Assembly (NCBI GenBank): GCA_027451865.1
Contig: DAIDHW010000001.1
Coordinates: forward strand, 496,353-560,352
DNA from: Leptolyngbyaceae cyanobacterium clean351
GTDB lineage: Bacteria > Cyanobacteriota > Cyanobacteriia > DAIDHW01
Direction of reading: 5' to 3'
Length of the DNA: 64,000 nucleotides
A model generated the notes under the pieces. The model saw only the letters and a program-made list of their open reading frames with translations. It ran no database searches and was not told the DNA's origin. The position numbers and the translations under genes were made by a program. Positions 1-64,000 of the stretch are shown piece by piece; position 1 is the stretch's first letter, and every line of letters begins with the position of its first letter.

Positions 1-644
1 AGCTGACCGGCCCAAGAATCAAAGATTTGCACTACCTGGGCGCCACAGCGGATCTGGTAGTCGACGTAGACAGCAATCGCCTCTGCCAAGTGGGCTAGGA
101 ATTTGTGGAGCAGGTCAGGCTCCTGAAAGGCCATCGCTTTAATCACCGTGTAGTCTTTGGAGCTTTTACCCTCAATAGCGTAGGCAGCGAGGGTCCAGGG
201 AGCACCGACAAACCCCAGCACCGTCGCCTGGTCACCAACCTCTTGCCGCAGCGCCCGCAGGATCGAGCCGATGAAGGGTAGACTAGCGTCGGGGTCGAGG
301 GGCCGCAGCTGGTCTACCTGAGCCCGGGTACGCACCGGGGGGTCAATGACCGGCCCGCGACTTTCGATGATGTCAAAGGGGATGCCTAGGCCGGGCAGGG
401 GGGTGAGAATATCGGAGAACAAAATCACGCCATCGGGTTTGAAGGCATGGAAGGGCTGGAGGGAAATCTCCACCGCCAGATCGGGGTTTTCCGAACGTTC
501 ACGAAAGGAGGGGTAATTTTCTCGCAGCCGGCGATAGGCTTCCATGTATCGTCCAGCCTGCCGCATCATCCAGACAGGGGGGCGCTCCACTAACTCACCC
601 CGAGCTGAGCGCAGCAGGAGGGGGGTTTGGGCTAGTTCAACCAT
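1..644 (-). CDS. hemE: Uroporphyrinogen decarboxylase, 3' end outside window
   Basis: Enzyme of haem and chlorophyll synthesis that removes four carboxyl groups from uroporphyrinogen III to give coproporphyrinogen III in the cytosol. The first 214 codons are present and the gene runs off the left edge. The ATG at 644 gives the classic N-terminus, including the family motif [12 protein letters not shown] and, later, [16 protein letters not shown]. The last visible residues ([13 protein letters not shown]) are also typical of HemE. A good extended -10 promoter element lies about 95 bases upstream. The identification is firm; only the missing C-terminus is unknown. Confidence 0.96.
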
Positions 645-738
645 AAATTCCGTGCCAAGCTCCAAAAGTCGTGGCCCCAAGCAGAGCTGACAGCCACTCG
701 GGTCTGCACTCCGCCTTAGGGCGACAGCGCCAAGGCCG

Positions 739-748
739 ATTATACCAC
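739..748 (-). promoter_or_regulatory. Extended -10 promoter element of hemE
   Basis: Read on the minus strand this is GTGGTATAAT: a perfect TATAAT with the TG of an extended -10. It sits about 95 bases upstream of the hemE ATG. No good -35 hexamer is visible, which fits an extended -10 promoter. The start point is inferred. Confidence 0.55.
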
Positions 749-784
749 GATTTTCGGGACTCCCCCTGAGTCGGTCACCAGCAA

Positions 785-1315
785 CTACTTGATCTGGACC
801 CAGTCCGTAAAGTCCGGGCAGGTCAAACCATCCTGGGGTGGGGCAGCACTAACGGTCCAGGAATCCCCCTGACAAATGATCTGACTATAGTTACCCAGCT
901 GGGTATTGATCCCACCCACGTAGGGCCGGGTCTGATTAGCCACAGCATTCGGGTCTTGGGCTTCGATTACAGCGAAGGTAGGTGAAGTGCCGAAGGTATA
1001 AGCATAATAGGTACCCATCAAAGATATTCCTAGGAGGTTTTCTACAGTAGTTGTAGCCCCAGCCCCTGAGGCATTGGCAAAGGAGAGGTGTTCAAACTGG
1101 TAAGCTTGCTGGGCATTATTAAAAGTACCTACTGATTCTTTAGCTTCAGTCTCCCTGGCCTTTCCTGCCTGGGTGAGCAGGCTGGGGACAGCAATAGCTG
1201 CCAATACGCCAATGATAATAATTACTACCAATAATTCCAGGAGGGTAAACCCCTGATTATCTCGCCCATCAGCCCAGTAGCCTAAAAGTCTTAGTTCAAA
1301 ATTCTTACTCACCAC
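785..1315 (-). CDS. Type IV pilin-like protein with prepilin leader
   Basis: A 176-residue type IV pilin or minor pilin. The leader ends in a glycine at residue 22, followed by [13 protein letters not shown], so the +5 glutamate needed by prepilin peptidase is present. After the hydrophobic helix comes a globular domain with two late cysteines (IICQG and LTCPD) that could form the pilin C-terminal disulfide loop. I place the start at the GTG at 1315 because GGAG lies 6 bases upstream and gives a leader of normal length; the reading frame stays open to 1492, but that would make an improbably long leader. It lies downstream of psb27 and aroA on the same strand, after a repeated segment. Structural fibre versus minor pilin cannot be decided. 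Confidence 0.85.
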
Positions 1316-1349
1316 CTTATTCTCCAGGGCTATGCAGGATATTATGAGC

Positions 1350-1430
1350 AAAGTTTGTCTGAGCAATAGCTTACCCATATCCCCTGAGAAGATTACAGGT
1401 GATTGCCGCAGATTTACCTGAGGGGATGAC
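1350..1430. repeat. Downstream copy of tandem repeat at aroA 3' end
   Basis: This segment matches 1459-1540 at a constant offset of 109 bases. In the best 54 positions (1371-1424 against 1480-1533) about 38 are identical by eye, including shared blocks TTACCC, ATTACAG, CAGATTT and CTGAGGG in the same order and spacing. The copy lies in the leader of the pilin gene and is a diverged duplicate of the last codons, stop and 3' flank of aroA. Confidence 0.6.
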
Positions 1431-1458
1431 AACACTAGGACCGCAAGTTGCCAGGGGC

Positions 1459-1540
1459 AAAATCGCTCTGGAAAGTAACTTACCCGGACCAACCAGGAAA
1501 ATTACAGAGGAACGCCACAGATTTGTCTGAGGGTGTTGAC
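1459..1540. repeat. Upstream copy of tandem repeat, over the aroA stop codon
   Basis: Partner of 1350-1430. It contains the last dozen codons of aroA, the TAA stop and about 40 bases of 3' flank. The other copy keeps the same block order but no longer encodes the AroA tail. Confidence 0.6.
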
Positions 1541-2854
1541 AAAGTCGGGATAGGAAATGGCTATGGCCTGCGCTCCGAGGATGGTAGTGCAACCCCTAGA
1601 CCTGAGAGCCGCAATCGCCAGGCTCATGGCGACGCGATGGTCGGCGTGACTATCCACCGTCGCCCCTTGCAGGCTCTCCTGTCCGCCTTGAATCACTAGG
1701 CCATCTGGGAGCTCTTCTAACCGCGCTCCAAGACTACTAAGTTCCCTAGCCATAACCTTGAGGCGATCACTCTCCTTTACCCGCAGTTCTGCCGCATCCC
1801 TGATCACCGTCTGACCGGTAGCAAACACCGCCGCCACTGCCAGGATGGGAATTTCGTCGATCAGGCGGGGGATTATCCCCCCGGCAATGGTGCAGCCAAT
1901 CAAGGGAGCATACCTAACCCGCAGGTCAGCGACGGGTTCTCCGGTCACTTGCCGGGGGTTAAGAAGCTCCACCTGGGCTCCCATGGCTTGAAGAACTTCG
2001 AGGACCCCGGTGCGGGTGGGATTAACCCCGACATTTTCGATCAACAGGTCAGCCCCAGGGGTGATTGCTCCCGCCACCAACCAGAAGGCCGCTGAACTAA
2101 TGTCCCCGGGGACCACCACGTGTTGCCCTTGAAGCCGGGCCGGACCCACCACGGTCACCCGGTGGCACTCGGGCTCCCTAAGGACATCAGCCCCAAAGGC
2201 CTTGAGCATCCTCTCGCTGTGGTCCCGGGACAGGTAGGGCTCCTGCACTGTAGTTTCCCCCTCAATCCCCAGGCCCGCAAGCAATAAGCAGGACTTCACT
2301 TGGGCCGAGGCGATCGGCGAGTGGTAGTGCATCGGTTTTAAGGGACTGGCCTGGACGGCAACGGGGGCATAGCCACCCCGGCGAGACCAGATCTTCGCCC
2401 CCATGGCTTCTAGGGGCTGAATTACCCGAGCCATGGGCCGGGAACGCAGGGAGGCGTCTCCGGTAAGCGCAAAAAACCCCCGGGGTTGGGAAGCTAAAAC
2501 CCCGAGGATTAGCCGCAAGGTGGTGCCAGAGTTACCTGCCTGTAGAACATCTATCGGCTCCCGGAGCCGGTCTTGCCCAAGACCTTGCACCTCTACCTGC
2601 TGGGAGTTGAGGGGAGAAATTTCTGCCCCCAAGGCCCGGAAACAGGCGGCCGTACTGCCGGGGTCTTCCCCAAGCAGCAAGCCTTCAATCACAGTTTGTC
2701 CTTCAGCTATTGACCCTAAAAATAGAGCCCGGTGGGAGATAGACTTATCACCTGGCACCTGGAGGGAACCAGCCAAACTAAACCCTGAGGGGGGGGGCGT
2801 TACTAGTAGGGTTTGCCGGGAGGCCTCTTCAATAAGAGTGATGGCGGCGGTCAC
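1502..2854 (-). CDS. aroA: 3-phosphoshikimate 1-carboxyvinyltransferase (EPSP synthase)
   Basis: Joins shikimate 3-phosphate and phosphoenolpyruvate in the sixth step of the shikimate pathway. At 450 residues it has normal length. The N-terminus carries the substrate-binding [13 protein letters not shown] motif, followed by AGNSGTTLR, and near the C-terminus KESDRLK and [13 protein letters not shown] are clear. The GTG start at 2854 has a G-rich Shine-Dalgarno sequence 5 to 6 bases upstream. psb27 ends 8 bases upstream on the same strand, so the two are probably co-transcribed. Its 3' end is part of a tandem repeat. Confidence 0.96.
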
Positions 2855-2862
2855 AGATCCCC

Positions 2863-3270
2863 CTAGGAGGCTTCCCGTTGCAGATAGGCCTCTACCTGCT
2901 GGAGTTCCTGGTTCAAGCGTCCCTTGAGGTTCTCGGGCAGGGGGCGGTTAGGGTAGGAACTGTAGTGACCAGCTAGGGAATTGAGGGCGGTGCGGACCGT
3001 GGTGTAGGAGTTGAGGGTCGTCACTTGAGGCTGGCGCCGGTAGAGGGCAGCGTAGTCATTAATCATGGTGCGGGCCGCCGCCTGGGCTACCTCTGCTTCC
3101 GGAGAACCAGCCGGCACCTGAATCGCCGTCTTGATGCTGTCCACCAGGGCTAGGGTGTCCTGCCTATAGTTCCCAGTCAGACCTGAAGGAGTCGTCATGG
3201 AGCTGCAACCAGTCAGGGTCAGCACTGCCACCAAAACCATAGCCAAAAACCCAGCAAAACGGCGTTTCAT
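2863..3270 (-). CDS. psb27: Photosystem II assembly lipoprotein Psb27
   Basis: A thylakoid-lumen lipoprotein that binds CP43 in assembling or repairing photosystem II before the manganese cluster is built. The 135-residue product begins with a basic and hydrophobic signal ending in a lipobox (LTGC, cysteine at residue 22). The mature part has the family pattern: [24 protein letters not shown], then [19 protein letters not shown] and [10 protein letters not shown]. Length and motifs match Psb27 fully. It is the promoter-proximal gene of an apparent psb27-aroA unit; I know of no functional link between them. Confidence 0.95.
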
Positions 3271-3348
3271 AAGACTTTTTAACCCGGAAGGTAGAAATTT
3301 TGTTTGACCATGATTTTATCTCACCAAGGGAGCACAGGATCCCCTTAT

Positions 3349-4593
3349 TTATCCCGGCCCCTTGGCCTTTAGGCCCTGCCAAGGGGCCACCCAGGGCAGA
3401 AATCCCAAAGCCGGCAATGCCAATAGGAAGCTCAAAAAAAAGTACCAAGGCCAGCCCGTCGCCGCTGCCAGGGTACCACAGGGGGCAACGATAACTCGGC
3501 TAACAGCCATCAGACTTGAAAGAAGGGCGTACTGGGTAGCAGAAAACTGACGGTTACACAGGCTCATTAAGTAAGCCACAAAGGCGGCGGTTTCCAAACC
3601 CGCACAGAAATTTTCAATAGTGACCGCCCCGCCCATGAGCAAGAAGTTTTTACCCACCAGGGCCAGCAACCAGTAGGACAAATTGCTGGCCGCTTGGAGA
3701 GCACCAAATATCCAGAGGGAGCGATAAATCCCGATCTTGCTTAACACCGCTCCCCCAAGCAAGGACCCGAGAATAATTGCCCCTAGGCCCGCTAGGTTCG
3801 GTAAAGCCAAGTCCCCAGGAGTGAATTGCAACCCCTTATCCAGTAGGAAGGGAGTGGCCATATTCCTAACTAGGGAGTCTCCTAGCTTGTAGAGGACGAT
3901 AAAAACCAAGATTGCTAACCCCCGACCCAGGCCCCGGCGGTGAAAGAAGTCCCCCAAGGGCTCAACTATCGCCTCCTTAAGCCCCAGGGGTGGGGTGGAG
4001 TTGAAGGGGGGGTCTGGGGCGACAATTGTCGCTGTCAGACCCACCACCATGAGGCTAGCCATGAATAGGTACACCCCCGGCCACCCCCAGTAGTCAGCCA
4101 AAAACAGGGCCAAGGGAAAAGTACTGAGAATAGCCAGGCGGTAGCCCAGGACGAACACCGCTGCCCCCGCCCCCATCTCCGGCTCCTCTAGCAGGTCAGT
4201 ACGGTAGGCGTCCGTGGCCGTGTCTTGGCTAGCACTGAGGAAAGCTACCCCCAGGGCGTTAATCATCAGCCCCAGGGGGGCCCGGGCCGGGTCCTGCAAA
4301 GCCAGGCTGCTAATGGCCAGCAGCAGCCCCCCCTGGGTCAGTAGGAGCCAACCGCGCCGCCGGCCGAGCCAGGGGAGCGTATAGTAGTCTAGAACTGGTG
4401 ACCAGAGGAATTTCAGGGAGTAGGGAATTCCCGCCAAGCTCAGCAAGCCGATCAGGCTCAGGTCAACCTTATCCTGGCTCATCCAAGCCTGGAGGGTGCT
4501 GCTGCTGAGGTACAAGGGCAGACCGGAGGCAAACCCGAGGCCGAGCAGGACGACCATGTAGGGCCGCTGGAAGACTTGGAATAGAGATAGCAA
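3349..4593 (-). CDS. AmpG-like MFS transporter (PAT family)
   Basis: A 414-residue membrane protein with about 12 hydrophobic segments. Its N-terminal pattern, LLGLGFASGLPLYLSSSTL, a KFLWSPVLDYY segment and SASQDTATDAYR, is typical of the AmpG branch of the major facilitator superfamily. AmpG imports GlcNAc-anhydromuramyl peptides for peptidoglycan recycling; whether this cyanobacterial member carries the same substrate is inference. The ATG at 4593 starts right before the first hydrophobic helix. It is divergent from the antiporter at 4727. Confidence 0.82.
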   Translation of the reverse strand: MLSLFQVFQRPYMVVLLGLGFASGLPLYLSSSTLQAWMSQDKVDLSLIGLLSLAGIPYSLKFLWSPVLDYYTLPWLGRRRGWLLLTQGGLLLAISSLALQDPARAPLGLMINALGVAFLSASQDTATDAYRTDLLEEPEMGAGAAVFVLGYRLAILSTFPLALFLADYWGWPGVYLFMASLMVVGLTATIVAPDPPFNSTPPLGLKEAIVEPLGDFFHRRGLGRGLAILVFIVLYKLGDSLVRNMATPFLLDKGLQFTPGDLALPNLAGLGAIILGSLLGGAVLSKIGIYRSLWIFGALQAASNLSYWLLALVGKNFLLMGGAVTIENFCAGLETAAFVAYLMSLCNRQFSATQYALLSSLMAVSRVIVAPCGTLAAATGWPWYFFLSFLLALPALGFLPWVAPWQGLKAKGPG

Positions 4594-4726
4594 GGGGGGC
4601 TAGGCTAATTGGGCTGGGGTTCTATTCTCCCACACGGGAACCGGTTGTTTATCTGGCCCCCGGCCAAAAAACTCGGTATGCTAATTTAATGAACCTTAAT
4701 AGTATTTCTCATACTCCCTGGTATCT

Positions 4727-6988
4727 GTGCAAGAAGATTTTAGATTAATCATTGACCTAGTGGCAGTCCTGGGAGCCGCCGTGGGCGGGGGACTCCTGGC
4801 CTCCTTTGGCCGCCTGCCGATTTTGCTTGGCTACCTGGGAGCCGGCATGGTGGTCGGCCCTTCTTGCTTCGGGTTGATTAAGGAGGTAGTCCAGGTAGAA
4901 ACCCTGGCCCAATTCGGGGTGGCCTTTCTCTTGTTCACCCTCGGGGTAGAATTTTCCTTCAGTGAGCTGCGTAAGGTGCAGTGGATCAGCCTCGGGGGTG
5001 GCACTCTCCAGATTTTGCTGACAATCCTAGTGACGACTTTAGTTTCTCTAGGAGTGGGTTGGGTTAGTTACCCAGCCCAGGGGGTGTTTCTCGGGGCCAT
5101 CTTGTCCCTGTCCTCTACAGCTGTGGTCCTCAAAAGCCTAGCGGAGCGTAACGAAACTGACAGTCCTCAGGGTCAGGTGATGCTAGGGATTTTGATTGTC
5201 CAGGACTTGGCCGTAGGCTTGATGTTAGCGGTGTTGCCGGCCCTAGACAAGCCCCCGGCGGAGCTAGGGGAAGCCTTGGTCTGGTCCTTAGTGCAAATTT
5301 TCTTATTTGCCACCGGGGCGGTGGCGGCCGGAGTTTGGGTGATTCCCCCGCTGCTACGCCTCCTTGCCCGCACCGAGAGTCGGGAGCTGTTTTTGTTGGG
5401 AGTAGTGGCTATTTGTTTGGGGATTGCCCTCCTGACGGAGCACCTGGGCCTGTCTATCGAGATGGGGGCCTTTGTGGCGGGGCTAATGATCTCGGAGGCG
5501 GAATACGCTGACCAGACCCTCACCTACGTCGAACCTCTGCGGGATATCTTCGCTACCCTGTTTTTTGCGGCCATCGGCATGCTGATCGACCCCCAGTTTC
5601 TGTGGGACAACTTGGAGTTGATTCTGGGGCTAGTAGCCCTAGTGCTAGTTGGCAAGTTTTTAATTATTACCCCCCTAGTCTGGCTATTTCGCTACCCCCT
5701 ATCCACGGCTCTGATCGCCGGTTTGGGGTTGGCCCAAATTGGGGAGTTTTCCTTTGTACTTGCCAGTGAGGGTCAGTCCTTGGGTCTGGTTTCCCGGCGG
5801 GTGTACCTGTTGATTCTGGGTACGACAGCAGTCACCCTAGTTTTAACCCCCTTTATCTTGCGGCTAGTGCCGGGGCTGCTCAGCTGGGCTGAGCAACAGT
5901 CCTGGTGGCCCAAGGCTAAGGAAGCCCAGGCCATCCGCGGTTGCTCCTCAGACTTGCCCCATCAAAACCACATCATCGTCTGTGGCTACGGGCAGGCAGG
6001 CCAAAACATTGTCCAGATCCTCCGCGAGCGTAACTATCCGGTCCTAGTCATCGACCAATCAGAACAAAAAGCCGAGCAACTAAGGGAGGCCGGCATTCCC
6101 TACCTCTACGGCAATGCTACTAGTAATCATGTATTAAATAAGGCCATGGTTGACCAGGCCCGGGCCATGGCGATCACCCTCCCCGACCCTCTCAGTACCC
6201 GGCTGTGTCTTAAGCGGTCCCTAGAGTTTGCCCCAGACCTAGACGTGGTGGTCAGGGCTAGTCAACCAGAGAATATTGAGGTCCTCTACCAACTGGGGGC
6301 CAAAGAGGTAGTGCAGCCGGATTTTGAGGCAAGTTTAGAGCTAGCTACCCATCTCCTAGGGGAAATTGGCATGCCCTTGGGAGCAGTCCACCAAAATATC
6401 CAGGCAATTCGGGCCAGCCGTTACTTGGCCTTGCGGCCGGCCAAGTCCGCCGAAACCATCTCTCGAGAGGTCCAAGACATCGCCCAGGCCATGAACAGTA
6501 CCTGGTATACTCTGGGGTCGGAGTCTACCCTAGTCGGCCTCACCCTTGAAGAAGCTGACCTACGCCGTTTGACAGGGGTAACCCTGATGGCAATCCGCCG
6601 GGCGGCCGGTCCTGAATTAGACTACCCACCTCCCGAGACGGTCCTTGAACCCGGGGACCGTCTGCTGCTGGTGGGCAACGCTGTCGAGCTAGAGGCCCTG
6701 GATAAACTGGCCTCGGGGGGCACGGCGCGGCCAGAATCTAACCCCTGTTGTCAGTGGCTAGCCCTGGTAGATCAAAGTCCGGCCCTAGGAAAGACCATTA
6801 GCGATCTGGCGGTGCAGGAGCGCTACGGAATCCAAATCCAAGGGATCCGCCGCCAAAATCAGTTAATTCGCTTTCCCAGTCCAGACCATACTCTAGAGAA
6901 AGGGGACCGCATCCTTTTGTGTGGTGGATACACCTCCCTAACTGAGATAAGTGAGTGGCTCTCCCCTTCCTATGCCCCGCATTCCTGA
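4727..6988 (+). CDS. CPA2-type cation/proton antiporter with TrkA domains
   Basis: A 753-residue inner-membrane antiporter of the KefB/CPA2 family, exchanging K+ or Na+ for protons. The first 395 or so residues form about 12 hydrophobic helices, with GYLGAGMVVGP and LSSTAVVLK typical of the fold. A TrkA-N nucleotide-binding domain follows at about residue 415 (HIIVCGYGQAGQN), then two TrkA-C ligand-binding domains near 560-640 and 665-745. It starts with GTG; this N-terminus fits the family. The substrate ion cannot be read from the sequence. Confidence 0.88.
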   Translation: MQEDFRLIIDLVAVLGAAVGGGLLASFGRLPILLGYLGAGMVVGPSCFGLIKEVVQVETLAQFGVAFLLFTLGVEFSFSELRKVQWISLGGGTLQILLTILVTTLVSLGVGWVSYPAQGVFLGAILSLSSTAVVLKSLAERNETDSPQGQVMLGILIVQDLAVGLMLAVLPALDKPPAELGEALVWSLVQIFLFATGAVAAGVWVIPPLLRLLARTESRELFLLGVVAICLGIALLTEHLGLSIEMGAFVAGLMISEAEYADQTLTYVEPLRDIFATLFFAAIGMLIDPQFLWDNLELILGLVALVLVGKFLIITPLVWLFRYPLSTALIAGLGLAQIGEFSFVLASEGQSLGLVSRRVYLLILGTTAVTLVLTPFILRLVPGLLSWAEQQSWWPKAKEAQAIRGCSSDLPHQNHIIVCGYGQAGQNIVQILRERNYPVLVIDQSEQKAEQLREAGIPYLYGNATSNHVLNKAMVDQARAMAITLPDPLSTRLCLKRSLEFAPDLDVVVRASQPENIEVLYQLGAKEVVQPDFEASLELATHLLGEIGMPLGAVHQNIQAIRASRYLALRPAKSAETISREVQDIAQAMNSTWYTLGSESTLVGLTLEEADLRRLTGVTLMAIRRAAGPELDYPPPETVLEPGDRLLLVGNAVELEALDKLASGGTARPESNPCCQWLALVDQSPALGKTISDLAVQERYGIQIQGIRRQNQLIRFPSPDHTLEKGDRILLCGGYTSLTEISEWLSPSYAPHS

Positions 6989-7370
6989 TTGGGTAACTTG
7001 GCAGCAGGCGGAGTTGCTGATGCAACCAGCCCTGATTCGGGTGGTTGATAACCTGCGCAAGCACCTGGAAAACTCCCCTTGGAGTGGTACCTACGAAGAC
7101 ATCCAAGTCCCCTACCCTGGGCACGGGATCTGCTTGTGCCGGGAGGGACAGGAGGTCACCCTAAACCTGTGGCACCTGTGTTATCAGGTTTGCTTCCTCA
7201 ACTACCATCCTGATCTAGACGAGGATGGCAGCCAAGTCGTAACCATTGACCTACAGCTACTCGACCCTGAAGGAACAGTGAACTGGCTAGCCCTAGAGGA
7301 GAAGACGCAAACCCTGATTGGAGCGATTTTTCGTAACCTGGAGACGAGGGCCGAAGGAGGACGAGACTGA
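6972..7370 (+). CDS. Conserved-looking soluble protein of unknown function
   Basis: A 132-residue soluble, acidic protein with no signal peptide or membrane helix, containing a cysteine-bearing central stretch (GHGICLCREGQ, LCYQVCFLNY). I do not recognise the family. The ATG at 6972 lies 17 bases inside the end of the antiporter gene; an in-frame GTG at 6951 is a less likely start. The overlap implies translational coupling. It ends 2 bases before the convergent pgl gene. Codon use looks like its neighbours, so I regard it as real. Confidence 0.7.
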   Translation: MPRIPDWVTWQQAELLMQPALIRVVDNLRKHLENSPWSGTYEDIQVPYPGHGICLCREGQEVTLNLWHLCYQVCFLNYHPDLDEDGSQVVTIDLQLLDPEGTVNWLALEEKTQTLIGAIFRNLETRAEGGRD

Positions 7371-7372
7371 GT

Positions 7373-8107
7373 TCAGGTCAGTCGGGCAGTCGTCAGATCC
7401 CCCGCCGCCGCCTGGTCTAACAACCACCACAGCTCACCGGCGGGCTGGACTAACCGGGCCGGATAGGCCTGGTCATCACCTCCTGTTGTCATCACTTGAC
7501 GTAGGGCAGGGTTTTTGTTGGCTCCAGTCACCAAAAATATCACCCGGGCCGCAGCGTTAATCACCGGCACTGTGAAGGTAAGCCGGGGCTGACCCTCCTT
7601 GGCACCCACGGTTACGAGGCGGTCTCGGACAGCCAAGGCGGGAGTATGGGGAAATAGAGAAGCCGTATGACCGTCATCTCCCAAACCAAGCAGGATCAAG
7701 TCAAACTGGGGGACAGCAGCGGGGGCAAGGGAAAAGCATCGCCGAAGTTCTTCCTCATAAAGCTGGGCTGCCACCGCCGGATCCGCCGGCTGGGTGGGCA
7801 TCGGGTGCACCTGAGAAGTAGGAATCGGCACTTGGTTGAGCCAGGCCGAGCGAGCCATAGCCTGGTTGCTATCCGGATGGTCAGGGGGAACATAGCGCTC
7901 ATCGGACCAGAACACCTCCAATCTGTCCCAAGGCAATCCTGCCCGGGATAAGGAGCTATAAAGCCTTTTTGGAGTACTGCCCCCCGCTAGGGCCAGGGTG
8001 AAGACCCCTCGGTCAGCCACCGCCTGGAGGGCTTGGTCTACCAGGAGTTGCTGGGCCCGGGCAGTCAAGCCCACGATATCGGCGAAAACCTCTAGGAAGA
8101 CTGCCAT
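7373..8107 (-). CDS. pgl: 6-phosphogluconolactonase
   Basis: Hydrolyses 6-phosphogluconolactone in the oxidative pentose phosphate pathway, which supplies NADPH to cyanobacteria in the dark. The family motifs are clear: LALAGGSTPKRLY near residue 38, FWSDERYVPPDHPDSN, and FDLILLGLGDDGHTASLFP. The frame is open further upstream but that extension runs through the tRNA-Ser gene, so I use the ATG at 8107 (244 residues, normal length). The gene lies 20 bases downstream of the tRNA on the same strand and may share its transcript. Confidence 0.94.
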   Translation of the reverse strand: MAVFLEVFADIVGLTARAQQLLVDQALQAVADRGVFTLALAGGSTPKRLYSSLSRAGLPWDRLEVFWSDERYVPPDHPDSNQAMARSAWLNQVPIPTSQVHPMPTQPADPAVAAQLYEEELRRCFSLAPAAVPQFDLILLGLGDDGHTASLFPHTPALAVRDRLVTVGAKEGQPRLTFTVPVINAAARVIFLVTGANKNPALRQVMTTGGDDQAYPARLVQPAGELWWLLDQAAAGDLTTARLT

Positions 8108-8127
8108 GGCTTGGGGGGAGAACTGAA

Positions 8128-8219
8128 CGGAGAGGGAGGGATTCGAACCCTCGGTACGGCCTTTCGTACCGTACAACAGATTAGCAATCTGTCGCTTTCG
8201 ACCACTCAGCCACCTCTCC
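8128..8219 (-). tRNA. tRNA-Ser (anticodon GCT)
   Basis: Read on the minus strand, a 7-base acceptor stem GGAGAGG pairs with CCTCTCC before discriminator G. The anticodon stem ACAGA/TCTGT encloses the loop TTGCTAA, giving anticodon GCT for AGC and AGU serine codons. A long variable arm (GTACGGTAC with GTACC) marks it as a class II tRNA, and the T loop is GGTTCGAATCC. CCA is not encoded. Confidence 0.95.
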
Positions 8220-8298
8220 AGCGAAACTCTATCCTACCTTAAAGGGTCCCTAAATTTCCATCCTCCCGGGGGGAATTTTTCCCAATCCCTGAGGGAGG

Positions 8299-10980
8299 TC
8301 AAAACCGGTCCTTACGCTTTTGGGCCCCCACGGTTAGCCCCAGCATCCCTAGGGTCAGGGCCGCCAAAATTCCCCAGTGGCGAGGTACATTAACCTGAAA
8401 AGCCCGGCCCTGATTGTCGTAGAAGCGACTGATAATCGCCTCTGCGGAGGCAATGGCCGTACCGCGCTTTTCCTTCCAAGTGCTGAATCGGTCTTGCCAG
8501 GTCTGCATCTGGTTAGTGTAGGCTTTCACCTTATCGCTGTAGGCCTGCAGCTGCTCCTGGAGTTCATCCGGGTCCTGGGGGTCAAGCTGGGGAGGGTCAC
8601 CGGGGCTCTGGGGCTTGACCGGCTGAGGCTGGTCTACCGCCGGGTTATACTTGTCGCGAATGCCGGGAAAATGGCACTGGGAAAACAGATTTGCCCCCAG
8701 GCAAATGCAGTGGCTTTTTTGAGCATCGGTGAGGTGGTTGCGCTCTTGGCTAGGTTTTTGCCAGCAGGGGTCTCGGGCCACATCCCGACCAATCCCCGTA
8801 ATGGTAACCATTGCCTCAAATCCCCATCGGGTAACGGTGGCACTACTGATCGCGTTGCCTACTGGTCCGATGCTGTGCAGGGGGAGAATTGCCCCGGCGA
8901 AAACAATCTGTGGCACCAAGAACAAAATCGTCAGCAAGGGAGCCATATTTTGGTTGGTGGACAAGGCAGATACCAATAGCCCCATCGCCATTCCCCCCCA
9001 AGCACTCAACAGCAGGGTAAAGTAGACCGCCAAGGCCCGATGGAGTCCCCCCGGCATCTGCACTGATAACTCCAGTCCCGCCAGAAATACTGCCGCTTGG
9101 TAAATGGCCAACATCCCGGCGAAGGAAACCTTAGAAAAAACGTAGGGGAGAATCTTTAAGCCCACCATCCGCTCCCGATGGTAGATCTCCGTCTCCTTGA
9201 CGATATCCCGCATAGTGCCGAGACTGCCTACCATCACCGCGATCAAGACTGTTACAAAAGCTAGGGTGATGGCCTGTCCTGCATCCCCCGAAGTGACGTC
9301 AAACACATGCCGGCGCCAGAGGGCAAAGTCTAACAGAGCTAACAGCGGTGATACTACCAGGGTCAGGGCCAAACTTGCCCGGTCCTGGCTGATGATCGTC
9401 CAGTGGCGATGGCAAAGGATACAAAACTGCCCAAAGGGAGAGACACCCTTAGCCCGACTCGGAAGCTGTTGTTCCGGCCGGGGATGAACCAGCGCCATAC
9501 TTTGTAGATGTTCCTGGCGGTCTAGGACGTAGCTTTGGTAGTGAGGAGACTCGAGGTAGCGCTGTTCCCACTCCTGGGGTGAAAGCTCCCCCTCCACCCG
9601 CAGGTAGATTTCATCAAAGTCATTCACCTCAAAATAGGTCAGGGCCTCTCGGGGAGGACCAAAGTAAGCCATCCGTCCGCCCCGAGCCAGAAACACTACC
9701 ATGTTGCAGGTCATGACGTTCTTAGTGGCGTGGGTAACTAGAAGCACTGTCCGCCCCTGGTCGGCCAGGCGGCGCAATAATCGCATCATTTGGGTCTCTG
9801 TACCTGGGTCTAGGCCAGAGGTGGCCTCATCGAGGAAAAAAAGGCTGGGTTTAGTCAGCAGTTCAACCCCCATGGACACCCGCTTGCGCTGGCCGCCACT
9901 GAGGTCTTTGACGGCAGTGTGCTGATGGGTCTGTAGCTCCAGGTCTACTAGCACCTCCTGGACACGCGCCCGGCGTTCCGGACCGGTAGTGTCAGCGGGG
10001 AGACGCAATTGGGCAGCGTAGCTGAGGGCCTGAACAACGGTCAGATCCCGATGGATGATGTCGTCCTGGGGCACGTACCCCATTTCCGTACGGTAGGCAC
10101 TGTAATTTTTGTACAGGTCCTGCTTGTTCACCATCACCGTGCCCTGGGTAGCTGGGCGCAGACCACTGAGGGCGTCTAGGAGGGTAGTCTTGCCAGCCCC
10201 ACTTACGCCGACAATCGCTACAAACTCCCGTGGCAGAATAGACAGGCTGATATTTTGCAGCAGGACCTGGCCCTGGCGAGTGGTCCGCCTCAGGTGGAGG
10301 GCGTCTAGGCGCAGATTGCCCGCTTCGTTTTCCGGGACCAGGGTTTCGTTGACCTTAAACACCACCTGGCAAGGCCCGATGCGAATTCGGTCTCCGGGCT
10401 TGAGCAATTGTTCGCCACTAATCTGCCGGCCGTTGACAAAAGTACCGTTGGAGGAGTCTACGTCAGCGATGGTCCAGGAACCGTCTTGGAGATAAATGCG
10501 GGCGTGGAACCGCGATACCATCGGGTGGTCAATCACCGTGTCGTTACGGGGGTCCCGTCCTAAGGTCAACTGAGTGCGGTTGCGCAGGTTGAGCGCCTCG
10601 AGGTGCTCAGCCGGGCTGGTTTGGGGGACTTCCAGGTACGTGAGGGTGAGGGCTGGGCTGATCTGCAGCACATCTCCGTGACGCAACCGGTGACAGGACA
10701 GACGCTGGCCGTTGAGGAACAGGCCGTTTTTACTGTTGCGGTCCTGAACCTCGTAGCCTTGACCCTGGCGGACAAAATCAGCATGGTATTGGGAAACCAC
10801 ATTCAGATCCAGGGAGATGTCACAATGTGGGTCTCGCCCTAGAACCAACCGGTCCTGCTTGAGGGGAAAGTCTTGGGTCCATTCCGGAGTGGTAACTTGC
10901 AGGATGGCCGTAACAGGGGAAGAGGTAGCGAGGGTGCCGGCTACGGGAGGGTCTGGGTTGGCCATGGGGGTGGGGAGCAC
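8299..10980 (-). CDS. ABC transporter with two N-terminal FHA domains fused to a permease
   Basis: An 893-residue half-transporter. Two phosphothreonine-binding FHA domains come first, near residues 40-110 (LVLGRDPHCDISL, SKNGLFLNG) and 137-205 (LTLGRDPRNDTVI, SSNGTFVNG). An ATPase domain at about 225-460 has Walker A GVSGAGKTTLL, signature LSGGQRKRVSMG and Walker B LFFLDEATSGLDPG. The last 350 residues are an ABC-2/White-type permease with a large extracytoplasmic loop that carries several cysteines and a proline- and glutamine-rich, coiled-coil-prone stretch before the last helix. The FHA domains imply control by a Ser/Thr kinase; the substrate is unknown. An IMPase-like gene ends 5 bases upstream. 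Confidence 0.88.
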   Translation of the reverse strand: MLPTPMANPDPPVAGTLATSSPVTAILQVTTPEWTQDFPLKQDRLVLGRDPHCDISLDLNVVSQYHADFVRQGQGYEVQDRNSKNGLFLNGQRLSCHRLRHGDVLQISPALTLTYLEVPQTSPAEHLEALNLRNRTQLTLGRDPRNDTVIDHPMVSRFHARIYLQDGSWTIADVDSSNGTFVNGRQISGEQLLKPGDRIRIGPCQVVFKVNETLVPENEAGNLRLDALHLRRTTRQGQVLLQNISLSILPREFVAIVGVSGAGKTTLLDALSGLRPATQGTVMVNKQDLYKNYSAYRTEMGYVPQDDIIHRDLTVVQALSYAAQLRLPADTTGPERRARVQEVLVDLELQTHQHTAVKDLSGGQRKRVSMGVELLTKPSLFFLDEATSGLDPGTETQMMRLLRRLADQGRTVLLVTHATKNVMTCNMVVFLARGGRMAYFGPPREALTYFEVNDFDEIYLRVEGELSPQEWEQRYLESPHYQSYVLDRQEHLQSMALVHPRPEQQLPSRAKGVSPFGQFCILCHRHWTIISQDRASLALTLVVSPLLALLDFALWRRHVFDVTSGDAGQAITLAFVTVLIAVMVGSLGTMRDIVKETEIYHRERMVGLKILPYVFSKVSFAGMLAIYQAAVFLAGLELSVQMPGGLHRALAVYFTLLLSAWGGMAMGLLVSALSTNQNMAPLLTILFLVPQIVFAGAILPLHSIGPVGNAISSATVTRWGFEAMVTITGIGRDVARDPCWQKPSQERNHLTDAQKSHCICLGANLFSQCHFPGIRDKYNPAVDQPQPVKPQSPGDPPQLDPQDPDELQEQLQAYSDKVKAYTNQMQTWQDRFSTWKEKRGTAIASAEAIISRFYDNQGRAFQVNVPRHWGILAALTLGMLGLTVGAQKRKDRF

Positions 10981-10985
10981 CAGGT

Positions 10986-11786
10986 TTAGGATCTGACCAG
11001 GGGTTGGACTAGGGGCAAGAAGTCAGCTAGTAGGCTGGAGTCTGTAACTACTAGGGTGGGATAACTCTGGCTACCGTAGTCATGCCCGACTACCAGGGGG
11101 AAGATCGGTTCGGTACTAAGGGGATACCATACTACCCCCGCCGCCTGCAAAATTACCCATACCGCAGCGATGTCCCATATTTTAGGAGTTGCTTCGACCC
11201 CCCCTAGGGTGGCACCCTTGGCCGCCAGTAGCAGATTGTAGGTAGACACCCCCAACACCCGCACCTTACAGGGGAAAGCTTGGGTCAGCAGGGCTACACT
11301 GCGCGTACAAAGACTGACAAAGTGATTCGAGCTTAAAGTATGGGCCGGTGGAGGGAGCAGTCGACCATTTAGGAAGGCACCGGTGGGGGCCGCGGGATGG
11401 TCGAAACCGTAAAAGGCTTGATTAATCGGGGGTAACGAAACGTAGCCGAACACCGGCGTGCCTTGATAGAGCAGACCGAGGGAAATACCCCACAGGGGGA
11501 TGCCACGGGCGAAGTTAGTGGTGCCGTCCAGGGGGTCGATTACCCAGCACCAGTCTGAACCAGGAAAGGTGTGTCCCGCCTCCTCACTCAAGATGCCGTG
11601 GTGAGGAAAATTCGTCCGGATTGCCTGGTGGAGGGTCTGGTCGGCTTGGTGGTCAGCCATGGTCACCAGGCTGCCATCGGCTTTTTCCTGGGCATTCACG
11701 TGACCGAAGTCCTGGTGCAGTTGAGTACCGACCTGCTCGGCGGTTTGCTGGGCAAACTCCAGCACCGTAACCCAAAAATTGCCCAT
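10986..11786 (-). CDS. Inositol monophosphatase family protein
   Basis: A 266-residue metal-dependent phosphatase. The Mg2+ ligands are visible in order: the EEAG glutamate pair near residue 73, DPLDGTTNF near 87, and WDIAAVW near 204. Members hydrolyse inositol phosphates, fructose bisphosphate, PAP or histidinol phosphate, and the sequence alone does not decide between them. The ATG at 11786 is followed by a normal N-terminus. It precedes the FHA-ABC transporter by 5 bases, suggesting one operon, but a functional link is only inferred. Confidence 0.85.
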   Translation of the reverse strand: MGNFWVTVLEFAQQTAEQVGTQLHQDFGHVNAQEKADGSLVTMADHQADQTLHQAIRTNFPHHGILSEEAGHTFPGSDWCWVIDPLDGTTNFARGIPLWGISLGLLYQGTPVFGYVSLPPINQAFYGFDHPAAPTGAFLNGRLLPPPAHTLSSNHFVSLCTRSVALLTQAFPCKVRVLGVSTYNLLLAAKGATLGGVEATPKIWDIAAVWVILQAAGVVWYPLSTEPIFPLVVGHDYGSQSYPTLVVTDSSLLADFLPLVQPLVRS

Positions 11787-11871
11787 GGTGATTTAGTGAA
11801 TGAATTGGCAGTGACCGAGAGAGCCAAGGAAGGAGGAGGCAAGGGCTTGTGACAGACTAGCTATGGGATGA

Positions 11872-12018
11872 CCAATCGTCAACCGTAAACTTAAGATTAC
11901 TTTCCCTTGGTTACCGCCAGTGCTGGCCCCGTTGCCCTTAGCCATTTTAGTAATTGTTTTAACGGTAATGATAGCTGCTGTTTTGTTAGACTATCTGTTC
12001 CCGCCTCGGAATCCCTAA
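11872..12018 (+). pseudogene. Small hydrophobic frame without a usable start; possibly frameshifted
   Basis: An open frame of 48 codons encodes a basic, proline-rich head followed by one strong transmembrane helix (APLPLAILVIVLTVMIAAVL) and a short tail ending in PPRNP. The frame has no ATG, and its only GTG (11920) would start just before the helix. The ATG at 11868, in another frame, reads six codons and stops at TAA; skipping one base there would join it to the hydrophobic frame and give a protein of about 50 residues. It could be a decayed or misread small membrane gene, or chance. I do not recognise it as a known photosystem subunit. Confidence 0.3.
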
Positions 12019-12080
12019 AGGCTTAGGCGGGCTGGCATTATCCTAGTTCTCCCTGGCTAGGCTCTCAAAATCGTCTAGAC

Positions 12081-12114
12081 TTGACATTTTTGATGATTAC
12101 TGAGATTGTTCTCA
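12081..12114 (+). promoter_or_regulatory. Candidate promoter and operator of the terpenoid genes
   Basis: A perfect -35 hexamer TTGACA lies at 12081-12086. At the position expected for the -10 lies a palindrome, TGAGATTGTTCTCA (12101-12114), with 5-base arms. A repressor bound there would block the promoter. The -10 match is poor, so this is tentative; TATAAG at 12124 is an alternative -10 without a matching -35. Confidence 0.35.
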
Positions 12115-12211
12115 ACGATCAGGTATAAGTGCTGTAGCGGACCATTTGGCCGGAAAGTCCGGATTAGATCGAAAATTGGGTGTAGGATTGCAGAGAATGA
12201 GGAGTGAACTG

Positions 12212-13096
12212 ATGAATTTGCACCGCGACGCAATGGAGATTCTGGCGGAGACGAGCCGGACATTTTACATTCCCATCAGCCGGCTTCCCGATGGTCTTCG
12301 AGAAGGGGTAGCCTCGGCATACCTGTGTATGCGGGCAATCGATGAAATTGAAGACCATCCGGACTTGGATAATCTTACGAAGGCGAAAGTCCTCCAATCC
12401 TTGAGCTTTGCTCTCCAGGCGATTGATGGCAGTCAGATCGGCACTTCCTGGTCGGATGGAGATGCCCTAGATTGGTTGTCTGGGGGAGCCTTAGCTGGCC
12501 TTGAGAGCATTAAAACCACTTGGCAAGAAATTACCCGCCACAAAACTCCCCTCCCTGAAGTGACCCTGCGGATTGGTGATTGGGCTCGCCTAGCTCCGGC
12601 TAGTATTGCCCCACGGATTTGGGATGCGACTGCTGCCATGGCCGACCGGATGGCCAGTTGGTCTGGTCAAAACTGGAAGATCCGCACCGAATCTGACCTG
12701 GACCGCTATACCTTTAGTGTGGCCGGTTCCGTAGGACTGGTTCTGTCTGACCTGTGGGCTTGGTATGATGGTACCCAGACCAACCGCGTCCAAGCAGTGG
12801 GTTTTGGCCGCGGTTTGCAGGCAGTGAATATCCTGCGCAACCACCAGGAAGACTTGGCTAGGGGGGTTGACTTTTTCCCCGACGGTTGGGCTGACGCCGA
12901 CATGCACAACTATGCCCGGCGTAACCTCACCTTGGCAGATGCCTACACAGCTTCCCTGCCCGCCGGACCTGCCCTGACCTTCTGTCAGATTCCCTTGGCC
13001 TTAGCCCATGCCACCCTTGATGCCCTAGCGCGCGGCGAGCAGAAACTAACTCGCAGCGCCGTGATGGCCCTAGTGGAGCAAGTGACCTGCCAGTAG
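12212..13096 (+). CDS. Squalene/phytoene synthase family protein, probable squalene synthase
   Basis: Head-to-head prenyl synthase, predicted to join two farnesyl or geranylgeranyl diphosphates. Two aspartate-rich metal-binding motifs are present: AIDEIED near residue 51 and NHQEDLARGVDFF near residue 213, following GRGLQAVNILR. The ATG at 12212 is chosen because GGAG lies 7 bases upstream and the product (294 residues) then starts as the family does; a TTG start at 12146 would add 22 residues. The hpnK gene begins 4 bases after its stop, and that hopanoid-associated partner favours squalene over phytoene as the product. Confidence 0.8.
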   Translation: MNLHRDAMEILAETSRTFYIPISRLPDGLREGVASAYLCMRAIDEIEDHPDLDNLTKAKVLQSLSFALQAIDGSQIGTSWSDGDALDWLSGGALAGLESIKTTWQEITRHKTPLPEVTLRIGDWARLAPASIAPRIWDATAAMADRMASWSGQNWKIRTESDLDRYTFSVAGSVGLVLSDLWAWYDGTQTNRVQAVGFGRGLQAVNILRNHQEDLARGVDFFPDGWADADMHNYARRNLTLADAYTASLPAGPALTFCQIPLALAHATLDALARGEQKLTRSAVMALVEQVTCQ

Positions 13097-13100
13097 CGCT

Positions 13101-13940
13101 ATGACTAGTAGTCTTGCAACCCAACGCCGTTTGGTGGTGACAGGGGATGACTTTGGATTTTCTCCCCAGGTAAACCAAGGAATTCTCCAGGCTCATCTCC
13201 AGGGGGTCTTGACTAGTGCCAGCCTGATGGTAACTGGCGCCGCGGTTGAAGAGGCTGTCGAGTTAGCCCACCGTCATCCTAGTTTGGCTGTGGGCCTGCA
13301 CCTAGTACTGACCCAAGAGAAGGCAGTGCTCCCGCCAGAGCAGATCCCTCACCTGGTCAACCCCGAGGGATATTTCAACGCTTCCCCCTTGGTGGCCGGG
13401 TTGCGCTACCAGTTCGTCCCCCAAGCTCGCCAAGAACTATCCTGGGAAGTGCGTGCCCAGCTAGAAAAATTCCGCCGGACTGGGCTGCCCCTGTCCCATG
13501 TAGACGGCCATATGCACCTCCATTGCCACCCGGTGGTCCTAGATATCCTGGCTCAGGTAGCGGGAGAGTTTGGGATCCGGGTAGTCCGGCTGCCCCTAGA
13601 GGAGGTGCCCTGGGAATCGGGCTTGTGGTTGCCAGACCTGCTACTGGGAAAAATATTTGCCCGGCTACGCCGCCACGGGGAAAAGATTTTTGGATCTCAA
13701 GGAGTACGCTTAGCTGATCGAGTCTACGGTCTGCAAGCCACAGGGCGCATTAATGAAGCCTATCTGTTAGACCTAATCCCCCGGCTTCAGGGGGACTTGA
13801 TTGAGGTCTATACTCATCCCGCCCTCGGCCACCCGGCCGCTGGGGAACATGAGCTGCTTGCCCTCGTGAGCGAACGCGTGCGGGCCACCCTTGAGGGCCA
13901 CGGGTTTGCTCTAACCAACTTCCTGGAGGCTGTCCTCTGA
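13101..13940 (+). CDS. hpnK: Hopanoid-associated YdjC-like deacetylase HpnK
   Basis: A 279-residue member of the YdjC/ChbG carbohydrate deacetylase superfamily. VTGDDFGFSPQVNQGI carries the metal-binding aspartates, with GLHLVLTQ and SHVDGHMHLHCHPVV supplying the histidines. The arrangement fits HpnK, a protein found beside hopanoid genes in many bacteria but of undemonstrated function. It follows the squalene synthase-like gene by 4 bases and its TGA overlaps the probable CTG start of mutL. Assignment to HpnK rather than another YdjC homologue rests on the motifs and the neighbour. Confidence 0.8.
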   Translation: MTSSLATQRRLVVTGDDFGFSPQVNQGILQAHLQGVLTSASLMVTGAAVEEAVELAHRHPSLAVGLHLVLTQEKAVLPPEQIPHLVNPEGYFNASPLVAGLRYQFVPQARQELSWEVRAQLEKFRRTGLPLSHVDGHMHLHCHPVVLDILAQVAGEFGIRVVRLPLEEVPWESGLWLPDLLLGKIFARLRRHGEKIFGSQGVRLADRVYGLQATGRINEAYLLDLIPRLQGDLIEVYTHPALGHPAAGEHELLALVSERVRATLEGHGFALTNFLEAVL

Positions 13941-15571
13941 GGGAGATCACCCCTCTGCCGATAGAACTGGTATACCGAATTAGCGCAGGGGAGGTGATAA
14001 ATTCTCTGGCCGCGGTAGTCCGGGAACTAGCGGAAAATGCCCTGGATGCGGGAGCTCATCGGGTAACCATTGACCTGTGGCCACAGGCTTGGCGGGTCCG
14101 GGTAGCCGACAATGGGCAAGGCATGGCCCGGGCAGACCTACACCAGGCTGCGGTTCCCCATGCCACCAGCAAGATTCGTACAGAGGCAGACCTGAGACGA
14201 GTTACTACCCTAGGCTTTCGGGGACAAGCCCTCCACAGCCTAGCTAACCTGGGTCAGCTGGAGGTGTGCAGCCGTCCTGAGGGGGGGGAGGGCCACCAAG
14301 TCATCTACGATCACCAAGGGCAAGTGAGCGCCATCAGGGGAATAGCCATGGCCCCTGGTACTATTGTTACCGTCGACGACCTGTTTGCCCCCTGTCCCCA
14401 GCGACGGCCAGGAAATCCTCACCAGGCTCTCCAAGGGGTCCAGGAGGTCATCCAAGCCCTAGCCCTTTGTTATCCCCAAGTGGCCTGGCAAGTGCGCCAC
14501 CAGGACCGGCCCTGGCTGAGTCTGTGGCCGGCGGACTGCGCCCACCAGATCCTCCCCCAAGTCCTGCGCCGGCTGCAGACTGATGACTTGAAGCGGGTAT
14601 GCCTGCGACCCGAGCCCCCCACCCCGGTAGAGGGGCCTTGGGAGCTTGAGTTGGTGATGGGCCTACCGGAGCGCTGCCATCGGCACCGGCCAGACTGGGT
14701 GAAGGTAGCTGTCAATCAGCGCCTGATCCAGAGCAGTGAACTAGAGCAAACCCTTTTGGCTAGTTGCCGCCGGACTCTGCCCCGCGGTCGCTTCCCGGTT
14801 TGTTTTCTCCATTTGCGGGTACCTCCGGAGACCGTCGATTGGAATCGCGACCCAGATAAAGCCAGGATTTACCTAGACCACCTAGAGTACTGGCAGGAGC
14901 AAGCCCACCGAGCCATCGGCCAAGTCCTCGCCGGACAGCTGTCTGAACCTGCCCAGACGCGACAACTAGGGCGGATCCTCCAGGTAGCCGAAGCTGGCAG
15001 CACCTACCAGGTCTCCCCTCCTACTCCCCTTGGTCGCCTGCGGGTTCTAGCCCAAGTGCACAACACCTACCTCCTAGCGGAACATCCCGGGGGGGTCTGT
15101 CTAGTAGAGCAGCATATTGCCCACGAGCGGGTACTCTACGAACAGATTCAGGCTCATTGGCGACTGGTCCCCTTGAGCGCACCCCTGCTTCTAAGAGACT
15201 TATCTCCTCCCCAAGTGGAGCGGCTGCTGGAGTTGGGATTGGTAGTAGAACCCTTTGGTGAGCAGACGTGGGCAGTGCGGACGGTCCCGGCACTGTTGGA
15301 GGGACATCAAGACCGGGGGGAAGTGATCAGGGAATTGGCCATGGGCGGAGACCTAGAGGCTGCCCAAGTCACCCTAGCTTGCCGCAGCGCGGTACGCAAT
15401 GGCGCACCCCTCACCCACGAGCAAATGCAGACCATCCTAGACCAGTGGAGCCAGACCCGGGATTCCCGTACCTGTCCCCACGGCCGACCCATTTGCCTGA
15501 ATTTACCGGAAACTGCCCTGGCTCAGTTTTTTCGCCGTCCCTGGTTAATCACTAGGAGTCATCCTCCCTAA
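13937..15571 (+). CDS. mutL: DNA mismatch repair protein MutL, apparent CTG start
   Basis: MutL links mismatch recognition to strand incision. The GHKL ATPase domain shows ISAGEVI, VRELAENALDAG (about 29-39), ADNGQG (57-62) and GFRGQAL (93-99, where GFRGEAL is usual). The C-terminal domain has EQHIAHERVLYE in place of the usual DQHAxxER, then ACRSAVRNG and CPHGRP, so an endonuclease-type MutL is likely. The first ATG, GTG or TTG in frame is the GTG at 13994, which would delete the conserved ITPLPIELVYRISAGE segment. CTG at 13937 keeps it, has GGAGG 7 bases upstream, and forms a CTGA overlap with the hpnK stop; 544 residues. Confidence 0.9.
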   Translation: MREITPLPIELVYRISAGEVINSLAAVVRELAENALDAGAHRVTIDLWPQAWRVRVADNGQGMARADLHQAAVPHATSKIRTEADLRRVTTLGFRGQALHSLANLGQLEVCSRPEGGEGHQVIYDHQGQVSAIRGIAMAPGTIVTVDDLFAPCPQRRPGNPHQALQGVQEVIQALALCYPQVAWQVRHQDRPWLSLWPADCAHQILPQVLRRLQTDDLKRVCLRPEPPTPVEGPWELELVMGLPERCHRHRPDWVKVAVNQRLIQSSELEQTLLASCRRTLPRGRFPVCFLHLRVPPETVDWNRDPDKARIYLDHLEYWQEQAHRAIGQVLAGQLSEPAQTRQLGRILQVAEAGSTYQVSPPTPLGRLRVLAQVHNTYLLAEHPGGVCLVEQHIAHERVLYEQIQAHWRLVPLSAPLLLRDLSPPQVERLLELGLVVEPFGEQTWAVRTVPALLEGHQDRGEVIRELAMGGDLEAAQVTLACRSAVRNGAPLTHEQMQTILDQWSQTRDSRTCPHGRPICLNLPETALAQFFRRPWLITRSHPP

Positions 15572-15592
15572 CCTGGTCAGGTGTCGAGATAT

Positions 15593-15673
15593 TTACTGCA
15601 AATTGCCGACCAACATCAGGGTTTTTACGGACAAAGGAAAACCGACAGTCCCACGAAAGAGACTGTCGGCCAT
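15593..15673 (-). other. Possible 26-codon ORF across the terminator hairpin
   Basis: An ATG at 15673 with AGGGA 7 bases upstream opens a 26-codon frame (starts MADSLFRG, ends VGNLQ) that spans the hairpin at 15642-15669. It may be coincidence. No relative is recognised. Confidence 0.15.
15630..15669 (-). terminator. Rho-independent terminator downstream of cysK
   Basis: CCGACAGTC at 15642-15650 and GACTGTCGG at 15661-15669 form a perfect 9-base stem with a 10-base loop. On the minus strand the stem is followed by TTTTCCTTTG, a U-rich tract. It lies about 180 bases beyond the cysK stop. On the plus strand it could also stop mutL transcripts, though without a U-tract. Confidence 0.7.
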
Positions 15674-15793
15674 CGTGTGTTCCCTGTTGATGACTCAGAT
15701 TTTTCGCCGTGCTTCAGCCAGTCAAAGAGCTACTGAGGCCACTTAGCTAAGCATCGAGTCTCTCTTATTGTGACTTAACTTTCCCCTCTTGGG

Positions 15794-15809
15794 TGTGATC
15801 TGGATCACT
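15794..15809. promoter_or_regulatory. CRP-like palindrome between mutL and cysK
   Basis: TGTGATCTGGATCACT matches the CRP/SYCRP1 consensus TGTGA-N6-TCACA with one mismatch. It lies between the 3' ends of two convergent genes, where no promoter is expected. On the minus strand CACAAT at about 15768-15773 would sit at a class II distance and could drive a short transcript ending at the terminator at 15630-15669. Confidence 0.4.
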
Positions 15810-15850
15810 AATCACCGTAATTTTCACAAATTTTTTTATGAAGTTACCAG

Positions 15851-16831
15851 TTAACCCAGGGATTTCTCGATGATTCCAGCTAACTCAGGACTGGGGGGTA
15901 GATCCTGGAACATTACGGAACTGAGGTAGCGTTCACCGAAGCTAGGTTGAATCATCACTATTAGGCGGCCGCTATTTTCAGGGCGCAGGGCTAGTTGTAC
16001 CGCCGCTCCTAGGGCTGCCCCTGAGGAAATACCGGACAAGAGACCCTCCTCCCGCGCCAGCCGCCGACCGTAGTTGATGGCAACCTCATCACTGACCGTA
16101 ATTACCTCGTCAATCAGGTCTTGGCGTAGGACCCGGGGGACAAAGCCAGCGCCAATCCCCTGGATCTTATGGGGGCCGGGTGCCCCCCCGGAAAGCACCG
16201 GGCTATTGGCGGGTTCTACAGCTACCACCTGGAGGCTAGGCTTTCGGGGCTTGAGGGCTGAGGCCACTCCGGTGATCGTGCCGCCAGTCCCTACTCCCGC
16301 CACCAAAATGTCAATCTGACCCTCGGTATCGGCCCAGATTTCCGCTGCTGTGGTTTGGTGATGGATCTGGGGGTTGGCAGGATTATTGAACTGCTGCAGC
16401 ATGTGGGCACCAGGGACGGCGGCGACAATTTCCTCAGCCCGCTGGATTGCTCCCTTCATCCCCTGGGCCCCGGGAGTCAGTTCTAGGTGTGCTCCGTAGG
16501 CCCGCAGCATGGCTCGGCGCTCTAGGCTCATGGTTTCGGGCATGGTCAGAATTAGCTGATAACCCTTAGCGGCGGCTACCATGGCCAGAGCAATTCCGGT
16601 GTTGCCAGAGGTAGGCTCCACCAGCACAGTCTTGCCGGGGTGAATCAAGCCCTGGGCCTCGGCGGCCTCCACCATACTGGCACCAATCCGGTCCTTAACG
16701 GAGGCTGCCGGATTCATACCTTCTAATTTGACCACAATCTGGGCGGTGCATCCCTCAAGTTGGGGAATGCGATTGAGCCGCACCAGGGGGGTCTTGCCAA
16801 TTAACTCGGTCACATTGGCGGCGATTCTCAT
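15851..16831 (-). CDS. cysK: Cysteine synthase A (O-acetylserine sulfhydrylase)
   Basis: PLP enzyme that makes cysteine from O-acetylserine and sulfide. The PLP lysine is K46 in [11 protein letters not shown], with the substrate loop EPTSGNTGI and the phosphate-binding [11 protein letters not shown] also present; the C-terminal half has [12 protein letters not shown]. At 326 residues it has normal length. The ATG at 16831 has a strong AGGAGAGGAG upstream. It is a single gene here, converging on mutL across a gap with a terminator and a CRP-like site. Confidence 0.95.
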
Positions 16832-16898
16832 GGTCTCCTCTCCTGGCTGATAATGGGTAGGCTTGGGGACATCCTATCTGATGCAGAGGGCGCGAACT

Positions 16899-18200
16899 TC
16901 AGTGATCCTCTAAGCGGCGGCGCCACTGGGCATCGATCTTGTCGGCATTTTCAATGTCTTGCTCAATCAGATCCTTTTCGGTGGTGTAGGCCAAGTCTTG
17001 GGAGCTAACTAGGGTCTCAGCGGCAAACTTTTGGGCAAAGGCTAGCTTAGCTTCTAGAGCCCTATCCCGCGTCTGGAGCACCTGGGCTGCCTGCTGCCGG
17101 CGGTAGTTGCGACTCCTAATTTGATCGTTGCGCCATTGGATCCAGTAGTAGCGCCCGAGGGGGATGAGCAAAAAGCCTGCCCCGTAGGCCAGCAAGACCC
17201 AAAAGATGGACTGGACAAAGGCTACGAGCCCTCCCATCTGGGCTGCCACCTGCCCGGGACCAAGCAACGACTTCAGTACGAGGGCCCCAATCAGGTTCAC
17301 AGACCCTAAACCAATGGCCAGCATGATTTGACCGGTACTCGCCCGGCTAAATTGCCAGGGCAATTCCTCCAGGTAGGCTGGGGGGACAGGCGCAGACCGC
17401 TGGGCAGCCTTAGTCTGGAGCTCCGGGAAGTGGTAGATGATGTCGCCCGTAGGACTCACCTCTGGGCGACCATCAAAGCGCACTAGTACCGGCAACACGT
17501 ACGCTTCAGTAACACCGCTTTCCTGGGGAAGCACATCCAGGTAGGGGGCAATCTGCTCCGCCGCTACCGCCCCCTTGGCCTGACGGATTACCGCTGCTAC
17601 CCCCTGCCAACGACGCTCCTCCAAGTCGGCATTCGGATTGCCATCCCCAAACAGAAAGGAAAATACCCCCTCGAGAAAGTTCATCGACGGGGAGGTCTGG
17701 GCCCGCCGGGGTTGATCAGCCGGACGAGTGCGGTAGGGGTCGGAGTAGAAAAAGTAGGAGAGATCTGGGATGAACACTAGCTGGGAACCAAAACCGCCGC
17801 CGGATTCGCGCCGGCGTTCGGAACCACCCTGGGAAGAAGTAGCTGCGGCCACCAGGATCAAGGTGATGGCCAGGAAAATAAGCGCAATGGAGACAATGAG
17901 AAAAATTCCGAAGGAAATCCGGACCAAGTAAAACACAATCCCCCACACTCGCTGGCCAATCGCCTGCAGGCGAAGGCGCAGGAACTTCTGGCGGAGGATC
18001 CCCTGGAGGTTACGGGGGAAGAGGTAGGCAATCTGTCCGGTTTCTGATACCTGTAAGTCTCCCCCCACATCGGCTGCCAGGGCCAACAGACCCTTTTGCG
18101 CCAGGTTGACATCTAAGCCCGCTTGGGCGGCCACATCACCGGTGGTGACCCGGTAATCCAGCTGCTCTACGGCCTTGATAATTCGTGGATCGGCTACCAT
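16899..18200 (-). CDS. Conserved membrane protein, related to plant chloroplast At5g03900
   Basis: A 433-residue protein of unknown function. It has two similar winged-helix-like modules (residues 1-65 and about 195-265, each ending in a YLFP or YHFP segment), each followed by hydrophobic helices: two near 85-115, and two near 290-355. The tail is basic and charged, probably a helix. From memory it resembles a family conserved between cyanobacteria and chloroplasts, including Arabidopsis At5g03900; this is not checked. The ATG at 18200 gives a natural start. Its upstream neighbour is the WecG/TagA gene on the same strand, about 100 bases away. Confidence 0.7.
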   Translation of the reverse strand: MVADPRIIKAVEQLDYRVTTGDVAAQAGLDVNLAQKGLLALAADVGGDLQVSETGQIAYLFPRNLQGILRQKFLRLRLQAIGQRVWGIVFYLVRISFGIFLIVSIALIFLAITLILVAAATSSQGGSERRRESGGGFGSQLVFIPDLSYFFYSDPYRTRPADQPRRAQTSPSMNFLEGVFSFLFGDGNPNADLEERRWQGVAAVIRQAKGAVAAEQIAPYLDVLPQESGVTEAYVLPVLVRFDGRPEVSPTGDIIYHFPELQTKAAQRSAPVPPAYLEELPWQFSRASTGQIMLAIGLGSVNLIGALVLKSLLGPGQVAAQMGGLVAFVQSIFWVLLAYGAGFLLIPLGRYYWIQWRNDQIRSRNYRRQQAAQVLQTRDRALEAKLAFAQKFAAETLVSSQDLAYTTEKDLIEQDIENADKIDAQWRRRLEDH

Positions 18201-18298
18201 GAATGCCTTGCTCCTATCTTCTTTATGGTCATTGGTGGGTTTAAGAAAGCAGCGTCCCTCTCTCCATCAAATTTCCCTGGCCCGAGACCCTTATTTAC

Positions 18299-19054
18299 CT
18301 AAACCTTGCCAAAGGGGTCACGGTAAACTCCGAGTTTTTGCTGCAACACCAGGATTAGAAAGAGGGGGTTTTCGTAGAGATATCGCCGCCAGAGTCGGCG
18401 TGGCTCCCGCATCAGGCGATAAAACCACTCTAGGCCAATGTTGCTCATCCACTGGGGAGAACGCGGCACAGCACCAGCCTCAAAATCAATGGTGGCGCCG
18501 ATGGCCAAAAAGATCTTCACCTCTGGCATCAGGGCATGGTACCTGGCAATGAATTTTTCCTGCTTGGGGGCTCCTAAGCCTACCCCGAGGACGTTAGCGC
18601 CAGACTGGTGTACTTGAGCAATTGCCTGGGCGCACTCCTCAGGGTCTTGGTCGAATCCGAAGGGGGGGGAATAGGTACCTACTACCAGGGGGCGACCAGC
18701 TTTTTGGTTGATGTTGATCTGGGCTTGGGCAGCAATCCCCGGGCGGGCTCCGAGGAGAAAGACTCTCACCTGGGAATTATGGCGATGGTAGTCACAAAAA
18801 GCCGGGAAAAAGTCAGAGCCGGAGATCTTCTCCTGGATAGGTGACCCGAGAAACCGAGCGGCGTACTGGAGGATTTTTCCATCGCAGAGGCGATAGTCAG
18901 CGCACTCGTAGGCCTGGTAAAACTCCCGGTCTTTCTGCAACTTAGTCAGGTGGTCCACGTTGGGAGTGAAGATAATTCCCCGGTCTAGACCGGCCAGTAG
19001 CTCGGCTTGGGTGAGGTTGTCAATCCCGAGATTAAGGACCTGGACTCGAGCCAT
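18299..19054 (-). CDS. WecG/TagA/CpsF family glycosyltransferase
   Basis: A 251-residue glycosyltransferase of the family that transfers N-acetylmannosamine-type sugars to lipid-linked precursors of surface polymers. Motifs are FTPNVDHLTKLQKD, the acidic CADYRLCDGKIL, a VFLLGARPG nucleotide-binding turn and VLGVGLGAPKQEKFI. I use the ATG at 19054, which has GGAG 10 bases upstream and does not overlap the upstream gene; a longer form from 19096 would overlap it. It starts 5 bases after the stop of the RNase II-family gene. A second, divergent family member is at 62358-63104. Confidence 0.85.
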   Translation of the reverse strand: MARVQVLNLGIDNLTQAELLAGLDRGIIFTPNVDHLTKLQKDREFYQAYECADYRLCDGKILQYAARFLGSPIQEKISGSDFFPAFCDYHRHNSQVRVFLLGARPGIAAQAQININQKAGRPLVVGTYSPPFGFDQDPEECAQAIAQVHQSGANVLGVGLGAPKQEKFIARYHALMPEVKIFLAIGATIDFEAGAVPRSPQWMSNIGLEWFYRLMREPRRLWRRYLYENPLFLILVLQQKLGVYRDPFGKV

Positions 19055-19059
19055 GGTTT

Positions 19060-21075
19060 CTATGCTCCCATATCCAAACTGGCGGGTAAGGGACACTCCT
19101 CCAATTGGACCATATCTTGACGGGGGTCCACATGGGCGGCTCTCACCCCCAGACGGTCCCCAGGATAGATGGGGCGGTCAAGGCGCATGGGCAGCTCCAA
19201 ACCCAGGTCCTCAAAGAGGACTAATCCTAAGCCTTCATGCTCCCTAAGCCACCGCAGCATTAGAGCTGACCACACCTGGTGGGGATGACGCCGCAGAAAT
19301 TCCAAGCTCCAGTAACGGTTAGTCTGTCGCTCCACTAGGGTGGCCTCGTAGGTGGTGGCGCTGAGGCTTTGGATTAGCTCCTGCATCTGTTCCCCAGAGA
19401 AGGGCAAGGACTCTTGGCGCAGATGGGCTTTGATCTGAAAGTGGGCGAGTAGATCTCCGTAGCGGCGGATGGGGGAAGTGACTTGGGTGTAAGTATCAAG
19501 GCCCAGGCTAGCATGACGGGCTGGCTGGGTACCCATTTCGCTACGGGGCATGCACCGGCGCAAAGCCGACCCCCGCACTGGCCCTGCCGGCAGCTGCAAG
19601 AGCTCCTGCTCCGGGGGGAGGTCCGGTTGAGCTTGGGTGCGAAAGGGTAAGGGTAGACCGCGAGTCTGGCCAAATTTACCCGCTACCTCCCCTGTCAGAA
19701 TCATCATCTCTGCCACCAAGTTCCGGGCCGGGGACTCCTGAAGGACTTGAATATTAATCTCATCACCCCTGACCTTGATGGAAGCTTCCGGCATCTGGAT
19801 AAATACGGCTCCTTGGGCCTGCCGCCAGGTTTGCCGCCGGCTACTCCACTGGGCTAGGGCCGCCAACTCAGGCTCGGCAGTGATTCCTAGCTCTAACATC
19901 TCATCCACATCCTCGTAGGTAAGGTGGTAGGTGGGACGGATATAACTGGGGTAAATTTCGTAGGCTTGCACCGCTCCTTGCTCATCTAGGCGGATGGCAA
20001 AGCTCAGGGCACAACAAACTTCCCCCTGCACCAGACTCATGGGTCCACTAGCTAACTCACTGGGAAACATGGGCACCATCCCCGTGGGGAGATACACGGT
20101 GGTACAGCGGCGGCGGGCCTCCAGGTCCAGAGGGTCTCCGGGCAGCAGCCAGCGGGTAGGGTCAGCAATGTGGATCCAAAGTTGTTGCCCCCCCGAGGCC
20201 AAAAACTCCACACTCAGACCATCATCAATTTCCTGGGTACTCTCATCATCAATGGTGTAGACCTTCAGAAAGGTCAGGTCGCGCCGGGGATGATCCGGGT
20301 CTGGCGGGGGAGAGGCGAGGCGCAGTTGGGACACATCCAGTACCTTGGGGGGAAAGTGGACTGGGAGTTGAGCCCGGCGGAGGAAGAGGTTTTCGTGGGG
20401 ACTCCACAGCCTCAGGTCCACCAGCAGCTTAAAAGCCCCCTGGGTAGTCGGGGGATAGGCTAGGGCCTCAAGAATCTCCAAGGCCCCCTGGCGCTGGGGG
20501 AATTCCTCTCCCAGGGTAGCAAATTTCTCCAGGGGTTCGAGGCGGCCGCGAAACTGGCCCCAGTCTGGGGACTGACCCTGGAGGGCTAGACGAGCTGTGG
20601 CGAGAAACTCTTGCCCCTGGGCTTCCCGGTGTCGTTCTACCTCCTGCTGATGTTTCAATTCCCTTACCTGGCTGGCGGGGCGGGGCTCGTAGCGGTCCCC
20701 CTTTTTCTTGAAGTAGAGCTTGTCCTCCGACAGCAAATACTCCGCCGCGTAGCAGCAGGGGGGAGTCTGGTCCGCAAACAACAGTTGGGCCATGGCCGGA
20801 CCATCTACAGTCCCTTCCTCCCCCTGGAGGAGCTCCCAAGCAACCCCAAGGGCTTCCGGGTCGAGAAAAGACTCTACCTGCGCCCAAAAGGCCGGAATTT
20901 CCTGGGGCTGATAGGTCTGGTCCGGGACCGTGTAGGTAACCTGCCGGGGATGGAGGGTATGGGCTTGCCCCTGGGCATCCCGAACGATCCAGTGCTTCTT
21001 ACCCTCGGGGCGCTCCACCACCCCCAGCCGCCGCGCACCGTGCAGCCGAAATTCTACAAGGGTTCCTTTTTCCAT
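19060..21075 (-). CDS. RNase II/R (VacB) family exoribonuclease
   Basis: A 671-residue 3'-5' exoribonuclease. The RNB catalytic core starts near residue 270, with the metal-binding motif YTIDDESTQEIDDGLS; the conserved arginine motif SPIRRYGDLLAHFQ lies near 525. The N-terminus starts with a small beta-barrel (GTLVEFRLHGARRLGVVERPEG), and a C-terminal S1-like barrel ends the protein. This architecture and length are usual for the cyanobacterial RNase II relatives, which degrade RNA without a classical cold-shock domain pair. RNase II versus RNase R function cannot be assigned. Confidence 0.88.
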   Translation of the reverse strand: MEKGTLVEFRLHGARRLGVVERPEGKKHWIVRDAQGQAHTLHPRQVTYTVPDQTYQPQEIPAFWAQVESFLDPEALGVAWELLQGEEGTVDGPAMAQLLFADQTPPCCYAAEYLLSEDKLYFKKKGDRYEPRPASQVRELKHQQEVERHREAQGQEFLATARLALQGQSPDWGQFRGRLEPLEKFATLGEEFPQRQGALEILEALAYPPTTQGAFKLLVDLRLWSPHENLFLRRAQLPVHFPPKVLDVSQLRLASPPPDPDHPRRDLTFLKVYTIDDESTQEIDDGLSVEFLASGGQQLWIHIADPTRWLLPGDPLDLEARRRCTTVYLPTGMVPMFPSELASGPMSLVQGEVCCALSFAIRLDEQGAVQAYEIYPSYIRPTYHLTYEDVDEMLELGITAEPELAALAQWSSRRQTWRQAQGAVFIQMPEASIKVRGDEINIQVLQESPARNLVAEMMILTGEVAGKFGQTRGLPLPFRTQAQPDLPPEQELLQLPAGPVRGSALRRCMPRSEMGTQPARHASLGLDTYTQVTSPIRRYGDLLAHFQIKAHLRQESLPFSGEQMQELIQSLSATTYEATLVERQTNRYWSLEFLRRHPHQVWSALMLRWLREHEGLGLVLFEDLGLELPMRLDRPIYPGDRLGVRAAHVDPRQDMVQLEECPLPASLDMGA

Positions 21076-21229
21076 AAGTGGGGTGGTAAAAAGCAGCAGT
21101 CAGTCTTAAGCTGACTTTCGCCCAATCTGGGGACGTCTAACTCAACATATAACTAAAGTGAGCCTCTCGTCCGCCCCAGACCCCTGGTCCCAAAGCGCTA
21201 CCATGGGATCTAAGGGATAGGAGGGTCTA

Positions 21230-22051
21230 ATGCTGCAAGACAAGTTAGGGCAACTTAGGCTATTGGTCGAGGAGATGGGGACGGTCCTGGTAGCCTACTC
21301 CGGGGGGGTCGACAGTGCCTTGGTAGCTAAGATAGCCTGGGACACCCTGGGGAATAGAGCCTTAGCAGTGACCGCTGCTTCCCCTTCCTTGGCCCCGGAA
21401 GACCTAGCCGAAGCTAGGGCCCAGGCTCAATTTATCGGCATCCCCCATCAGGTCATCCAGACCCAGGAGGTGGCCAATCCTAGCTATGCTCGTAACCCAA
21501 CTAACCGCTGCTACTTTTGTAAGAGCGAACTGTATGGCACCCTGGTCCCCCTAGCCCAGAGCCTAGGTTACGCCCACATCCTAGATGGCCTCAACCAGGA
21601 TGACCTGGGGGATTACCGGCCCGGAATCCAGGCAGCCAAAGAAAAGGGGGCCCGCTCACCCCTAGCAGAAGTGGGGTTGAGCAAATGGGAGGTGCGGCAG
21701 CTGAGCCAGTCTTTGGGCCTACCCTGGTGGGACAAACCAGCCCAGCCCTGTTTGAGTTCTCGCTTTCCCTACGGCGAACCCATCACCCCCGAGAAACTCC
21801 ACCAGGTGGCCCGGGCCGAGCTGCACTTACGGTCTCTTGGCTACCAGAGTCTGCGGGTGCGCTCCCAGGCCGGCACCGCCCGGATTGAGCTACCCACCCA
21901 CCAGATTCGAGAATTCGTAGCCAGCACTGACCTGGAGGCTTTGGTACAAACCCTGCAAGGCTTTGGTTTTACCTACGTTACCCTGGACCTAGAGGGGTTT
22001 CGCAGCGGCAAGCTAAATCGGACCTTGACCCTCGACGCGGCGGCGCACTGA
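21230..22051 (+). CDS. larE: ATP-dependent sacrificial sulfur transferase LarE
   Basis: LarE donates the sulfur of its own cysteine to the pincer precursor of the nickel cofactor. The PP-loop ATPase motif SGGVDSAL is at residues 24-31, NRCYFCKSELY near 92-102 is typical, and C174 in PAQPCLSSRFPYG matches the sacrificial cysteine. At 273 residues it has normal length. Neither larB nor larC is in the window, and many bacteria carry larE alone, so its role here may differ. Its last 39 bases overlap the 3' end of hisD on the other strand. Confidence 0.9.
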   Translation: MLQDKLGQLRLLVEEMGTVLVAYSGGVDSALVAKIAWDTLGNRALAVTAASPSLAPEDLAEARAQAQFIGIPHQVIQTQEVANPSYARNPTNRCYFCKSELYGTLVPLAQSLGYAHILDGLNQDDLGDYRPGIQAAKEKGARSPLAEVGLSKWEVRQLSQSLGLPWWDKPAQPCLSSRFPYGEPITPEKLHQVARAELHLRSLGYQSLRVRSQAGTARIELPTHQIREFVASTDLEALVQTLQGFGFTYVTLDLEGFRSGKLNRTLTLDAAAH

Positions 22052-23317
22052 GTCCCCGTGGGAGGGCAACCCCTCTGTCCTAGCTAAAGTTTGGATGGCC
22101 CCTGCCACCTTCTTGAGGGCGGTGGGGGAGTACTGTATTAAGCTGGAGTGCTTCAGGAAAGTTTCTACTCCCAAGGGGGAGGCGTAGCGGGCAGCCCCAG
22201 AGGTGGGCAGAGTGTGGTTAGGGCCGGCCAGGTAGTCTCCTAGGGCCTCCGGAGTGGCGGCGCCGAGGAAAATCGCCCCTGCATGCCGGATCCGCTCTAG
22301 GAGCGCCCAGGGGTCCTCCACTTGCAGCTCTAGGTGCTCAGGGGCAAACTCATTACTCAATTCCACAGCCGCCGCCAGGGATTCCACCACCACCACCAAG
22401 CCATAATTGGCGATTGCCTTCTCTGTCAGCAGTCGGCGAGGATGTTCAGCTAACTGCTGCTTGACCGCCAAGACCACCTGCTGAGCCAGAATTGAGTCGG
22501 GGGTAAGCAGAATCGCCGCCGCCAGGGGGTCATGCTCCGCTTGGGCGAGCAAGTCGGCAGCTACTAGATCGGCACTAGCCGTATGGTCGGCAATCACCAG
22601 CACCTCTGAGGGGCCTGCCAGGGAGTCAATGCCGACCGTACCATACACCAATTTCTTCGCCAGGGTGACGTAGATGTTACCTGGCCCGGTGATTACGTCC
22701 ACTTTAGGGATAGTTTCGGTACCGTAGGCTAAGGCGGCGATAGCCTGGGCACCCCCTACCCGGTATATTTCTGTGACTCCACACTCCTGAGCCGCCACCA
22801 AAACTGCCGGGCTAATCCCCTGAGGGCTGGGGGGAGTGACCATCACCACTTGCTTAACTCCCGCGACCTTGGCGGGAATAGCGTTCATCAGCACAGTGCT
22901 CGGGTAACTCGCCCGCCCTCCGGGGATGTACAGACCAGCCCGGTCTACAGGGGTGTAGCGCTTCCCGAGAACCACCTCATCTTCCTGGAAGAGTACCCAA
23001 CTTTCGGGCATCCGGTGGCGGTGAAAGGTTTTGATCCGGTCTCGGGCCATCCTAAGGGTATCGAGGAGCTCCTTGGAAACATGTTGGTAGGCTGCGTCTA
23101 GATCAGCGCTGTTCACCCGCAGGTCTTCTGCCTGCAGGCTGACCTGGTCGAATTCAGCGGTGTACTCTAGGACGGCCCGGTCCCCCTGGCGACGGACCGC
23201 CTGCAGGACTTCCCGCACAGTCGCCTCCTTATGGACGTTCTGGTCATCCTGGGTACGATTGCTAATCCGACGCAGCTCCTCGAGGGCTTCTCTTCCCTGA
23301 CCGATAATTCGCAGCAT
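22013..23317 (-). CDS. hisD: Histidinol dehydrogenase
   Basis: Catalyses the last two oxidations of histidine synthesis, from histidinol to histidine, with NAD+ and Zn2+. The core motifs are all present: [61 protein letters not shown] and [21 protein letters not shown] use the ATG at 23317 (434 residues) with GGAG 8 bases upstream; the frame is open to 23419 but the extra residues are not conserved-looking. The C-terminus overlaps the larE 3' end by 39 bases. Confidence 0.95.
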
Positions 23318-23439
23318 GGTTGCCACTCCCGGGGTGTGGTCCCGGCCAGTTGCCGCAGGACCTGATGTTTGGCTTAGTGCTCCTAGCTTAACCCGGATTT
23401 TTTTTCTTGGCAGAACCACAAACTGCCGGCCCAGAAGTG

Positions 23440-23450
23440 CTATATTATAT
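23440..23450 (+). promoter_or_regulatory. Candidate -10 region of the rpsT transcript
   Basis: CTATATTATAT lies about 35 bases upstream of the rpsT GTG and in the divergent hisD-rpsT gap. It contains TATATT and TATTAT as -10 candidates. No convincing -35 is seen. Confidence 0.35.
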
Positions 23451-23484
23451 TTCTTCTGTAGTTTTTCATTAGTTATCCCCAGCT

Positions 23485-23790
23485 GTGGCCAACATCAAGT
23501 CTGCCATCAAGCGCGTTCAGATTGCCGAGCGCAATCGGTTGCGCAACAAGGCGTACAAGTCTGCCGTGCGCACGCTCATGAAGAAGTTTATGATCTCCGT
23601 GGAAAAGTACACCACTAATCCCAGCCCCGAACAGATGCAGGAGATACAAGAGCGGATGAACCAAGCCTTCAGCAAAATTGATAAGGCCGTCAAGAGGGGG
23701 GTGCTCCACCGGAACAACGGGGCCCGGAAGAAATCTCGCCTATCCCGAGCCCTCAAGCACCGTCTAGAACCAGCTTCCGTCGCCTCCTAA
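23485..23790 (+). CDS. rpsT: 30S ribosomal protein S20
   Basis: A 101-residue primary 16S rRNA-binding protein of the small subunit. The start [21 protein letters not shown] and the long basic helices ending in [14 protein letters not shown] are characteristic. The start codon is GTG at 23485. It opens the rpsT-tatD-rpoB-rpoC1-rpoC2 string, an order common in cyanobacteria. Confidence 0.97.
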
Positions 23791-23825
23791 GCTGACTTGG
23801 TTCAGTCCTGCAATCCTCTGCCTCC

Positions 23826-24617
23826 ATGCAACTAATCGACACCCATGTGCACATTAACTTTGCGCAGTTCGAGGCAGACCTAGACGCGGTGCGGCAAAAT
23901 TGGCAATCCGCCGGGGTAGCAAGTTTAGTGCACTCCTGTGTCGAACCCCGCGAGTTCCCCCAAATCCAGGCCTTAGCAGACCGGTTCCCAGAGCTTGCCC
24001 TGGCGGTAGGGCTCCATCCCCTAGAAGCTGGACAGTGGAACGACCACCTGGGAAAGCAAATCTATGATTGGGCCAAAGCCGACCCCCGAGTTGTGGCCAT
24101 TGGGGAGACTGGCCTAGACTTCTACAAATCCTCCGGGGAAGTTAACCAGTTTCCGGCTCTAGAGAGCCAGCTGCTCACAGCCCAACAGCTTGACCGCGCC
24201 GTGATTATCCACTGTCGCAATGCTGCCCGAGAGTTGGGGGAGTTTCTGCGCAGCTTCTGGCAACGCCAGGGTCCCGTGCAGGGGGTCATGCACTGCTGGG
24301 GTGGGGATGTGGAGGAGGCTCGGCGGTTTTTGGATTTAGGACTGTACATTAGTTTTAGTGGTACTGTCACCTTTAAGAACGCCCCCAACATCCATGCCAC
24401 TGCCCAATTCGTTCCTGCTGACCGCCTGCTAGTGGAGACCGACTGCCCCTTCCTCAGCCCGGTACCTAAACGGGGTGAGAAACGCAATCAACCGGCCTAC
24501 GTCCGCTTTGTAGCTGAACGGATAGCCACCCTGCGCGGCCACTCTCTCCAAGAGGTGGCCCACTATACGACCGAGAATGCCTGCCGTCTATTTAATTTGA
24601 CGCTTAGATCAGCCTAG
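23826..24617 (+). CDS. TatD family metal-dependent hydrolase (DNase)
   Basis: A 263-residue TIM-barrel metalloenzyme. Metal ligands are seen as DTHVHINF at residues 5-12, [25 protein letters not shown] and [21 protein letters not shown]. TatD proteins have 3'-5' DNase activity and may act in DNA repair or RNA quality control. The ATG at 23826 is 35 bases after rpsT and the gene precedes rpoB by 66 bases, so all are likely on one transcript. Confidence 0.93.
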
Positions 24618-24683
24618 CCCCCTTGGCTTGAATTTTGACTTTCACCTGTTAGCGGGCTGCTTTACCCCGGCTTGAGGAGACCC

Positions 24684-27600
24684 ATGACCCAGACCTTGCC
24701 TCTGTTTACCATTCCGGACATGATTGAGATCCAGCGGGCGAGTTTCCGCTGGTTCTTGGAAGAGGGACTTATTGAAGAACTGGAAAGCTTCTCGCCGATT
24801 AGCGATTACACCGGCAAGCTAGAGCTGCATTTTATCGGCAAGGACTACCGCCTCAAGCGCCCCCGCCACGATGTAGACGAGGCCAAGCGGCGGGACAGCA
24901 CCTACGCGGTGCAAATGTACGTCCTGACTCGTCTAATCAATAAAGAAACAGGAGAAATCAAAGACCAAGAGGTGTTTATTGGTGACCTCCCCCTGATGAC
25001 TGACCGGGGTACCTTTATCATCAATGGAGCCGAACGGGTAATCGTCAATCAGATTGTCCGTAGCCCGGGAGTTTACTACAAATCCGAGGTAGATAAGAAT
25101 GGCCGCCGGGCCTACAATGCCAGCCTAATCCCTAACCGGGGAGCTTGGCTAAAGTTTGAAACTGATAAGAACGACTTGGTTTGGGTGCGCATCGACAAGA
25201 CCCGCAAGCTTTCCGCCTACGTGCTCCTCAAGGCCTTGGGCTTCTCAGACAACGAAATTCTCGATGGTCTGCGTCATCCGGAATACTTCCAGAAGACCAT
25301 CGACATGGAAAAGGAAAACCAGCTGAGTGAGGAAGACGCCCTCCTAGAACTGTACCGCAAGCTTAGGCCTGGGGAGCCCCCCACCGTCGCTGGCGGTCAG
25401 TCCCTCCTACACTCGCGCTTCTTTGACCCCAAGCGCTACGACCTGGGGAAGGTCGGTCGCCACAAGCTCAATCGCAAGCTGCGGCTCAACGTTCCAGATG
25501 GGGTGCGAGTTCTGCAGCGGGAGGACATCCTCGCGGCCATCGACTACCTAATCGACCTGGAATTTGACCTGGGTATCACGGACGACATTGACCACCTCGG
25601 CAACCGGCGGGTACGCTCGGTCGGGGAGCTGCTGCAAAACCAGGTGCGGGTAGGCCTCAGCCGCCTAGAGCGGATCATCCGGGAGCGGATGACAGTAGCT
25701 GATGCCAACTCCTTGACTCCAGCGGCTCTGGTCAATCCCAAACCTCTAGTGGCAGCCATTAAAGAGTTTTTTGGCTCTAGCCAGCTGTCCCAGTTCATGG
25801 ACCAAACCAACCCCCTAGCGGAGCTGACCCACAAACGGCGCCTTAGCGCCCTCGGGCCCGGGGGACTGACCCGGGAGCGGGCTGGGTTTGCGGTGCGGGA
25901 TATTCACCCTTCCCACTACGGCCGCATCTGCCCCATCGAGACTCCAGAAGGCCCCAACGCCGGCCTGATCGGCTCCTTGGCCACCAATGCCCGGGTGAAC
26001 GCCTACGGTTTTATTGAAACTCCCTACTACCGGGTGGAGAACGGTCGGGTGCGTAAGGACCTGCCGCCAGTGTACATGACTGCTGACGAGGAGGATGACA
26101 AGCGGGTTGCCCCCGGCGACATTCCCGTTGACCCCCAGGGCAACATCCTCGGGCATACGGTGCCGGTGCGCTACCGCCAAGATTTCACTACCACCAGCCC
26201 CAACCAGGTGGACTACGTAGCCGTCACACCGGTGCAGATCATCTCCATCGCCACTTCCCTAATTCCCTTTTTGGAGCACGACGACGCCAACCGGGCCCTG
26301 ATGGGGTCTAACATGCAGCGCCAAGCAGTGCCCTTGGTGCGACCGGAGCGGCCCCTAGTCGGCACAGGTCTGGAAGCCCAGGCTGCCCGGGACTCAGGGA
26401 TGGTAATCGTCAGCCGCACGGACGGGGAAGTTACCTACGTAGACGCTACACGGATTCGTGTGCGCAACCCCGAGGGCCGGGAGATCGAGTATCCGATTCA
26501 AAAATATCAGCGTTCTAACCAGGATACGTGCCTGAACCAACGGCCGATCGTCTTTGTCGGCGAGCAGATCAAAGCCGGGCAAGTCCTGGCAGACGGCTCC
26601 TCTACTGAAGGAGGGGAGCTAGCCCTCGGGCACAATATCCTAGTGGCCTACATGCCCTGGGAAGGCTACAACTACGAAGACGCGATCCTGATCAGCGAGC
26701 GCCTAGTCCAGGAGGATATCTACACCTCCATCCACATCGAAAAGTTTGAGATCGAAGCCCGCCAAACTAAGCTCGGCCCTGAGGAAATTACCCGGGAGCT
26801 GCCCAACATGTCGGAGGACGCCCTACGGCAGCTAGACGAAGTGGGGATTATCCGCAAGGGAGCCTGGGTGGAGTCGGGAGATATTTTGGTGGGTAAAGTG
26901 ACTCCCAAGGGAGAGTCTGACCAACCCCCGGAGGAAAAACTCCTGCGGGCCATCTTTGGGGAAAAAGCCCGGGATGTACGCGATAACTCCCTACGAGTGC
27001 CAAACGGGGAGCGGGGCCGGGTAGTAGATGTGCGCCTGTTCACCCGAGAGCAGGGGGATGAGCTCCCTCCCGGCGCCAATATGGTGGTGCGGATCTACGT
27101 GGCCCAAAAACGCAAGATCCAGGTGGGGGACAAAATGGCCGGTCGCCACGGCAATAAAGGAATTGTCTCCCGGATCATGCCAGCAGAGGACATGCCCTAC
27201 CTGCCCGACGGTACCCCAGTAGATATCGTTCTCAACCCCCTAGGGGTACCTTCACGCATGAATGTAGGTCAGGTCTACGAATGCCTTTTGGCCTGGGCCG
27301 GGGAAAACCTGCAGCGGCGCTTCAAGGTGACCCCCTTCGATGAAATGTACGGGTTTGAGACTTCCCGGACTATCGTCCATGGCAAGCTCCAGGAGGCTCG
27401 GGAGACCACCGGCCAAGACTGGGTCTTTAACCCCAATGACCCAGGTAAAATCCAGCTATTTGATGGCCGCACGGGTGAACCCTTTGACCGACCGGTAACC
27501 GTGGGCAAGGCCTACATGCTCAAACTGGTGCACCTGGTAGACGATAAGATCCACGCACGCTCTACGGGTCCCTACTCCCTAGTCACCCAACAACCCCTAG

Positions 27601-27977
27601 GGGGCAAGGCCCAGCAGGGGGGACAACGGTTTGGAGAAATGGAAGTGTGGGCCCTAGAAGCCTTCGGCGCCGCCTACATTCTCCAGGAGCTGTTGACGGT
27701 CAAGTCCGATGACATGCACGGACGCAACGAGGCCCTCAACGCCATTGTCAAAGGTAAAGCTATCCCCCGGCCCGGGACCCCTGAGTCCTTCAAGGTGCTG
27801 ATGCGGGAACTGCAATCCCTCGGTTTGGATGTGGCGGTGTACAAGGTCCAAACCCGGGAAGATGGTGGTACTCGAGACGCCGAGGTAGACCTAATGACAG
27901 ATGTTAACAACCGCCGCACCCCCTCTCGGCCTACCTACGAATCCATGAGCCGTGAGGAACTTGAAGAAGAGGTTTAA
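24684..27977 (+). CDS. rpoB: RNA polymerase beta subunit
   Basis: The 1097-residue beta subunit that forms one jaw of the catalytic cleft. Landmarks include [11 protein letters not shown] near residue 124, the fork region [21 protein letters not shown] (rifampicin-binding site) and the [10 protein letters not shown] motif near 820. The fork has the rifampicin-sensitive pattern by inspection. I use the ATG at 24684, which has GAGGAG just upstream, rather than a TTG four codons earlier. rpoC1 follows after 37 bases. Confidence 0.98.
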
Positions 27978-28014
27978 CGGTTTACGACCCCTAAAGTACT
28001 AGAGATTCCCCCCT

Positions 28015-29904
<1,890 letters not shown>

Positions 29905-29938
29905 GGAAGCCCACAATTATTTCGGGGATTGGTAAGTC

Positions 29939-32900
29939 ATGACCGACCAGCAACAAACTCTGCCCGTATTTCGGAATCGGGTGATCGACAAGGGTCAAAT
30001 CCGCAAGCTGATCACCTGGTCTTTTACTCACCATGGCACCGCCCGCACCGCCCAAATGGCCGACTTAATCAAGGATCTGGGCTTCCGCTACGCCACCAAG
30101 GCTGGGGTATCCATCAGCGTCGATGACCTGAAGGTACCCCCCGGCAAGCGCCAGTTGATCGAAGCGGCGGAGGCCACCATCGAGGAAACCGAAGCCCGCT
30201 ACACCCGGGGGGAAATCACTGAGGTGGAGCGCTTCCAAAAGGTAATTGACACCTGGAACATCACCAATGAGTCCCTCAAGGACCAGGTGGTGAGCAATTT
30301 CCGGGCCAACGAGCCCCTCAACTCCGTCTACATGATGGCTTTTTCCGGGGCTCGGGGAAACATCTCCCAGGTGAGGCAGTTAGTGGGTATGCGCGGCTTA
30401 ATGGCCAATCCCCAGGGGGAAATTATTGACCTGCCGATCAAAACTAACTTTCGGGAAGGACTAACGGTCACCGAGTACATCATCTCCTCCTACGGGGCCC
30501 GCAAAGGCCTGGTAGATACGGCCCTGCGCACCGCCGACTCGGGCTACCTGACCCGTCGCCTGGTGGATGTGTCTCAAGATGTGATCATTCGGGAAACTGA
30601 CTGTGGAACCGAAAAAGGGGTCCGGGCCCGGGGAATGCGCGACGGCAACCGCGTCCTGATTCCCCTGCAAGACCGTCTGTTAGGCCGCCTCCTGGCGGAG
30701 GATGTCCAAGACCCCCAAACTGGGGAAGTGTTAGCCCAGCGTAACCAGGCGGTGGATGAGGAATTGGCCCTAAAAATAGTCAAGCACGGGGTTGAAGAAG
30801 TCCTGGTGCGCTCACCCCTGACCTGCGAGGCCTCCCGCTCTGTCTGTCAGGCCTGCTACGGCTGGAGCTTGGCCCACGGTCACCTGGTCGATATTGGTGA
30901 GGCGGTAGGGATCATTGCCGCTCAATCCATTGGCGAACCGGGCACCCAGCTGACCATGCGCACCTTCCACACGGGCGGGGTATTTACCGGGGAGACTGCC
31001 CAGCAACTCCAAGCCCCCAGCGCCGGCGTGGTGTGCTACCCCAAAAGTCTGCGGGTCCGTCCTTTCCGAACTCGCCACGGAGATGAGGCCATGATTACCG
31101 AGGCCCACGGGGAGGTAATCCTAGAGACCAGTCAGGGAGCCCAGGCTTTTCCCTTGCCCCTAGCTTCTATCTTGATGGTAGACAACGGCCAGACGGTCCA
31201 AAAGGGACAAATGATCGCCGAAACCCCTAGCCCTGGCCGGACCCGCAAAACCACGGAGAAAGCCCAAAAGGACGTAGCCTCCCACCTGGCGGGGGAAGTC
31301 AGGTTTGCAGACATCGTGCCGGAAGAAAAACGAGACCGGCAGGGGAATACCACCCGCAACGCCCAAAAGGGAGGTTTGGTATGGGTTCTTTCTGGTGAGG
31401 TTTACAATCTCCCCCCGGGGGCTGAGCCCACGGTCAAAAACGGCGACCAGGTGGCCGAGGGGGATATCCTAGCCCAGACCAAGCTGGTTACTGACCACGG
31501 TGGGGTAGTGCGGCTGCCCCAGGAGCAAGACACTGCTAAGGGGGGCCGGGAAGTAGAGATTGTCACTGCCTCAGTGCTCCTCAACAAAGCCTCAGTACGT
31601 GTGGAAAGTCATCAAGGCCGGGAGCATTACCTGCTTGAGACCCAAGGGGATAGGGGGGCCCGCCAAACCTTTTCCCTCAAGGCTACCCCCGGTACCAAGG
31701 TCCAAAACCACCAAGTGGTAGCGGAGCTGATCGAGGAGCAGTACCGGACCACTACCGGCGGAATCCTCAAGTATGCCGGGGTGGAGGTGGCTAAAAAGGG
31801 TAAGGCCAAACAAGGCTACGAGGTGATCCGTGGTGGGACATTGCTGTGGATTGCCGAGGAGACCCACGAGATCAATAAGGACATCTCATTACTGTTGGTG
31901 GAGGATGGCTGTCTGGTGGAACCGGGCACCGAGGTAGTTAAGGACATCTTCTGCCAAATTGGCGGGGTAGTGGAGGTAACCGAGAAAAATGACATTCTCC
32001 GGGAGATCGTGATTAAACCTGGGGAGTTACATCAAATTGTGGTGAAGCCTGAAGAGGCAGCCCCTGGGTTTGAGAGTGACACGATCAAAACTGTCAAGGC
32101 CGACCTAGATAAGACTTTGGTTTATCCAGGCACCCAAATCACCCCTGGCTTGGTAGCTGAGGACCTGCGTTACGTCGAGTATCTGGAGACTCCCACGGGG
32201 CCGGCGGTACTCCTACGGCCGGTGGAGGAATACCCCATCCCCGATGAGCCAGCCGTACCTAGTCAAGAGTCCAGCACCGACACGGCGGGATCGATTTGTC
32301 TGCGGACCGTCCAACGCCTGCCCTACAAGGATGGCGAACGGGTCAAATCCATTGCCGGGGTAGAGTTGTTGCGTACCCAACTAGTACTAGACATTGAAAA
32401 GGATGCCCCCCAGTTGGTGGCGGACATCGAGCTAGTAGAAGACCCCAAAGACCCTGAAGTTAAGCGCCTGCAGCTGGTCATTCTGGAGTCTTTGGTGGTG
32501 CGGCGGGATATCACTGCTGATCCTACCCAGGGCAGCACTGTTACTCGCCTCCTAGTTCAGGAGGGGCAAGTAGTCCCCCCCGGAGCCGTGGTGGCCCGTA
32601 CCGAGATCCAGTGTAAGGAAGGGGGACAGATCCGTGGTATCCGAGAAGGTGACGAAACCGTCCGGCGGCTGCTGGTGCTGCGCCACTCGGATCAGCAGGT
32701 GGTGGAAACAGCTCAAAAACCCTCAGTCGCTAAGGGAGAATTGATCGTGGCCGGTCAATTGATCGCCCCGGGTTGCCCTTTGGAGGCTTCTGGCCAAGTC
32801 CTAGAGGTAGAAGCCAACCGGGTAAAAATTCGCCTAGGCCGGCCCTACCGTGTCTCCCCGGGGGCTGTACTACATGTAGACGACGGAGACCTAGTACAAC

Positions 32901-33919
32901 GGGGGGATAACCTGGTACTGCTAGTGTTTGAGCGCACTAAGACCGGAGATATCATCCAGGGTTTACCCCGCATCGAAGAGCTCCTTGAGGCCCGCAAGCC
33001 CCGGGAAGCCTGCATCCTGGCTCAACGGCCAGGGATTGCTCAAGTAGTACATAGTGACGATGACACTGCCCAGATCAAGGTGGTTGAGCAGGATGGAGTA
33101 GTAACGGACTACGTGATGAACTCCGGGCAGACGGTGATCATCTCCGACGGGCAAGCGGTGGAGGCTGGCGAACCTCTCACCGACGGGCCGGTTAACCCCC
33201 ACGACATTTTAGAGATTTACTTTCGGTTCTACCGTGAGAGCCTGGGGATCTACGACGCGGCCTTGATCAGCCTCCAAAAGGTGCAGATGTTGCTTGTGGG
33301 GGAAGTGCAGTCAGTTTATCAATCCCAGGGGATTGACATTTCTGACAAGCACATTGAAGTGGTGGTGCGGCAGATGACCTCTAAGGTCAGGGTTGATGAC
33401 GGGGGAGATACCACTCTCCTCCCCGGGGAGTTAGTGGAGTTGTATCAAATGGAACGGGAAAATGAGACCATGGCAATTACCGGCGGTGCTCCCGCCCAGT
33501 ACACCCCGGTCCTGCTAGGTATCACTAAGGCTTCCTTAAACACCGACAGCTTCATCTCCGCCGCCAGCTTCCAAGAAACTACCCGGGTCTTGACCGAGGC
33601 AGCTATCGAGGGCAAATCTGACTGGTTACGGGGTCTGAAGGAAAACGTGATCATCGGCCGCCTAATCCCGGCTGGCACAGGCTTCAACAGCTATGAAGAC
33701 CAGACCAACGGGGACCTAGAGGGAGTAGTAGAAAACGGCAGTGACTACGGGGACGAATTTGCCCTTAAAAATCTCGTCCTAGACGACCGCACGGCCCGGG
33801 TCTATAACCTGGAACGGGGGTTTGAAGACCGACCTAGCTACGGCTATGGCCTCCTGAGTGATGAGGGCCGCCCCCAGATTATCGATGACGAAGAACTGAT
33901 CGACGACCAGGATGAATAG
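29939..33919 (+). CDS. rpoC2: RNA polymerase beta' subunit, C-terminal part
   Basis: A 1326-residue C-terminal part of beta', including the trigger loop and a very large cyanobacteria-type insertion. A zinc site is formed by ETDCGT near residue 220 and [14 protein letters not shown] near 296-309. The trigger-loop region follows as [15 protein letters not shown]. The long middle (about 345-980) is built of repeated beta-rich modules, as in the SI3 insertion. The C-terminal [22 protein letters not shown] and [15 protein letters not shown] segments are conserved. The tail is acidic ([11 protein letters not shown]). Confidence 0.98.
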
Positions 33920-34044
33920 GTAGCCCCTTCCGGTGGTCAGCCTGATGACCTAGGGGAGAACTGCAGCTATCTGGTAGGATTTGGAAAAAACCAACCCTGC
34001 CCCGACAGCTCGGGTCCCCTCGTCAGGCCTGGCAGCCTTGAAAT

Positions 34045-34080
34045 CCCCTCTGGCCGACTTGGGTCAGGGGAGTTTATCTT
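34045..34080 (+). terminator. Possible terminator after rpoC2
   Basis: CCCCT, a two-base bulge and GGCC pair with GGTCAGGGG across the loop GACTTG, giving a 9-pair stem with one G-U pair. The tail AGTTTATCTT is only partly U-rich. It lies about 125 bases beyond the rpoC2 stop and just before the next small gene. Confidence 0.45.
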
Positions 34081-34112
34081 GACCTCTTGACTCTAGTAAT
34101 TAGGAATCCACC

Positions 34113-34301
34113 ATGATGACCCCCCTTGCCTTGGTTGACCCTCACTTTCCCTTTTCCTTTACCTTGGTTTACATCGTTGGCTTCATCGCGGCGGCAACCT
34201 TGGGCTCAATTGCCTGGTATAATTCCAAGCGGCCCCCGGGGTGGGAAGACCAGACTGACCAACCCCCTTCGGAAGCAGACTCCTCAAACCCTCCCCAGTA
34301 A
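34113..34301 (+). CDS. Small single-helix membrane protein, Psb35-like
   Basis: A 62-residue protein with a hydrophobic helix (residues about 16-38) followed by AWYNSKRPPGWE and an acidic, proline-rich tail. From memory this resembles Synechocystis Ssl2148, named Psb35, which stabilises the CP47 assembly module and its high-light-inducible proteins in photosystem II biogenesis; this was not checked. Tandem ATG codons open the frame, with a weak TAGGA upstream. It probably has its own transcript after the rpoC2 terminator. Confidence 0.6.
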   Translation: MMTPLALVDPHFPFSFTLVYIVGFIAAATLGSIAWYNSKRPPGWEDQTDQPPSEADSSNPPQ

Positions 34302-34361
34302 CCAAAGGCGAGCCTGGGTTTGCCTACGGGGATCGGGGCAGACCCTCGGTCGGAGAACAGT

Positions 34362-35945
34362 ATGCCTCCCGAATCTGTGTTAGTAGTTGGCGCCGGTCCC
34401 GTTGGGTTGGTGATGGCAGCCGAGCTGAAACGTCATGGGGTCCCTTGTCAAATTATTGACCAAGCCCCCCACCCCACAGACAAATCCAAGGCCCTGGCTA
34501 TCTGGAGCCGCACCCTGGAAGTCTTTGCCGCCATGGGCATAGTTGAGCCCTTTTTGGCGGCCGGGGTGAAGAACTACCAAGCGAGGATTTTTGCCCAAGG
34601 CCGGCAGATCCTGGACCTAGACCTAGGAAAGATTCCCAGCCCCTATCCCTGTGTACTCATGCTGCCCCAGAGTCAAACTGAGCAGATCCTCGCTCAGGCA
34701 GGGGGAGTACAGGTGGTAAGAGGAGTACAATTGCTAGGATTTACCCAGGATTCCCAGGGGGTAGAAGTTGAGCTGCGTTATCCCGACCAGAGACAAGAAA
34801 CCTACTCCTGCGGCTGGCTAGTTGGCTGTGATGGGGCCCATAGTACCGTGCGCCACTGCCTAGGTATAGATTTTCCGGGTTCTACTTTCCCTGCTGATTG
34901 GTACCTGGCCGATGTAGCCATCGAAGGTCGTTTACCAGCAGGGCAGTTGGCCTTTTGGGGATCTACCGGGGTGTTAGCGATTCTGGCTGTCCGGCCCGGA
35001 CAGTTCCGCCTAATTGCTAACCTAGATTACCTAGGCCCCCACACTAAGCCTGCTCCCCCCACCCTAGAGCAGATGCAGGCAATAGTTGATCAGCGGGGAC
35101 CGACGGGCTTAACCCTGCGGGACCCGACATGGTTGAGTAGCTTTCGCATTAGTGAGCGCAAGGTGTCAACCTACAGCCAAGGACGGGTGTTTTTAGCTGG
35201 AGATGCTGCCCACGTCCATAGTCCAGTGGGGGGCCAGGGAATGAATACCGGTATCCAGGATGCCTACAACCTGGCCTGGAAACTGGCTTTGGTGGTAAAG
35301 GGCCAGGCTCGGGCAGATCTGCTGGAAAGCTATACCCAGGAGCGCTCTCCCGTGGGCGACCAAGTACTGCGCTCAGCCCGATTCCTCACCTACCTAGCCA
35401 CGGTCCGGACCCCTCCTCTCCAAAGCCTGCGCAATCATCTAGTTAGCCTAGGGAGCCGCCAGGAGCTGATCCAGCGACAGATCCGGGCCCGTCTGTCCCA
35501 GGTGGGGGTAAACTACCACCACAGTTCAATAGTCCAAGGGAGTGGGGGGGGGTTAAGACCCGGTGACCGAGTCCCTGATGTAACCCTTCTTGATCCGGGT
35601 ACTAATGCTTCCTGCCAACTGTTTGACCTGTTCAGTCACCCCCAGCACCATCTTCTTCTACTCGGTCAGGTCCAATCCTGGTCAAACCTGCACCAGTTGG
35701 GCCAACAAATCCACCGGGCCTACGATTCACAAATCCGCCCTATTTTCCTGCTGCCCGGGACACCTGCCAAGATACCAGAATTTGAGTTCCCGGTATGGCT
35801 TGACCCTCAGCAAGTCGTGTACCGACGCTGCCGGGTCCGCCAAAGTGCCCTCTACCTGATTCGCCCCGACGGTTATGTAGGCTTTTCTCAGCAGCCAGCA
35901 ACTGGAGGAGCTCTGCAGGATTATCTTGACAAGATTTTTGCCTAG
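34362..35945 (+). CDS. FAD-dependent monooxygenase (PheA/TfdB-type)
   Basis: A 527-residue flavin hydroxylase. The FAD-binding GAGPVGLVMAAEL is at the N-terminus, the second FAD motif FLAGDAAHVHSPVGGQGMNTG lies near residue 285, and a C-terminal thioredoxin-like domain of about 110 residues ends the protein, as in phenol hydroxylases. It probably hydroxylates an aromatic or polyketide-like compound; the substrate is unknown. The ATG at 34362 has GGAG 6 bases upstream; an earlier in-frame TTG at 34320 is less likely. It ends 2 bases before the convergent cobN. Confidence 0.82.
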   Translation: MPPESVLVVGAGPVGLVMAAELKRHGVPCQIIDQAPHPTDKSKALAIWSRTLEVFAAMGIVEPFLAAGVKNYQARIFAQGRQILDLDLGKIPSPYPCVLMLPQSQTEQILAQAGGVQVVRGVQLLGFTQDSQGVEVELRYPDQRQETYSCGWLVGCDGAHSTVRHCLGIDFPGSTFPADWYLADVAIEGRLPAGQLAFWGSTGVLAILAVRPGQFRLIANLDYLGPHTKPAPPTLEQMQAIVDQRGPTGLTLRDPTWLSSFRISERKVSTYSQGRVFLAGDAAHVHSPVGGQGMNTGIQDAYNLAWKLALVVKGQARADLLESYTQERSPVGDQVLRSARFLTYLATVRTPPLQSLRNHLVSLGSRQELIQRQIRARLSQVGVNYHHSSIVQGSGGGLRPGDRVPDVTLLDPGTNASCQLFDLFSHPQHHLLLLGQVQSWSNLHQLGQQIHRAYDSQIRPIFLLPGTPAKIPEFEFPVWLDPQQVVYRRCRVRQSALYLIRPDGYVGFSQQPATGGALQDYLDKIFA

Positions 35946-35947
35946 GG

Positions 35948-38900
35948 TTAAGGGCTACCCTCAATTACCCCTTCCGCCTGGTGGACGATACTGCGCAACC
36001 GCTCCACGGTAGCCGAGTCAGAGGACCACAAGCCCCGCTGCTCAGCCTCCAGAAGGCGTTCGGCGATGTCCCGCAGGGCCCAGGGATTGTGGCTTTGGAG
36101 AAAGGCTTTCACTTCGGAGTCAAATAGGTAAGCCTCAGTCACCCCTGCGTACATGTGGTCAGTTACACAGCCCGTGGTGGCTCCATAGGCAAATAGGTAA
36201 TCAACCGTAGCCGCCAATTCAAATGCTCCCTTGTAGCCGTGGCGCATCACCCCCCGCAACCATTTGGGATTGACAACCCGCGAGCGGTACACCCGGGCTA
36301 TTTCTTCCGCTAGACGGCGGATGCGGGGGGATTCAGGCCGGGAGTGGTCGCCGAAGTACAGCTGGGGATTGTGGCCTTGGAGGGTGCGCGCAGCAACCGC
36401 TAAGCCCCCCTGAAATTGGTAGTAGTCATCTGAATCAAGCAGGTCGTGCTCGCGATTATCCTGGTTATGCAGGACCACATCCAAGGTCTTCAGGCGCTGT
36501 TTGAACACCTCCGGCACAAAGCTTTCCGTCTCGGTCCCGTAGGCGTAGCTGCTCCAGTTGATGTAGGCCTGGGCTAGATCCGCCTCTGTGCGCCAAATTT
36601 GCGCCTCGATTAAACCCTGCAGCCCCGCCCCGTAGGCCCCGGGTTTAGAGCCAAAGACTCGGTACTGAGCCCGGACGAGGGCTTGCGCGGGGGAGACGCC
36701 GTCGGCCTGCCAAGCTTGACTCTCCTGCCGGACTCGAGCAGCTAGGGGATTTTGGGCTTCAGGTTCCTCCAGGGCCGCCACCGCTGCTACTGCTTGGTTG
36801 AAAAGGGCAATTAAGTTGGGGAAGGCATCCCGGAAGAAACCCGAGATGCGCAGGGTGACATCCACCCGCGGTCGCCCCAGAACTCCCAAGGGCAGCACTT
36901 CAGCCCCCAAAACCCGCCGTGAAGGGCCATCCCACACCGGCTGCACCCCCAACAAGGCTAAGGCCTGGGCCAAGTCGTCTCCGCCGGTGCGCATGGTAGA
37001 TGTGCCCCAAACCGACAAGCCCAGGCAGCGGGGGTATTCCCCTTGGTCCTGGGTGTAGCGCTCAATGAGGGCCTCCGCCGCCCGCCGTCCCAAGGCCCAA
37101 GCGCTTTCTGTCGGCAAGGCCCGCAGGTCTACCGAGTAAAAGTTCCGGCCGGTAGGCAGTACCTCGGGCCGGCCCCGGGTAGGAGCCCCAGCGGGGCCAC
37201 TGGGGACGTATCCTCCCCCCAAACCCCGGAGCAGGCAGTTGATCTCCTGGTCGGTTTGGCGCAAGGCGGGCAGGAGCTGGGTGCTGATCCAAGTGAGTTC
37301 CGCTTGGGTACGGGGGCCAGGGGGGGAGATGGGCGCTCCAGTAATGACCCCTTGAACCAGATCCCTTGCCTGAATTTCTAGGGCCTCCACCCCATCCCCT
37401 ACCGTACGGCCATCCCCTTGCTCCCAGGGTTCTCCTAGGGGAGTGGTTAGGGGATCAAAGGGCCAGGCCCGGTCCGATGCCAAAGCGCGGGTGAGACCCT
37501 GGCGGCCAGCACTAGGACTGCGGGCAATGGCTATAGTCAAGTCCCGCAGTTGCTCCCCCTGGGGACACTGGCCAAGGATGTGTAGCCCGTCACGGATTTG
37601 GGCTTCCTTGAGCTCACACAAATAACCATCCGCCTGGGCAATCCAGTCCGCAGTCGGGGAGCCCAGCTGGGTCAGGTCATAATCTAAATGTTCTGCATCA
37701 ACTAGAGCACGAATCTGCTCCTGGATGGTCCTAACCCGGGGGGGATCGAGGGCTTGGGCCTCATAATACTCATCAATTAAACCCTCGAGGCGTTGGAGAG
37801 GACCATAGAGCTCCCCCCGGGTCAGGGGGGGGGTGAGGTGGTCGAGGATCACCGCCTGAGCCCGGCGTTTGGCCTGAGCGCCTTCCCCGGGGTCATTAAC
37901 GATGAAGGGATATAGGTGGGGCATAGGTCCTAAGGTCACCTCCGGATAACAGGTATTATCTAGGGCAATACTTTTCCCCGGCAGCCACTCTAGGTTGCCG
38001 TGTTTACCCACGTGCACCACCACCTGGGCAAACCGGCGCACCCACGCGTAAAAGGCTAAGTAGGAATGGGGCGGCTCGAGATCAGGAGCATGGTAGTTGA
38101 GGGCAGGGTCCTGGTCGTAGCCCCGGGGAGGCTGAATCCCAACAAACACGTGGCCTAGGACCAGGCCAGGCACGGCAAAGGGTTCCTGGGAGGCTTCTCC
38201 CCAGCGCTGGCTAATACCTGAGCGCACCGCCGCCGGGAGGGTCGCCCAGAAAGCCTGGTACTCAGAGGCACAGAGGCTCTGGGTGACGGGGTGAGCCTGG
38301 GTTTCCGGGTCGTTGGTGACCCCCTGGGTCAGCCGCTCAATTAAGGCAGCCGGGGTGCCCGGAGGGTCATCAACCCGGTAGCCGGCTTGGGCTAGAGCCC
38401 GTAAAATCCCCACACAGCTAGCAGGGGTATCTAGGCCAACCCCGTTAGCGAGGCGACCATTGCGATGGGGATAGTTAGCCAGAATCAAGGCAACCCGCCG
38501 CTGGTCAGGGGGTGTCTGGCGCAGGCGCACCCAATTAGAGGCCAGTTGGGCTACCCAGGCGATCCGCTCCGGGAGGGGCTCGTAGTCCACTACTGGGGTT
38601 TCTAACCTAGGGTCCCAGCGGGTCGATTGCTTACAGGAAATCACCCGGGTGGTAATCCGGCCGTCCATTTCCGGCAAAACCACATGCATAGCCAGGTCCC
38701 GGGGAGAAAGACCAGTTAAGCCCTCCCTCCAGTCCGTCTGGCTGCCACCACTGCAGATCGCCTGCAGGACCGGCACGTCCAGGCGCTCCCACAGGTCCAC
38801 TCGTCCCCCCTGGGCCAGGGAAAAGCCAGTGGTGGTGATCACTAGTTCAATCGGCTGCTCCAGGTGCTCCAGAAGTTGCCCCTGCAGGTCGGGATCCGTC

Positions 38901-39583
38901 AAGGAAGCCACGTAAACTGGTACTGGAGCTAAGCCCAGGTCAACCAGGGCTCGGCCCAAGGCTTCCACCACAGCGGTATTGCCGGCTAGGTGGTGAGCCC
39001 GGTAAAAAACTACCCCGACCCGGGGTCCAGGGGAAGGGGGCCAAGGGTAACAGCCGACCCGGGGTTGGGGTTGGGGTGGCTGGGGTCGGTAGGAGCTGTC
39101 ACCACAGCAATCCCTTAGCCAAAGCAGGGCATTGGCAAAGTTTTCCACCCCACCTTCCCTGAGGTATTGCCAGAAGCACTCCACCTGGGTCAGAGGTACG
39201 GTGGAGTGACTCATCAGTTCCATATCCGGCCGGTCGTCTCCAGGCAGCACTACCAACTGTCCCCGCCGGCGCTCTACACTTTCCCGAACTACCTCTAGGC
39301 CGTAGGTCCAGTAGCTACGCCCCCCCAATAGGCGGAGGATAATTACCTGGGCAAACTCCAGGACCGCCTCGGCGTAGGCGTCAATGACCACCTGGGGGGT
39401 TAACCGCAGCAGGTTAACTGCCCGCAGAGCCGGGAAGTCCTTGGGTAAGCGGTCTAGGGCCTGGGCTAGGGTTTGGATATCTGTATCCGCTGCCGTGAGG
39501 AACACCCAGGGAGCCGGGGTTTGCTCTACGAACGCCAAACCATCTTGGGGCAAAGGCACCCCTGTGCTCGCTACCTTGTGCAT
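35948..39583 (-). CDS. cobN: Cobaltochelatase subunit CobN
   Basis: A 1211-residue chelatase of the CobN/ChlH family, the large subunit that inserts cobalt into the corrin ring in aerobic cobalamin synthesis. The family segments are seen in HVGKHGNLEWLPGKS, VNDPGEGAQAKRRAQAVI, YSVDLRALPTESAW, NWSSYAYG and RHGYKGAFELAATVDY. Separation from ChlH (Mg-chelatase) rests on the shorter length and overall similarity. RBS GGAGAGATA precedes the ATG at 39583. mfd lies 49 bases upstream on the same strand; cbiB is upstream of that, so vitamin B12 genes flank mfd. Confidence 0.9.
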   Translation of the reverse strand: MHKVASTGVPLPQDGLAFVEQTPAPWVFLTAADTDIQTLAQALDRLPKDFPALRAVNLLRLTPQVVIDAYAEAVLEFAQVIILRLLGGRSYWTYGLEVVRESVERRRGQLVVLPGDDRPDMELMSHSTVPLTQVECFWQYLREGGVENFANALLWLRDCCGDSSYRPQPPQPQPRVGCYPWPPSPGPRVGVVFYRAHHLAGNTAVVEALGRALVDLGLAPVPVYVASLTDPDLQGQLLEHLEQPIELVITTTGFSLAQGGRVDLWERLDVPVLQAICSGGSQTDWREGLTGLSPRDLAMHVVLPEMDGRITTRVISCKQSTRWDPRLETPVVDYEPLPERIAWVAQLASNWVRLRQTPPDQRRVALILANYPHRNGRLANGVGLDTPASCVGILRALAQAGYRVDDPPGTPAALIERLTQGVTNDPETQAHPVTQSLCASEYQAFWATLPAAVRSGISQRWGEASQEPFAVPGLVLGHVFVGIQPPRGYDQDPALNYHAPDLEPPHSYLAFYAWVRRFAQVVVHVGKHGNLEWLPGKSIALDNTCYPEVTLGPMPHLYPFIVNDPGEGAQAKRRAQAVILDHLTPPLTRGELYGPLQRLEGLIDEYYEAQALDPPRVRTIQEQIRALVDAEHLDYDLTQLGSPTADWIAQADGYLCELKEAQIRDGLHILGQCPQGEQLRDLTIAIARSPSAGRQGLTRALASDRAWPFDPLTTPLGEPWEQGDGRTVGDGVEALEIQARDLVQGVITGAPISPPGPRTQAELTWISTQLLPALRQTDQEINCLLRGLGGGYVPSGPAGAPTRGRPEVLPTGRNFYSVDLRALPTESAWALGRRAAEALIERYTQDQGEYPRCLGLSVWGTSTMRTGGDDLAQALALLGVQPVWDGPSRRVLGAEVLPLGVLGRPRVDVTLRISGFFRDAFPNLIALFNQAVAAVAALEEPEAQNPLAARVRQESQAWQADGVSPAQALVRAQYRVFGSKPGAYGAGLQGLIEAQIWRTEADLAQAYINWSSYAYGTETESFVPEVFKQRLKTLDVVLHNQDNREHDLLDSDDYYQFQGGLAVAARTLQGHNPQLYFGDHSRPESPRIRRLAEEIARVYRSRVVNPKWLRGVMRHGYKGAFELAATVDYLFAYGATTGCVTDHMYAGVTEAYLFDSEVKAFLQSHNPWALRDIAERLLEAEQRGLWSSDSATVERLRSIVHQAEGVIEGSP

Positions 39584-39632
39584 TATCTCTCCTCGCCTGA
39601 ACCCTGTCGGTCATAACCCATGGAAGGGCTCC

Positions 39633-42600
39633 TTAGGGAACACGGATCTGCCCCAGCCATTGGATTAAATTGGTTAACTGTTGGTCTACCGGCAGCAGGC
39701 CTAGTCCCCGCACAGTTACTTTACCGGGGCTGTAGACAAAGCGACTGCGCACCCCTGAGGTTAACTGCTCCTGGAGCCCCTGCCAGGCAGGTTCATCCAT
39801 AGCCGTTTCTAGGATGACGTGTTGCTTGCCTTCCGGCCGGATACGGCTGAAGCCCAAGGGCCGAGCCCGCTGTTTGAGCTCCATCACCTGAAACAACTGT
39901 AGAGCCGGGGGGGGGATTGGGCCGTAGCGGTCGCTCCAATCAAGGGCAATCTGGGCCAACTCCTGCTGAGTGCTACTGGCAGCCAAGGAGCGATAGGCAC
40001 TCATCTTCTGGTCTAGATCTGGAATGTAGTCAGCGGGGATGAAGGCCATTACCGCCAGCTCAATCTTGGTATCGTCAACGGGAGGGATGGTCTGGCCCTG
40101 GACCCGGCAAATTTCCTCTTGGAGCATTTCGGCGTACAGGTCAAACCCCACATCAGCCATTTGTCCGGACTGTTCCGCCCCCAGAATATTACCTACCCCC
40201 CGGATTTCCATATCCCGCACTGCTAGCTGGTAGCCTGACCCTAGTTGACTGAATTCCTGCAGGGCTTGCAAGCGGCGACGGGCCAGGTCAGAGAGGGCCT
40301 CCCCCGCTGGATAAAATAGCCAGGCGTGGGCCTGGACTCCCGAGCGACCTACCCGGCCTCGGAGCTGATACAGCTGGGAAAGGCCAAAGCGTTGGGCGTC
40401 CTCAATCAAGATTGTGTTCACCCGGGGGATATCAAGGCCTGACTCGATGATCGTGGTGCACACCAGAATATCAGCGCCAGCGTTACTGAAGGTAAGCATG
40501 GTGGTCTCTAGGTCTGCCTCGGGCATTTGACCGTGGGCAACCGCCAGGCGAGCCCCAGGGACCATGGCTTGGAGGCACTCGGCCACCTCTTCAATTCCTT
40601 CGACCCGGGAGACTACATAGAACACTTGACCGCCCCGGTCCAGTTCCTGGCACAGGGCAGTGCGCACCGTTTCTGGATCGTAGGGGGCAAAGTGAGTCTT
40701 AATAGGCCGACGGGTTGGGGGGGGCGTGGTAATCAAACTCATCTCCCGGACGCCGGAAAGAGCCATGTAGAGGGTCCGGGGAATGGGGGTGGCACTGAGG
40801 GTGAGCACGTCTACCTGAGTCTTGAGGACCTTAATTTTCTCTTTTTGACCAACTCCAAAGCGCTGTTCCTCATCCACCACCAATAGACCCAAGTCGCGAA
40901 AGCGCACCTCCTTACCTAGGATCTGGTGGGTCCCCACCACCACATCCATCTCTCCAGTGGCTAGGCGCTGGTGGATTTGCTGGCGCTCCTGGGGGGTGCG
41001 GAACCGGTTGAGCAGACCCACCTGAATGGGATAGGGGGCAAAGCGCTCTTGGAGGGTGTGGTAGTGTTGCTGGGTCAGGATGGTAGTCGGAGCTAACACT
41101 GCCACTTGCTTACCCGCGAGCACAGCTTTGAAAATTGCCCTGAGAGCTACTTCCGTCTTGCCAAACCCCACATCCCCGCAAACTAGGCGGTCCATGGGCC
41201 GCGGACTCTCCATATCCCGCTTCACATCCAGGGTGGACTTAATTTGGTCGGGGGTAAGGGCGTAGGGAAAAGACTCCTCCAACTCCCGCTGCCAGGGCAT
41301 GTCCGGGGGGTAGGCGAACCCCACCTGGGTAGAGCGCTGGGCGTACAGTTGCAGCAGATCAACCGCTAGCTTGCGGATCGCCCTACGCACCTTAGCCTTC
41401 GTACGCTCCCAGCCCTTCCCAGACATGGGACTCAAGCTTGGGGTGCTTTCCCCCTGGGAGCGAAACCTTGACAGCACAGCCAACTGGTCGGCAGGGACGC
41501 GAATCTCTCCATCAGCATACTGCAGTACCAGATACTCCCGATTAGCCAGTCTTTCGAGCCGCAGAAAGCGGCCGATACCGTGGTGACGGTGGACCACGTA
41601 ATCCCCAGGCTGCAGTTTATTGGGGTCAACCTGGCGAGAAGCAGCCCGGCGCCGCTTGCGCACATAGCTGGGAGTGGCGAGGGCATGCTGACCGAAAAAC
41701 TCCCGGTCAGTCACCACCACTAGCCGCCAAGGGGGCAGAATAATTCCCTCGAGTTCGGCCAAGCCAGAGTACTTGAGGGCGACTGGGACCTTAAGGCTGA
41801 CTAGCCGCTCAAGGGCTGGATAGTCCCGGGGATTGGCCACAAATTGAGCCGGGCAATCATGCTCCTGCAGCAGTGAAACAGACCGAGAGGGTTGGGCGGA
41901 AATTAGCCAAATACTCGAGCCTTGATGGATTTCGGTGCGGAGGGTTTCCGCCAGCCGGGCAAACTGGTGGGGGACTGCCGGGACTGGCCGGCTGGCTAGG
42001 TTGATCCCATCTCCGTTGCTTAACTGTCGCAGGTGTAAACAGGGGAATTGGGTCACTGCCCCCAGAGTTTCCTGTGGGGGGCGGTGTCGGGACGGCTGGG
42101 GACTACCCAGTCCCTGGTAGGCTTCCTGGGCCCGGGCAAACCAACTCTCCCCGTGAGCCTGGCACTGCTCCGGCTCATCGACAACTACTAGGGTCGAGGG
42201 CGAGAGGTAGTCTAACAGGCTGGCTCCCATATCCCCGGGGGCAAAGGGGCTGTAGTCCCTCGGGGTCAAGAGTAGCTGGGGAATCTGGTCTAGAGACCTT
42301 TGGGTAACCGGGTCAAACTCTCGCAGCTGTTCTAATTGGTCACCAAACCACTCCAGCCGTACCGGCAGTTCCGCCGCCACTGGAAACAGGTCCAGAATTC
42401 CTCCCCGCTGACTCCACTGGCCTTCCGTTTCTACTTGGGCTACCCGTTCGTAGCCCAGGCGGGTCAGGACTGAGCCTAGGGCAGTCGGCGAGTAGTCAAT
42501 TCCCGGCCGTAACTGCTCACAGGCTGAGTGAAACTGCCGGGCGCTAGGTAGATGGGGTTGCAAAGCCCGTTCGCTTGCCACTACCGCCATCTTTGCTCGG

Positions 42601-42929
42601 CTGCCCAGATCCGCCAGCACCTGCATCTGCCCCCAGGTCATCTCCATCTCCAAACCCCCAGGTTCGTAGGGAGAAGCCTCGGAGGTGGGGTAGAAGTGGA
42701 CGACCGCCCAACCCATGGCCTCTAACTGAGCTACCCAACGGCCCGCCTCCTCTACCGTAGCGGTGATTACCGCCAGGGGAGATTCCCCCGCCAGGGCTGA
42801 ACTCACCAGGCCCTTACCCAAACGAGCTAGCCCTTGGAGGACTAGGGGGGTACCAATCTGAAGTTTACTCTCTAGATCTGCTGTCAGGGCCGAGCGCCGC
42901 AGACTTCGAACTAAGGCAGTAAAGGGCAT
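39633..42929 (-). CDS. mfd: Transcription-repair coupling factor Mfd
   Basis: A 1098-residue ATPase that removes RNA polymerase stalled at DNA damage and recruits UvrA. The UvrB-like N-terminal region has [12 protein letters not shown] and [11 protein letters not shown] CarD-like RNA polymerase interaction domain is near residue 440 ([14 protein letters not shown]). The RecG-like motor has Walker [32 protein letters not shown] and [10 protein letters not shown]. The length is normal. Its start at 42929 is followed upstream by a small membrane gene on the same strand. Confidence 0.97.
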
Positions 42930-42950
42930 AGGAGCAACAGAAAGTACTTG

Positions 42951-43214
42951 TTAGGTGCGGCGAGACTTAGTCGTACCGGGAAACCAACCATTCCAGGTCC
43001 CCACCAGGGCTGCTATGGCCGCATAGAAGCCCATGCCGCGCCAGTGCTCACCCATATACTCCCAAACCGTCATGCCGGCGCCGCCGTTCTCTCCTTGGCG
43101 TGTTTCCCAGGGGATCAGGAACAAGCTGCAGATAAATACCAGCAAAAAGACAGTTACCCAAATTACCAGGAACCAACCCAACCCCCATAGCCAACGATGC
43201 AGCACTCCTTTCAT
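42951..43214 (-). CDS. Small membrane protein, unknown
   Basis: An 87-residue protein with two hydrophobic helices (about residues 11-38 and 59-75) joined by a polar loop containing ETRQGENGG. I do not recognise it. The ATG at 43214 overlaps the cbiB stop by four bases (ATGA) and has GGAGG just upstream, so translation is coupled to cbiB; mfd follows after 21 bases. This suggests one long mRNA. Confidence 0.65.
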   Translation of the reverse strand: MKGVLHRWLWGLGWFLVIWVTVFLLVFICSLFLIPWETRQGENGGAGMTVWEYMGEHWRGMGFYAAIAALVGTWNGWFPGTTKSRRT

Positions 43215-44179
43215 AGTCCTCCCCAATCATGATGATGGTACACACAGTAGAGAACCCCTAAGCTTAACCAGAACAAGAAGCAGGTCCGAGTCAGGTCTAG
43301 GGCCTGGCGGACTTGGATCGGGGTGATAGGTCGGCAGGGGTCTCCCAGCGGGGGCTTGAGGCGCGCCACACCCTGATACCAATTTACTCCCCCCAACTGC
43401 ACCCCCAAAATCGCGGCGTAGGCTGCCTCACTCCAGCCGGAGTTAGGACTAGGGTCTGCCGGGGCATCACGACAGCAGAGGCGCCACACCCGTCGAGGCT
43501 GGCCGGACAGTAGCGCCAGAGTCGCCACTGTCGCTCGACAAGGGAGCCAAGTCAAACCGTCCTCCAGCCGCGCGCTAAACCAACCCAGGTAGGTGTAGGG
43601 TTGATGTCTATAACCTACCATCGAATCCAGAGTGCTGGCGGCTTTGTAGGCTAAGGCTAGAGGTGCACTGCCCAGGGCTGGCCAGCCCAAGCCAAGTAGG
43701 GCAAAAAACAGGGGCCCCATTACTCCATCTACTGAATTCTCGGCTACTGTCTCTAAGAGGGCCCGCAGTACCTCAGTCTCCGACAAGTCCCCTGTGTCTC
43801 GGCCGACGTACAGTTGTAAACGGTTGCGAGCCTCAGGCAGGTCCTGGAGTGCCAGAGGCCCCAAAACCGATTCAGCTGCCTGACGTAGGGAGCGACCCGC
43901 AAAGCAGGAGGCTAGGAGGATAATCCCCATCCCTTCCCCGAGGAGGGGATGAATTCTTCCCGCCCCCCGGACTAGCAACCACCCCAGGGCAGCACTCCCC
44001 CCTACCAACCCCAGGCCCAGGACAATCCCCGCTATCCTTTGGGACCGGGGATGAGAACAGGAAAGTCTGATCCAGGTGGTGGTCGCCTGGATTACTAACC
44101 CCATGCCGCGCACTGGGTGGGGCCAACCCCAAGGATCCCCCACCCAAAAATCCACCAAGGCCGCTCCAAACAAAATCAC
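43211..44179 (-). CDS. cbiB: Adenosylcobinamide-phosphate synthase CbiB
   Basis: An integral membrane enzyme that attaches aminopropanol phosphate to adenosylcobyric acid in cobalamin synthesis (CbiB/CobD). It has the family start, GAALVDFWVGDPWGWPHPVRGMG, then ETVAENSVDGVMGPLFFALLGL, AYKAASTLDSMVGY and YLGWFSARLEDGLTWLPCR, over 322 residues with several helices. The GTG start overlaps the upstream gene's stop (GTGA). Together with cobN it indicates a B12-synthesising organism, although only these two steps are visible. Confidence 0.93.
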   Translation of the reverse strand: MILFGAALVDFWVGDPWGWPHPVRGMGLVIQATTTWIRLSCSHPRSQRIAGIVLGLGLVGGSAALGWLLVRGAGRIHPLLGEGMGIILLASCFAGRSLRQAAESVLGPLALQDLPEARNRLQLYVGRDTGDLSETEVLRALLETVAENSVDGVMGPLFFALLGLGWPALGSAPLALAYKAASTLDSMVGYRHQPYTYLGWFSARLEDGLTWLPCRATVATLALLSGQPRRVWRLCCRDAPADPSPNSGWSEAAYAAILGVQLGGVNWYQGVARLKPPLGDPCRPITPIQVRQALDLTRTCFLFWLSLGVLYCVYHHHDWGGL

Positions 44180-44475
44180 CGACAGGAGGACAGCAGCTGC
44201 TCTAGTTGAGTGGGAGTCAAGTTAGCTTGGATGTAGTTGGGGTGATGGGGGTCGTAGGGAGAGAGGAGGCGATGGGCAACCCGGACCCGGGCTTGGGCAG
44301 GTACCACTGGCAGGTCCGGGTCATCGGGGGTGGATCTGACTAGGGAGCTGGAAAAGCCTCGATACACCATCACCTGGTCGACCTCACCCAACTCATCAAT
44401 CAGTTCCACGAGCAGAACCTCGCGGGGATGCTGCCGGGTGTACCTTTCTAAATCAGGACCCAGATCAAGGACCAA
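44176..44475 (-). CDS. Conserved cyanobacterial small protein, unknown
   Basis: A 99-residue soluble protein, probably of a DUF shared with plastids (DUF7734-like by memory, unchecked). Distinctive segments are DQVMVYRGFSSSLVRST near residues 33-50, DPDLPVVP and NYIQANLTPTQLEQLL. No signal or helix is seen. The stop overlaps the cbiB GTG by four bases and its start lies 2 bases after the DUF3177 gene, so it is in the same unit. Confidence 0.65.
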   Translation of the reverse strand: MVLDLGPDLERYTRQHPREVLLVELIDELGEVDQVMVYRGFSSSLVRSTPDDPDLPVVPAQARVRVAHRLLSPYDPHHPNYIQANLTPTQLEQLLSSCR

Positions 44476-44477
44476 GC

Positions 44478-45074
44478 CTAGAGCTCTCCTGCCATGCGTC
44501 CCTGTTTACGTAGGCGAAAAACGAGAAAGTGGCCAAAGTAGAGTGTATAGACAAGCAGCCCTACTAGGCCCAGAAACCCCAAAAAACCGGGAGTGTAACC
44601 CGAGTGGAAGACTAGCCGGTAAGCCCAAGGGGGCTCGAGCCAGAGGCGGCACTGACTCGCCAGCAGTTCCGACTGGGAGCGGAAGCCACAGGGGAGAAAC
44701 CACAGCCCAAAGCTAGCACCCAGCAGACAGTAAAAGGTTATAGCCCACCGCCAGCTAGTCAAGGCTAGTTTAAGCAGGCCCGGGCGAGACTCGGCAATTT
44801 CCTCGTTCAAGTCGACCCAGAACCACAGCCCGGCCGGGATCAGGACCCGGGCGAGCCAACCAGTCAGGAAAGCCACCGGCAGGGCAGCAATCATCAGATA
44901 CACGGTGACCCCGAGTAGGCTGGCGACGCGCCAGTAGATGATCAGCAAACGACCAATAGCAGCCTGCCGGCCGACCCAAGCCCAGATGAGTAATCCGAGG
45001 GGGAAAAAAACGGTGAACAGGACTGCCATCCGGTAGTCTGTCCACACCAGAGAACTGAGAAAATCATCAGTCAT
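44478..45074 (-). CDS. DUF3177 family membrane protein
   Basis: A 198-residue protein with four or five transmembrane helices. The start (LVWTDYRMAVLFTVFFPLGLL) followed by IYWRVASLLGVTVYLMIAALP and LWFWVDLNEEI fits the cyanobacterial DUF3177 family, whose function is unknown. It opens a tight string (DUF3177, the 99-residue gene, cbiB, the 87-residue gene) and is 15 bases downstream of cp12 on the same strand. Confidence 0.75.
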   Translation of the reverse strand: MTDDFLSSLVWTDYRMAVLFTVFFPLGLLIWAWVGRQAAIGRLLIIYWRVASLLGVTVYLMIAALPVAFLTGWLARVLIPAGLWFWVDLNEEIAESRPGLLKLALTSWRWAITFYCLLGASFGLWFLPCGFRSQSELLASQCRLWLEPPWAYRLVFHSGYTPGFLGFLGLVGLLVYTLYFGHFLVFRLRKQGRMAGEL

Positions 45075-45089
45075 GGAGAGGCAAACAAC

Positions 45090-45311
45090 CTAATCTTCGT
45101 AAAGCCGGCACTCATCAGCACCAGGGTTGCTGTCACAGTAACGCTCCAAGGCCGTCTTAGGTTTCACTTGCCGTTGATGAGCTGCCTCAGCCTGAAGTTC
45201 CTCCACGGCATCCCAGGCGGCGGCACATTCACCAGAGCCCGGCCCTTCAATCCGGCAAACTTCCCGCGCTTGCTCCAACTCGGTTTGGATCTTGTCTTGA
45301 ATGTCACTCAT
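45090..45311 (-). CDS. cp12: Calvin cycle regulatory protein CP12
   Basis: A 73-residue redox switch protein. When oxidised, CP12 ties GAPDH and phosphoribulokinase into an inactive complex, shutting the Calvin cycle in the dark. Both cysteine pairs are present (C19/C29 and C59/C68), along with the core AAWDAVEELQAEAAH and the C-terminal ADECRLYED that enters the GAPDH active site. I use the ATG at 45311 rather than the upstream GTG-type start. Its partner prk is about 10 kb away in this window. Confidence 0.97.
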   Translation of the reverse strand: MSDIQDKIQTELEQAREVCRIEGPGSGECAAAWDAVEELQAEAAHQRQVKPKTALERYCDSNPGADECRLYED

Positions 45312-45426
45312 AGGAATTGTTACTCTCAAGGATTTTGAGATTGTCCTTCGACTGTATCACAACCCGAGGCAAAGCTGCCGGAGGGTAGAATTTAGTTAGA
45401 CTAGTGGTCCCAATCTCTGCCCTGCT

Positions 45427-46278
45427 ATGACAGACAGCCCTCTTCCTTCCCTACGATCCAGTGGTTCACCCCTAGAGGAATTTGGTCAAGAAACCTTTGC
45501 CCTGACCCGGCGGTTATTTATTCAACTGCGCCGACGGCCCTCAACCTTAATCGCGGGGCTGATCCAACCCTTGATGTGGCTGATTTTATTCGGGGCCCTC
45601 TTTGAAAATGCTCCGGCTGGCCTATTCGGGGCCAGTCAAGGCTATGGTCAGTTCCTTGCCGCTGGCGTGCTGGTATTTACCGCCTTTGGCGGGGCCTTAA
45701 ATGCCGGCCTACCAGTGATGTTTGACCGGGAGTTTGGATTTCTCAATCGGCTCTTGGTAGCCCCCTTGGTGTCGCGGTTTTCCATAGTTCTAGCTTCGGC
45801 CATCTTCATCACTAGCCTCAGTCTCCTGCAGTCAGTTGGTATAGTCCTCACCAGTGCCCTTTTGGGAGCGCAACTGCCGAGCCTAGCTGGTCTGGGCCTG
45901 GGGTTAGCAATTTTAATCTTGTTGGTGTTGGGAGTCACAGCCCTCAGCCTCGGACTGGCCTTCGCTCTGCCGGGACACATAGAACTGCTAGCCGTGATCT
46001 TTATCACCAATTTGCCCTTGCTATTTGCCAGCAGTGCTCTGGCTCCCCTTTCCTTTATGCCCCCCTGGTTACAGCTGGTGGCTAGCCTCAATCCCCTCAC
46101 CTACGCTATTGAACCAATCCGCTACCTTTACCTCCACGCAACCTGGACCCTAAGCAGCCCGGTCATGACTGCCCCTTGGGGAGAGGTGAGCCTCGGGGGC
46201 ACCCTGGTGGTCCTAGCTAGCTTTGACCTGCTAATCCTAGCGGCGATCCGGCCCCTGCTGAGTCGCAAACTAGTCTAA
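45427..46278 (+). CDS. ABC-2 type transporter permease, Ycf38-like
   Basis: A 283-residue permease with six hydrophobic helices. LIAGLIQPLMWLILFGALF, AGVLVFTAFGGALNAG, DREFGFLNRLLVAPL and LASLNPLTYAIEPIRYL are typical of the DrrB/ABC-2 family, and the branch resembles Ycf38 of red-algal plastids. No ATPase partner is next to it, so the complex must be completed elsewhere. Its stop is immediately followed by the ATG of the LpxB-like gene with no gap, so the two are coupled. Confidence 0.8.
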   Translation: MTDSPLPSLRSSGSPLEEFGQETFALTRRLFIQLRRRPSTLIAGLIQPLMWLILFGALFENAPAGLFGASQGYGQFLAAGVLVFTAFGGALNAGLPVMFDREFGFLNRLLVAPLVSRFSIVLASAIFITSLSLLQSVGIVLTSALLGAQLPSLAGLGLGLAILILLVLGVTALSLGLAFALPGHIELLAVIFITNLPLLFASSALAPLSFMPPWLQLVASLNPLTYAIEPIRYLYLHATWTLSSPVMTAPWGEVSLGGTLVVLASFDLLILAAIRPLLSRKLV

Positions 46279-47553
46279 ATGAACTTTCCCGGTCACCCGG
46301 GCCCCAGTGATATTTTGATCCTCACCAATGGGCCCGGAGAATTAGCTACCTGGGTAAGGCCGATGGTCCGGGCCCTCAGGGATCTGCTCGGGCCGGGGCC
46401 GCGCCTGTCCGTGGTCCTTTCTCCCTGTCCTCACGCCACAGGGGCTGAGATGGGTATTGCCCGCGGCTACCCTGAGGTAGACCGGGTTCTGCCCGCCTCG
46501 GCCTTTTTTAATTTCCTCATCACAGGCAAAACCCCGGAGAGTTGGGATTGGCATCCCCAGGGGGTGATTTTATTTCTAGGGGGAGACCAGGCCTTCCCAG
46601 TTCTGCTAGGGAAACGCCTCGGTTACCGCACCGTGGTTTACGCCGAACAACGGGGGCGGTGGGCGGCCTGGATCGATCAATTCGCCGCCAGTAATGACCG
46701 GGTAGGTGTCGCCGCCAAGTATCGCCACAAGTTGGCAGTGGTGGGGGACCTCACCGGCGAGGTAGGAGCCCCCCAGCCGCTGGCATCCCCAGGACTAGAG
46801 GCTCTCCCTAAGCTAGACGCAGATGGAGAGCTCATTGGCCTGCTACCTGGTTCAAAGTCAGCTAAATTGACCCAAGGGGTGCCTCTATGCTTGGCTGCGG
46901 CTGGCCACCTCCACCGCCTGCGGCCCCACGACCGGTTTGTTGTCCCCCTTGCTCCCTCCCTCGACCCAGTCAGGCTAGCGGCCTACGCCGACCCTAGTCT
47001 TAATCCCTACACCCAGGTTTTCCCGGGTGGGGCAGCCGAGCTAGTGATACCTACGAAGGGGTTGCCCTTTTTGAGAACTGTCGCAGGAGCAGAGGTGGTT
47101 CTGTGGCCAAGGTTTCCCAGCTACAACCTGCTGAAGTTGTGCCGAATTTGCCTAACCACGGTAGGAGCGAATACGGCCGAGTTAGGGGTACTGGGGATAC
47201 CGATGGTCGTCCTTCTGCCCACTCAGCAGCTAGACGCCATGCGCAGCTGGGATGGACTGCCGGGGATCCTGGCTCGCCTACCGGGGGTGGGCAGTGTCTT
47301 CGCCCGGGTAATTAATGGGGTAGCTCTCCAGCGGTTAGGCCGTTTGGCCTGGCCGAACATTTGGGCCGGCCACGAAATTGTTCCCGAGTTAGTTGGCCCT
47401 CTAGACCCCGCAACTGTAGCCCAAGTGGTGGTGGATTACCTGAGTCAGCCTGAGCGCCTACAGGTCATGGTCAAGGAACTGCAGCGCGTTTCTCCCGCCC
47501 CCGGAGCCGCAGCCAAGCTTGCCACCCTAGTGGCTTTTCAGTTAGTCCGGTAG
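46279..47553 (+). CDS. LpxB-like glycosyltransferase-related protein
   Basis: A 424-residue protein resembling lipid-A-disaccharide synthase: ILILTNGPGELATWVRPMV at the N-terminus, LIGLLPGSKSAKL in the middle, and CLTTVGANTAELGVLGIPM in the C-terminal domain, as in GT-B folds. It is not a canonical LpxB, and the paired ABC-2 permease suggests a glycolipid or envelope role; this is inference. The reaction is unknown. Its end overlaps the GT2 gene on the other strand by 16 bases. Confidence 0.65.
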   Translation: MNFPGHPGPSDILILTNGPGELATWVRPMVRALRDLLGPGPRLSVVLSPCPHATGAEMGIARGYPEVDRVLPASAFFNFLITGKTPESWDWHPQGVILFLGGDQAFPVLLGKRLGYRTVVYAEQRGRWAAWIDQFAASNDRVGVAAKYRHKLAVVGDLTGEVGAPQPLASPGLEALPKLDADGELIGLLPGSKSAKLTQGVPLCLAAAGHLHRLRPHDRFVVPLAPSLDPVRLAAYADPSLNPYTQVFPGGAAELVIPTKGLPFLRTVAGAEVVLWPRFPSYNLLKLCRICLTTVGANTAELGVLGIPMVVLLPTQQLDAMRSWDGLPGILARLPGVGSVFARVINGVALQRLGRLAWPNIWAGHEIVPELVGPLDPATVAQVVVDYLSQPERLQVMVKELQRVSPAPGAAAKLATLVAFQLVR

Positions 47554-48986
47554 CCGGCCGCTAGGGCGGTTTGAGAACGGGTGGGGCGGGGTTGGGAGCG
47601 GGAAGTAATCACCCAGGTGTTATGGCCGTGGAGATAGTCGTAAAAACCCACAATTGCTATGGAATTCTTGAAGATGGTGTAGCCAAAGATAGCCAGCGCC
47701 GAGCTGAAAAAGTAGTGGAGCGGGTAGCGCAGGTAGGCAATTTTAATTGTAGCCAGGGTTTGGTAAATGCCACTGAATATTGTTACTAGTGTACTTATCC
47801 AAAGGTAGGCGTTGTTGGCCTCCGAACTGAAGCCCTGGTATAGGCACAGGCTGAGGAAAACTGGCAGGATTTGTAGGGCCACTAGGGAATACAGATCGCT
47901 GTAGTACAAAAGGTAAGTCCAATAAAGTTTTTGCCAAGGGGTGAGGTGGCGGGAGCGCCAGACCCGCCGTTGATACTTGAAGCTGACCTCAATCCAACCG
48001 TGGGACCAGCGCTTGCGCTGAAACCAAAAGGAACCTAGGTCTACCGGCGCTAGTTCTGTAGTAATTATGCTCCGGTCGTGGAGGATCCGATAGCCATTCA
48101 AGAGTGTGCGCAGGGTGGCGTCAATATCTTCGGTCATCCGCCGGGGATCAAAGCGGATACGCTGTAGGACGCCAGTACGCCAGTAGCCGTTAGACCCACC
48201 AAAGATGCAAGAGTCAGTCAGGAAGGACTTGGCTGGGTGGCTGATACCGTAGAGGGCCTCAAATTCAATGGCAATATTCTGAGTCAGAAAGTTCAGATAG
48301 TGATTGCGAATCACATTACGCCCCTGGACCACGTCGTAACCACTGCCCAACCAACGCCAAGCCCGGGCAAAGCAGTCCGGAGCTGGCTGATGGTCAGCAT
48401 CCAAAATTCCCACAATCTCTCCCGTTACCAGGTCCATGCCAGCATTGAGGTTTTCCGCCTTAGAGTGACTGCCCTCCACGCGCAGGAGACGCAGTTCCGG
48501 GTAGGTATAGGTCAGTAACTTGAGCTCTTCTTCTATGGGCAAGTCGTGGGGAGTGTTGTAGGCCAGAATTACTTCTAGACCGCCGGGGGGTCGCTGGACT
48601 TTCTCAAGGATATGTAAAAGCGTTTCCAGGATTATCTCCTGCTCGTTGGGGAGATAGGCAGCAATGAGGAAGGAACTGCGGGGTACTGGGGCGGAGGGCC
48701 AAGGGAGAGCACAGTCCCGGATCCCCAGACGACGTTTGAGCTGGACTGCAATACCGTGCTCGGGCTGGGGTGGGGTTTGGGCACGGCGACGGAACAGGGC
48801 ACAGGTGGTCTCAAGAATGATCATCCCGGAACTAACGAGGAAAAATGTGGCGATCACTAGGCGAATGGGAAACAAGTCCCAGCCCCCCAGACGCAGACAG
48901 TAGTAAACCAGGGTGGGCACCCCAATTAAAACCACATGGGTAAAAACTAACTTACTCAACTCCACCAACCACTTTTTCACGGGCAT
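47538..48986 (-). CDS. Membrane glycosyltransferase family 2 (cellulose synthase-like)
   Basis: A 482-residue processive-type glycosyltransferase. It has two N-terminal helices, a cytosolic catalytic domain with ILDADHQPAPDCF (DxD-type), RMTEDIDA and the QRKRWSHGW motif, then several C-terminal helices. This QxxRW pattern is typical of enzymes that both make and export beta-glycans. The polymer is unknown; no PilZ domain or BcsB partner is visible. The acyltransferase gene lies 28 bases upstream on the same strand, so the two likely build and acylate one surface glycan. Confidence 0.85.
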   Translation of the reverse strand: MPVKKWLVELSKLVFTHVVLIGVPTLVYYCLRLGGWDLFPIRLVIATFFLVSSGMIILETTCALFRRRAQTPPQPEHGIAVQLKRRLGIRDCALPWPSAPVPRSSFLIAAYLPNEQEIILETLLHILEKVQRPPGGLEVILAYNTPHDLPIEEELKLLTYTYPELRLLRVEGSHSKAENLNAGMDLVTGEIVGILDADHQPAPDCFARAWRWLGSGYDVVQGRNVIRNHYLNFLTQNIAIEFEALYGISHPAKSFLTDSCIFGGSNGYWRTGVLQRIRFDPRRMTEDIDATLRTLLNGYRILHDRSIITTELAPVDLGSFWFQRKRWSHGWIEVSFKYQRRVWRSRHLTPWQKLYWTYLLYYSDLYSLVALQILPVFLSLCLYQGFSSEANNAYLWISTLVTIFSGIYQTLATIKIAYLRYPLHYFFSSALAIFGYTIFKNSIAIVGFYDYLHGHNTWVITSRSQPRPTRSQTALAAGYRTN

Positions 48987-49014
48987 ATTTCTCCAACTAG
49001 CGGGGCAAATCCGG

Positions 49015-50508
49015 TCAGGTAAGCCAATCTTGATCTAGTTCTAGATCTCCCTCATTCAACCAGATAGTGTACTTCCCATTCGAGACTTGACAGAGGTATA
49101 ACTCTCGTCCATCGAGGAGTTTTTCCACCTTGAGGATCGTCCACCCCCCCTGGTCTTGATAGCGGACTTTATCTCCAGGCCGGGGATACCAGGAGGGCCG
49201 AGGGGAAACCGGAGACCGTTGCAGGAGGTAGTCTAGGTCCCGGATTACCCCCATAATCATCCGCCGCAGGGTCGGTCGCGTGTAGTCAACCACTATTGCT
49301 AACCCTAGGGTCCCTCCGAGGAAGGAAAAAAGTAGCTGAGGATACAACCAGGGCCGCTCTTGGACGATAAAGGTCAGCACTGAATCTAGAATCAGGACGC
49401 CGAGGAGAATATAGGTGTAGGTGTAGGGCCCTAACTTAAGAAATAATTGGGCCAAGGGGGCCGACAAGTGCACCAGAGTCCTCGAAAAAACCATCAGTAG
49501 TAGCAGGAGGCCCGGGGGGACTAACAAGTCATCCCAAAGCCAGCCCCAGGTGTAAAACTGGCTGATAAACCCAGCTCCGTAGAGAACTAGACCACTCCCT
49601 AGGGCGCGCCCTGGGGACCAAAATAAGGGCCCGCGGCCATGGCTATAGATCTGAGCAATGCCCATACCGGTCGTAAAGGTACTCAACTGGGCCGCAAAGT
49701 TGAGGAAGGGGCCCGGACCCCCGGGGGTGGCGAAATCCACATAGCTTGGATGACCAGCCAGGGGGTAAAGGGCTAAAGCTCGGTAGGCGAGGGTGACCAC
49801 TAAGCCCGCAACCATAAAAGTAGCCGGACCCCAGCGCCGCATCAGATGGTGTAGCCAAGGAAATAGCAGGCTATAGCTGAGGCTGAGCCACACAAGCCAC
49901 CAGAGGCCGCGGCCAGGAAAGGTGCTATCCCCATCAACCAGCAGAGGGAAGCCAACTGTGGTGATCACCCCTGGCCGACTAGGGATAGAGTCAGGAAAGG
50001 CCCGCGTGAGGGAACTAAAAAAGGGATAGGTCAACCAGAGAACAGCCCACAGGGGCCACAGCAAACGCTGAAGGCGCTGCTGGAGAAATTCCCCCACCCG
50101 GAGGCGCCGGGTCTGCAGTCCCAGGGTAAGACTGAAGCCACTGATCAAAACAAACACCCCCACCATCTGAAAGCCAAACCAACCTAGTATACTTATGCTT
50201 ACTAGGTACCAGGAATGCCAGTAGATGCCGCTGACGCTCAGGAGTTGGTGCAGATTCGCCATCACCCCTTCTGGCTGCGGTGTGTAGGCCGACCCAGTAA
50301 AGGTCACCTGGATATAGTACAAAAGAAGGAGAGGTGCTCCTAGACAGCGGATCCCCTCTATCCAAGCTAGTCTAGGGGGGTGAGGAGCTTTGGGGGGGGG
50401 TACTGTCAAACCGTTGCCATTCCTAGGGGGAACACTGTAACGATTATTTATATTATCCTGATCAGCCCCCCAAGCCGGCCTTGTCTTCCGGAGATGATCA
50501 CTGCTCAC
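49015..50508 (-). CDS. Membrane acyltransferase (type 3 family) with C-terminal beta domain
   Basis: A 497-residue protein with about ten helices. RLAWIEGIRCLGAPLLLLYY at 45-65 and VFVLISGFSLTLGLQTRRL fit the acyltransferase 3/OafA family, which O-acylates surface glycans. The last 55 residues leave the membrane as a short soluble domain with aromatic beta strands (KVRYQDQGGWTILKVE, GRELYLCQVSNGKYTIWL), like an SH3-type module and unusual for the family. A GTG start at 50508 is used. Confidence 0.75.
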   Translation of the reverse strand: MSSDHLRKTRPAWGADQDNINNRYSVPPRNGNGLTVPPPKAPHPPRLAWIEGIRCLGAPLLLLYYIQVTFTGSAYTPQPEGVMANLHQLLSVSGIYWHSWYLVSISILGWFGFQMVGVFVLISGFSLTLGLQTRRLRVGEFLQQRLQRLLWPLWAVLWLTYPFFSSLTRAFPDSIPSRPGVITTVGFPLLVDGDSTFPGRGLWWLVWLSLSYSLLFPWLHHLMRRWGPATFMVAGLVVTLAYRALALYPLAGHPSYVDFATPGGPGPFLNFAAQLSTFTTGMGIAQIYSHGRGPLFWSPGRALGSGLVLYGAGFISQFYTWGWLWDDLLVPPGLLLLLMVFSRTLVHLSAPLAQLFLKLGPYTYTYILLGVLILDSVLTFIVQERPWLYPQLLFSFLGGTLGLAIVVDYTRPTLRRMIMGVIRDLDYLLQRSPVSPRPSWYPRPGDKVRYQDQGGWTILKVEKLLDGRELYLCQVSNGKYTIWLNEGDLELDQDWLT

Positions 50509-50561
50509 CCCAACTGCCCGCCTGAGCCCGGGAGTCTGGTAGGATTCATACTCGTTGTCAC

Positions 50562-51614
50562 TTGGTCATCCCCTTGCTCGCCGCCCTGCTCTACGGATCG
50601 GAAGACCTGCGCTTAGAAACCCTCCCAGAACCCACCCCAGGCCCGGGAGAGGTAGTGGTCAAGATCCGCACGGCCACCACCTGCGGTACGGACCTCAAGG
50701 TGTGGCGTCGGGGGGGACATGCCCGAATGCTCAACCCCCCGACCCTGTTTGGCCACGAAGGCAGTGGCGACATCGTCGCCCTAGGGGAAGGAGTAACAGG
50801 TTGGCGGGTGGGAGACCGGGTGGTAGCAAACAATTCTGCCCCCTGCCAAGCTTGTTTTTTCTGTCAGCGGCAAGAGTTTTCTCTTTGTACTAGTCTTACC
50901 TTTAATAACGGCACCTTTGCCGAGTACCTGAGGGTACCCGCTCCCATCGTCAAGCAAAACCTCCTCCGGATTCCTCCGGGTTTAGACTACGACCTAGCTG
51001 CCCTGACTGAGCCATTGGCCTGCGTCCTTCACGGGGTAGACCGTTCGGGGATCAAACCCGGCGACCGGGTGCTGATTATCGGGGACGGGGCAATTGGTTT
51101 GATGTTTGTGGCCGCTCTGCAGCGGCAGGACCTGGATATAACAGTGATGCTGGCGGGGGGACATGACCAGCGCTTGGCCATTGGTAAAGAGTTGGGGGCT
51201 CAGGTATTATTCAACCATTACCAGACCCCAGACCTAACCCAGGCGGTGACTGCACTGACCGAGGGCTGGGGAGTCGATGTAGTAATTGAAGCCACAGGTA
51301 TTCCTCAGGTATGGGAACAGGCAATTTCTTGTACTAGGCCCGGGGGGATTGTCAACCTGTTTGGGGGCTGTCCCCGTACCACCAGTATCCAGGTGGATAC
51401 GGAGCGGCTGCACTACTCAGAGCTTACCCTCAAGGGAGTATTCCACAATACCCCTGCCCACGTGCGCTCAGCCCTGGAATTCTTGGCTAGTAGTCAGACG
51501 CCTTTCCGGCTCCTGCTGGGGGAACCCCACTCCTTAACTGACTTGCCCCTAGTCTTTGAAGCGATGCGAGCTCGCCAAGTCCTCAAGGTACCCATATATC
51601 CTGGGCATCTTTGA
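50562..51614 (+). CDS. Zinc-dependent alcohol/polyol dehydrogenase
   Basis: A 350-residue medium-chain dehydrogenase. The catalytic zinc site has TCGTDLKVW and GHEGSGDIV; the structural zinc site is a four-cysteine set, CQACFFCQRQEFSLC, near residue 95. The NAD(P) motif is IIGDGAIGLM. Members oxidise polyols, threonine or sugars; I cannot name the substrate. The start is TTG at 50562 or a nearby TTG, with no strong RBS. It is divergent from the acyltransferase across 53 bases. Confidence 0.82.
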   Translation: MVIPLLAALLYGSEDLRLETLPEPTPGPGEVVVKIRTATTCGTDLKVWRRGGHARMLNPPTLFGHEGSGDIVALGEGVTGWRVGDRVVANNSAPCQACFFCQRQEFSLCTSLTFNNGTFAEYLRVPAPIVKQNLLRIPPGLDYDLAALTEPLACVLHGVDRSGIKPGDRVLIIGDGAIGLMFVAALQRQDLDITVMLAGGHDQRLAIGKELGAQVLFNHYQTPDLTQAVTALTEGWGVDVVIEATGIPQVWEQAISCTRPGGIVNLFGGCPRTTSIQVDTERLHYSELTLKGVFHNTPAHVRSALEFLASSQTPFRLLLGEPHSLTDLPLVFEAMRARQVLKVPIYPGHL

Positions 51615-51878
51615 TCATCAACGTAGATCAGGGACAGGGGGGGAAGGTTAATAATCGTGAAGATGTTGATCGATCTGAGCCGAGCTGCCTGAATGCACCT
51701 GACCCTCCCCTGATGTAGGTTGTATACCTGCCCAAATCTGTCAGGGCGATCAGGCGGCCTGGGAGATTGGCCATACCGGTGTAGAATTTGTTTGCAAAAA
51801 TCAGATCCGTGGGTAGGCTAGATGGCAACCGGGTCAGTTTTCCACCTTCTCTCAATCCCTTGAGGACCAAGATCCATC
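51615..51878. other. 264-base gap upstream of the DUF928 gene
   Basis: The gap has an AT-richer start with several GATC sites (TTGATCATCAACG, GTTGATCGATC), a short inverted repeat AGGTTGTATACCT at about 51717-51729, and TAGAAT at 51782-51787 as a possible -10. I see no RNA gene or clear terminator. Confidence 0.4.
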
Positions 51879-52640
51879 ATGTTTCACCATCAATCGGCCC
51901 CTACTCAACGCCGCCGCTTTTTAGCAGCTGGATTAGTATCTTTTCAGTTAGTTCTAGGAGGTTGGGCAGCCACCTATCCGGCAGTAGCGTCCACCCCTCC
52001 GCAGGCAGCTCCGGGAAAAGGCAGAATTATTTTTAACCTGCCTAGCCGGAGTGTCCCCGGTAGTCGCGAGGGTGGAGCTTCCCGCGGGGTTTGCAACAGC
52101 AACAGCATCCCTCTGATAGCGTTACTCCCCACCACCAATCTGGGCTATACCACTAAAGCCCACCCGAGCCTATTTTTTTATATCCCCACCACCCCTGCCC
52201 AGGCGGGTCAGTTTATTCTCCAGGATGATCATTACCAAGCTATCTATGAGACTCCGGTCACCCTACCCGGAGGTAACGGAATTCTGCAGCTAGATACGGC
52301 CCAATTGGCGGGCATGCCCGAACTAAAGCTCGGACAGCAGTACCATTGGTACTTTACCCTCGTGTGTGACCCTGGGGACCCCTCAGCCAACGTCTCTGTG
52401 GACGGCTGGATTGTCAGAACCCAGGCCCCTAGTCAGTTGCTCAGTGCCTCAGCCGAGGCGCGCCCTGCCCTTTATGCCGCGGCCGGAGTGTGGTACGATT
52501 CCCTTGCGAGTTTGGCAGTTTTGCGCCAAACCGATCCTCAAGACCCAACCTGGCAGCATGATTGGCAAGACCTGCTGACCCAAGTGAATCTAGGCCAGTT
52601 ATCCCAAGCTCCGTTCCTGTCTCAAAGTCAGAAGCCCTGA
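51879..52640 (+). CDS. Secreted DUF928 protein with Tat-like signal
   Basis: A 253-residue cyanobacterial DUF928 protein. The N-terminus QRRRFLAAGLVSF has the arginine pair and FLA of a twin-arginine signal, then a hydrophobic stretch ending AVAS. The domain has EGGASRGVC, then LIALLPTTNLGYTTKAHPSLFFYIP, a typical DUF928 pattern. Function is unknown. It is followed 56 bases later by the CHASE2 kinase, a neighbour I recall as frequent in cyanobacteria but did not check. Confidence 0.8.
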   Translation: MFHHQSAPTQRRRFLAAGLVSFQLVLGGWAATYPAVASTPPQAAPGKGRIIFNLPSRSVPGSREGGASRGVCNSNSIPLIALLPTTNLGYTTKAHPSLFFYIPTTPAQAGQFILQDDHYQAIYETPVTLPGGNGILQLDTAQLAGMPELKLGQQYHWYFTLVCDPGDPSANVSVDGWIVRTQAPSQLLSASAEARPALYAAAGVWYDSLASLAVLRQTDPQDPTWQHDWQDLLTQVNLGQLSQAPFLSQSQKP

Positions 52641-52696
52641 GGCACTCCTAGCAGGGATGATAAGAGGGAATCGTTGCAGGGGCGGGGAATCAACCA

Positions 52697-54883
52697 GTGA
52701 ATCAGATCCACAAAGCTGTCGGTGTCATAACCCGCCTTGTCCCCATGGGTATACGGCGGGCTTTTCGCTCTCTGGGTCCGGTGCTGCTAGCGGCGGGTCT
52801 GGGGACTTCTCTGGTGGTGGTTGCCCGAGGGGTCCTGCAGCCCTTTGAGTTAATGGTTTATGACCACTGGGTCCGAGCTCAACAGAATTCGGGACCTGAC
52901 CATCGGTTGCTGGTCGTTAAGGTCACAGAGGAAGACATCCAGAAGCTAAGACAATGGCCCCTGTCAGACCAGGTCCTGGCTCAGGCCCTGGAGATCCTGC
53001 AGGCTGACGATCCCCGGGGGATTGGGGTGGATATCTTCCGCGACCTACCCGTGGAACCAGGACATCGGATTCTGGCCAAACTCCTGCGAACTAGTACCAT
53101 CATCACACCGGTCTGTAAAATCAGAGACAGCCACAGTCCGGGGGTAGCTCCTCCCCCTGGTGTCCCCATCGACCAAGTCGGGTTTGCCGATTTGTTGCTC
53201 GACCAGGACGGAGTGGTGCGCCGAGCCCTGCTCTACGTCAACCCCCAGCCAGGGAAATGTCAGGCTACTAACTCCCTGGATTTACAGCTGGCCCTGAGTT
53301 ACCTGCTCGGGGACCACATCCAGCCTCAAGTCTCTCCCCAAGGCTATCCCCAGTTAGGGGCAACGGTTTTTGTGCCACTGAATGGCTCCGCCGGCGCCTA
53401 TTCGCACCTGGATTCGCGCGGCTATCAGATTCTCATCCACTATCGCTCTGAGCAAAACGTTGCCCCCAGTATCACCCTCGCCGACGTTTTAGCGCACCAT
53501 TTTGATCCTAGATTGGTCAGGGACCGGATAGTTCTGGTGGGAGTCACCGCCAGCAGCATTAAAGACTATTTTTCCACCCCCTACAGCGCTGGTCAGGCAG
53601 ACCATCGGGAAATGGCTGGGATAATGGTCCACGCCCAAATCGTCAGTCAGATCCTCTCGGCGGTTTTAAACCGTGAACCACTGGTATGGTACTGGCCTCT
53701 GGGGGTCCAAGACCTCTGGATTTTAGCCTGGTCAGTCGGGGGGGCACTGTTAACGTGGAAGTTGCGCCACCCCCTAGGCTGGAGCTTGGGGGTATCGGGG
53801 TCCCTAGGAAGCTTGACCAGTATCAGCTATCTCATGTTTGTCCAGAGGGGATGGATTCCCCTGGTGTCCCCCGCAGCCAGCTTGATGCTCTCCAGCGCTG
53901 CTTTAGTCCTCTACCTAGGCTTCCGCGGCCAACAACAACAAAAACAGCTAGCACTGCAGGCCGAGGAGCAGGCCAAGGCAATAGCTCTCCTCCAGTCGAT
54001 GCTCCACGAAACTAGGGACCAGTATCCCGGGAGTGACTCAGTCACCACCTCCCCCGAGTCGGCTAGGGTCAACCAGTTACTGGCTAACCGTTATCGGGTG
54101 TGTGAGGTGTTGGCGGCGGGGGGATTCGGTCAAACCTACCTAGCGGAGGATACCCAGCGGCCCGGCAAGCCCAGGTGTGTAGTTAAGCATCTGCACCCAG
54201 CCCGGCAAGATCCCCAGTTTATGCAGGTAGCTAGGCGATTATTTAATACCGAAGCGGAGATTCTGGAACGGCTAGGTCAACACCCCTGCATTCCCCAACT
54301 ATTGGCCTACTTTGAGGAGAATCGGGAATTCTACTTGGTAGAGGAATTTATCCCCGGCCATCCCCTGAGCCAGGAGCTCAAACCCGGCCACAAACTATCA
54401 GAGAAGCAGGTAGTCGAGATTCTCCGGGGGGTGCTAAGTGTACTAAGCTTCATGCACCAGCGGCGGATCATTCACCGGGATATCAAGCCTGGCAACATCA
54501 TTCGCCGCCAGGAGGATAACCGACTAGTCCTGATTGACTTTGGAGCCGTCAAACAGATGCAGCCGACCGCTGGGGAAGAGGGTAATACGGTGGTGATTGG
54601 CACTCCTGGTTACGCGGCCCCCGAGCAAATGGCCGGGCAACCGAACCTGAGCAGTGACATCTATGCCCTGGGGATCATCGGTCTTCAGGGTCTAACGGGA
54701 GTAGCCCCCAAAAGACTCAAAACTGACCCCCAAACCGGGGAGATCCAGTGGCGGGCCATGGCTCCCCAGGTGGGCTTAGTTTTGGGCCAGATTATCGATA
54801 AGATGGTTTGCTACTACTTTGGGAACCGCTACCAATCAGCCGCGGAGGTCATCCAGAGCCTCGACCGATTCTTTCCTAAATGA
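52697..54883 (+). CDS. CHASE2-domain Ser/Thr protein kinase
   Basis: A 728-residue membrane sensor kinase. One helix at about 20-40 leads into an extracytoplasmic CHASE2 sensor (about 45-340; DPRGIGVDIFRDLPVE, LVGVTASSIKDYFSTPYS), then three helices near 345-425 and a short glutamine-rich helix. The kinase starts near 465: AAGGFGQTYLAED, catalytic HRDIKPGNII, DFGAVKQM and GTPGYAAPEQ are intact. GTG at 52697 is used as start. CHASE2 is proposed to sense external cues, so the DUF928 protein could be its partner; that is inference. The end overlaps prk by 8 bases. Confidence 0.9.
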   Translation: MNQIHKAVGVITRLVPMGIRRAFRSLGPVLLAAGLGTSLVVVARGVLQPFELMVYDHWVRAQQNSGPDHRLLVVKVTEEDIQKLRQWPLSDQVLAQALEILQADDPRGIGVDIFRDLPVEPGHRILAKLLRTSTIITPVCKIRDSHSPGVAPPPGVPIDQVGFADLLLDQDGVVRRALLYVNPQPGKCQATNSLDLQLALSYLLGDHIQPQVSPQGYPQLGATVFVPLNGSAGAYSHLDSRGYQILIHYRSEQNVAPSITLADVLAHHFDPRLVRDRIVLVGVTASSIKDYFSTPYSAGQADHREMAGIMVHAQIVSQILSAVLNREPLVWYWPLGVQDLWILAWSVGGALLTWKLRHPLGWSLGVSGSLGSLTSISYLMFVQRGWIPLVSPAASLMLSSAALVLYLGFRGQQQQKQLALQAEEQAKAIALLQSMLHETRDQYPGSDSVTTSPESARVNQLLANRYRVCEVLAAGGFGQTYLAEDTQRPGKPRCVVKHLHPARQDPQFMQVARRLFNTEAEILERLGQHPCIPQLLAYFEENREFYLVEEFIPGHPLSQELKPGHKLSEKQVVEILRGVLSVLSFMHQRRIIHRDIKPGNIIRRQEDNRLVLIDFGAVKQMQPTAGEEGNTVVIGTPGYAAPEQMAGQPNLSSDIYALGIIGLQGLTGVAPKRLKTDPQTGEIQWRAMAPQVGLVLGQIIDKMVCYYFGNRYQSAAEVIQSLDRFFPK

Positions 54884-55886
54884 CCACCGGTTCGTTGACG
54901 GGTTGGGTCTGACTAACTAGGTACTCGTAGACAGCACGCATTTTCAAGCCCGTCAGGACTTGGAATAGACCCGTGCCATTGTTGGAACCCGGGTACTCCC
55001 GGTGCTGCAGTAGTAGGTGAGTAAGCTCCCCTTCATAGCGGACCGAGGTTTTGCTCAGGTGCTGTTCGATGTAGATAACCTCCTCAAGATTATCAAACTG
55101 ACCGTCAACCTCCAGGATCGACACAGCCCGACCGTAGAAGGTATCGGGACCGTAGAACATACGGATACCCGGGTAGGAACAGGTAAGTTTACGGCCGCAG
55201 GGGATCCAGTCGATGGTCGAGCCCTCATCAAATAGGTAGGCAGTTTCTAGACCCTCCAGACCTTCCCGTTGAATCATTTGTACCCGCAGGATCCGGTGGC
55301 TCTGGTCATCCTTAATTAGGCGAGTGGGTAGGACCCGCAGTACCACATCGGCGTGCTGCTGCTGCGGGTCGATGTAGGCAGCAAAGTCTGGCCGGCGGGA
55401 GCTGATGGCCGCCAAGACGTCTTCGTAGGTGTGACCCCGTTCAGACATGTCCCGTTGGATTTTCCAGGCTACCTTGACCTCTTCACTGATGTCTAGGTAG
55501 ACACTGAAGTCAATCAGGCCGCGGACCCGCTCGTCGTAGAGGGGGTGTAGACCTTCGATGACAATGATGTGGTTGGGATTGACCAGCTCCGGGGGGTCGA
55601 TGGTGCCAGTCTCGTGGTTGTAGATGGGCTTCATGACCGACTGCCCCTGTTTCAAAGACCGGATCTGCTCATACATTAGGTCAAAGTTATTAGCCTTGGG
55701 GTTCAAAGCAGTAATACCGGTTTCCTTGCGCTGTTTGCGGTCCAGACAGTGATAGTCATCTAGGCAGATAACTGTGATGAACTCTTCGCCGAACAGATCT
55801 GCCAAGCGCCGCAGAAACGTGGACTTCCCGCATCCAGAGTCTCCGGCAACTCCGATAATTACTACCCGGTCTGGCTTGATTGTCAT
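54876..55886 (-). CDS. prk: Phosphoribulokinase
   Basis: Phosphorylates ribulose 5-phosphate to RuBP, the CO2 acceptor, in the Calvin cycle. P-loop GDSGCGKST at 16-24 includes redox C19, and C41 in VICLDDYHCLD matches the partner cysteine; C47 lies nearby. A second pair, C230/C236 (PCGRKLTCSYPG), is the one needed for CP12 binding. ATG at 55886 (336 residues) matches cyanobacterial Prk starts. It is divergent from petH, and its 3' end overlaps the kinase gene. Confidence 0.97.
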   Translation of the reverse strand: MTIKPDRVVIIGVAGDSGCGKSTFLRRLADLFGEEFITVICLDDYHCLDRKQRKETGITALNPKANNFDLMYEQIRSLKQGQSVMKPIYNHETGTIDPPELVNPNHIIVIEGLHPLYDERVRGLIDFSVYLDISEEVKVAWKIQRDMSERGHTYEDVLAAISSRRPDFAAYIDPQQQHADVVLRVLPTRLIKDDQSHRILRVQMIQREGLEGLETAYLFDEGSTIDWIPCGRKLTCSYPGIRMFYGPDTFYGRAVSILEVDGQFDNLEEVIYIEQHLSKTSVRYEGELTHLLLQHREYPGSNNGTGLFQVLTGLKMRAVYEYLVSQTQPVNEPVVI

Positions 55887-55942
55887 GACTTTCTCTGGCC
55901 CCAACGGTTTTAGGTCAAGTATCTAATACTACTTTTTCGCAG

Positions 55943-55972
55943 ATTCTATCAGAAACGGGGGATCTGAGGCAA
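55943..55972 (-). promoter_or_regulatory. Candidate prk promoter
   Basis: On the minus strand TTGCCT (55972-55967) and TAGAAT (55948-55943) are separated by 18 bases. The -10 lies about 57 bases upstream of the prk ATG. It is in the 139-base divergent region shared with petH. Confidence 0.45.
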
Positions 55973-55995
55973 ACTCTAGGTTCTGACAAAAGTAA

Positions 55996-57255
<1,260 letters not shown>

Positions 57256-57258
57256 ACT

Positions 57259-57298
57259 CCCCTAGGGTTGGAGTTTTGAGGGACCTCAACCCTAGGGG
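57259..57298. terminator. Perfect 12-base inverted repeat after petH
   Basis: CCCCTAGGGTTG (57259-57270) and CAACCCTAGGGG (57287-57298) form a perfect 12-base stem with a 16-base loop, starting 3 bases after the petH stop. No U-tract follows. It may stop or protect the petH mRNA end. Confidence 0.6.
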
Positions 57299-57336
57299 CC
57301 GAGGTCAACGAGAGTAGATCTGCAGAGGTAGACCCA

Positions 57337-57984
57337 ATGAAGGTGTTAGTAGCAGGGGCCAGCGGCGAAACTGGCCGGCGGGTGGTGCAGGAGTTGTGTA
57401 GCCGAGGACTAGTAGTTAGGGCTTTGGTCCGAGACCCTGGTAAAATCGCCTTCCCGGAGGGGGTGGAGGTGGTGCAGGGGGATGTCCTGCAGCCTGAGTC
57501 CTTAACCAAGGCCTTGCAGGGCTGCACAGCGGTGGTTTGTGCCACGGGGGCCCGGCCCAGTTTTGACCCTACGGGTCCCTATCTTGTCGATTACGAGGGC
57601 ACCAAGAACCTGGTTCAGGCAGCGGCTCAGGTGCAGCACTTTGTCCTAGTCTCCTCCCTGTGTGTGTCCCAGTTATTCCACCCCTTGAATTTGTTCTGGC
57701 TGGTCCTGTTCTGGAAAAAACAAGCTGAAGAGTACCTCCAGAAAAGTAGTTTAACCTACACCATCGTCCGGCCGGGGGGCCTGCGCAATGAAGAATCTAC
57801 CTTTCCCCTGGTGATGCAAGGGGCGGATACCCTGTTTGAGGGGAGCCTCTCCCGGACCCAGGTGGCGCAGGTCTGCGTCGAGTCGCTCCTTGATCCCCAC
57901 GCCCGGGGCAAGATTCTGGAAATTGTCGCCCGGGCCGATGCTCCAAGTTACACCTGGGCGGAGCTATTTGCCCAAATCCCCTAG
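57337..57984 (+). CDS. NAD(P)-binding SDR-like protein
   Basis: A 215-residue atypical short-chain dehydrogenase. The dinucleotide motif VAGASGETGRRVVQELC is at the start, with LVRDPGKI following, then TGARPSFDPTGPYLVDYEGTKNL and VRPGGLRNEE. It lacks a clear YxxxK catalytic pair, as in many NAD(P)H-binding members used as chaperones or sensors (for example Tic62/Ycf39 relatives). It sits downstream of the petH hairpin and 12 bases before the ROK gene. Confidence 0.75.
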   Translation: MKVLVAGASGETGRRVVQELCSRGLVVRALVRDPGKIAFPEGVEVVQGDVLQPESLTKALQGCTAVVCATGARPSFDPTGPYLVDYEGTKNLVQAAAQVQHFVLVSSLCVSQLFHPLNLFWLVLFWKKQAEEYLQKSSLTYTIVRPGGLRNEESTFPLVMQGADTLFEGSLSRTQVAQVCVESLLDPHARGKILEIVARADAPSYTWAELFAQIP

Positions 57985-57996
57985 GGTCAGCCCACC

Positions 57997-58923
57997 ATGT
58001 CCATACATCAAGAAACGCTACCTGACCTGCTAGGGATTGACCTAGGGGGCACCGATATTAAGATGGGCCGCTTTAGCTCCTGCGGGGAACTCCAGCAGTC
58101 CTTAACTCTCAAGACCCCCCACCCGGCTACTCCCGCTGCCGTGGTGGAGGCCCTGGAGATGGGGGTAAAAACCCTAGACCCTGACCATCGCGCCGGTGCT
58201 CTGGGTGTAGGGGTGCCGGGGGCCGTCAACCGGGCCGGCCGAATTGTCCGGGGGGCGATTAACCTCCAGGGTTGGCGGGATGTGCCCCTAGCGGACCAGT
58301 TGGAAGCGCTTACCCAGTATCCCACCACCCTGGCGAACGATGCCAACTGTGCGGGCCTGGGGGAGGCCTGGCGAGGAGCAGGGCGAGACTACCAGAATTT
58401 CCTGCTGCTGACCCTGGGAACTGGGGTGGGGGGGGCAGTAATTCTAGAGGGCCAGCTCTTCGTCGGCCCCCAAGGTGCAGGAGCAGAACTCGGCCTGATT
58501 ACGTTGCGGCCGGAGGGGCCTCCTTGCAACAGTGGCAACCGGGGTTCCCTAGAACAGTTTGTCTCTGCCACTGCCATCCACCGGGACACGGGCTTGGAGG
58601 CTAAGGTTTGGGGAGAGAGAGCCGCCGCCGGCGACCTGCAAGCCCGGGAGTTTTGGCGGGCCTACGGCCAGAACCTCGGGATCGGCCTGACCAGTCTGAT
58701 CTACATTTTCACTCCCGAGGCGATAATCCTCGGGGGAGGAGTAGCTCAGAGCTTAGAATTCTTCCTGCCAGCCGTGTGGGGGGAGATTGAGCAGCGAGTC
58801 CTGCCGAGTTCGCGAGCTGGCCTGAAGATTATCACCGCCTCCCTCGGCAACAGCGCTGGCCGAGTTGGAGCGGCCAAGCTAGCCCGGGACCTGCTGCTTC
58901 TAGGCACCCCCAAGGCAGCCTAA
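57997..58923 (+). CDS. ROK family sugar kinase (glucokinase-like)
   Basis: A 308-residue sugar kinase. GIDLGGTDIKMG is the phosphate-1 motif, NDANCAGLGEAWRGAG and LTLGTGVGGAVI follow. The usual ROK zinc-binding CxCGxxGCxE is replaced by CNSGNRGSLEQ, so only one cysteine remains. Likely substrate is glucose or another hexose. It has no DNA-binding domain, so it is an enzyme rather than a repressor. It ends 2 bases before the convergent mnmE. Confidence 0.85.
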   Translation: MSIHQETLPDLLGIDLGGTDIKMGRFSSCGELQQSLTLKTPHPATPAAVVEALEMGVKTLDPDHRAGALGVGVPGAVNRAGRIVRGAINLQGWRDVPLADQLEALTQYPTTLANDANCAGLGEAWRGAGRDYQNFLLLTLGTGVGGAVILEGQLFVGPQGAGAELGLITLRPEGPPCNSGNRGSLEQFVSATAIHRDTGLEAKVWGERAAAGDLQAREFWRAYGQNLGIGLTSLIYIFTPEAIILGGGVAQSLEFFLPAVWGEIEQRVLPSSRAGLKIITASLGNSAGRVGAAKLARDLLLLGTPKAA

Positions 58924-58925
58924 AG

Positions 58926-60296
58926 TCACTTGCCTAGGCAAAATTGACTGAAGATCTGGTCTAAGACCGACTCGGTAACCGATTCGCCGGTGATTTCCCC
59001 TAGGGCCTGGATGGCGCTGCGCAGGTCAATGGTCCAAAAGTCCAGGGGCAGACCAGCCTCAATGGTCGCTTCCACCTGCGCCAGGGCTACTTTAACCCGG
59101 CCGAGGGCGACACTTTGGCGCTGGTTAATTGCCTGGTCTAGATCCGCTGCCTGGACCCGGCCCTGACCAACCGCCCCTAGAATCGCCGCCTCTAACTCTG
59201 GGATGCCCCTGCCCTCTAGAGCACTGGTGGTCACCACGGGCCCCAGCTGGGAAGGGATTACCGGTAGACACTCCACCCGGTCCACCTTGTTGACTACCAG
59301 GATCACCGGCCGGGGCTGGGCTTGGGCATAGATGCGCTCCTCCGCCCCTGTCCATCCCACCTGGGCATCCAGGATTAACAGCACCAGATCGGCAGCCTGG
59401 GCAACTTGCCCGGAGCGCTCCACCCCCAGTTGCTCAACCGGGTCTTGGGTATCCCGGATCCCCGCCGTGTCTAGGACTCGCACCGGTATCCCCCCTACCA
59501 CCAGCTCCACGTCTACTACATCCCGAGTCGTCCCCGGAATATCGGTAACAATGGCCCGGTCGGTTTGACTCCAGGCATTCAGCAGACTGGACTTGCCCAC
59601 ATTCGGCTGACCCAGGATAGCAATGACCAAGCCACTGCGCAATAATTTGCCCCGCGGGGCAGTAGCTAGCAGTAGCTCTACCTGGGCCTGGACCTGGGCC
59701 AACTGAGTTAAAAAGGGCGACGGATTGAAGGGGGGCAAATCGTCGGCAAAATCGATGTGGGCCTCAATATCCGCTAGGAGCTCTACACACCTGGTGCGCA
59801 CAGTTCTGATCCGTCGCGCCAACTGGCCACCTAAACCAGTTAGCGCCACCCGCGCCGCCTCAGGGGAACGGGCCCTTACCAGTTCTGCCACACTTTCAGC
59901 CTGGGTTAAGTCTAGACGGCCATGGAGAAAAGCCCGCAGGGTAAATTCCCCTGGCCCAGCCAGGACGGCCCCCTGCTGGAGACAGAGGTAAAGCACCTGT
60001 TGGACGATCACCAACCCTCCGTGGCAGTGAAACTCTACCACGTCTTCCCGGGTGTAAGAGCGGGGTGCCAGCATCAGTAGGACTAGGGCCTCATCGACGA
60101 GGGATTGAGTTTCCGGGTCACGGATATAGCCGTAGAGGATACGATGACTCTGCCAAACTTGGTTCCCAGGGGCGTGAAACAACCGCCGGGCCACTGCCAA
60201 GGCCTGGGGGCCTGAGAGCCGGACGATGCCAATGCTTCCCTGGTCCGGCACAAGGGGAGTGGCAATAGCGGCAACGGTAGCGTCCAGATTGATCAC
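58926..60296 (-). CDS. mnmE: tRNA modification GTPase MnmE
   Basis: With MnmG it modifies the wobble uridine of several tRNAs. The N-terminal tetrahydrofolate domain has [18 protein letters not shown] and [14 protein letters not shown], the G domain has [12 protein letters not shown] near 231, [16 protein letters not shown] and NKVD, and the C-terminus is CLGK with the required cysteine. The GTG start overlaps the lipA stop by four bases (GTGA), so the two are translated together. Confidence 0.96.
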
Positions 60297-61183
60297 GACT
60301 GCTCAGCGTGATAGGAGCTGCGCACCAGGGGGCCTGCTTGTACCTGACTAAAACCCAGACTCCGGGCCAGCGCAGCCAGTTCGGCAAATTCCCCGGGAGT
60401 CCAATAGCGCTGCACCGGCAAGTGACTGAGGGAGGGCCGCAAGTACTGGCCTAGGGTCAAACGGTCACAACCCACCCCCCGGAGATCTTGCAGGGCCCCT
60501 AGGACTTCTGGGACGGTTTCCCCAAGGCCTAGCATCAAACCGGATTTAGTCGGCAGGTGAGGAGCAATTTGTTTAACACCCTGTAACACCGCCAGGGAGC
60601 GCTGATACTGAGCCCCCCGCCGCACTACCCCCTGGAGCCGCTGTACAGTCTCAAGGTTGTGATTGTAACAGACTGGCCCGGCCGCTAAGACCGTGGCGAT
60701 ACGCTCTAGCTGGCGCTCAGGGGAGCGGTCACTACCAAAATCCGGGGTGAGCACCTCCACTGCCACCCCAGGACAACGGTGACGGATCACCCGTATGACC
60801 TCAGCAAAGTGGCCAGCCCCCTGGTCGGGCAGGTCATCACGGGCTACAGACGTCAAAACCACGTACCTCAGGCCGAGGGTCAGGACGGCCGCTGCTACCC
60901 GCTCTGGTTCGGAGCGCTCGGGGGGAGCTGGAGCCTGACCCTTAGTCACCTGGCAGAAGGCACAAGCCCGAGTACAGACCGGCCCCAACAGCAGGAAAGT
61001 GGCAGTCCCCTGACGATAGCATTCCCCCCGGTTAGGACAGCGTCCCTCCTCACAAATAGTCTGAACTCCCTGACGGCGGACCACCTGCTGTACCCTTGTC
61101 AAGTCACTGGCCTTAGCCAAAGAAGGACGCAGCCATTGGGGGATCCGCACTGGAGAGTCAGAGCCTGGGGATTTCTGTGTCAT
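60293..61183 (-). CDS. lipA: Lipoyl synthase
   Basis: Radical-SAM enzyme that inserts two sulfurs into octanoyl chains on lipoyl domains. The auxiliary cluster cysteines are in [12 protein letters not shown], the SAM cluster in CTRACAFC, and the C-terminal RSSYHAE contains the conserved serine. I use the ATG at 61183 (296 residues); the frame is open to 61273. AAAGG precedes it. It overlaps mnmE. Whether this is one of two LipA paralogues common in cyanobacteria cannot be seen here. Confidence 0.95.
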
Positions 61184-61296
61184 CGGAACCTTTATGCTTA
61201 TAGGATAGCGGCCTAAGATGGCAAAATTGATACCAGGATTGTGGCAACCTTGCCCCGCAGTCATGGGCGTCATCTGGACTAGAAGAGGAGTTGAAC

Positions 61297-61881
61297 ATGA
61301 CGCAGCAAAAGATCCTAGTAATCGACGACAGCCGGGTGATCCGGGCCCGGGTGCGGGACATGCTGCCCCAGGGAGATTACCAAATTCTGGAAGCCAAGGA
61401 CGGGATTGAGGGTTTAAACCTCATGGTGCAGGAACAGCCTACCCTGGTGGTGCTCGACTTTATCTTGCCCAAGATGAATGGCTGGGAAGTATACCAGGAG
61501 ATCCAAAAACAGCCCCGGCTGCAAATCATCCCTTTGATCATAATGTCTGGCCGCAAGCAGGAGGTTACGGAAAAGCTCCCAGAACCCTTTGAACACTTCG
61601 AGTTTATCGAGAAACCTTTTGAACAAAATGCTCTAATTAGAGCTATGGGAGCGGCGTTTCGCAAGGCGAAGGAGAAGGAGGCTGACCTGCAAAGACGGGG
61701 CATCAGCCTCCAGCCCTTGGACGGTCAGACCATTGAGTGCGGCACTGACAAATCTATGGAGGCTTATGTGGCCGAGGTCCAATTACTCAACCAGAAAGTA
61801 GTGAGGTTGCAGGAGGAGGTTAACACCCTCAAGCGCCAGATGAGTCAGGTTATTGCCTTCCTCCGTAAACCCAACCCTTAG
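61297..61881 (+). CDS. Response regulator with C-terminal coiled coil
   Basis: A 194-residue protein with a receiver domain (residues 1-120): acidic pocket D10/D11, phospho-acceptor D54 in [12 protein letters not shown] and K106 in IEKPF. The rest is a helix ([17 protein letters not shown]) with no DNA-binding domain, so output is probably by protein contact. The ATG at 61297 has GAGGAG 6 bases upstream. No kinase is adjacent. The stop overlaps rpsR by 4 bases. Confidence 0.88.
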
Positions 61882-62099
61882 CCTTCTCGGTTGATAAACG
61901 GCAGCAGAGCCAGGATCCTAGCCCGTTTAATCGCCAAAGTGACATCCCGCTGCTGCTTAGCTGTCAGACCGCTAATCCGGCGGGGGAGGATTTTTCCCCG
62001 CTCGGTGATGAACTTACGCAGCAGATCTAAGTCCTTGTAGTCGATGGGATCGCCAGGTTTGATTGGTGAAGAACGGTGACGGTAGTTATAGGTGGCCAT
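61878..62099 (-). CDS. rpsR: 30S ribosomal protein S18
   Basis: A 73-residue small-subunit protein that pairs with S6. The core [21 protein letters not shown], then [19 protein letters not shown] and LALLPF are the family signature. It lies 18 bases after rpmG on the same strand, the usual cyanobacterial pair. The last 4 bases overlap the response regulator gene from the other side. Confidence 0.97.
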
Positions 62100-62117
62100 G
62101 GGTTAGAGGGGGGGGAG

Positions 62118-62306
62118 TTACTTGATTTCCTTGTGCACGGTGTGTTTGTTGCAGTGGGTGCAGAACTTCTGCAGCTCCAGTCGGCCAGTGGTGTTCCGGC
62201 GGTTTTTAGTGGTGGTGTACCGGGAAACTCCGGGAGAGCGCTTGTCTAGATTACTGCGACACTCAGTACATTCGAGGGTGATGATGATACGGACGCCCTT
62301 AGCCAT
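62118..62306 (-). CDS. rpmG: 50S ribosomal protein L33
   Basis: A 62-residue large-subunit protein. It retains the four cysteines of the zinc-ribbon form (CTECRSN and CTHCNKH), with [18 protein letters not shown], so it is the zinc-binding C+ type. It precedes rpsR by 18 bases. Confidence 0.97.
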
Positions 62307-62357
62307 GGGTTTAACTAGATAAATTTAATCCAAACGCCTATTATCACACAGGTAATC

Positions 62358-63104
62358 TCACTTACACAAGAAAGTTCCCTGCCGTTTGCGTAGACCGCGG
62401 GTATCGACTAGGGCCCGCCAGGCAAAGCGCGGTAAGACCAGCATCCGCCGCCAGCGCCAGGGCTCTTGGTAAAGTCGATAGGCCCACTCTAGGGAGTGGT
62501 CGCGCAACCACGAGGGAGCACGACGCTTAGTGCCCGCCCAGATATCTAAGCTGCCCCCCACCCCAATCCAGATAGCTCCTGGACATAAGGCCCGGTGTTG
62601 AGCAATCCATAATTCCTGGCGAGGAACCCCTAAACCGACCAAAACCAGGGATGGCTGCTGGTCCCGGAGAACTTGGGTGAGCTGCTCCCGTTCCGGGGGA
62701 GTTAGGTAGCCGTGGGCAGCCCCGGCCAAGGCCAGGTCAGGGAGGCGCTGCTCCCACCCTCGGGCCGCCTGGGCAGCTACCCCCGGTTGGGCTCCATAGA
62801 AAAACACCTTCTCGGTCCTGGCCAAGTTTACCATCAGGGCCTCTGCCAGCTCTATACCGGGCTGGCGGCGCACCCGTTCACCCTGACAACGTAGGTACCA
62901 AACCACCCCGGCCCCATCTGGGATCACTAGGTCAGCCGAGTGAATCACCTGGCGCAGGGAGGGCTGGCGGTCAGCCTGCATGACCATTTCGGCGTTGAGG
63001 GTGACCACCAGACTACCCTGCCCTTGGCGATGGCGCTCAAGTAGCCAAGCCTGATAGTTTTCCCCGAGGTGTATCGGTAGTCCTAAGACTTGGCGCTGAT
63101 ACAT
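62358..63104 (-). CDS. Second WecG/TagA/CpsF family glycosyltransferase
   Basis: A 248-residue paralogue of the protein at 18299-19054. LVVTLNAEMVMQADRQPSLR, the acidic DLVIPDGAGVVWY, VFFYGAQPG and LVLVGLGVPRQELWI align with the family; SLEWAYRLYQEPWRW near the end matches the other copy's SNIGLEWFYRLMREP. Sugar and acceptor are unknown. The ATG at 63104 follows the upstream gene's stop almost directly; a TTG at 63125 is an alternative. Confidence 0.85.
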   Translation of the reverse strand: MYQRQVLGLPIHLGENYQAWLLERHRQGQGSLVVTLNAEMVMQADRQPSLRQVIHSADLVIPDGAGVVWYLRCQGERVRRQPGIELAEALMVNLARTEKVFFYGAQPGVAAQAARGWEQRLPDLALAGAAHGYLTPPEREQLTQVLRDQQPSLVLVGLGVPRQELWIAQHRALCPGAIWIGVGGSLDIWAGTKRRAPSWLRDHSLEWAYRLYQEPWRWRRMLVLPRFAWRALVDTRGLRKRQGTFLCK

Positions 63105-63105
63105 C

Positions 63106-63384
63106 CTAGGCTTCAGGGGGAGCAATCTCAGGAATCTTTAGACTTTTCTGACTCTCCTTTAGCTCATGCCAGAGGGCTTTGATCCGCGCGTAGGCTTCGG
63201 CGGCGGGTAGGTGGCCCCCAGTTTGCAAGGCACAGATATAGCCTACCTTGTGGGCAAACTCCTGCAAATTGGCATTAAAGGCCAGATTCTGGGGACTAAA
63301 ATCGCCGTTATATTGACTACGGGGATACAAGAACTCTTCCTTGCTCGGTGGCCGGAAGTCATCTTTGCCTTTGTTGTGGTCCAT
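63106..63384 (-). CDS. Conserved cyanobacterial small protein (DUF7219-like)
   Basis: A 92-residue soluble protein with FLYPRSQYNGDFSPQNLAFNANLQEFA and a helical second half ending near KIPEIAPPEA. This pattern is conserved in cyanobacteria, and DUF7219 is my recollection, unchecked. Function is unknown. I use the ATG at 63384, because an upstream TTG at 63423 would lie in the promoter of the divergent tRNA-His. It lies 1 base before the second WecG/TagA gene. Confidence 0.65.
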   Translation of the reverse strand: MDHNKGKDDFRPPSKEEFLYPRSQYNGDFSPQNLAFNANLQEFAHKVGYICALQTGGHLPAAEAYARIKALWHELKESQKSLKIPEIAPPEA

Positions 63385-63411
63385 AGCAGGACTTACCTGG
63401 GTAGTAGGGGC

Positions 63412-63439
63412 TTGTTTCAGCAACTGCTTCTGTTATAAT
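63412..63439 (+). promoter_or_regulatory. tRNA-His promoter
   Basis: TTGTTT (63412-63417) and a perfect TATAAT (63434-63439) are separated by 16 bases. The -10 lies about 25 bases upstream of the tRNA. Confidence 0.6.
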
Positions 63440-63463
63440 CTAAAACTGGGACACAAAACCCAT

Positions 63464-63537
63464 GGCGAGCGTAGCCAAGTGGTTAAGGCAGAGGATTGTG
63501 GTTCCTCCATGCGTGGGTTCGAATCCCATCGTTCGCC
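63464..63537 (+). tRNA. tRNA-His (anticodon GTG)
   Basis: The 7-base acceptor stem GCGAGCG pairs with CGTTCGC. An extra G at 63464 (G-1) faces C73, the identity element of tRNA-His. The anticodon stem GAGGA/TCCTC holds the loop TTGTGGT with anticodon GTG. The T arm is GTGGGTTCGAATCCCAT. CCA is not encoded. Confidence 0.96.
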
Positions 63538-63551
63538 CTTCTGTGGGTCCC

Positions 63552-63887
63552 CTATCCCTGGTCTTTGATCTGGGTCAGTAGGGGCCGCAGCAGGTCCAGC
63601 CGGCCAGCTAACTTCAGAGCCTCTGGGGAATCCTCCGGCCACTCCGCCAAGGCATCTTCCGCTGCCAAGGCTAGATGGATCACTCTTTTGGCCAGTCGGT
63701 CATAACTGTTACTAGGAGGGTGGTTATAGACCAGGGGCAGTAGTTGAGCCAAGCACTCCCGCTGGCCCTGATCCTTGAGACTGCGGGGAGATTCTGGGTG
63801 CTCGAGGGGGGCAGGAGTATAGTACCGACACAAGATCGCCTGGGCAAGGCGGTCGTACCTGGTATCTCGTGGGTAATGGGTTTTCAT
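63552..63887 (-). CDS. Small helical protein, unknown
   Basis: A 111-residue soluble protein with no recognised domain. It contains two similar segments, RYDRLAQAILCRYY near the start and SYDRLAKRVIHLALA in the middle, hinting at an internal helical repeat. The ATG at 63887 is used; a longer frame from 63956 exists. It converges on tRNA-His. Confidence 0.6.
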   Translation of the reverse strand: MKTHYPRDTRYDRLAQAILCRYYTPAPLEHPESPRSLKDQGQRECLAQLLPLVYNHPPSNSYDRLAKRVIHLALAAEDALAEWPEDSPEALKLAGRLDLLRPLLTQIKDQG

Positions 63888-63973
63888 GGACTTAAGGGCA
63901 GGAGAAACAGACCCGCATATTTCTATAATACCGCAGGTGATGTAGAATATTTCCATCCACCAGGGGCAAATCT

Positions 63974-64000
63974 ATGGCTAAGGGTAAAAAACACAAACAT
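63974..64000 (+). CDS. Start of a lysine-rich protein, cut by window end
   Basis: An ATG at 63974 with CAGGGG 9 bases upstream opens a frame reading MAKGKKHKH to the window edge. The nine residues are very basic. Nothing else can be said about its identity. Confidence 0.4.

Follow-up and report, generated by a model that had tools for sequence, protein, structure and literature searches.

Putative CTG initiation of mutL at the hpnK stop codon of a cyanobacterium, and proposed non-canonical mutL starts in other cyanobacterial lineages

Non-canonical start codons in described systems

Inefficient start codons outside ATG, GTG and TTG are used, under IF3 discrimination, by infC (ATT, ATC or ATA) and pcnB (ATT). 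The cyanobacterial mutL gene described here, for which a CTG start is proposed, resembles them as a chromosomal housekeeping gene that would start outside the three usual codons, while it differs in having CTG instead of ATT or ATC and in that autoregulation of mutL is not expected. In two further cyanobacterial genera (g94 and g81), mutL apparently shares the AT[TC] codons of infC and pcnB.

Streptomyces sigR starts with GTC and is repressed by IF3, as experiments have tested, and its gene pair is reported to be translationally coupled (PMC5472188). It would have a rare start and a strong Shine-Dalgarno (SD) sequence in common with mutL, although mutL follows its partner gene, hpnK, and its start is proposed here from sequence. 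Extended SD motifs also accompany the starts of cvfC1 (AUU) and ccpN (AUA) in S. aureus, which were mapped by ribosome profiling and reporters (PMC13009471); the combination of a weak start with a strong SD is the same as in mutL, and the genes and codons are different. Among bacterial starts, CTG accounts for 0.024%, and CUG yields 0.86% of the product of AUG in E. coli (PMC11497404). Of the reconstructed AUG starts, 3.2e-5 had switched to CUG and 1.6e-5 to AUU, and there is a genome-wide tendency for weaker start codons to be accompanied by stronger SD sequences (PMC5622118). Because start prediction is built on ATG, GTG and TTG, non-canonical starts seldom come to notice (PMC5472188). In the literature searched, we found no paper that connects mutL to a start of this kind.

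The hpnK-mutL junction and its candidate start codons

The window, i.e. the whole stretch of 64,000 nucleotides that was analysed, carries hpnK on the plus strand (13101..13940), which encodes a YdjC-like hopanoid-associated protein (TIGR03473, 264 bits with a cut-off of 232.6; PF04794) and has a squalene/phytoene synthase-like gene on its 5' side (12146..13096, plus strand; PF00494, E 9e-25). The stop codon of hpnK is TGA at 13938-13940. The mutL frame on the same strand opens at 13895, directly after an in-frame TGA (13892-13894), and the sequence agrees with the original prediction that it contains no ATG, GTG or TTG before the GTG at 13994..13996. The proposed start codon, CTG at 13937..13939, gives a mutL CDS of 544 aa plus stop (13937..15571, plus strand; NF000951, 758 bits with a cut-off of 391; TIGR00585) and, as had been claimed, overlaps the hpnK stop by 4 nt as CTGA (13937..13940). 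Direct reading of 13925..13929 gave the GGAGG that was said to lie exactly 7 nt ahead of this CTG, with a duplex energy of -9.3 kcal/mol, for which the general bacterial anti-SD was assumed. An SSU match search of the window's genome, a draft of 48 contigs, found no 16S gene.

The junction had also been likened to ATGA and GTGA overlaps elsewhere in the window, of which the GTGA part stood and the ATGA part did not at the ORF size examined. Among ORFs of at least 100 aa there are three NTGA overlaps, namely CTGA 13937 and two GTGA on the minus strand (44179 and 60296), and none is ATGA. The hpnK-mutL pair has the 4-nt overlap in common with these two, and differs from usual NTGA stop-start pairs in carrying C as its first base, where those have A or G. 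As an estimate of chance, 29 of the 2,939 CTG triplets in the window (about 1%) have GGAGG 5-9 nt upstream; an SD motif of the GGAG/GAGG/AGGA kind is found for 8 of the 32 other window genes. With a start position homologous to that of its relatives (residue -16 from AGEV, within the homologous start zone), an SD and no good alternative, CTG 13937 is a well supported, though unproven, start of mutL, and we put the probability that mutL is translated from it at about 0.75.

The alternatives downstream can be judged against the protein. The profile match to NF000951, above the curated cut-off, pairs residues 17-556 of the open frame with positions 4-557 of the 559 in the model; NF000951 position 4 falls on codon 13943 and TIGR00585 position 1 on codon 13946, and solved MutL structures align from the conserved-Ile region where these two matches begin. 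As the first usual codon, GTG 13994 is the one that a scan for ATG, GTG and TTG would choose, but it codes for the V of SAGEVI, and the MutL shortened in this way would drop 19 residues with the conserved IxxLP segment, would be cut within the AGEV motif and would miss REITPLPIELVYR. Across the class, the residues upstream of this GTG show conservation at the protein level, and solved structures contain them, in line with the earlier view that starting there would cut into the ATPase domain, and we give this start hardly any chance. ATC at 13946..13948 encodes the conserved Ile at -13, which is TIGR00585 position 1, and ATT/ATC starts of mutL are proposed for g94 and g81; nevertheless, GGAGG is 16 nt off and AGGGAG directly adjoins, neither being well spaced, and the Ile at -13 of the relatives is internal, after their start. 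Initiation at this ATC is very unlikely. CTG at 13955..13957 stands behind AGGGAG (13940-13945) with a spacer of 9 and an SD energy of -7.1 kcal/mol, yet the GGAGG of CTG 13937 is the stronger SD, the protein would lose positions 1 to 3 of TIGR00585 along with the conserved Ile at -13, and relatives start further upstream, mostly at -14 to -19, which leaves CTG 13955 a highly improbable start. Among the near-usual start codons, CTG 13937 has the best placed and strongest SD.

Two other ideas were rejected for the junction. A possible RNA hairpin covering the SD, the CTG and the hpnK stop (13919..13945, plus strand; -13.4 kcal/mol) does not exceed shuffled sequence in stability (z -0.25), and was on this ground dismissed as a regulatory element. 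A frameshift from hpnK into mutL would need a -1 shift, and no X XXY YYZ heptamer was found by eye in the hpnK frame between 13895 and 13940.

mutL starts in other cyanobacteria

We compared mutL genes of cyanobacteria from orders other than that of the window, counting start positions in residues from the A of the AGEV motif. In the start zone from -30 to -12 of 208 distinct mutL regions, ATG is present in 172, GTG in 11, TTG in 13 and none of them in 12. The ATG lies at -17 in 100 of the 172 and at -16 in 23, and mostly between -14 and -19. L038 (genome G007), which is the nearest relative found for the MutL of the window, also has ATG at -17; its mutL is split over two frames (L038:1489-3175; ORFs of 477 aa and 156 aa), perhaps by a frameshift or a draft error. 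For Planktothrix and a relative (L032-L036), L097 and L102 (genus g144), mutL probably starts from TTG at -16, and some of these also have an in-frame ATG at -24. In the genomes of family f2 (1.6-3 Mb), the MutL match is absent or very weak. For the control gene mnmE, 65 genomes gave ATG in 59, GTG in 4 and TTG in 1, and the apparent gap in L326 has an ATG further upstream, with which all 65 have a usual start.

Candidate non-canonical starts are concentrated in a few groups. In g94, mutL has ATT or ATC at -19 behind AGGGAG, CAGGAG or CAGGAAG in all 6 readable genomes (L127 and L129-L133; in L128 the SD is masked). ATT and ATC swap between species, and most of these regions have no ATG, GTG or TTG in the start zone; L132 has an additional GTG (-25), which lies on the 5' side of the SD. 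In g81, a genus with 28 species in our set, AT[TC] at -26/-27 follows GGAG or GAGG at a distance of 8-10 nt in 19 of the 21 readable species (L274, L275, L277-L280, L282, L283, L285 and L288-L297), while the remaining two (L272 and L273) have ATG and no SD. The AT[TC] species carry ATG, GTG, TCT or CCC at -30, and others TTG at -33, upstream of the SD; in L278 and L297, mutL has no usual start at all. The spacing upstream of AT[TC] varies by 1-2 bases among species, which breaks the upstream frame, and therefore coding is expected to start at AT[TC] or further downstream. AUU and AUC are the likely mutL start codons across the genus. Within the leader (-40 to -26), AT[TC] is invariant, and a conserved GCAGTAGCAT-like stretch lies further upstream. 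The three species of genus g153 (L147, L151 and L154) have ATT ATC at -21/-20 and neither a usual start nor an SD; their putative start position is less sure because no SD stands at the proposed codon. AGGGAAGG is found further upstream in these three. L172 (G099), which has no near start beside a repeated stretch and has an ATG at -55, was left out as a non-canonical case.

The SD sequences also differ with the start codon. Of 161 ATG-started mutL genes from cyanobacteria, only 9 have a suitably spaced GGAG, GAGG or AGGA, and the median duplex energy over the 161 is +0.3 kcal/mol. The SD of CTG 13937 (-9.3 kcal/mol) is stronger than those of 160 of the 161, and the energies range from -4.3 to -7.2 kcal/mol in g94 and from -5.6 to -9.3 kcal/mol in g81. 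When each lineage is counted once, an SD is present in 3 of 4 non-canonical groups versus 9 of 161 (Fisher p 0.001), and in a fairer test, accepting an SD 5-10 nt before any in-frame ATT, ATC or CTG, 6 of the 161 ATG-started genes have one by chance (p 0.0004); these p-values are a guide only, as there are few lineages, the 161 genomes share relationships, and the SD partly served to pick the AT[TC] codons of g94 and g81. In the MutL tree, in which many deep forks are weak, g81, g94 and g153 each occupy one side of a branch, the window and the groups stand apart from each other, and the neighbours of the non-canonical groups are mostly ATG-started. Most regions without a usual mutL start are not scattered errors.

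These groups bear on whether the CTG of the window is itself an assembly or sequencing error, with A, G or T as the true base at 13937 and a usual NTGA overlap. The window comes from a single draft genome of 48 contigs with no detected 16S gene, and a one-base change would yield an ordinary ATGA. Against this, the hpnK and mutL frames are intact and end and start where expected, and whole genera elsewhere have mutL without a usual start, hence such a gene is biologically possible; we regard a base error as unlikely. What counts against CTG 13937 as the start is again the single draft genome, besides the rarity of CTG among bacterial starts, the ordinary stability of the hairpin, the ATG of the nearest relative (L038) and the fact that no other gene of this genome is known to start non-canonically, since its infC has an in-frame ATG.

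MutL output and mutation control

The MutL of the window is divergent but intact, without stop or frameshift. Its matches to PF13589 and PF01119 (ATPase-type N-terminal) and to PF08676 (MutL_C) are over the cut-off, while in an alignment of 114 MutL proteins from cyanobacteria its branch is long (0.8) and it deviates at 13 near-invariant columns. At GFRGQAL (14213-14233) it has Q where 96.5% of the relatives carry E, and at 15107-15142 it has EQHIAHERVLYE at the site of the endonuclease motif. Mismatch repair looks complete because the genome also carries MutS-type genes, with two MutS_V matches over the cut-off (one with 282 bits).

If mutL is translated from CTG 13937, the strong SD (GGAGG, spacer 7) would hold the 30S subunit on a CTG that the initiator tRNA reads poorly. 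Ribosomes finishing hpnK at the overlapping TGA would probably contribute, through reinitiation or the opening of local structure, and the product would be an intact 544-aa MutL in small amounts. We infer this initiation, its low yield, the coupling and any control by IF3 from the features of the junction. A low MutL output is plausible because CUG yields 0.86% of AUG and weak mutL starts are proposed in other lineages, and coupling of mutL to hpnK would fit the 4-nt overlap.

In the mutL of the window, the first ATG, GTG or TTG falls within a conserved motif, and the gene looks like one instance of a loss of the usual start that has recurred in cyanobacteria, usually with a strong SD. Non-canonical mutL starts of this kind appear to recur in separate lineages, with g81 and g94 as the strongest cases. 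CTG starts, and switches from AUG to CUG or AUU, are very rare, and therefore their recurrence in one gene of separate lineages is unexpected. It speaks for selection that favours weak initiation of mutL and suggests that weak translation of a mutation-control gene evolved more than once. More tentatively, mutL may have repeatedly and independently swapped ATG for a codon rejected by IF3 (CTG in the window; ATT or ATC in g94, g81 and perhaps g153) and gained a strong SD, with MutL output and mutation rate tracking initiation fidelity or the level of IF3, which we hold to be possible but doubtful.

The recurrent pattern across cyanobacteria is a more valuable result than the CTG of the window. 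If the selection is true, mismatch repair and the mutation rate would be tied to the control of translation initiation.
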